Shown: positions 1-33,218 of the stretch, one piece after another | Numbering within the stretch: position 1 is the stretch's first letter | How the letters are laid out: each line of letters starts with the position of its first letter | NCBI GenBank assembly: GCA_020717925.1 | Contig: DYDL01000008.1 | Span: 1-33,218, forward strand | Source: Desulfocapsa sp. | GTDB taxonomy: Bacteria > Desulfobacterota > Desulfobulbia > Desulfobulbales > CG2-30-60-27 | Length of the DNA stretch: 33,218 nt | Reading direction: 5' to 3' | Program-made: the position numbers and the translations under genes | Notes under the pieces: model-generated | What the model was told of the DNA's origin: nothing | Seen by the model: the letters and a program-made list of their open reading frames with translations, nothing else | Databases searched by the model: none

Positions 1-1
1 G

Positions 2-235
2 ATTGGAGCAAGAGAGTTATTCAGTTTATTTATGGCCTACGGTTTCGCTGGTGGGTTCAGACGAAAAAACCCGAAGAAAGAGGTGGTGGGAACCTGTAAT
101 GTCATTTCAAGCGGTGGAACCTACCGACGGCAGCGTACCGGCCCACGGGGGAAGGTCGCGATCAAAGCCCATAAACGAGCCCGCCATACTCGCGGGTACT
201 ACCATAAACTCAGAACAGGAGAACTTACAGCATGA
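2..235 (+). CDS. Hypothetical basic protein, possibly 5'-truncated by the window edge (internal ATG at 32)
   Basis: Frame is open from the window edge; the stop TGA (233-235) overlaps the ATG at 232 as ATGA, typical of coupled phage genes. Confidence 0.5.
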   Translation: MGARELFSLFMAYGFAGGFRRKNPKKEVVGTCNVISSGGTYRRQRTGPRGKVAIKAHKRARHTRGYYHKLRTGELTA

Positions 236-1155
236 GTCATTACAGCATAACAGTACCAGCAGACAACCCGGCAGCGATCCGGGCGGCCGCTGAGTTTTTC
301 GCCGGTCAGTGCGGATGTGTGGTTGAACCGAAACCAGCACAACGCAGTCAGAGTCCTACAACCGGAGCATGGAGTGATTACGCCCCGGTTGTAAACGAAA
401 GTACCTTACCGCCCGTCGAGGATGAAAAGGGGGAGTCTGCTGATCCGGCCATTATTTTCAGCCGTGTATTGCCGGAAAGCGTACCATTTAAAGATACTAT
501 TATTCAGACTGCAGATGTTGTGGGGGTACCCCAAACACCGCCACCAATACTGATAATACGACCTGATGAAACCGAGTCGCAGGGTATTTGGCCTATGGTG
601 ACTCCCGGTATCGTCGAACTCGCTGACGGCATTCCCTGGGATGAACGTATCCATTCCGGCAGCAAGAACAAACTGAAATCGCCACCACACGGTTGGAAGC
701 TGAGGAAACAGCCGGATACCTTCGAAACAAAAGACTTGTGGCTGACCTATGTCGCTGGTATCGAAGCTGAGTTACGGGCGGCGGTCGGTACCCCCCCACT
801 GACCCCTGTTACCGCTGTAGCGCCGCCCGTCCCACCAACACCAACACCAACACCAACACCAACACCAACACCAACACCAACACCAACACCACCGATGAGT
901 ATCATGACGGATTACCCTAACCTGAGTGGTGGAAGTCATCGAGAAGTACCAACGCCACCGGTCCCGGCCACTGCTGTTACGGTACCGGGCGTTGCCATGA
1001 CTTATGGGGAACTCACCCGGCGGATAACCGGCGCTCAAATCATGCCGCCATTAATTCAAGCGGCTCTTGCTCAGGTCGGTTTAGACGGTTATCCGACTTT
1101 AACCAAGTATCCTGACCTTATCCCGGAAGTGGCCCGGATACTCGGTCTGAGCTAA
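232..1155 (+). CDS. Hypothetical phage early protein with a [10 protein letters not shown] motif and a Pro-Thr tract
   Basis: 307-aa ORF. Contains [15 protein letters not shown]...GWKLRKQ, a motif recalled from uncharacterised early proteins of other siphophages; (PT)n linker and a C-terminal helical segment. Confidence 0.75.
835..892 (+). repeat. Hexanucleotide tandem repeat (CCAACA)n encoding (Pro-Thr)n
   Basis: Visible ccaacaccaacaccaac... run inside the 307-aa ORF. Confidence 0.95.
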
Positions 1156-1165
1156 GGAGGATACA

Positions 1166-1825
1166 ATGGAAATCAGATCGAGATTCGACAGTGATAAAAT
1201 TTTATTCACCGCGGAAGCAGATAGTATGAAGGACTTGGTTGAAAAAGCCATAAAGTCCAGGGCGAACCTCTACGGGGCGAACCTCTACGGGGCGAACCTC
1301 TACGGGGCGAACCTCTACGGGGCGAACCTCACCGGGGCGAACCTCTACGGGGCGAACCTCACCGGGGCGAACCTCTACGAGGCGAACCTCTACGAGGCGA
1401 ACCTCTACGGGGCGAACCTCGCCGGGGCGGACCTCACCAGGGCGAACCTCACCGGGGCGGACCTCACCGGGGTGAACCTCTACGGGGCGGACCTCACCGG
1501 GGCGAACCTCACCGGGGCGGACCTCTACGGGGCGAACCTCGCCGGGGCGAACCTCGCCGGGGCGAACCTCGCCGGGGCGGACCTCGATGAAAACACGAAA
1601 TTAATTGGTGATTACCCGGTTTTTCAAATTACCCCTATCGGTTCACGTATGTCCACTTTGGTAGCATTCAATACCGACAAAGGCGTAGTTATCAAGACTG
1701 GCTGTTTCTTCGGAACAGTCAAAGAGTTCATGACCGCGGTTGAAAAACAACATTCTGGAACAAAGTTTGAAACGGAATATCGAGCAGCAATCGAACTTAT
1801 TAAATTGTGTTTCGTTGTGGTGTAG
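1166..1825 (+). CDS. Pentapeptide-repeat protein
   Basis: 219 aa with 22 consecutive A(N/D)L(Y/T/A)G units followed by a non-repeat C-terminal domain; strong SD (AAGGAGG) upstream of the ATG. Confidence 0.93.
1262..1591 (+). repeat. 22 x 15-bp tandem repeat (GCGAACCTCTACGGG-like) encoding pentapeptide units
   Basis: Period 15 from 1262 to 1591, several units identical at DNA level. Confidence 0.95.
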
Positions 1826-1827
1826 CC

Positions 1828-2985
1828 ATGGGACAGCACAGTATACTACCACCGTCGTCGGCTCACATCTGGCGGTACTGTTCCGGATGGGTGCAGCTCG
1901 CCCAAGACAACCCGCAAGGTGAGACAGAGGACACTTTACGCGGAAACGCGATTCATGAGATCCGGCATCTACTCATTGATGCGGGTATGCACGGTGGCTT
2001 GGGTCCAGTCCTACGGGTCGGTGATGTGGCTACCAACGGCACGGTGATCAATGATGAGATGTTTGAATGCGGTGAACTGGCGGCTCAGATCTTCCTCAAG
2101 GAATGGCAAGCCCGGATCTGCGGTGGGGGGGCCAAGTACGGTATCGAGCATCAGGTACAATGTCCCGGCATCCATCCCGATAACTACGGCACCCCGGACG
2201 GCTGGTTATGGGCACCGAACGATAATACACTCATTATCGACGATTGCAAGGGTGGCCATGTTCATGTCGATGCACATGAAAACTGGCAGGAAATCGATTA
2301 CTCTTCCGGTATCGTGGACTATCTCGGCCTCACCGACCCGAACATAGCCGTGTGGATGCGATTGGTTCAACCGTTCAGCTACCACAGTGACGGACCGGTG
2401 CGAACCTGGAAAACCACATTGGGGGCGCTGCAGCGGAAGTACTGGCCGGAACTATCGGTGGCTGCTCATGAGGCAATGGGGCCGAATGCTCAGTGTCGAA
2501 CCGGGCATCAGTGCCGCCGTTGTCATGTGCGGCATGTCTGTACCGCCGCCTTGCAATGCGGAATGGAGTTGTACGAAACAACAATGTTCCCGGTGCAATC
2601 GAAGCTACCACCACCCGCCCTCGGTCTGCAGATGAAGATTGTTGACCGGGCCATGGAACAATTGAAAGCACTCAAAACCGGTTATGAAGAACAGGTCAAA
2701 GCCACAATTAAAGGAGGGGCAAGGGTACCGGGCTGGTGTCTACAACCGACCGCCAGCCGGGAAAAATGGCAGAAAAGTCAACAAGAGGTAGTATTAATGG
2801 GGCAACTGTTCGATGTTGATTTGAAGAAGGACGATCTGATCACCCCGAACCATGCCCGTAAAGCCGGTATCCCGGACGATATTCTCGCCGTCTACAGCGG
2901 CAGGACCACCGGCCTGGAACTGAAACCGGAATCGACCGATAAGGTAAGAATGATATTCAACAAGGAGCATAACAATGTTGATTAA
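1828..2985 (+). CDS. DUF2800-type PD-(D/E)XK (Cas4-like) nuclease
   Basis: HSILPPSSAHIWRYCSGW...ETEDTLRGNAIHE N-terminus, GTPDGWL...IIDDCKGG nuclease-like motifs, Cys cluster CRTGHQCRRCHVRHVC. ATG at 1828 preferred over 1807. Confidence 0.8.
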   Translation: MGQHSILPPSSAHIWRYCSGWVQLAQDNPQGETEDTLRGNAIHEIRHLLIDAGMHGGLGPVLRVGDVATNGTVINDEMFECGELAAQIFLKEWQARICGGGAKYGIEHQVQCPGIHPDNYGTPDGWLWAPNDNTLIIDDCKGGHVHVDAHENWQEIDYSSGIVDYLGLTDPNIAVWMRLVQPFSYHSDGPVRTWKTTLGALQRKYWPELSVAAHEAMGPNAQCRTGHQCRRCHVRHVCTAALQCGMELYETTMFPVQSKLPPPALGLQMKIVDRAMEQLKALKTGYEEQVKATIKGGARVPGWCLQPTASREKWQKSQQEVVLMGQLFDVDLKKDDLITPNHARKAGIPDDILAVYSGRTTGLELKPESTDKVRMIFNKEHNNVD

Positions 2986-3262
2986 AAAGCATCTCGATTT
3001 ACTCGGCTACGAAGTGAAAGACAAGGTTTCCAATTACACGGGTGTGGTAATCTCCATGTCTTTCGACCTATATGGCTGCATTCAGGCTGACGTAAGACCA
3101 AAAGAACTGACAAAAGAAGACGGCACCATGCGCCCCGGTCTTTGGCTTGATGTGTCGAGATTGGAAAAGACCAGCACTGCACCACTTATGGAGCAACCGA
3201 ATTTTGAATGGGGTCCGGTTGCTGAAGGACTTAAAGGCCCCGCTAATCTACCAAGCAAATAA
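2975..3262 (+). CDS. Hypothetical phage protein
   Basis: 95 aa ORF, SD AAGGAG in CAAGGAGCATAACAATG, short overlap with the upstream gene. Confidence 0.7.
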   Translation: MLIKKHLDLLGYEVKDKVSNYTGVVISMSFDLYGCIQADVRPKELTKEDGTMRPGLWLDVSRLEKTSTAPLMEQPNFEWGPVAEGLKGPANLPSK

Positions 3263-3295
3263 CCAGTTAACCGCCGCAAGGCAAGGAGCATAACA

Positions 3296-4234
3296 ATGGC
3301 TAAAGGATATGTTGAAATTAATGGTCGTATCGTTCAAGGGCACCCGATGGTGTATGCGGTCCCTACTGATTTTAATACGAAAAAACCGAAAGTTAAAACC
3401 GACGGGACACTGGCAACAGCAGAATCTTTTTTCGCTGTTGCGACCCCGAAGGGTAGGGAGCAGCATTGGAACCAAACCGAATGGGGTTCCAGAATCTGGA
3501 ACGAAGGTCAAATATCATGGCCACAGGGTGAGTGGCAGATGAAGGATTTTGCTTGGAAGGTGGTCGATGGGGACAGCACCGAATTGAATAAAAACATGAA
3601 ACGACCGTGTGATCATGAAGGCTTCCCCGGTCATTGGATTATCTCACTCAAGGCTTTCGTTGGTAATCCTACCCAGTGCTTTGCCAACGGTAAATATGGT
3701 CAGGGTGATATCCTCCGTGACCCCGGAGCAATCAAAACTGGTGATTACTGTCGAGCACTTTTTACCCTTAAAACAAACGGTCAAGCCCCACCGAAAACTC
3801 CCGGACTCTACTTGACCTGTTTTGGCTTCGACATGACCCGTGCCGGCGAGGAGATTATCAGCGGGCCGGATGCCGGCGCCATGTTCGGTCAGACCGCCCC
3901 GGTAATCCCGCCGAACGCCAAGCTCGACCCGGCCGTAGGTGCCCCGCCACCTGCGACTGGTGGCTATGTAACACCCGGCCCGCCGGTAGTACAACAACCG
4001 CAGTACCCACCACCTGCCCCCGCCGTAATGCCGCCCGCTCCCGCCATCGTGCCACCTGCGGCGCCGAACATGGGGTTTGTGCAAGGACCACCGGCACCAC
4101 CTCCCGCTCCGGTCATCTACCGGTTGCACTCGGACGGCAAGAGCTACACAGAGGACCAACTGAAGGGATGGGGATGGACCCCTGACCAGATCAACAGCCT
4201 GCCGATCAGCACTGGCGTAGATGTACCATTTTGA
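3296..4234 (+). CDS. ssDNA-binding-like protein (DUF2815-like) with Pro-rich C-terminal linker and terminal VDVPF
   Basis: 312 aa; N-terminal domain resembles DUF2815/gp2.5-like proteins; Pro-rich linker; C-terminus ...QINSLPISTGVDVPF; SD AAGGAG. Confidence 0.7.
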   Translation: MAKGYVEINGRIVQGHPMVYAVPTDFNTKKPKVKTDGTLATAESFFAVATPKGREQHWNQTEWGSRIWNEGQISWPQGEWQMKDFAWKVVDGDSTELNKNMKRPCDHEGFPGHWIISLKAFVGNPTQCFANGKYGQGDILRDPGAIKTGDYCRALFTLKTNGQAPPKTPGLYLTCFGFDMTRAGEEIISGPDAGAMFGQTAPVIPPNAKLDPAVGAPPPATGGYVTPGPPVVQQPQYPPPAPAVMPPAPAIVPPAAPNMGFVQGPPAPPPAPVIYRLHSDGKSYTEDQLKGWGWTPDQINSLPISTGVDVPF

Positions 4235-4247
4235 TAATTGATGATAT

Positions 4248-4351
4248 GGAGGGTGGCGGAACGCTGGTAGACGCAAGTAGGCCGGGGGCACAGAGAACCG
4301 GAAGGCTGAGACTGTTCTTTCTCATGCAAGGTTGGAATCCTTGCCCCTCCT
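4248..4351 (+). tRNA. tRNA-Leu/Ser-like locus, atypical (possibly degenerate or non-tRNA)
   Basis: GGAGGG...CCCTCC acceptor pairing, Leu-type D-arm GGCGGAACGCTGGTAGACGC, T-arm CAAGG-TTGGAAT-CCTTG (TTCGAAT expected). The region between D and T arms is too long and gives no normal anticodon stem-loop by eye. Confidence 0.35.
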
Positions 4352-4396
4352 TTTGTCACAATGAACCATAACCAACCACCAACAGGAGAATAGAAC

Positions 4397-4567
4397 ATGG
4401 AAGAATTATTGAAAAAGATCAAAGCGGAGTTTCTCGAATTCGGCGTTGATGCCAATCTGCGAGCAGAGAAAGGCAATAAGGCTGCCGGCAAACGATCCCG
4501 CAAGAGCAGTTTGGTACTGACCAAGCTCTTCAAGGAATGGCGCGCCGCAAGCATCGAGGGCGAGTAA
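4397..4567 (+). CDS. Histone H1-like small basic protein (56 aa)
   Basis: MEELLKKIKAEFLEFGVDANLRAEKGNKAAGKRSRKSSLVLTKLFKEWRAASIEGE; the KGNKAAGxRxRK pattern resembles bacterial H1-like proteins; SD AGGAGA. Confidence 0.55.
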   Translation: MEELLKKIKAEFLEFGVDANLRAEKGNKAAGKRSRKSSLVLTKLFKEWRAASIEGE

Positions 4568-4575
4568 TCAGAGTG

Positions 4576-4790
4576 GTGTGAGTGGCGGAATTGGTAGACG
4601 CGAGTTAAAGGGATACTTACCTAAAAGTCAAGCAGCACAATAGTAGCAATACTATGAACCTAAGGACTGTATTCAGTGCTCAATAAGGCTAGAGCAATAC
4701 TGATAATGTTTTCGGCTTATCCCTACTCTTGAGATGCCGGTTATATCCTCAAGGTAACAAGGTGTGCGGGTTCGAGTCCCGCCTCACATT
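4576..4790 (+). tRNA. tRNA-Leu-like gene with an insertion of about 130 nt (candidate intron-containing tRNA)
   Basis: Acceptor GTGTGAG/CTCACAT, D-arm GCGGAATTGGTAGACGC, perfect T-arm GCGGG-TTCGAGT-CCCGC; 215 nt in total versus about 85 for a mature class II tRNA. Confidence 0.6.
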
Positions 4791-4800
4791 ATGAACCATA

Positions 4801-4818
4801 CCCCGGCTTCGGTCGGGG
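4801..4818 (+). other. Stable hairpin with C(UUCG)G tetraloop
   Basis: CCCCGGC-TTCG-GTCGGGG directly 3' of the tRNA-like locus; no T-tract follows. Confidence 0.75.
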
Positions 4819-4840
4819 TAACAATAAGGAGCAAAACACT

Positions 4841-5032
4841 ATGAGATGGATACCCAAATTTGGTTTACATTGGCTCTCTATTGGTTGGTGGGGGTATCTA
4901 CTCTCTAAACCAGTTAGTTTCAGATCATTTTGGTGCCGATCATGTGGACATCCTGATGGGATTTGGTACTATAATCCTAACGGATTAGAGCCCGATATGC
5001 ACTGCAAATTCTGCAACGACGACCTCGCATGA
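4841..5032 (+). CDS. Small zinc-ribbon protein
   Basis: 63 aa with CRSCG...CKFC; SD AAGGAGC; overlaps the start of the polymerase gene. Confidence 0.65.
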   Translation: MRWIPKFGLHWLSIGWWGYLLSKPVSFRSFWCRSCGHPDGIWYYNPNGLEPDMHCKFCNDDLA

Positions 5033-7017
5033 TGATGAACCACGTCTATGACACCGAGTGCTACCTTAATGTCTGGACATTGGCGGCAAAAACCCATGAA
5101 ACCGGGTGCCGCCACTTTTTCGAGATCAGTTTCAGGCGCAACGATATTGCCGAGTTGTGGACGTGGATACAAAGCATCAGGCAGGACCGGATGGTAGGTT
5201 TTATGAATCTCGGTTATGACTATCCGGTCTTGCACTTCATCCTTCAGCATTACAATGTTACCCCGGCCGATATCTATAATTTCTCAACCAATATTATCGA
5301 GAGTGACGATCGGTTCGGCCATATCATATGGGACCGTGACCAGGTGGTGCAACAGGTCGATCTTTACAAGATCCACCATTTCGATAATCGGGCCAAGACC
5401 ACAAGTCTGAAGATCCTCGAATTCAACATGCGGTCGCAGAGTATTGTTGACCTGCCGTTCCCACCGGGTACCATGTTGACCAGTGCGGAGATTGACACTC
5501 TTATTCGCTATAACCATCACGATGTCGATCAGACCGAAGCATTTATGGTTCAATCGGCCGACAGCATCAAGTTCCGTGAATACCTATCGGAGAAATATGG
5601 ACGCAACTTCCTCAATCACAATGATACCAAAATCGGCAAAGATTATCTGATTGCAGAGCTTGAGCGGATCAACCCCGGTTCTTGTTACCAGAAGGTGGAC
5701 GGCCGTAGACAGCCGCGGCAGACCCATCGTTCCACCATTTGTTTCAACGATATCATCTTCCCCTACGTTCGTTTCGAGCGACCCGAGTTCAACCAAGTGC
5801 TCCAATGGTTAAGAGAGACGACAATCAGCGGCTATGATACCAAGGACTGCATCAAGGTTTGGTCTGCTTACAACAAGAAGACCAAAGAATGGTTGGGTAA
5901 ATGGCACAACGAGCGAGAAGTAACGACGTCATGGCTTGAGGGACCAGCAACAATAGATGAAGGTTGGCAGAGGAAGAGCAAACCCCTTTCCTGCGTCGTG
6001 GATGGCTTCCAGTTCGATTTTGGGACCGGGGGTATCCATGGCAGCATCGATGGTGCGATTGTCGAGGCAACGGAGATTGAGTGCATCCTGGACCTTGATG
6101 TAACTAGCTACTATCCGAGCCTCGGTATTGTCAACCGAATTCACCCCGAACACCTTGGAACCACCTTCTGCGATGTTTATGCCGATATCAAAAAGCAACG
6201 GATCAGTTATGCCAAGGGCACACCGGAAAACGAGATGCTAAAACTGGCATTAAATGGCACTTATGGTGATACCAACAGTCTCTTCAGTCCACTCTATGAC
6301 CCACAGTATACCATGGCGATTACTGTCAATGGTCAACTACTTCTCTGTATGCTGGCGGAACAGATGATGAGGATACCAGGCCTGAAGATGATCCAGGTCA
6401 ACACCGATGGGTTGACGGTCAAGGTCCATCGCGGCTATCTACAGCATATCAGTAAAGTCAGAAAATGGTGGTGTGAAGTCACCGGTTTAGAACTGGAACA
6501 CGCCTTCTATAAACGAATGTTTATACGGGATGTCAACAATTATATTGCCGAACAAGAAAACGGTAAGTTGAAATGCAAAGGGGCCTACGTCCATAACATC
6601 GAAAAGCCAGGTGCTAAGGGTAACCTTGGCTGGCACCAAAATCATTCAGCCTTGGTCATCCAGAAGGCGGCAGAGGTAGCCCTGATCTGGGGCACCAACA
6701 TCGAGCAATTCATTCATAACCACAATGAACCGCTAGACTTCATGCTGCGAACGAAAGTGAACCGTAAGGACCGTCTGTTGCTTGATGAAGTACAGATACA
6801 GAATGTCACGAGGTATTATGTTTCCACCAATGGCGGATCACTGGTCAAGATCATGCAACCGCTCAAGGGAAAAACTGAAGAACGACGGATCGGTATCAAT
6901 GTCGGTTGGAAGGTGACTGAGTGTAACAACCTGACAGGGACGATTGCCGATATTGATCACCGATACTATATTGAAGAGGCTTACAAACTTACGAAACCTT
7001 TAAAACAGAGGCTATAA
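5029..7017 (+). CDS. DNA polymerase, family B
   Basis: Exo I-like YDTECY, motif A-like DVTSYYPS, motif B-like KLALNGTYGDTNS, motif C-like QVNTDGL. The ORF may start at the second or third Met. Confidence 0.88.
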   Translation: MMMNHVYDTECYLNVWTLAAKTHETGCRHFFEISFRRNDIAELWTWIQSIRQDRMVGFMNLGYDYPVLHFILQHYNVTPADIYNFSTNIIESDDRFGHIIWDRDQVVQQVDLYKIHHFDNRAKTTSLKILEFNMRSQSIVDLPFPPGTMLTSAEIDTLIRYNHHDVDQTEAFMVQSADSIKFREYLSEKYGRNFLNHNDTKIGKDYLIAELERINPGSCYQKVDGRRQPRQTHRSTICFNDIIFPYVRFERPEFNQVLQWLRETTISGYDTKDCIKVWSAYNKKTKEWLGKWHNEREVTTSWLEGPATIDEGWQRKSKPLSCVVDGFQFDFGTGGIHGSIDGAIVEATEIECILDLDVTSYYPSLGIVNRIHPEHLGTTFCDVYADIKKQRISYAKGTPENEMLKLALNGTYGDTNSLFSPLYDPQYTMAITVNGQLLLCMLAEQMMRIPGLKMIQVNTDGLTVKVHRGYLQHISKVRKWWCEVTGLELEHAFYKRMFIRDVNNYIAEQENGKLKCKGAYVHNIEKPGAKGNLGWHQNHSALVIQKAAEVALIWGTNIEQFIHNHNEPLDFMLRTKVNRKDRLLLDEVQIQNVTRYYVSTNGGSLVKIMQPLKGKTEERRIGINVGWKVTECNNLTGTIADIDHRYYIEEAYKLTKPLKQRL

Positions 7018-7019
7018 TC

Positions 7020-7172
7020 ATGAAATCAATTATTTTATTAATGTTACTTCTGGCTTTCTCGGGATGCGCAAGAACCCCGTCATTGATTCCTGAGATTGAA
7101 GAAAATCAAATACACGTTGATGCTGAAAGCGTCTTTGATTTCTTAACGATGGTGTTGGTTTCGGTTTTGTGA
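7020..7172 (+). CDS. Small lipoprotein (50 aa)
   Basis: MKSIILLMLLLAFSGCARTPS...: signal peptide with lipobox (LAFSGC), start overlaps the polymerase stop region. Confidence 0.6.
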   Translation: MKSIILLMLLLAFSGCARTPSLIPEIEENQIHVDAESVFDFLTMVLVSVL

Positions 7173-7179
7173 GGCGGGA

Positions 7180-7584
7180 TTATCCAACTCGAAACTTCTC
7201 TACGAGCTCAACCGCCCGGTACCCGACGTCTTCGCGGTACCATTTGCTATCCGTCATCTCCTGGCATACCCCAGCGACGTCACCTGTGGCGGCCGCTTTC
7301 AGCATTTCTCTGAACTTCAGGAAGCGGGGTATGCCAAGGTTGAAGGCCATATTTAGGAAAACTTCCTGTCTTGCTTGGCTCAATTGCTCCCAGAATGGAA
7401 ATTTACGCAAAACTTGTAAGCGCTCTTCAAGCGTCCATTCGAGGATTTTTGTTGCGAGTGGTTCAGAAATCCCGTCCTTGAGATTGAGCCCGTAGCCAAT
7501 CGATAGCACCTGTTTGGTATCAAGATAGACATGACTTCGATACGCTTCGTGCCGTTTGATTTCGTCAATTGTTGTTTCAATCAT
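7180..7584 (-). CDS. Endolysin, GH24 (T4-type) lysozyme
   Basis: KRHEAYRSHVYLDTKQVLSIGYGLN catalytic region and RQEVFLNMAFNLG; ATG at 7584 (MIETTIDE) chosen over the 211-aa track ORF. Confidence 0.88.
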   Translation of the reverse strand: MIETTIDEIKRHEAYRSHVYLDTKQVLSIGYGLNLKDGISEPLATKILEWTLEERLQVLRKFPFWEQLSQARQEVFLNMAFNLGIPRFLKFREMLKAAATGDVAGVCQEMTDSKWYREDVGYRAVELVEKFRVG

Positions 7585-7737
7585 CCTGTCCATCCCCCAA
7601 AACGATTTTGATACAGTCCTTGATTGTCTGCGACCGCACTTTTGCATCAATTCCCGGAGGTGTGATAATACCGGCATTGCTGATTCCCTCAAAAGAAAAT
7701 CGTGCAGCCTACGAACTACATCTTCACTCACTACCAT
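7577..7737 (-). pseudogene. Probable frame-disrupted small ORF upstream of the lysozyme
   Basis: MVVSEDVVRRLHDFL in one frame (ATG at 7737) continues in the -1 frame as FEGISNAGIITPPGIDAKVRSQTIKDCIKIVLGDGQDD*, with no ATG/GTG/TTG at the head of the second part; its stop overlaps the lysozyme ATG. Confidence 0.55.
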
Positions 7738-7939
7738 ACCGGCGTTCCTCCCAATTCGGGCATCTGGTTGTTTTGAATTGCCAAGCGAAATCATCGGGGT
7801 AGTCCCAGTACCCAAGATGTGTGGCGTTCTGAGTGCTTCTCACTTCCGGGCGGGGACTGGTGCAGGTGCAACGGTTTTTGCCGTTTATAGCCGATCTATG
7901 AGCACAGTATAAACACTCCTGGTTCGGCTTGATGCTCAC
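7724..7939 (-). CDS. Small Cys-rich hypothetical protein (GTG start)
   Basis: CLYCAHR...RCTCTSP...CPNWE; overlaps both neighbours. Confidence 0.6.
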   Translation of the reverse strand: MSIKPNQECLYCAHRSAINGKNRCTCTSPRPEVRSTQNATHLGYWDYPDDFAWQFKTTRCPNWEERRYGSE

Positions 7940-8112
7940 ATCTGCGCCCCATCTTTGTCGTGCATCGTTGATTCCCCCTTCACCGACCTACCACCATTGT
8001 CATGGCAATCTGGACACATGAAATAAATTGGTCTGGGATCAGCAATTTCACACTTTTGCCAATCCCCGTTACGACTTAATGCTCGGTTACACGCAGGACA
8101 GACGATTGTCAT
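7936..8112 (-). CDS. Zinc-ribbon micro-protein (58 aa)
   Basis: MTIVCPACNRALSRNGDWQKCEIADPRPIYFMCPDCHDNGGRSVKGESTMHDKDGAQM; two CPxC knuckles; overlapping gene ends. Confidence 0.6.
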   Translation of the reverse strand: MTIVCPACNRALSRNGDWQKCEIADPRPIYFMCPDCHDNGGRSVKGESTMHDKDGAQM

Positions 8113-8405
8113 GCGTCTGTCCTCCTTCCACCCCTCTCCGGAACACCTCTAGGGCAACAGTCATTCTGGCAATCCTTTTGTGACTTCCAGATCGTGTCGT
8201 GGTCTTTTTCATTCGCGGCCTCGTACCCGTCAAACCTGCGGCCTAGATCGTGCCACATAAAACAGATTAACCCCGCGATGGCGGCACCAAAGACGCCGCA
8301 CAAAACAAGCAGCATCGGCCAGTCCGACGCGCCTGTTATTGTATAAGAGCGGTCCGGTATCCTAGTTAACGCGGTGAGCAACTGGCTAAATTGTTCTGCC
8401 GTCAT
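8109..8405 (-). CDS. Small membrane protein (lysis region)
   Basis: 98 aa, one hydrophobic segment WPMLLVLCGVFGAAIAGLICFMW, start overlaps upstream stop. Confidence 0.65.
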   Translation of the reverse strand: MTAEQFSQLLTALTRIPDRSYTITGASDWPMLLVLCGVFGAAIAGLICFMWHDLGRRFDGYEAANEKDHDTIWKSQKDCQNDCCPRGVPERGGRRTDA

Positions 8406-8704
8406 TTTTGGCTAGCCCCTTCGACTTCAATTGACGCTGGCAGACCCGCCCCACCAATAGATTTCTTGGTTGTTGCACGGGTAAGATAGAGATTTACCAG
8501 CACCAGAACCGAACCGATCATTTCAGCGGCGTATTGCGTCGCCCCTTCCGGGAGCAGGAAATCAGGGTACTTCCACCGTATCAGGGTAATTACCCCCGCC
8601 AACACCGCGCCGATAAGGTTGGTTAATTCCTGGCCCTTTTTCCATGATGCGGGGTCAGAGAGGGAACTACCTGCATGAAGTGCTGTAAAAAGTTCAGATA
8701 TCAT
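8402..8704 (-). CDS. Holin-like membrane protein
   Basis: 100 aa with two hydrophobic segments (LIGAVLAGVITLI; MIGSVLVLVNLYL), located by the endolysin. Confidence 0.6.
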   Translation of the reverse strand: MISELFTALHAGSSLSDPASWKKGQELTNLIGAVLAGVITLIRWKYPDFLLPEGATQYAAEMIGSVLVLVNLYLTRATTKKSIGGAGLPASIEVEGASQK

Positions 8705-8862
8705 TGTCTTAACCTCACAATTGATTTAAAAAATTCGGCAATCGTTTTGAACGTTACCGAAACAATGGGTATGATTATTTCACCTGGCTTTGGCGGCGGT
8801 CCCGCATCGAGCCGGCAGTCGATACTGTCAACGGGGTCACGCCCCGGCAAATCCCCTCTCAT
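8701..8862 (-). CDS. Hypothetical protein (53 aa)
   Basis: MRGDLPGRDPVDSIDCRLDAGPPPKPGEIIIPIVSVTFKTIAEFFKSIVRLRQ; ATGA overlap with the gene upstream. Confidence 0.5.
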   Translation of the reverse strand: MRGDLPGRDPVDSIDCRLDAGPPPKPGEIIIPIVSVTFKTIAEFFKSIVRLRQ

Positions 8863-8936
8863 ATCGACCTCCCACAATGTGGACACCGGCAGGCGTCACC
8901 ATCTGTAATCTCTCTATGGCAATGTGGACATCTCAT
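8859..8936 (-). CDS. Double-knuckle zinc-ribbon micro-protein (25 aa)
   Basis: MRCPHCHREITDGDACRCPHCGRSI; start overlaps the stop of the lipoprotein gene, stop overlaps the next start. Confidence 0.5.
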   Translation of the reverse strand: MRCPHCHREITDGDACRCPHCGRSI

Positions 8937-9478
8937 AGAGCGGGCACCTCAGTGACGGTACTAACCGGGTTATTGAGGATACCGCCAAGGCTCGATGCCC
9001 CGAAAACATCGCCTACCGATGAGGTTTTTAGACTGTCGGTAACGGCCATGTCACCGGCGGAACTGAGAGATATTTTGCTCCCTGCGCTGGCAAACAGGGT
9101 CGGCAGGACATCAAGGCCCTTCCAGACCCCAACACCAACCACGATATTACCGGCTGCAGACTTGGCAAAATCGGCACCGGCGACGACCTGCTTGGTATTT
9201 TCTTCCATGGCGACTTTCTGCAGATCGTTGTTGGTAACAATACTTGCACATGGGTCTATACCTTTGTCCACGGCTTTGGCCAGGGCGTCAATGGCTTTAC
9301 CAAGAAGTATGTCTTTGGGGTCAGTCAGTTTCTCGTCATTGGTCGAGTTTGGCGCCTTCGATTCATAACAGGCAATTTTTGCTTCGGCCAGGGATTTTTC
9401 AACGGCCTGGTTAGGTGGCGGGGCGGCGGCACAGCCACTAAATAGCAAAAACGCAACAAAGAGAATGGAAGATCTCAT
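8933..9478 (-). CDS. Phage lipoprotein
   Basis: MRSSILFVAFLLFSGCAAAPPP lipobox; SD AAAGGAG upstream. Confidence 0.7.
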   Translation of the reverse strand: MRSSILFVAFLLFSGCAAAPPPNQAVEKSLAEAKIACYESKAPNSTNDEKLTDPKDILLGKAIDALAKAVDKGIDPCASIVTNNDLQKVAMEENTKQVVAGADFAKSAAGNIVVGVGVWKGLDVLPTLFASAGSKISLSSAGDMAVTDSLKTSSVGDVFGASSLGGILNNPVSTVTEVPAL

Positions 9479-9489
9479 AATTTTCTCCT

Positions 9490-9642
9490 TTAAAGAGTAC
9501 GTACCCCGATTATTTTTTCGAGCTCAGCCACCCGGTCAGCAAGAGCGGGTACCGTTGTTTTCTTTCCGGTGTCTGCTTTCAGGTTTGTCTTGACCTGTTT
9601 CCTTGCGCCATACGCGATTATATTAAATTTATGCTTTGCCAT
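9490..9642 (-). CDS. Hypothetical protein (50 aa)
   Basis: MAKHKFNIIAYGARKQVKTNLKADTGKKTTVPALADRVAELEKIIGVRTL, SD GGAGGTG. Confidence 0.55.
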   Translation of the reverse strand: MAKHKFNIIAYGARKQVKTNLKADTGKKTTVPALADRVAELEKIIGVRTL

Positions 9643-9643
9643 A

Positions 9644-10108
9644 TCACACCTCCGGCCAAATTGGGTCTTTTATCAAGTCAAGCTCTTCTAAGGTTTTAGC
9701 TGTTTCGATTAGGTCAAATACCCTGTTTTCCTCTATCATATGCCCTTTGATAAATTCTCTTATCCCATCCGCCACCCTATCGGGGTTTTCACCAGCTTCA
9801 ATGTACAGTCCACCCCAGGCAGAGCTTTGTATTTCGATGGGATAGACCGAGAATACATGAGCTTTTCCTGACGCTTTATTTTGGTTCTGCCTCTTAATCT
9901 TCCTGTCAGCTAATTGCATAGCTTCTAGTACCGGTTTAGCTACCTCTTCAATACCTGCGCCGTTCCACACATACCTCTCGGGATACACATTGAACCATGC
10001 ACATTCAGATGGTGGGAGCTCTTTTGAGAACTCCCCTACCTCGGGTTCCCGGTTGCAGCCTGTTCCCTTTTTCGTTTTGACATCGAATATTAATTTCCAC
10101 ATTTTCAT
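9644..10108 (-). CDS. Hypothetical phage protein
   Basis: 154 aa ORF in the late operon. Confidence 0.65.
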   Translation of the reverse strand: MKMWKLIFDVKTKKGTGCNREPEVGEFSKELPPSECAWFNVYPERYVWNGAGIEEVAKPVLEAMQLADRKIKRQNQNKASGKAHVFSVYPIEIQSSAWGGLYIEAGENPDRVADGIREFIKGHMIEENRVFDLIETAKTLEELDLIKDPIWPEV

Positions 10109-10112
10109 TATT

Positions 10113-10979
10113 TTATAACCTCAAAGTTGTAGATGTGATGTTGACTACCCCGGAAGTTCCCCCCCTTAGATAGATGCCAGTACCAGTTACCCCTGGTAAA
10201 GCTTGTGTAGCCGGCACATACCCTAAATCAGCTGAGTTATTGTGAGCCCAGTAAAAGGCTTGTGAGCTCAACAATGTTACATCAATCTTACTTGCGGGGA
10301 TAACCGTATCGATACTGTACAATACTAAAGAGTTAGTGTAACTAGCCGTAAGTACAGGTAAGTTACTAGCGCTTATCCAATCGACTCTATCCTTTACCTG
10401 TACATACGGCATCGTCACTCCGGCGCCGTTATTCTTGGCAAACGACCTCTGTCGCCATGCGTCAATCTCAGCATCCGATTCCGGCCCCGCTTCGGTCGAA
10501 TACGCTCTCGGCTCGAATGTAACCCCATCAAGTAACCGTGTTATAAACACGTAGAAGTTGCCATTAACTGTTCCGGGCAACGTGACGGTTGTGTTAGCGG
10601 CGGTATAGAGTCTAATAACACCCGTTGAGTCCATACAGGATACCGGCGAAATTGTCAAAATATTACCTGACACGGTAACGTCGCCCCCCCTGATGTTCTC
10701 TTCTATCGGCACCTCAGTAGATACTATGGGACCAGTGTTGCCAAACGGAGAGCTTTGATTTTCCCAAACTCCAGCAGACGCATAGTCATTAGGCCGTATC
10801 CTTGACGGCGAACTTTCCGCCGCAGTTGATGCGGCGGCAAAAACAAAGAAGTAGAATGAGTCATTCGCGCAAACCATCGCCCGATCACCATCCGCCAGAA
10901 CCGCAACCGAGATTGCGTCAAGATCCCGAGACGCCCCACCAGTGAGCCCATTACAATTGTAAATTTTGTATGCCATCAA
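10113..10979 (-). CDS. Putative tail-tip/fibre-associated structural protein
   Basis: 288 aa; position after tail genes; beta-rich composition. Confidence 0.6.
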   Translation of the reverse strand: MMAYKIYNCNGLTGGASRDLDAISVAVLADGDRAMVCANDSFYFFVFAAASTAAESSPSRIRPNDYASAGVWENQSSPFGNTGPIVSTEVPIEENIRGGDVTVSGNILTISPVSCMDSTGVIRLYTAANTTVTLPGTVNGNFYVFITRLLDGVTFEPRAYSTEAGPESDAEIDAWRQRSFAKNNGAGVTMPYVQVKDRVDWISASNLPVLTASYTNSLVLYSIDTVIPASKIDVTLLSSQAFYWAHNNSADLGYVPATQALPGVTGTGIYLRGGTSGVVNITSTTLRL

Positions 10980-11743
10980 ATAACCTCAAGTAGTTCAAAA
11001 TTAACTGCGCTGTAGCCGGGATACAAATGCTGCGATTGCGGTGGCGACGTGAACCGGGCGAACACCACGTATTCGCTATTTTCGTGGTCGGTTAGCCGCC
11101 AAGCGGTAGGCTCCATACCCATCTCGTCATAGTTGTCGGCAAGCTCCCAAGCGTACGCCCGTGTGGTAATGAGCTCTCCTACAAAAGTTCGGACCTTGTC
11201 ACGCTGAAGAACGGAAAAACTACCATTCGAATTCTCATCAACAATTGAGTAGTCAACCCGGCCCTCAGACAACCCGTACTTTGGACTCGCTCCGTATGTT
11301 CTCGCAAGTCCGGCCCTCAAAACCCCTATTTCAAGAGTGTCAGTTGGTGGACAGTATGCCACAATTGATACCACACATGGTACGAGGACGGGTGTTCCAA
11401 ATTCTGCCCACAATGTCTGGGAGCGGTTGTTCTGTATCAAATCAATAGTTGTACTGGCACCAGTATTCGCCCAGGTGTCGCCGTCCCCCCAGGTGTCACT
11501 ATCGCCCCAAGAGATTTGGTTTGGATCTGAAGCGGTAATAGTCAACGATGTTGCATTTGTTCCAGCGAGCATAATGTCGGAGCAGCCCCCGACAACCTCA
11601 ATGGTAATCGTTGCAAACCATGCCCCCGCAAGCGCTTTATACTTGCGCTTCGGGTGCATGTCGGCGGTTCTCGATATCGGGAAATTGGCATTTTCAGAAC
11701 TGGCAGAACGTGAATAAATACTGTCGGTTTTTATATGTTTCAT
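10976..11743 (-). CDS. Putative tail protein
   Basis: 255 aa, ATGA overlap, syntenic with tail genes. Confidence 0.6.
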   Translation of the reverse strand: MKHIKTDSIYSRSASSENANFPISRTADMHPKRKYKALAGAWFATITIEVVGGCSDIMLAGTNATSLTITASDPNQISWGDSDTWGDGDTWANTGASTTIDLIQNNRSQTLWAEFGTPVLVPCVVSIVAYCPPTDTLEIGVLRAGLARTYGASPKYGLSEGRVDYSIVDENSNGSFSVLQRDKVRTFVGELITTRAYAWELADNYDEMGMEPTAWRLTDHENSEYVVFARFTSPPQSQHLYPGYSAVNFELLEVI

Positions 11744-12717
11744 GCCGTCATGCTCCCTATTACTTCAGCCTCTACCGACATGGTTTCATAGTTGTAAATT
11801 ATACTGGTGATAATGCCGGTAAATGTGATAGGCAGTATCATTGACTCATCGAGTAAAGTGACCTGCTCCAGAATTCTTGGTTTTGTCTGAGAGGTTTTGA
11901 ACCTAATAACGGCAATATCTTTTTCAAGCAACATTTTTATGTTACCGAGGGCGGTCAGTATGTTTGCTTCGGTAGTATGGAACGCCTTGCTTATATTGAC
12001 CTCCTCACCATTTGGTGAACTCCCGTCTACCGAGTAGCTGTCACCATTCTTGACCAGTAGGATGGGGTCGGCTCGTCGATAATCACAGGGTTGTACGTCG
12101 AACTCTGTCAAAGTGTATGGCGTCTGAGTGCCGAGCATGTCGACCAAGTATAAAGTGTCACCAATGATCTGAAAGGCGTGGCTGAAAAAGGCGCACATGT
12201 TCGACAAAAGATCGATGGCGGGTTGATCGGAAGTGGTCGTGTGCAGTACCGCCGGGCTCGGACTTCTGGCGAGTGTCGTGTTTATTGTCAGGTTCAGAAT
12301 TGTCGGTCCGCATAGTGCCGTCGCGACATTAACAAGGGTGTCGTTATACGCCGCCCCGGAGACAACGGTGATATCGAGGTCCGGTTTCTTCAGGTAGATA
12401 CTGACGCCGTTTCGGGTAATGTCTCCGGTGTTCGCCGAACCTTCAAAAATCGTCACGCCGCTTGTTTCGTCAGTTTCAGTTTCAATTATTTTTACAGTGG
12501 ACATTGCCGGCGGTGGCCAGATACCCGCATACGCCTCAAGATTAATGGTGATATCTGAGAAGGATGGGGCCGCGTACCCACCATAGTAATCGGGCAACTG
12601 TAGCTTGATTGATGAAATGCTCTTGATATAGCTGTACCACTGATAATCCAAGGCTACGTCCTCGGTTGATATACGTTGCATCGCGGAGCCGTCAGGGGTG
12701 AATTCGACCAGGATCAT
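11740..12717 (-). CDS. Putative distal tail/baseplate protein
   Basis: 325 aa directly downstream of the tape measure gene. Confidence 0.6.
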   Translation of the reverse strand: MILVEFTPDGSAMQRISTEDVALDYQWYSYIKSISSIKLQLPDYYGGYAAPSFSDITINLEAYAGIWPPPAMSTVKIIETETDETSGVTIFEGSANTGDITRNGVSIYLKKPDLDITVVSGAAYNDTLVNVATALCGPTILNLTINTTLARSPSPAVLHTTTSDQPAIDLLSNMCAFFSHAFQIIGDTLYLVDMLGTQTPYTLTEFDVQPCDYRRADPILLVKNGDSYSVDGSSPNGEEVNISKAFHTTEANILTALGNIKMLLEKDIAVIRFKTSQTKPRILEQVTLLDESMILPITFTGIITSIIYNYETMSVEAEVIGSMTA

Positions 12718-15700
12718 GCGTAAGCCCTCCCAACAACACCTTGCCGCTGCCTATTCGTAGCCACACCATCCGCGATGGTAATAATGTGCTCTGTGAGTTT
12801 ATCATTACCAACATAGACCGGAACAGTCAGTGTGATGGCTTGCGAGCTATTTTTTTGTAGCCCGTTCATGATGCTGTTGGTATCGGTGTTATTGAATATC
12901 CGGCTCGGTGGGGTATACTCAAGTTCTCGGCCACGTTCACCAACCATACGCCAGCCACCACTGTGGATACCGCCAGTAGCAAAACCCCCACCGTCCCCAC
13001 CACCATTACCAAATAAATCTTGAGACGTTTGGTCTACGCCCATGTTAACAGAACCGTATACCGTTGACCCAAGAGAAGCCGCCGTGGCGATCATAGACCC
13101 GACCGCGCCATTGGTGGCACTGGCCAGGTCATAAACGCCGGTAGACATCATTTCGAAGGCGGACATCAGCTCATCGGCTGCAGAGGGAACACCGTTCATC
13201 TCTGCAATGTACTGCGCTGTTGTCTCTATGGCTTCCTGTGTTACCGGATTCAACTCCTGCATCTGGGCGACCATGCCGTCAAAGACCGATGTAGAGTTTG
13301 TCCAAACTCCAGTAGCGGCATCGAATGAATACATCATCCAGTTCATACTGGTGGTAAGTCCGGTCTCGCTATCCGTAACACCTGTTGCCGCGACCATTAC
13401 TCCTGACGCCGCGTCCAACGACACCGCGTTCAAGTTCGCTAATTGGACGTTGAGCTCTTGGATATTCTCATAGTTCCCACCCCCAGCGCCAAATGGCGTC
13501 AATCGGCCTTCTTGCCCGACCCCGGACACCGCCGAAATATCGTCCATAGAAACCCGGTCAGCGTTCATCTGGCCTTTGATATCCGGGTTGTGACTTGTGC
13601 CGATAATATAGGCAGAGGCCACAAGTGCCCCAATAACCCCGGCGTTCGCGGCGGCGGTCATGCCAGCGGTACTTGCCCCGGTTGTTGCCGCGGTACCCGA
13701 CGCCGCCGCCCCTTCACCAGCGACGACCGTCCCGCCCTCGGCAACGATTACAGTCCCACCCTCCCCAACAAAGTAACCCGCCTCTGTGGCGGCGACCGAT
13801 CCACTCTCGGCAGCCGCGGCACCGCCCATTTCAAAGCCGACACCTTCAGCGGCGACGTACTCGGTTGCCGTGCCGCCCATCTCGTACCCGACACCTTCAG
13901 CGGCGACGGTCCCAACAGTTTCACCGGCAAAATACGACGATACCGCCTCGTAAGCCGGGGTAACGACCTCGGCCATAATTTGTTCTTTGATGTAGGATGT
14001 CACTGCTGCTGTTGCGAGTGACCCGACAACCCCGCCCGCGCTGGTTCCACCACCGGATCCGCCGGAACCCGATGCAGAAAAACTAAACCTGTTTTCCCCG
14101 CCCACAAACCAGCTAATAATTTCAGCCTCGGCCCAGGCAACGACCATTGCAGCGATCATCTTCAAGAAGTCGTCCAACATCCTGTCTGCCAGGGATTCGA
14201 ACAAGTCGCCGATGTCTTCGAAGTTGCCTTTCATCGATTCAAACAACACATCTTCAAATGTGTCATTCATATCCTTCGCGACCTTCTTCGCAAGATCATA
14301 CATCAATTCGTTGGAGGTCTTCTGCTCCTTGATAACATCCTTCCAGCCCTTTGCAAAAGCGGAAAGCGGCGCTTTCATCGCTTCCATCTCACGACGTTGC
14401 GCTTTCAATAACCCGATCTGGATAGGAAGCGCCCCGTTAAGTTGCGCTCGCTGGATTTCAACGTCCTTCAGTTGGATCTGCAGATCGAGCGACTTTGTGT
14501 GTTCCCCGTTCAGTTCAGCAAGAGAAATTGCTGCGTCTTTCTGAGTGGTAAGGTTGTCAAGATCGGCCTCCTTGATCTTCTGCGCGGACATAAGCCGTTG
14601 GGCATCCACAATGGCCAGAGCTTCTGCGTTCCCTTCATTCGCAGCACGTATCAGCCGTTGCCGTTCAACGCTCTCTTCATCATACTGAGCCATCAGTGTG
14701 GCGGCTTCCACCGTCTTACCTTGACTCTCCAGCAGGCTTACCGTCGTTTGCTGATAAAGGTCGTTCAGATCCTTAACCGCTACCTGTGCGGCGTGTGATC
14801 CCTCCACCTGCGCTTGTGCCAGTTTATTAGCGGCATCAGCTACCCCTTTCTCAGCATCTTCGACTTTCTTTAGGGCGTCAGCGTGTGCTTTGGCGTCTTT
14901 GTCCGGGCGAAGTTCGCCCTCCTTGTTGGTAATCGGTGACAGCTTACTAACCGCATTGCGGGCCGCGGCAAGAACCGCTTCTTTTGCGGCGAGCTCTTTT
15001 GATGCGGCGTTAATAGTGAGTGCGTTCTTCTCATCCAGATACGAGCTATACGACGACAACCCAAGATCGTAATCGTTCTGGTTGAGCTGCTGCATCTGGT
15101 CAGTATAAGTCTTAACGATGGCGAGCTTGTTCTCTTCCGCCGCTTTCAAAAGTTCAACTTCAGCCTGCATTGCCGCGTTCAGATCACTGGCTTTGCTCTT
15201 GTACGGCTTGTCGGGAGTATCCACCAGTTTCGGAGCGGCAAGCGCATTGACCATCCAGGGGTCTTGCATCTTATTGAGCCTTGCAAGTTCTTCAGCTGTG
15301 GCTTTCCATTTATCCACAATGCCGAAATCGTTTTTCTCACCTGATATACCAATGAGCTCGGCAACAAATTTCACTTGTTGGGTTGGTCCCGCAATACCAA
15401 TCTTCTCCCCCACCCAGTCTGCTAAATTCCAAGGCGCCTTGACCGCATCCACCACAGCACCCGGTACCTCTTTAGCAGCGGTTCCAAGTTGTTTGATAAG
15501 GCTATAGGCGCCTTTGATAGCCTCTTGAATACCAATCGCTATATAAGTGAGATTACCCTCGCTATCCATCAAAGTGGTGTTTAAGTCCTTGGCGAGCTTA
15601 ATCAAGTCCTCAAAGACCGGGCGGAACGCACCACGAAGAATTCGATTATGAATCGTCTCCATGGTTGAACCAACTGAAATCCACTGGTTGTTTAGTGTTC

Positions 15701-16787
15701 CGGTATTCGAGGAGAACCCCTTCAGAAGCTCACCAACGTTCTCAATAGTGGTTCCCTGTTCCTTCCACAACTTGAGATGCATTTGGAGCTCAGGGTCAAT
15801 CGCCTGAAGCAATCTTGGTAAACGATCTGTCGCCCGCACTTGCCCGTTGAGAAGGGCGTTAATCTCCTGCCGCATCTGGACGTCTTGGTTCTGCCCGGCA
15901 GTGACCAGGGCAAGGGCGGTAGCAATGTTGGTAAAACCATCAACCTGTCTTTTGTTGTTAACGTCGAGCAACACCCCATGCTGAATAAAAGTTTCCGACA
16001 TCATCTGAAGATGCTTACCAGACGCGATGGTATTCGCATCGATCATCTCCAGTTTTTCATTCAACCGTCCGGCGTACCCCGCCGCCCGCTCATACACCGC
16101 CCCAATATCCGCCCCGTTCTTCAGGTCGGCAGAGAACGTGGTAATGAACGCGGCTGTTGATGCTATAGCAAGGTCGAATTCTTCGACCGACTTGAGCCCG
16201 CGAGTGAACTCCGAACTTATACCGCCGACAACCGCCGATAGCCCTTGAAAAGCCACGGTATACAACCCAACCGTGATGATCATGTCACGGAACTTGGCCA
16301 TGCTGAACTGAGTAGACTTACCGACCTCAGTCATGCTCTTGCCTACTCGATCAATAGCAGCGGCAGAAACCCCCATCTGTGCGCCGAGCGCTGCGACTTC
16401 CTTCTGAGTCAGGCCAGCGGCAACTGCGATATCCCTAAGTGATTTTTCCTGCACCTTCGCCGCCTGGGTCTGAAGCATTTGACCCTGTAGCTTCGCAAAT
16501 TGCGCCTCGGTGACACCAGTAACGCTGCGGAGCGCCCCAAGATCGATGCCAAGTTTTGACAGATCGGCGCCGGTTATTTTTGAGGCACGGGAAACACCCC
16601 CGAGATTGGAGATGAGGGAGTTGAGCCCTTTACTGACTTGTTTGTTGTCAAGGGCGTTGTTCATGCTGTTGGAGATGCTGGTTGCAGACTCCGTAACAAT
16701 CTGCTTAACCTTGCCCATATCGCTTCTGAGCCGGGCCAAATCCGCTTCTACAGGTATGTATATGCCGGTTATTCGTGTCGCGGTCAT
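12714..16787 (-). CDS. Tail tape measure protein
   Basis: 1357 aa, long helical/coiled regions, Gly/Ala-rich segment, tail-module position. Confidence 0.9.
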   Translation of the reverse strand: MTATRITGIYIPVEADLARLRSDMGKVKQIVTESATSISNSMNNALDNKQVSKGLNSLISNLGGVSRASKITGADLSKLGIDLGALRSVTGVTEAQFAKLQGQMLQTQAAKVQEKSLRDIAVAAGLTQKEVAALGAQMGVSAAAIDRVGKSMTEVGKSTQFSMAKFRDMIITVGLYTVAFQGLSAVVGGISSEFTRGLKSVEEFDLAIASTAAFITTFSADLKNGADIGAVYERAAGYAGRLNEKLEMIDANTIASGKHLQMMSETFIQHGVLLDVNNKRQVDGFTNIATALALVTAGQNQDVQMRQEINALLNGQVRATDRLPRLLQAIDPELQMHLKLWKEQGTTIENVGELLKGFSSNTGTLNNQWISVGSTMETIHNRILRGAFRPVFEDLIKLAKDLNTTLMDSEGNLTYIAIGIQEAIKGAYSLIKQLGTAAKEVPGAVVDAVKAPWNLADWVGEKIGIAGPTQQVKFVAELIGISGEKNDFGIVDKWKATAEELARLNKMQDPWMVNALAAPKLVDTPDKPYKSKASDLNAAMQAEVELLKAAEENKLAIVKTYTDQMQQLNQNDYDLGLSSYSSYLDEKNALTINAASKELAAKEAVLAAARNAVSKLSPITNKEGELRPDKDAKAHADALKKVEDAEKGVADAANKLAQAQVEGSHAAQVAVKDLNDLYQQTTVSLLESQGKTVEAATLMAQYDEESVERQRLIRAANEGNAEALAIVDAQRLMSAQKIKEADLDNLTTQKDAAISLAELNGEHTKSLDLQIQLKDVEIQRAQLNGALPIQIGLLKAQRREMEAMKAPLSAFAKGWKDVIKEQKTSNELMYDLAKKVAKDMNDTFEDVLFESMKGNFEDIGDLFESLADRMLDDFLKMIAAMVVAWAEAEIISWFVGGENRFSFSASGSGGSGGGTSAGGVVGSLATAAVTSYIKEQIMAEVVTPAYEAVSSYFAGETVGTVAAEGVGYEMGGTATEYVAAEGVGFEMGGAAAAESGSVAATEAGYFVGEGGTVIVAEGGTVVAGEGAAASGTAATTGASTAGMTAAANAGVIGALVASAYIIGTSHNPDIKGQMNADRVSMDDISAVSGVGQEGRLTPFGAGGGNYENIQELNVQLANLNAVSLDAASGVMVAATGVTDSETGLTTSMNWMMYSFDAATGVWTNSTSVFDGMVAQMQELNPVTQEAIETTAQYIAEMNGVPSAADELMSAFEMMSTGVYDLASATNGAVGSMIATAASLGSTVYGSVNMGVDQTSQDLFGNGGGDGGGFATGGIHSGGWRMVGERGRELEYTPPSRIFNNTDTNSIMNGLQKNSSQAITLTVPVYVGNDKLTEHIITIADGVATNRQRQGVVGRAYA

Positions 16788-17182
16788 TTCTTGGTCACCC
16801 TGAACAACTGGATAGCTTTCACAATGCCCTTCTCAGCGGCAGGACGCATGAACGGATGCGGGGGTACTCTTCGTAGCTTAGTCGGCATCCCGGAATGGGT
16901 CAGCATAACGTGGCCAAACTCCACAAGGTGGGCATGGTACCCTTTATCCTTACCTTTACCGGAAGCCCGTATGATATACCCGCCATTCTCAAACTTCGAT
17001 TTCAGCTTCTTGATTGAGGGGCGCAGGTCGTTTTTCCTATTAACAAACGCCTCGGTAGTTACGGCTTCTTGAAGGGTGTAATCCGCGACCTCTTCGAGAT
17101 TCGCTTCGATAGCGGCGATGACCTCCTCGAACTGAGCGTCAAGACCGTTTATATTCTCTATTCGAATCCCTAGCTTGATCAT
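16784..17182 (-). CDS. HK97 gp10-like minor tail / head-tail protein
   Basis: 132 aa; YHAHLVEFGHV...VPPHPFMRPAAEKG is the gp10-type signature. Confidence 0.8.
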   Translation of the reverse strand: MIKLGIRIENINGLDAQFEEVIAAIEANLEEVADYTLQEAVTTEAFVNRKNDLRPSIKKLKSKFENGGYIIRASGKGKDKGYHAHLVEFGHVMLTHSGMPTKLRRVPPHPFMRPAAEKGIVKAIQLFRVTKK

Positions 17183-17840
17183 GCCCCGAGAATCCCCGCT
17201 AATAATCGTTCAACTTCTGCCGGAGTAAGTTCTTTTTCCGGCTCCCGGTAAAGCGAAATCATGAAGTCATCTGGTTTATACGGTGGCGACTTCGGCCCCC
17301 GATGGACGTTCGCTAAAGTGCTACACAATATCCCGTTCCGCAACTCATCCCGGTATTCTGGGTCGCCCTCAATTGATTCAAACGCCTGCCACTCCCGGTA
17401 CTGTTTTGCGGTCAGGAGTGGCAGGAGGTAATCAGGATGTGGATATCCTAGTCTTGTGGCGAGCCTGAAAGGGAATCGTCTTTCTGACCCGCTTCGGAGT
17501 TTTTTTCAACTTCACCATCAAGCCCGTTCATCCGCCGAGCTGCTGAAATGAGCTTCTTAAAAACCTTTGGGTTGCTGTTACGTAAAGCCACCATATCGGC
17601 AGGGTCGGTCAACAGGCGTTCCCCTGCTTCATCAACAATACAATGAGCCAGTAGTTTAGTGTTGAGATCGACATTCTTTACATTACCGTCACCGTCTTTC
17701 TCCAACCCGTCCCACATCTCAATAAAGCTTACCGCCGACATTTGGGTAACCATCACTCCGCTCTTGCCGCTGATCAACACAAACTCGGTTTGAAGTTTCA
17801 GCGCCCCGAGCAGCGCTGCTCTATCAAGAAATTTCCCCAT
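17179..17840 (-). CDS. Tail assembly chaperone, frameshifted (gpGT-like) product
   Basis: -1 frame after A AAA AAC reads LRSGSERRFPFRLATRLGYPHPDYLLPLLTAKQYREWQAFESIEGDPEYRDELRNGILCSTLANVHRGPKSPPYKPDDFMISLYREPEKELTPAEVERLLAGILGA* with no usable start of its own; GT-like T domain. Confidence 0.85.
17448..17840 (-). CDS. Tail assembly chaperone, zero-frame (gpG-like) product
   Basis: 130 aa between tail tube and tape measure modules. Confidence 0.8.
   Translation of the reverse strand: MGKFLDRAALLGALKLQTEFVLISGKSGVMVTQMSAVSFIEMWDGLEKDGDGNVKNVDLNTKLLAHCIVDEAGERLLTDPADMVALRNSNPKVFKKLISAARRMNGLDGEVEKNSEAGQKDDSLSGSPQD
17499..17505 (-). promoter_or_regulatory. Programmed -1 ribosomal frameshift slippery site A AAA AAC
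   Basis: GTT GAA AAA AAC TCC in the correct phase in the tail chaperone gene. Confidence 0.88.
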
Positions 17841-18502
17841 TAGGACACCACCACCGCGCCAGAGATCTTGATTTCGGCAGAACCCACCTGGACCCCGTTA
17901 ACGGCGTGAGTCGGGATGGTCGGCCACTTGGTAATCGACGCAGAGAAGGTACGGGTCTTCGGCAAAGCTGTAACAATCTTAAAGTTCTTCGATGTTGACG
18001 CAGCGAATGCCGCCAAACAAGCAGCCTGACCCGCGTCGGTTTCAAGGATATTAATGTCGAAGCCGAGGGTACCATGATCCTGCAAACCGGTAAGAGATTC
18101 CATCGCGGTACTGTCAAGGTCAGTAACATCAATAACGGAAGCAGTACCGCCACTCGGATTGATACCTTTGACTTCTTTGATTTGAATCCAGGCGGAAGGA
18201 GTGGCGGTGGCGGTACCAATGGTGATGGTAAGACCAACGGTGTTGATGTCGATGGCAAAGGTGTCATTGGTGGCGCCGGTGGCGTAGTTCTTTACCGTAG
18301 CGGTTTGGGCGTTAAGGGTGGCCGCGTCGGCCCCCTCGAAACCGGCAAGCGTTACTACATCACCATTGGCCACACCTGCATGACCGGTGATTGCAAGGAT
18401 TGTCGGGTATCCGACTGTTACCGCGGTTAACGTTTCTGCTGCGGCCGCAGTTCCGGCGATGTACAGTTTTGCCAATTGTGCTAATTGCGCTGATATACTC
18501 AT
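17840..18502 (-). CDS. Major tail (tube) protein with an inserted beta domain
   Basis: 220 aa upstream of the chaperone; ...SLTGLQDHGTLGFDINILETDAG... tail-tube-like segment; insert VANGDVVTLAGFEG...TFAIDINTVG. Confidence 0.8.
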   Translation of the reverse strand: MSISAQLAQLAKLYIAGTAAAAETLTAVTVGYPTILAITGHAGVANGDVVTLAGFEGADAATLNAQTATVKNYATGATNDTFAIDINTVGLTITIGTATATPSAWIQIKEVKGINPSGGTASVIDVTDLDSTAMESLTGLQDHGTLGFDINILETDAGQAACLAAFAASTSKNFKIVTALPKTRTFSASITKWPTIPTHAVNGVQVGSAEIKISGAVVVS

Positions 18503-18578
18503 TTGATGCTCCTTTCTGCTTCACAGCAGTAAGTTTCCGGCCTTGTCGTCGCGACAGTCCTTTTGTTTACCCTGACCG

Positions 18579-18923
18579 TTACGGCCAGATCGAGTACTCA
18601 AGGAGTACACGGTACTCCTTACTTACTTCTTCATAAAGATCTTGAAACCCTAATGGGACATTCACGAATGACGCAGACAGCATTGCGGTCTTTATTGACT
18701 CAGCAAGCGTCTTCGCGCTGTTGAAAGTAGTCCCCCAAACATCGATCTGCATTCTAACATTCTCCCGGCCCGGCCCTTCGAGATCGAGATCGGGAGTACC
18801 AATAATTTTTTGAAACGTGATATAAGGTGACACAATCGTCAACTGCGTGTTGATCAGCGGGTAACACCGACCCGAACACAGGTTGCCGAGCAATGTTTGT
18901 AATGTGGCCTCGAATGTTGGCAT
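18579..18923 (-). CDS. DUF3168-like tail completion/terminator protein
   Basis: 114 aa; size, position and sequence character. Confidence 0.65.
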   Translation of the reverse strand: MPTFEATLQTLLGNLCSGRCYPLINTQLTIVSPYITFQKIIGTPDLDLEGPGRENVRMQIDVWGTTFNSAKTLAESIKTAMLSASFVNVPLGFQDLYEEVSKEYRVLLEYSIWP

Positions 18924-19108
18924 TACACTTCTTTAATAACCAAAAAATGATCTTTCCAGATAGTCTTTTCAACCATCGATGTTGGGTAATCTAACCGATG
19001 CTCAGTAAGCATCTTAGCATGACCGCCTTCCGGCCCTCTCTCCCACACCTGCACCACCACCTTGTGGTTGCTATTATCCGCGTTTTCAACTCTAATTGAT
19101 TTCGTCAT
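18923..19108 (-). CDS. Small hypothetical protein
   Basis: MTKSIRVENADNSNHKVVVQVWERG...; internal ATG at 19108 has the better SD (AAAGGA). Confidence 0.55.
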   Translation of the reverse strand: MTKSIRVENADNSNHKVVVQVWERGPEGGHAKMLTEHRLDYPTSMVEKTIWKDHFLVIKEV

Positions 19109-19137
19109 AATCGTCCTTTCCATCTAATAGAAGATGG

Positions 19138-19476
19138 TTAGCCCTCACTTAATCCTGTTTTTGCCATAATGTCAATCTCCCGGTTCGCTTCCTCGATATT
19201 GATTACGGCGGTAATGTCGTAGTTCTTACCGCCATAAACAATCCGCATCACCGGGAGTACCGCAGCCAGATACCGAATATTGAATACCAGTTCCGTCAAG
19301 TTCTGCGCGGCCTGTGCGGCCACCAGATCCCGGCCCCTAAGAGGACGGGCAAGAGCCCACACGGTGGCAAACGTTGACCAAGTATGGACCGTTCCGCCAT
19401 AACTATCCGTAGACTCGGTACTGGTCTGGATGACAATTACCCTATTCCGTTTGCCCGGTGGCGTCCAAACAGCCAT
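19138..19476 (-). CDS. Phage head-tail joining (head closure) protein
   Basis: 112 aa; GKRNRVIVIQTSTESTDSYGGTVHTWSTFATVWALARPLRGRD is the head-tail joining signature. Confidence 0.85.
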   Translation of the reverse strand: MAVWTPPGKRNRVIVIQTSTESTDSYGGTVHTWSTFATVWALARPLRGRDLVAAQAAQNLTELVFNIRYLAAVLPVMRIVYGGKNYDITAVINIEEANREIDIMAKTGLSEG

Positions 19477-20318
19477 CAGAAGTGCCTCGCGGAGTCCATA
19501 GCGAACCAGTGAGCAGCGGCACGAGGGATTGTTACCGGAAGGGAGTTGGTAGACCGGCCGATAACCGTGTCGCCCCGCTCCTCATACAAATCACTCAGAA
19601 TGAGTTTCATCCCAACCATCGTACTTGCCGGCAGTTCTCCAATAAACATGTTTCCGGTCCCGGCCGTAGTCAGATCGATAGCAGCGCCACTTACCGTAGC
19701 CGCCAGCTTGAGGGACACCCCGGCCACCGCGTCCCGAACGTAGTAATCGGTCAATACCGTGACCCCCGCGGGTAATGTTCCACCCGACACTGATAGCCGC
19801 ACCATATCAGTATTGACAAACGGGTGATTCGGCGCGGCAATAACATCAGTTGCAGCGGTGGCCGTGAAGGGTACCAGATAACCGCACTGAAACCGAACCT
19901 GCACGGGGTTGTTTGGGGCCAACGTCCCTGATGGCCATGTCTCCCCGTAATTCAGCACGATCCGCCCCGGCTCACTGACGATATCCACCGTGTAATCAGT
20001 GAATGTGGTAACAACCCCGGAACTGTCGGTGTACCGTACGAACCCGACAGCCCGGAGCGGGGGTAGGGGGAGTTTAATGTAGTTCTCGGCAGGAAACCCG
20101 CCAAGATATAGATCCCACGTCTGCAGTACCAACGCCCGCCACTGCTCGGTTTCAGCAGCATGGCGGCAAGCGGCTATGGCCACAGAGAGTAGGGTATCCT
20201 CTGCGGTATAGGCGGCTGCCGCCGTTGCGTCAGTCGCCCCACCCGCCTTCAAGTGGAGCTTCGCCTCAATGAGCGACATTGCTTCAGCGGCAGGCGGTAT
20301 GTACTGCTTTAGGATCAT
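19476..20318 (-). CDS. gp6-like head-tail connector with inserted beta domain
   Basis: EAKLHLKAGG...AAETEQWRALVLQTWDLYLGGFP...PVQVRFQCGY connector pattern; insert FVNTDMVRLSVSGGTLPAGVTVLTDYYVRD...AAIDLTTAGTGNMF. Confidence 0.8.
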   Translation of the reverse strand: MILKQYIPPAAEAMSLIEAKLHLKAGGATDATAAAAYTAEDTLLSVAIAACRHAAETEQWRALVLQTWDLYLGGFPAENYIKLPLPPLRAVGFVRYTDSSGVVTTFTDYTVDIVSEPGRIVLNYGETWPSGTLAPNNPVQVRFQCGYLVPFTATAATDVIAAPNHPFVNTDMVRLSVSGGTLPAGVTVLTDYYVRDAVAGVSLKLAATVSGAAIDLTTAGTGNMFIGELPASTMVGMKLILSDLYEERGDTVIGRSTNSLPVTIPRAAAHWFAMDSARHF

Positions 20319-20911
20319 ACGTTAACTTCTTCCCATAAGAAAAAGAACACGGCTGCAGCGGTTGTTGCGGTCGTGGTATAGGTCATCACCGAACGGCCAG
20401 GGGGCAGAATAATACTACCGTCAACCTGATAGATACTCTGCGGCACGGAGATCTGTGTAGTTGTCGCCCCAGTACCAATAGCCCCACATATTCTTTCAAG
20501 AATAGGAGTACTTATTGTAGCACCATCATCACAGAAAGCTATGGATGTTCCAGAACCTGATTTAGCCGCCTTGGCGGTCAACGCAGCCGCAAAACCGGTG
20601 TCCGTACTTGTCATCAAACCAACAACTCCGTCGTCGGGACCAACAACCGACAACGCCCATCCGAACTCGTGGAGGATTATATTCTTACCTGAACCGGTGG
20701 GATTTGATATCCCAAGACCTGTCCAAGTTGTTGCGAGCGCTGCGGTAGTGGCCACGGCAGCCTGATTGGCGACCGAAAACAGCCTCCCCGCCAGTGCGGC
20801 ATCGCGGTATTTTCCGGCAGACAACCGGGCGATCAACGCGCCATCAGCGTCGAGCCTTACCGGCCCGGACGAACCAGAAGCCAGAGCTTGTGCACCTACT
20901 TTTCCATACAT
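20315..20911 (-). CDS. Putative structural/decoration protein
   Basis: 198 aa, small-residue-rich, in the head module. Confidence 0.55.
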   Translation of the reverse strand: MYGKVGAQALASGSSGPVRLDADGALIARLSAGKYRDAALAGRLFSVANQAAVATTAALATTWTGLGISNPTGSGKNIILHEFGWALSVVGPDDGVVGLMTSTDTGFAAALTAKAAKSGSGTSIAFCDDGATISTPILERICGAIGTGATTTQISVPQSIYQVDGSIILPPGRSVMTYTTTATTAAAVFFFLWEEVNV

Positions 20912-20923
20912 GTTTTCACCTAT

Positions 20924-21106
20924 TTACCAAACAGCGGTCATCGCTGTGATTGATCTCAAATCTTGCTCCCATGTACCGTCGTGGAATACGTACTCTTCCC
21001 CGGTATCGATAACATGTAGGCAAGATCCTTCGGGGGGATTACTCGGCCACGTATCAGCAGACATAGCTTGAAATCTCTGAATTGTGGATACTAATATAAC
21101 CGCCAT
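20924..21106 (-). CDS. Small hypothetical structural-region protein
   Basis: 60 aa ORF with SD GGAGAAAGGGG upstream. Confidence 0.6.
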   Translation of the reverse strand: MAVILVSTIQRFQAMSADTWPSNPPEGSCLHVIDTGEEYVFHDGTWEQDLRSITAMTAVW

Positions 21107-21124
21107 AATTATCCCCTTTCTCCT

Positions 21125-21646
21125 TTAGAGAGCCGCCTCGATATAGGCACCATCGGAATACGGCAGGTAGTTCAGAACCACCCGGAAGGTGCCGCTTGCC
21201 TGGTCGGCAGCAGCCGCCAGCATCCCGATTGTCCCGACAAAATCATGCCCGCCCACAATCTGAGGCGTGACACAAGTTACGTCAGATAGGCCGGGAGAAT
21301 CGGTTATAACAGCGGCACTTGCAACCGCCCCGCCGATATGAACAATTCTCCCGCCTTGACCGAGACTGGTTATCGCCGCACACGCCGCGCCAATCGGGTT
21401 CAATGCGATAACCGGAGTGGTAAAGGTACAGTTGAATTGTACCGTTGTGGCATGGGCGGAAGCCGCGGTAATCAGTTCAAGATAGAGTTGCAGGAGCAAT
21501 ATCCTCCCGTGCACATTGAACAATTCCGTTTGAGTATTAGCCGCACCTAAGAGGTACGTCAGATTCGCCAGAATAGTTGTTTCTTTCCGGAGACCACCGT
21601 TTATGAAACCGATCATCTCCCGTGTTGATGGATTGAAGTTCGGCAT
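21125..21646 (-). CDS. Putative structural protein
   Basis: 173 aa; GGAG upstream, TAATG overlap with the preceding micro-ORF. Confidence 0.6.
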   Translation of the reverse strand: MPNFNPSTREMIGFINGGLRKETTILANLTYLLGAANTQTELFNVHGRILLLQLYLELITAASAHATTVQFNCTFTTPVIALNPIGAACAAITSLGQGGRIVHIGGAVASAAVITDSPGLSDVTCVTPQIVGGHDFVGTIGMLAAAADQASGTFRVVLNYLPYSDGAYIEAAL

Positions 21647-21777
21647 TATTTTTTCTCCTCTGTCTTCGTGGGCTTCACGGGTTTCGTGTCAGCCAATTGT
21701 TTACCATCGAGCAATATCTTGACCTCTTCTTTAATGAGATCCCGTATTGCTTCGAGGTCTTCCTTATGCAGAATCAT
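21646..21777 (-). CDS. Small charged protein (43 aa)
   Basis: MILHKEDLEAIRDLIKEEVKILLDGKQLADTKPVKPTKTEEKK; SD AGGAGAAC upstream; TAATG coupling to next gene. Confidence 0.55.
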   Translation of the reverse strand: MILHKEDLEAIRDLIKEEVKILLDGKQLADTKPVKPTKTEEKK

Positions 21778-21790
21778 TATGTTCTCCTGA

Positions 21791-22273
21791 TTATGCTAAT
21801 GCAGTCGGGGATTGGCCGTTTGCGTAGCGGGGTTTCAGAATGGCATGTACCTGCACATTACCGGTCGAACCGCCCGGATCAGTAAATCTCAAGGTCAGCC
21901 AATCCTCACTATTGTCAAGATCCATAGCCGTTGCCGGAACCTCAATAACCAGCATGTAGTTATCGTAAGTGCCATGGGTCAAAGTGATGACTGCGGCACT
22001 GGTCCAGGCGGAAAGAACATCACAGTTTGCCGAGCCTTGCGCGGCACCGCCGAAAGCATAGTTTACAGTCAATGCCGAAGTACAGGCACCGTCAGACGCG
22101 CCACTATAGACTTCCAAGGTAGACGATGCGCCGGCCAGCGTCTGCAGACCGACAATGAAAGTTGCATGGTGGTGACCCTTCATATTGATGGAATCAGTAT
22201 CAAGGGTTGCCCCGGCGTTGAGATCACCATCACTCAAAACCGGTACGAGTTTAAATTGTTCTGAGAGCATCAT
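21791..22273 (-). CDS. Putative head decoration/stabilisation protein
   Basis: 160 aa ORF immediately downstream of the major capsid gene. Confidence 0.6.
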   Translation of the reverse strand: MMLSEQFKLVPVLSDGDLNAGATLDTDSINMKGHHHATFIVGLQTLAGASSTLEVYSGASDGACTSALTVNYAFGGAAQGSANCDVLSAWTSAAVITLTHGTYDNYMLVIEVPATAMDLDNSEDWLTLRFTDPGGSTGNVQVHAILKPRYANGQSPTALA

Positions 22274-22288
22274 AGTAACAACCTCCTA

Positions 22289-23608
22289 TTAGGCGCGGGT
22301 CGCCAAAGCGACAAAGTGACTTTGAGTAGCACTGGCCCCACCCTTGAACGGGGTAAGAGCAGTAGCCCTGACCGGCTGGCCATCGATTCTCAAAACGAAC
22401 CGGAAAACCTGCTCGTCATAGACGAATCGAACATGGATTGACATATCGGTCTTGATTCCACCCTTCTCTGCCAAAACATAGCCGTTCTGGAGGTTGGCAA
22501 GAACGATGTCACCAGCGGTGCCGAGAACAGCGGCCTGCTCAACAGCAATTGCCGGAAGACCCTTGATCATCCCGTAAGGTGCGCTATTCATGCCACCAGG
22601 GGGGGTATAGACAAGAGATCCACCCGTACCGATTGAATACGCCATTTTCGACAATTGCGGTTCGATCATCTGGTTATACAACCAGACATAATTACTGGTC
22701 TGGCCAGCGAACCTTCTGGCGTACATATTGTCAATGTTTTCGGGTAAAATTGTTGCCGCTGCTTGTCCGGTTTCCTTGGACACCGTTACCAAACTTCCGG
22801 TGTTCATGAAACCGAGGGGTTGACCAGCACCGGTGCCGTTGTAGATCGCCTCATCGACAAGAAAGCCGAACTCGCCGGCAAACGCCGTTCTGACAAACGA
22901 CTCAAGGCCGGCTGCGTCTTCCATCAACTCGTCGGTGAGATAACACAGACCGATAAGTTTCTTGAGGTTCAATTCGATCTTGCGGAATTTCGGCTTACTG
23001 GCGGTCTTCTCCCCAGCTTCATCTTCCCAGTAACCAACGATCCCACCATAACGAGAAGAGGCTCGACTGGTTTCGTCCACACCGTTGATCTTGATACTAT
23101 TCGAGCCACCTGAAAGCGGCTGTCGGCGACAACGAGACGAGAGCACACCGGTATTATAGACTTCCTGCAGAAGCTCGGTCGAAAAATCCGTTTGAATCAA
23201 AAATCCACCATCGGATGGTGTGGTTTCATTCAACCCTGTGGCAGCATTGAAAAGACGGGGATCAACATTGCCGCCAGGGATGCCGGCATGCATGACTGCG
23301 GCCATCTGTTCGCCGAAGCTATTGAACCGATCTTTGTCCCGTTTCGGGGCGGTTGTTCGGCTGTTGGTGGTCGTTCGGGGCAGGGTTTCCGGTCCATCCG
23401 TCTGGGCCAAGGCATTGTTCATGCGCTCTTGACGCTCTTGGGTCTGGACGATCCGACGGAATTCCTCGGCGGTATCGAGCAGTTCGTTTTTAATGGTCAA
23501 CTCCGATTCGGTCGGCTCACGATTCTCATTGACACATTGGGCGTCAATGTCGGCGGATTTCTTCATCAACGCCTTAATATCTTCTTTGTACTGACTAATT
23601 GTCTTCAT
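22289..23608 (-). CDS. Major capsid protein, HK97 family
   Basis: 439 aa with N-terminal coiled scaffold-like region, FSTELLQEVYNTGVLSSRCRR...YNGTGAGQPLGFMN... Confidence 0.93.
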   Translation of the reverse strand: MKTISQYKEDIKALMKKSADIDAQCVNENREPTESELTIKNELLDTAEEFRRIVQTQERQERMNNALAQTDGPETLPRTTTNSRTTAPKRDKDRFNSFGEQMAAVMHAGIPGGNVDPRLFNAATGLNETTPSDGGFLIQTDFSTELLQEVYNTGVLSSRCRRQPLSGGSNSIKINGVDETSRASSRYGGIVGYWEDEAGEKTASKPKFRKIELNLKKLIGLCYLTDELMEDAAGLESFVRTAFAGEFGFLVDEAIYNGTGAGQPLGFMNTGSLVTVSKETGQAAATILPENIDNMYARRFAGQTSNYVWLYNQMIEPQLSKMAYSIGTGGSLVYTPPGGMNSAPYGMIKGLPAIAVEQAAVLGTAGDIVLANLQNGYVLAEKGGIKTDMSIHVRFVYDEQVFRFVLRIDGQPVRATALTPFKGGASATQSHFVALATRA

Positions 23609-24486
23609 TATTGTTCATCCCTCATGGTTGGGGCGATAATTTCCGCCCGAGTAAGAAGTTCCGCTATCCTATCCTTTTTCCTTTTAGGTGTGACAACCTC
23701 CCGTTGCTGTTCGGGGGCGACATCCCGCCGTGTCCCTTCCCACCCCTTTGCAAGTATGGCTTTCGCCACGGTCTGAGAACACCCGGCGTCCCGCAGGATG
23801 CGCTCAATTTCACGCTTGGTTACATTCTTCTCGCGTTCCTTTAATTTATCTGGGACGCGATTGAAAACAGAGAGATCGTAAGTATTCTCGACAACCTCCC
23901 CGGTGTATACCCGGTCAATTAGCCCAAGATCAAGTGCCTCTTGAGCGGTAAACCAGCTTTCGTCGGCCATCCATTGTTTCGTTTCTTCCAGGGTCTTCCC
24001 GGCCCGCTTGGCATAGTCATTGGCAATCGAGTCATCAACCTTATCTAATCGCTCCTGTTCCTTGCCCATATCTTCGGTAAGCTTGGTACAATCATCGCAA
24101 TTGAAGTATCCAAAGATATCGACAAAAGACATAGCTTTATGAATCATCATAAAGCCACCGTCGGTCATTTCAATTTCGTCTCCCGCCATGGCGATGAAAG
24201 AAGCGGCGGAAGCGGCAAGACCATCAATATGGACAATAATCTTGGCTTTGTGCTGCTTCAGAGCCGTTTGAATCGCCCTGGCTGCGAACACATCCCCACC
24301 AATGGAATCCACACGGAGATGAATCGTATCGGCATCAACCGCGTTCAGGTTCGTGACAAACTCTTGAGCATTGATTCCCCAGAACCCTATTTCGTCATAG
24401 AGGTATAAGGTTGCTTCATTGCTCTTGTTTACCACCGGTTTGTTTACCGTCGCCCGGTTTAATGACCTCTTGCGATTTACTAACAT
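23608..24486 (-). CDS. ClpP-like (S14) prohead protease
   Basis: RVDSIGGDVFAARAIQTALKQHKAKIIVHIDGLAASAASFIAMAGDEIEMTDGGFMMIHKA; Ser in GLAASAAS. Confidence 0.93.
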   Translation of the reverse strand: MLVNRKRSLNRATVNKPVVNKSNEATLYLYDEIGFWGINAQEFVTNLNAVDADTIHLRVDSIGGDVFAARAIQTALKQHKAKIIVHIDGLAASAASFIAMAGDEIEMTDGGFMMIHKAMSFVDIFGYFNCDDCTKLTEDMGKEQERLDKVDDSIANDYAKRAGKTLEETKQWMADESWFTAQEALDLGLIDRVYTGEVVENTYDLSVFNRVPDKLKEREKNVTKREIERILRDAGCSQTVAKAILAKGWEGTRRDVAPEQQREVVTPKRKKDRIAELLTRAEIIAPTMRDEQ

Positions 24487-25699
24487 TTTTCATCACCTCA
24501 TCAAATTTATCCAACGGCGCCATATTGAGCTGCACAAAGTACCGATTACCAATGCCGTCAGGTAATGGGTCGAAATCTTCTTTCTCTCGTATCTCATCGG
24601 GACTTATTGACCCGAGGTTGAACAAAGCCGTATAGAGTTTGGCCCGTGCTTCGGAATCCCCACGCAGAAGACCGGCAAGATTGTGGTTGAAATAATATCC
24701 TTGCCGTTGCTCCAGATCGCTCAACAACTGCATACCGAAATTCGATTCGAGACGGACACACCGGGGGAGAATCGAGTCAATAACAAAGGAAGTTTGCTCA
24801 CTCTCTATGTTGTTGAACGAACTCTTGGTCATATCCTTCAGCTTGTGTGGGGGGATATTGAACCAACGAGCTATGTCCGTTATCTGGAACTGCCGACCCT
24901 CAATAAACTGCGAGTCCTCTGGAGGGAGCCCCAGTTTATCGATCTTTATCCCTTCTTGCAAAAGCAGCATCCGATGGGCGTTATCGAGCCCGGATTGCTT
25001 CTCAATAAAACTTTTCCTTAAATTATCCTCGGCTTTCTCGCTAAGTTTGCCCGGGTGGGATAAAACCGCTCCGAGATGAGCACCGTTTCCAAAGAACTTC
25101 GCGCCAAATTTCTCCATGGCTATTCCGAGGCCGATGGATTCCCGAGCCATGGCGACTACCGAGTACCCAGTGAAACCGTCGAAGCCGAGGCCAGGAACAT
25201 GAAGGATCTTATCACGAGAGAAGGTCTTTTGTTCCCCACCAACCTCAATATCGTAGAGCAACTCACCATCTTTGACCGTCGGGGTGACCCGATTCGGTGG
25301 AATCGGCCATAATTCGGCTAGATCCCCTTGCTTATTATACACCTTCTCGGCGTACCCGTTGCCCCAGGCGAGAATATGGGCTTCCAGAACTTCCCGACCC
25401 ACTTGAGCCGTCATGTATTTGTTCCACCGGGTATGTACAATTTGGTGGGCGGTCTTGTTCGAAGCGATGATCTTTTTACGGTCTTTGGCAATCAGAAGAC
25501 GGAGAGGGAGACAAGAAATGGTGCTGGAGAGGAGATTTATGGCGCAAAAGACGGCCGAATAGTTCAAAGCGGTCTGTTCATCAACCTGGACCCCCGAACT
25601 CGACTGCGCCCCGAGAAGGTTCCAAAGACCGCGGTTCCATGACTTCGAATCAGTCAATGACAAGTCATTTCGCGGCCGGGTGAATTGGAAGATACCCAT
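24416..25699 (-). CDS. Portal protein, HK97 family
   Basis: 427 aa; ALNYSAVFCAINLLSSTISCLPL, HILAWGNGYAEK, FNIPPHKL. Confidence 0.93.
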   Translation of the reverse strand: MGIFQFTRPRNDLSLTDSKSWNRGLWNLLGAQSSSGVQVDEQTALNYSAVFCAINLLSSTISCLPLRLLIAKDRKKIIASNKTAHQIVHTRWNKYMTAQVGREVLEAHILAWGNGYAEKVYNKQGDLAELWPIPPNRVTPTVKDGELLYDIEVGGEQKTFSRDKILHVPGLGFDGFTGYSVVAMARESIGLGIAMEKFGAKFFGNGAHLGAVLSHPGKLSEKAEDNLRKSFIEKQSGLDNAHRMLLLQEGIKIDKLGLPPEDSQFIEGRQFQITDIARWFNIPPHKLKDMTKSSFNNIESEQTSFVIDSILPRCVRLESNFGMQLLSDLEQRQGYYFNHNLAGLLRGDSEARAKLYTALFNLGSISPDEIREKEDFDPLPDGIGNRYFVQLNMAPLDKFDEVMKNVSKSQEVIKPGDGKQTGGKQEQ

Positions 25700-25863
25700 C
25701 AGGGTTTATCCTTCGGTTTAGGTGCTGTAATGTCCAACCACGCTCCTCCGATAAGTAATAAACTACCACAAACCGTCCATGCTATCCAGGGCTGATGTAG
25801 CCACAGACCGTACCCTAGCCCAGCCAGCCCAACCACTTGTAAAATTGTCGCTATTATCCGCAT
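25699..25863 (-). CDS. Small membrane protein (54 aa)
   Basis: MRIIATILQVVGLAGLGYGLWLHQPWIAWTVCGSLLLIGGAWLDITAPKPKDKP; ATGA overlap with portal start. Confidence 0.6.
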   Translation of the reverse strand: MRIIATILQVVGLAGLGYGLWLHQPWIAWTVCGSLLLIGGAWLDITAPKPKDKP

Positions 25864-25945
25864 ACCTTAGTTACTCATCGTTGTCAAGAGTTTCTGCATA
25901 TTACTTTCAGACATACACCAAATTAGTAATTTTTGTCAAGAGGTT

Positions 25946-26107
25946 TTACCCGCCGATCTCTCTTAACCTTCGGCGCAGCCACTTGACTTCATTCAACAGA
26001 CCTTTGATGACCGGCGTCGCCGTCTCAGCTTCCGGCCCGGGGGCAATGGAAAACGGCCCTTTCAGCAATTCTTTGGCTTCATCAACCACATCTTTCTTTC
26101 GAGACAT
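25946..26107 (-). CDS. Small hypothetical protein
   Basis: MSRKKDVVDEAKELLKGPFSIAPGPEAETATPVIKGLLNEVKWLRRRLREIGG; internal start preferred to the 76-aa track ORF. Confidence 0.5.
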   Translation of the reverse strand: MSRKKDVVDEAKELLKGPFSIAPGPEAETATPVIKGLLNEVKWLRRRLREIGG

Positions 26108-26179
26108 ACCCCCCCCGATCAACAAGAAGGCCCGACCGTGATACAGATCATGTCTGTAACAGGGGATCGGGCACACTCT

Positions 26180-26320
26180 TCATCCCTCCAACAGTTTCTC
26201 GGTTATCGCGTCAAGTTCGGCAACTTTCGCCAGAATATAACCTTTAAACTCTGACGGTAACCGGGGGTCGAAGCACATTCCCCTCAAGTAATTCGCGATT
26301 TCTTCCAGTTTCTCAATCAT
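26180..26320 (-). CDS. Small hypothetical protein (46 aa)
   Basis: MIEKLEEIANYLRGMCFDPRLPSEFKGYILAKVAELDAITEKLLEG. Confidence 0.5.
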   Translation of the reverse strand: MIEKLEEIANYLRGMCFDPRLPSEFKGYILAKVAELDAITEKLLEG

Positions 26321-26322
26321 CC

Positions 26323-26619
26323 TCACACCTCGATCAATATTACCTCTTGGCTTTCCAACATCCGTTCGGCGACCGCCGCAATCTGTGGAAGGGTGAAGAA
26401 GCTGTACTTCTTCTCACCGAACCAACGCCCATTCACCCGAACCCGGTACATCCTCGACCAATCCACGGCTTCACAGTCTCGCGGCGACGGAAAAACAGGC
26501 ATTCCTTGCTTTAATCGCCAGTATTTCGCCTCGAAAAGCTCGAAAATCAGTAATTTATTGCCCAACATTCCGGCATTTGAAAACCTCCATCGAGCAAATA
26601 CGGGACGTTCATCACTCAT
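26323..26619 (-). CDS. Hypothetical protein
   Basis: 98 aa ORF, start overlaps the HNH stop (ATGA). Confidence 0.6.
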   Translation of the reverse strand: MSDERPVFARWRFSNAGMLGNKLLIFELFEAKYWRLKQGMPVFPSPRDCEAVDWSRMYRVRVNGRWFGEKKYSFFTLPQIAAVAERMLESQEVILIEV

Positions 26620-27176
26620 TGCAAGCCTCTTAGATTAAACTCCGGCCACATGGATTTTATGGATTTCACCAATTCTGATCGATGGTTACACGTCCATTCC
26701 GGACATTGAATCTCAAATGTCAGCCGAGCCAAAGCGGCTTCCAGAGCACTGGTATAAAAACCTAAAGAAATATTCTTACCGTTAACTCCTACCTGGCCGC
26801 GCCATTTCCCCTCTTTCTTACCCCAAGTTACACCGGGGAATCCAGATGTATTACGGCTACTTTTTATCTGATTCTGCATGTTGCACTTAGTTGAGACGTG
26901 ACGAAGATTTAAAAATCTATTGTCTTGTCTATCACCATTTAAGTGATCGATATCGTATTCGGGAAAATAACCATTAATAAAAAACCAAGCCAAACGATGT
27001 GCTTGATAGATTTTCCTATCAATTATAATATTTACGTACCCTGTTCTATGGACTGTTCCCGCCTCAGACCCTGACGTGATTTGGTTGTTACGACCCGTAT
27101 TCCAAAAGAATTTACCAGTACTTGGGTTGTATGTTAAAAGCTCTTTCAGCCTTGTATGGGTTATTGTTGCCTTCAT
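26616..27176 (-). CDS. HNH homing endonuclease with AP2 DNA-binding domain
   Basis: GYVNIIIDRKIYQAHRLAWFFINGYFPEYDIDHLNGDRQDNRFLNLRHVSTKCNMQNQ plus SGFPGVTWGKKEGKWRGQVGVNGKNISLGFYTSALEAALAR. Confidence 0.93.
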   Translation of the reverse strand: MKATITHTRLKELLTYNPSTGKFFWNTGRNNQITSGSEAGTVHRTGYVNIIIDRKIYQAHRLAWFFINGYFPEYDIDHLNGDRQDNRFLNLRHVSTKCNMQNQIKSSRNTSGFPGVTWGKKEGKWRGQVGVNGKNISLGFYTSALEAALARLTFEIQCPEWTCNHRSELVKSIKSMWPEFNLRGLQ

Positions 27177-27361
27177 ACCAGTTCCCCCAGTACCAATTCG
27201 TTTCGAATTATTCTGTTACGTTTCGCTCGTTCCAACCTGCGTGACATGCGTTTGAAACTCGCCGTCTTCGGGCAGCCAGATAACGGTCGACGTGACCAAA
27301 GATCGATACCACACCCTCGTTTATGTTTCTGTGGTCTTCCATGGTGGTAGGTGTCACTCAT
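27173..27361 (-). CDS. Small basic protein with N-terminal MSDTYHHGRPQ
   Basis: 62 aa; ATGA overlap with the upstream gene stop. Confidence 0.5.
   Translation of the reverse strand: MSDTYHHGRPQKHKRGCGIDLWSRRPLSGCPKTASFKRMSRRLERAKRNRIIRNELVLGELV
27329..27361 (-). repeat. 33-bp direct repeat, copy A (one mismatch to copy B at 27589-27621)
   Basis: ctgtggtcttccatggtggtaggtgtcactcat. Confidence 0.9.
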
Positions 27362-27621
27362 GAAAAGCCCATATGAGGCTCTTTGTGTTGCCCCCAATCC
27401 GATTGACTAGGAGAATTTTTTCTAAGCTCTGAAATCGCTTTATCAAGAGCTTTTTGTGCAGTATTTAACCTATTTATTGCAGCCGTTTCTTTATGTCTAG
27501 CGTTCTGCACTTCTTTAGAAGCACTATCAAGACAGGACTGTGCTTGCATCAATTCTTTAACCAAGTCATCTATCATCATTCTCCTCCTCTGTGGTCTTCC
27601 ATGGTGGTGGGTGTCACTCAT
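27358..27621 (-). CDS. Small coiled-coil-like protein with N-terminal MSDTHHHGRPQ
   Basis: 87 aa; start overlaps preceding stop (ATGAGTGA). Confidence 0.55.
   Translation of the reverse strand: MSDTHHHGRPQRRRMMIDDLVKELMQAQSCLDSASKEVQNARHKETAAINRLNTAQKALDKAISELRKNSPSQSDWGQHKEPHMGFS
27589..27621 (-). repeat. 33-bp direct repeat, copy B
   Basis: ctgtggtcttccatggtggtgggtgtcactcat. Confidence 0.9.
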
Positions 27622-27865
27622 CTACTAACGGCTCCAAAATTCCCCGCAGTCTCACACCATCTTCAAGGACTACACAGGTGCATTTAGCACCGAATTGCGC
27701 ACGTATAATATCCGAAAAAGACGTTTTCAACAGGTTTATCGCCCCATTAGACAAGACCCTATGTGTTTCGAGTACAAAAACCGCCCCGTCTTTGACTTTT
27801 TCAACATCTATACCCCGAAGAAAAACAATTTGAACCTCTTCTTTGTACCTAAACGGCCACCACAT
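27614..27865 (-). CDS. Hypothetical protein
   Basis: 83 aa ORF, overlapping ends, SD GGAGGGG. Confidence 0.6.
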   Translation of the reverse strand: MWWPFRYKEEVQIVFLRGIDVEKVKDGAVFVLETHRVLSNGAINLLKTSFSDIIRAQFGAKCTCVVLEDGVRLRGILEPLVDE

Positions 27866-27882
27866 AATACCCCTCCTTACGG

Positions 27883-30816
27883 TTATCCAAACACCTGTAA
27901 ACCATCTGTTTCATACCTCGACACCGGATTACGCGGCTCGGGGTTAAGCGACATAAGGAACGCCGCATTGAGCATAGCGAGGACCGGATCGACCTTACCA
28001 AGCCCACTCGCCTCTTTGGTGATGTACCGGTTCGAGCCCTTGATTTCCTGCCGGGCATTACCGACACACCAGACCATGAGCTGCTGGCCACCGTGGATGA
28101 GTCGGCCCCCGGCCAACTTCCTTTCAATATCGATAATTGCGCTGTTTAACTGCCATCCCTGCTTGATACCGACGACCCGCTTCTCATCATACCCGAGCAA
28201 GGTGAGGGCCTGGGCCGGGGCCGAGGTACCGGAAGGGTCCAGGCCCACCCGATCAAGCAGTCCCGATGCCTCGCATTTCTCAACAATAGCGCAAAACTCC
28301 CGAATATCCTGTTCCATCTCATTGACAATTACCAGATCCCCGGCGTCCCGCAACTTCTGATAGACTGTGATATTCTCCTTCCTTCGGTCAAGGGCGATTG
28401 GATGGACCCAAGCTCGGAAATAGGCCCGCCACAACTCCTGGTCATCCCTATCCCGGCCAAGGACGCACATACCGAGCAAGTCATCCAAACCACCACCGTC
28501 GCCACCGATCACCACAACGTCAGAACGTTCAAGGATCGTGTCGAGGGTGCAGTCGGATTGTGCGTTGTAGAGGTAGCCTGTTACTTCACCATCGACCATA
28601 ATTGGTGCTTTCTCCCAACAGTCAGCCCCAGCCCACCGCTCGGCATGCATGACCATGCCAATCTCAACGTTCAGGTGCTTGGCGAGAAATCCACAGAGAC
28701 TATCCTTCCCATCGGCTTCCGCTTGTTTGAATTTGCGCTCAATGAACGGAATATCAACCGACAGGCCAAGGTTGGGGTTGGTGATGTAAAAGTTCTCAGG
28801 CTTCATGTACGCCTTGTCCTCGACCATCTGTGGTGGGAATTCATAGAGGATCGGCATGAAGGCAGGGTCATGGATCTTCCCATCCCGAACAGCGCGGGCA
28901 TAGGTGAGTTTTTTTGCAAACGCCCCCGCCGGGGCTCGGTCGGACTGGGTGGTGAGGTAAATTACAGCGCCTTCGGGGCGTGAAGCAAGCCCCCCTGTGG
29001 CCTCAATCAGCATGTTCTCGGCATTAGGGTTCTCACCGAACAGCCAAAACTCGTCTAATAAAGTGATGGTACCAATCTTTCCCGCGACCGTGTTCTTATC
29101 GGCAGCCACGACTTTCAAGATCGTGCCGTTGTCGCGGTGGGTGATGGTCTTTAAATGTGGCTGGTAATGAAACATTGCATGAAGGTCTGGATCAAGCTTC
29201 ACCATCCACATGGCGGGAGTATAGGAGTTCGATGCGACCTCAATGGTAGGGGCAATAATATTGTACTCGGCGCCAGACCGCCAGTTGATAATCGTGGCGG
29301 TCAACATCACTCCACTTGCTAGGAAACTATTATGGGTCGGAATCATGGTTCTTCCGAAGAGAAACTGGTGATCCGATGAGTCTACGGCGGTACAACGAAC
29401 CGGAACGGTTTTAACCTTGTAGCATTCGGTTATCTGGATAGATTCGCTTCGGGCTTTCTTGGATGAGTTATTGTACCTCATCCGGTCAAGTTTTCTCGCC
29501 AACCCGAAAACCGGCAATTTATCACGAAATGCCATAAACTGGACATCGTAAGACAAGCCATCCACCGGTTTCCCGTTACACCGCATTTCTTTCGCTATAA
29601 TGGAATGTTTTATACCAAATGTGGAAAGTAACTCGCCAAATTGAATAGCCAATTTCGGAAGAATAGTGGTGTACTTTATAACCCTACCTGATTTTGATAT
29701 GGTTCCATCCGTATCCATCATTCCTTGTAGTAAGGAAAGACGTTGTGCAAAACTCGCTCGAAGATAATTAGAAGGTATGTGTTTATTACCCAAAAGATCT
29801 TCTTTTCTAAGGGTTTCTTGTAATGAAAAACAAACAATTGGGGACTTAGGAGTTCCATTTCTCTTGAAACGGTCGTTTTCTCTATTACATTCTAAGCAAA
29901 GAGGGTATGAATTCCCTTTTTTCGAGTCATATACCAATCGCGTTCGTGAAGGATCATACCCCCGATGACAAAGAAGCCGATCTGTGACCCCTATCGCTTG
30001 CGCCCACGCTTTCGACTTTGAGGGAATCCTCTTCCCCAACAAAAAACCATCCTGAACTATCCGGTCCATTATGTATTCATTAGCACAGGTGATTCGCGCC
30101 GTCAAAGTATTACCATCACCCAACCATGCACCGAGGGTATACGGGGGAATTGGTAGATCTATTTCAGGAAGAATCAAAGGATCAGGGGTATATAAAGAGT
30201 GATTTCTTGCGCCATCCCCTGGACGGAAGAGGGTTTCTGCAATTTCTTTGGTTGTGCGGATTTTCTTTCTCGGTACTAATTTATACCCTTTCTTTCTTTT
30301 TCCTGAACCAGGACAAGCGGCCAGAGCATCCGTCATCCATAAATGCCCCGCATCAGCGACAACGTTCTCACCGTTGCTGAATTCCATTCTATAGCAGTCA
30401 TGGCCTTGAAATATTTCACTCATGCTGGTAACTCGACAAGGATTTCCATCTATGCCAAACACTTCATCCCCGACAGCCAGTTCCCCCATGGTCGTCCAGC
30501 CCTTCGGCGTGGGAATAGGTGTATCAAGAGCAAGGGCTTTCGTATTTTTCTTTGCCACGCTCAGGAAGAACTCAACAATCAGGCGTCTACCGGCATCAGC
30601 ATCATAGGCGCCAAAGATCGCCCGGACAATATCAAATACCCATTCCCGGCAAGCCTGGCCCATGGTCGGCTGCCCGGGTAGATTGTAGATTCGCAGTTGC
30701 TTGAAGATAGCAAGAGCGTGTTCGGCCTCGCTTGGGAACAGCGGCGGGCAGGGTACGAGGGACTCACCGGCAACAATGCGTCTTTCCCAATGAGGGCATG
30801 CGGTTGACCAGATCAT
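27883..30816 (-). CDS. terL: Terminase large subunit precursor, interrupted in frame by an intein
   Basis: Exteins: HK97-type TerL (FFLSVAKKNTK/SFLASGVML Walker A; GTITLLDEFWLFG Walker B region; VVVIGGDGGGLDD nuclease region). Confidence 0.95.
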   Translation of the reverse strand: MIWSTACPHWERRIVAGESLVPCPPLFPSEAEHALAIFKQLRIYNLPGQPTMGQACREWVFDIVRAIFGAYDADAGRRLIVEFFLSVAKKNTKALALDTPIPTPKGWTTMGELAVGDEVFGIDGNPCRVTSMSEIFQGHDCYRMEFSNGENVVADAGHLWMTDALAACPGSGKRKKGYKLVPRKKIRTTKEIAETLFRPGDGARNHSLYTPDPLILPEIDLPIPPYTLGAWLGDGNTLTARITCANEYIMDRIVQDGFLLGKRIPSKSKAWAQAIGVTDRLLCHRGYDPSRTRLVYDSKKGNSYPLCLECNRENDRFKRNGTPKSPIVCFSLQETLRKEDLLGNKHIPSNYLRASFAQRLSLLQGMMDTDGTISKSGRVIKYTTILPKLAIQFGELLSTFGIKHSIIAKEMRCNGKPVDGLSYDVQFMAFRDKLPVFGLARKLDRMRYNNSSKKARSESIQITECYKVKTVPVRCTAVDSSDHQFLFGRTMIPTHNSFLASGVMLTATIINWRSGAEYNIIAPTIEVASNSYTPAMWMVKLDPDLHAMFHYQPHLKTITHRDNGTILKVVAADKNTVAGKIGTITLLDEFWLFGENPNAENMLIEATGGLASRPEGAVIYLTTQSDRAPAGAFAKKLTYARAVRDGKIHDPAFMPILYEFPPQMVEDKAYMKPENFYITNPNLGLSVDIPFIERKFKQAEADGKDSLCGFLAKHLNVEIGMVMHAERWAGADCWEKAPIMVDGEVTGYLYNAQSDCTLDTILERSDVVVIGGDGGGLDDLLGMCVLGRDRDDQELWRAYFRAWVHPIALDRRKENITVYQKLRDAGDLVIVNEMEQDIREFCAIVEKCEASGLLDRVGLDPSGTSAPAQALTLLGYDEKRVVGIKQGWQLNSAIIDIERKLAGGRLIHGGQQLMVWCVGNARQEIKGSNRYITKEASGLGKVDPVLAMLNAAFLMSLNPEPRNPVSRYETDGLQVFG
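29329..30537 (-). mobile_element. Intein (403 aa) with LAGLIDADG-type homing endonuclease blocks; candidate class 3
   Basis: ALALDTPIPTPKGWTTMGELAVGDEVFG ... TLGAWLGDG ... LLQGMMDTDGTIS ... VPVRCTAVDSSDHQFLFGRTMIPTHN/S. Inserted between K and S of the Walker A motif. Confidence 0.94.
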
Positions 30817-31034
30817 ACCGACAGATTAACCCTAACGGAGACATCAACATACTTTGTGTATTTGCATGTGGCGATTGGTCGATAATCTGGTTCAGGACGT
30901 AATTCTACCTCAATACTTGGCAATATTAGAGTTATATTTATATCATCAATGAATTCATCGACTAAAACTTTTAAAGCGTGGCTAATGTCTTTTTCAAGCA
31001 CATTCTTTCTTTCCACTAATTCTTTCAATTCCAT
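30813..31034 (-). CDS. Hypothetical protein
   Basis: 73 aa ORF, ATGA overlap with terL start. Confidence 0.55.
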   Translation of the reverse strand: MELKELVERKNVLEKDISHALKVLVDEFIDDINITLILPSIEVELRPEPDYRPIATCKYTKYVDVSVRVNLSV

Positions 31035-31189
31035 TATTTCATTCCTCCATCAGTTCTTCTACGAATTCGAGCGATATACCGTTGGTACTCCAATGCTTCG
31101 TTCTTCTTGACTGGTGGAGCAGGGCCGGGGTTGAACTTCTTGGTCCCGGCAGACTTCAGCAGGTCCATTGCTTTCTTGTTCGATATCAT
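31034..31189 (-). CDS. Small basic phage protein (51 aa)
   Basis: MISNKKAMDLLKSAGTKKFNPGPAPPVKKNEALEYQRYIARIRRRTDGGMK. Confidence 0.55.
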   Translation of the reverse strand: MISNKKAMDLLKSAGTKKFNPGPAPPVKKNEALEYQRYIARIRRRTDGGMK

Positions 31190-31344
31190 TCAGCTACCAC
31201 CTTAGCAAAATATCGACGTTTGAAATCAGAAAATTTTTCTATCGTTTCACCACGATTGCTTGACCCAGCCCCGTTGACTTTCCAGGGTTTACACAGTAGG
31301 CACCCCGCTCTTCTATTCTTTGGTCGTCGTCGTTTATGATTCAT
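31186..31344 (-). CDS. Small basic protein with CLLCKPWKVNG motif
   Basis: MNHKRRRPKNRRAGCLLCKPWKVNGAGSSNRGETIEKFSDFKRRYFAKVVAE; overlaps next start. Confidence 0.6.
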   Translation of the reverse strand: MNHKRRRPKNRRAGCLLCKPWKVNGAGSSNRGETIEKFSDFKRRYFAKVVAE

Positions 31345-31345
31345 A

Positions 31346-31459
31346 TTATTTCTTCTTCACCCCGCAATAGATGATGTGAGCAGGGATGGTGAGGAAGAGA
31401 AAAACGAAACCAAATATTACTGCAAAAAAGTGAAGCACACAAAATACTAGATTTCCCAT
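31346..31459 (-). CDS. Small hydrophobic membrane protein (37 aa)
   Basis: MGNLVFCVLHFFAVIFGFVFLFLTIPAHIIYCGVKKK. Confidence 0.5.
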   Translation of the reverse strand: MGNLVFCVLHFFAVIFGFVFLFLTIPAHIIYCGVKKK

Positions 31460-31471
31460 AATTAAACCTCT

Positions 31472-31948
31472 TTAATTGACTTGTGTCTTTGGTGGCGCCG
31501 TCGGAGCGAATCTACCGCTTGCAGCCACATTGCCGGCGGCCTCCTTCTGTTCCTCTTTCTTGGTCTTCCCTGTGGACTTGGCGTCGAGCTTCGGGTGAAC
31601 GTAGGGGGCGGCTTGAACCGCACACTCCTTCCGGTATGAAAGGCTATTGCTCGGTCGGTTCATCTCACGGATGAGGAAATCGAGCGGGGTGAGGTCTTCT
31701 ATCAACTCCGCTTCCTTCATGTCCTGCTCGATCTGCTGCTTTACCTCGGCCTTAGTTGGTTCGTCTGTAGGCTGAACCTTCACTGTCTTCTTCTTCATGG
31801 CCACATAGCACCCGTGGTCGCAATACTTTCGACGCTTATAGATGGCGTAATCCTCGATTCTCTTATCAAATTTCTTACGCTCGATCTGCTTGCCGCAGTT
31901 CAGACAGAATTTTATAATATCTGGTTTGCGTTCTTTGGGGTTCGACAT
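31472..31948 (-). CDS. Putative terminase small subunit with N-terminal zinc finger
   Basis: DLTPLDFLIREMNRPSNSLSYRKECAVQAAPYVHPKLDAK...GRFAPTAPPKTQVN resembles a phage TerS family; N-terminal CLNCGK...YCDHGC; start MSNPKERK at 31948 has an SD. Confidence 0.7.
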   Translation of the reverse strand: MSNPKERKPDIIKFCLNCGKQIERKKFDKRIEDYAIYKRRKYCDHGCYVAMKKKTVKVQPTDEPTKAEVKQQIEQDMKEAELIEDLTPLDFLIREMNRPSNSLSYRKECAVQAAPYVHPKLDAKSTGKTKKEEQKEAAGNVAASGRFAPTAPPKTQVN

Positions 31949-33026
31949 AGATTTTATTTCCTTTCGACTGATTACATGCTCGACAAGCACATTGGGTATT
32001 TTTATAGGTGTGTTCCCCACCCTTGGATAACGGAATTATATGATCGAGTTCCGGGGCGTAAGGAAGCCATGATCCCCTGAACGTTATGGGAGTTTGACAA
32101 CCACAGATTTGGCAAATGTAGTTGTCTCGTTCAAAAACTTTAAGAGGATCTACTGGTTCACAATTATCCGTTCTTTCCCGTGCTCTGCGAAGTGCCTTAT
32201 TAATGTCATGAGCCTTTCTATTATTTAATTTACGGCACGAATCACTACAGAATTCATTATTACCTTGACCATAGAACTTAACAAAATATTTTCCACAGTG
32301 TTTACATTTGGAATTCACTATTGGATGTGCGTCAATACTACGGGCACGAATAAGAACATTTGCTTTGTCTCTTCGGCATTCATCAGAGCACAATCGTGCC
32401 GCACCTCTGGAACAAAATAATTTACCGCACCAAGAACATTCTATAAATGCCACTTTTGTTGAAGGCGGTTTGTACTTTGACCCATCTGAAGTTGGGGTTC
32501 TCTTAGCTAGACTGGCGCAATAGGGACTGCAGTATTTTCCACCGTCCTGATTTCTTCCACCGGGTTTGAATTTGAAGAAAATCCCACAATGGAGACATTG
32601 TCTGCAAGAATTAAGTTTGGGTTTCAGAGCGTGTTTAACCCGACGGGCCAAAATGAGGTTGCGTCTTTGCTCAATCTGTTCAGGAGTCGGGTTTTTTATA
32701 CCACTCCTTCTGAGTTTCTTCTTGACATAACTGTCTGTAAGGTTGGCAGCGTACTTTCTCCCCCGGTTCCTGGAAGATTCTGGGTGGTCTTTATACCACT
32801 GATTAACCTTCGCCCGGTAATGCTCGATATTGTTTTCCCTGATTTCTTTGGCCTTGTGTTTGCCCTTGTCTGAAGTACCGTACTTCCTATTATATTCTTT
32901 AACCTTTTCAGGGTTGTTTAAACGGTATTCTTTCGATCTTCTACCCACACAGGTCTTGCAATAACTAGCGCCTTTGTAAAAATGTGTCAAAGGCTTCATC
33001 TCACCGCAATCAGGACATTTCTTCAA
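31875..33026 (-). CDS. HNH endonuclease with multiple Cys-rich zinc-finger modules (TTG start proposed; ATG at 33044 possible)
   Basis: ERDNYICQICGCQTPI...APELDHIIPLSKGGEHTYKNTQCACRACNQSKGNK HNH core; four or more CxxC modules; GGAGG six nt upstream of TTG. Confidence 0.88.
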   Translation of the reverse strand: MKKCPDCGEMKPLTHFYKGASYCKTCVGRRSKEYRLNNPEKVKEYNRKYGTSDKGKHKAKEIRENNIEHYRAKVNQWYKDHPESSRNRGRKYAANLTDSYVKKKLRRSGIKNPTPEQIEQRRNLILARRVKHALKPKLNSCRQCLHCGIFFKFKPGGRNQDGGKYCSPYCASLAKRTPTSDGSKYKPPSTKVAFIECSWCGKLFCSRGAARLCSDECRRDKANVLIRARSIDAHPIVNSKCKHCGKYFVKFYGQGNNEFCSDSCRKLNNRKAHDINKALRRARERTDNCEPVDPLKVFERDNYICQICGCQTPITFRGSWLPYAPELDHIIPLSKGGEHTYKNTQCACRACNQSKGNKIYVEPQRTQTRYYKILSELRQADRA

Positions 33027-33059
33027 TACATACCTCCATAGCATTGGTTAGTTAAAATG

Positions 33060-33089
33060 ACTATAACCGATCAATGTATATCCCGTCAA
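33060..33089 (-). promoter_or_regulatory. Candidate sigma70-type promoter TTGACG-N18-TATAGT
   Basis: 5/6 matches at both -35 and -10, upstream of the HNH/terminase genes on the minus strand. Confidence 0.35.
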
Positions 33090-33218
33090 GAGGAAAAAAG
33101 GTGTCACAGAGGGGGCAGGCGGTCTTGGCGTGGTAGATTCCTGGAGATTGACGGCCACCCCTGTAGCCAGAGCAGAGCAGAGCAGAGCAGAGCAGAGCAG
33201 AGCAGAGCAGAGCAGAGC
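33061..33218 (-). CDS. C-terminus of a CxxC protein, truncated by the window edge
   Basis: Open minus frame (ALLCS)n...GYRGGRQSPGIYHAKTACPLCDTFFPLDGIYIDRL*; protein-like end. Confidence 0.45.
   Translation of the reverse strand, partial: SALLCSALLCSALLCSGYRGGRQSPGIYHAKTACPLCDTFFPLDGIYIDRL
33169..33218 (+). repeat. (AGAGC)10 pentanucleotide tandem repeat running to the window edge
   Basis: Ten perfect AGAGC copies. Confidence 0.97.

Follow-up and report, generated by a model that had tools for sequence, protein, structure and literature searches.

Class 3 inteins lack an N-terminal nucleophile and are defined by a Trp at block B position 12, a Cys at block F position 4 and a Thr at block G position 5, the WCT set (PMC3196547, PMC5050341). 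Among those solved are the mini-inteins MchDnaB1 and MsmDnaB1 of Mycobacterium chimaera and M. smegmatis (PDB 6rix/6riy and 6bs8). In MchDnaB1, Cys124, His65 and Thr143 form a protease-like triad, and Trp67 is the remaining WCT residue (PMC7664689). Class 3 inteins in phage terL, and a P-loop site between Lys and Thr termed TerL1-a, have already been published; five mycobacteriophage terminase inteins splice, and both of those assayed for cutting cleave the DNA of the partner phage (PMC5050341). Here, we describe a well-formed further example of these terL inteins, at the known site between Lys and Ser or Thr, in a 33,218-nucleotide contig from a Desulfocapsa assembly (the window, meaning the whole stretch of DNA analysed). 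We are highly confident that the element is class 3 and full-length, that it includes a LAGLIDADG homing endonuclease and that it interrupts Walker A in the large terminase of a phage.

The terL open reading frame translates as 977 codons with no internal stop, and its product matches the phrog_9 terminase large subunit profile (E=2.3e-93) and Pfam TerL_nuclease (E=1e-6). Judged by its sequence, it is a phage large terminase carrying an in-frame intein. The intein occupies precursor residues 94-496, running from ALALDTPIPTPKGW to MIPTHN, and its removal leaves an extein of 574 residues. The Walker A motif and the ATPase and nuclease domains are all present in the extein, as seen from the two profiles and from intein-free terminases that are 49-52% identical to it. 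The first-pass annotation had placed the intein at 29329-30537 and predicted a spliced TerL of 574 residues; its coordinates and residue numbers are all correct, and the length agrees with the extein translation. Searching the same genome for a second copy of the intein returned none.

The same annotation had put the insertion between the Lys and Ser of Walker A (KKNTK/S, the slash marking the junction), and intein-free terminases bear this out. Five of them, aligned over nearly the whole extein, read KKN[ATS]K/S without interruption across the junction, so the intein lies exactly between the two residues. Mycobacteriophage TerL inteins at TerL1-a occupy the same position, after the invariant Walker A Lys and before the next Ser or Thr (PMC5050341). 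One of these, in phage Sassay, is a WCT intein at RKNGK/T that is 30% identical to ours. The terminase of Vibrio phage 489E54-1 (OX241561) contains another full-length WCT intein, at RKYGK/T, with 36.6% identity.

Features of the intein-bearing terL gene, with positions in the window.
Feature	Position	Strand	Evidence
terL ORF, 977-aa precursor (574-aa terminase large subunit plus 403-aa intein)	27883..30816	-	translation, phrog_9, TerL_nuclease
N-extein, residues 1-93, ending ...VAKKNTK (Walker A Lys)	30538..30816	-	alignment to intein-free terminases
Intein, assigned to class 3, 403 aa	29329..30537	-	homology, PDB match, AlphaFold model, Foldseek
Ala1, without N-terminal nucleophile	30535..30537	-	translation
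His65, block B position 10	30343..30345	-	invariant in 23-row alignment; equals MchDnaB1 His65
Trp67, block B position 12, W of WCT	30337..30339	-	equals MchDnaB1 Trp67; kept in 35/35 relatives
LAGLIDADG homing endonuclease region, approx. intein residues 76-362	29452..30312	-	Pfam, PI-SceI profile match, Foldseek, GC3
First LAGLIDADG motif LGAWLGDG, residues 135-142, Asp141	30112..30135	-	Asp141 invariant in 23-row alignment
Zinc-knuckle-like insert C190-HRG-...-C214-LE-C217, residues 190-217, inside endonuclease	29887..29970	-	similar insert in relatives L014 and L027
Second LAGLIDADG motif LLQGMMDTDG, residues 269-278, Asp277	29704..29733	-	Asp277 invariant in 23-row alignment
Cys382, block F position 4, C of WCT, proposed branch-point nucleophile	29392..29394	-	equals MchDnaB1 Cys124; invariant
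Thr401-His402-Asn403, block G; T of WCT, penultimate His, terminal Asn	29329..29337	-	Thr401 equals MchDnaB1 Thr143; invariant
Ser+1, C-extein nucleophile and Walker A Ser	29326..29328	-	alignment to intein-free terminases
C-extein, remainder of ATPase domain plus nuclease domain	27883..29328	-	phrog_9, TerL_nuclease, phage relatives

The splicing residues follow the class 3 pattern throughout. Position 1 holds Ala, where class 3 inteins have no Cys, Ser or Thr; Trp67, Cys382 and Thr401 stand at B12, F4 and G5; and His65, His402 and Asn403 supply the block B His, the penultimate His and the terminal Asn. The first-pass annotation had listed Ala1, Trp67 in ADAGHLWMT, Cys382 in VPVRCTAVD, Thr401 in IPTHN and Ser+1, all present as described. 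By phmmer, the PDB entries closest to the intein are two class 3 DnaB inteins, 6rix from M. chimaera (E=6.8e-31) and 6bs8 from M. smegmatis (E=6.6e-30). Beyond these class 3 entries, at E about 1e-30, the next intein is a WCT-grafted gp41-1 variant at E=0.0097. Residues 1-71 align to the two mini-inteins without gaps at 56-57% identity (40/71 and 40/70), and all three share His65, Trp67, the block F Cys and the terminal THN. Against the crystallised MchDnaB1, His65 corresponds to His65, Trp67 to Trp67, Cys382 to Cys124 and Thr401 to Thr143. As a sequence signal, the intein is far beyond chance, as the 6rix match and the tblastn relatives in 430 phage records show. The DnaB inteins differ from ours in host gene and size: they are mini-inteins of 139-146 residues in bacterial DnaB, whereas ours sits in phage terL and carries a LAGLIDADG endonuclease.

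That W, C and T mark class 3 had been proposed from the first reading, which had staked the assignment on these residues falling at class 3 positions. The alignment with the solved intein places them there exactly, and 35 of 35 relatives keep them. The other comparison it had suggested, with Pfam intein profiles, gave no match: Intein_splicing (PF14890), searched against the whole genome, found no intein. We do not count this null against the intein because, aligned directly, it matches class 3 inteins of known structure strongly. The Pfam splicing-domain model can miss class 3 inteins, so such inteins are probably under-counted.

An Ala at position 1 followed by a nucleophile at +1 is also common to class 2 inteins, which likewise start without a nucleophile (PMC3196547). 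In a class 2-like intein, Ser+1 would attack the N-terminal bond directly and the block F Cys would be incidental. We find this scarcely credible: W, C and T each stand exactly where class 3 inteins have them, and the nearest relatives of known structure belong to class 3; class 2, moreover, was known from KlbA alone at the time of PMC3196547.

One residue is unusual and counts against the class 3 reading. Thr383 (29389-29391) directly follows the proposed nucleophile Cys382, at a position occupied by Ile, Val or Leu in each of the 35 relatives. The matching residue of MchDnaB1 is Val125, whose backbone lines the proposed oxyanion hole (PMC7664689). Thr383 could point to a decayed, non-splicing intein in a dead prophage, and one class 3 intein, Arsp-FB24 Arth_1007, is documented as a pseudogene whose exteins are short (PMC3196547). 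Decay is nevertheless highly unlikely here: every catalytic residue is kept, including the B10 His and F4 Cys missing from Arth_1007, the 977-residue frame is open, and neither extein is truncated, each matching terminases that are intact.

Relatives of the intein were found by tblastn in 430 phage records, mostly mycobacteriophages; among those listed at the top, most annotations are terminase or exonuclease. We extracted 35 full-length relatives from records of phages, viral contigs and bacterial genomes, and in every one of them the aligned columns hold W, C and T. Their first residue is most often Ala, and many lie at a GK/(S or T) junction. In a 23-row alignment, H65, W67, D141, D277, C382, T401, H402 and N403 are invariant; the relatives were picked by similarity to the query, so this invariance measures conservation within the family, and the PDB match serves as the independent test. 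A tree built from the splicing columns groups our intein weakly with the terminase inteins of Vibrio phage 489E54-1 and Synechococcus phage B23 (85/95 and 84/62), among 35 WCT inteins and no class 1 rows.

Several relatives have features of their own. In one chromosome of Planctomycetes bacterium syqfu (CP087563), about 83 kb separate two WCT inteins that are almost identical (L038 and L040); both lie at an RGSGK/T site in proteins of about 1,100 residues. The terL intein of Acidovorax phage ACF1 (L048, 460-1512) apparently has a Cys at position 1 plus the full WCT set, and Asn replaces its first LAGLIDADG Asp, the sole such case among the 35. Genomes of the same order as the window's source gave no comparable terL intein, only weak matches that include helicase-like inteins. 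Two of these genomes, G141 (L004, 967-2010) and G091 (L006), have Ala-starting inteins at a helicase-like SMGK/ site, and the G141 intein has W, C and T at class 3 positions.

By analogy with MchDnaB1, we infer that Cys382, activated by His65 together with Thr401 and with Trp67 alongside, would attack the Lys-Ala1 peptide bond to give the block F branched thioester of class 3. Ser+1 would then receive the N-extein, Asn403 would cyclise and the exteins would be ligated into a 574-residue terminase with an intact KKNTKS P-loop. Because the intein sits in Walker A, the motor should lack proper ATP binding before splicing, and packaging should wait on it. DNA packaging would thus plausibly report on class 3 splicing. 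For the endonuclease, the presumed target is the conserved P-loop of intein-free terL alleles, and cutting there would let the element spread.

The endonuclease itself is recognisable by several means. A Pfam LAGLIDADG_3 match covers intein residues 265-316 (E=4.6e-8), and the region has a profile match to PI-SceI. The blocks LGAWLGDG and LLQGMMDTDG, which the first-pass annotation had picked out, are the two LAGLIDADG motifs, and each retains its catalytic Asp. In an AlphaFold2 model of the intein (pLDDT 82.7, pTM 0.82), most of the splicing domain scores above 90. PI-SceI, the yeast VMA intein, is a class 1 intein and starts with Cys. It has the same intein plus LAGLIDADG architecture (PDB 1ef0, 1vde) and is the best fold match by Foldseek against the PDB (E=9e-17); the class 3 inteins MchDnaB-1 and MsmDnaB follow at E about 1e-8. 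In a search of predicted viral proteins, whole-length matches to many intein-bearing terminases emerged. GC3 rises from 0.375 in the endonuclease part through 0.48-0.51 in the splicing parts to 0.59 and 0.64 in the exteins, which fits later arrival of a mobile insert.

Our intein is 26-84 residues longer than the other 35, largely through an insert of the form C190-x2-G-x20-C214-x2-C217; the Vibrio phage 489E54-1 intein (L042), at 345 residues, is without it. Only two of the 35 relatives, L014 and L027, carry a similar insert there, of the form C-x2-G-H...C-x2-C, and the knuckle position that is His in both is Tyr in ours. At low confidence, AlphaFold2 models the insert as a hairpin (199-214) followed by a helix (215-227), a treble-clef-like arrangement. 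Zinc binding by residues 190-217 is a guess, because the model is of low confidence and the knuckle His is replaced by Tyr. Searched alone in phages, the insert gave chance-level matches only. We tentatively suggest that some class 3 inteins of phages form a small group with a treble-clef-like zinc knuckle inside the LAGLIDADG endonuclease, an idea we consider doubtful; if true, the knuckle would extend or alter DNA recognition. Yeast HO and WHO were described in 2020 as the only fusions of an intein with a zinc finger (PMC7282813).

The insert also bears on whether the endonuclease works. Residues from about 172 to 236 are poorly modelled, which makes its integrity less certain, and the Tyr in place of the His of the two similar relatives adds to this. 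The intein could be competent in class 3 splicing while its endonuclease is inactive or has been retargeted by the insert. This would be compatible with our main reading and is a possibility, though not the one we lean towards: Asp141, Asp277 and the motifs around them are intact and invariant in the 23-row alignment.

The nearest phage relatives of the extein are terminases of enterobacterial and Pseudomonas phages, and megablast of 8000-32900 against phage and plasmid collections found no DNA-level relative. Class 3 terL inteins thus extend to a phage without such a relative in the collections searched. The whole contig (1-33218, C182 of the assembly) resembles a tailed phage, with genes for DNA polymerase, a DUF2800 exonuclease, major tail protein, tail completion protein, major head, head protease, portal, terL and endonuclease VII/HNH. 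Directly downstream of terL, on the minus strand, lies an HNH endonuclease gene with an AP2-like C-terminus (26616-27176). Its GC3 is 0.385, against about 0.53-0.58 in the neighbouring structural genes, as would fit a free-standing homing endonuclease.
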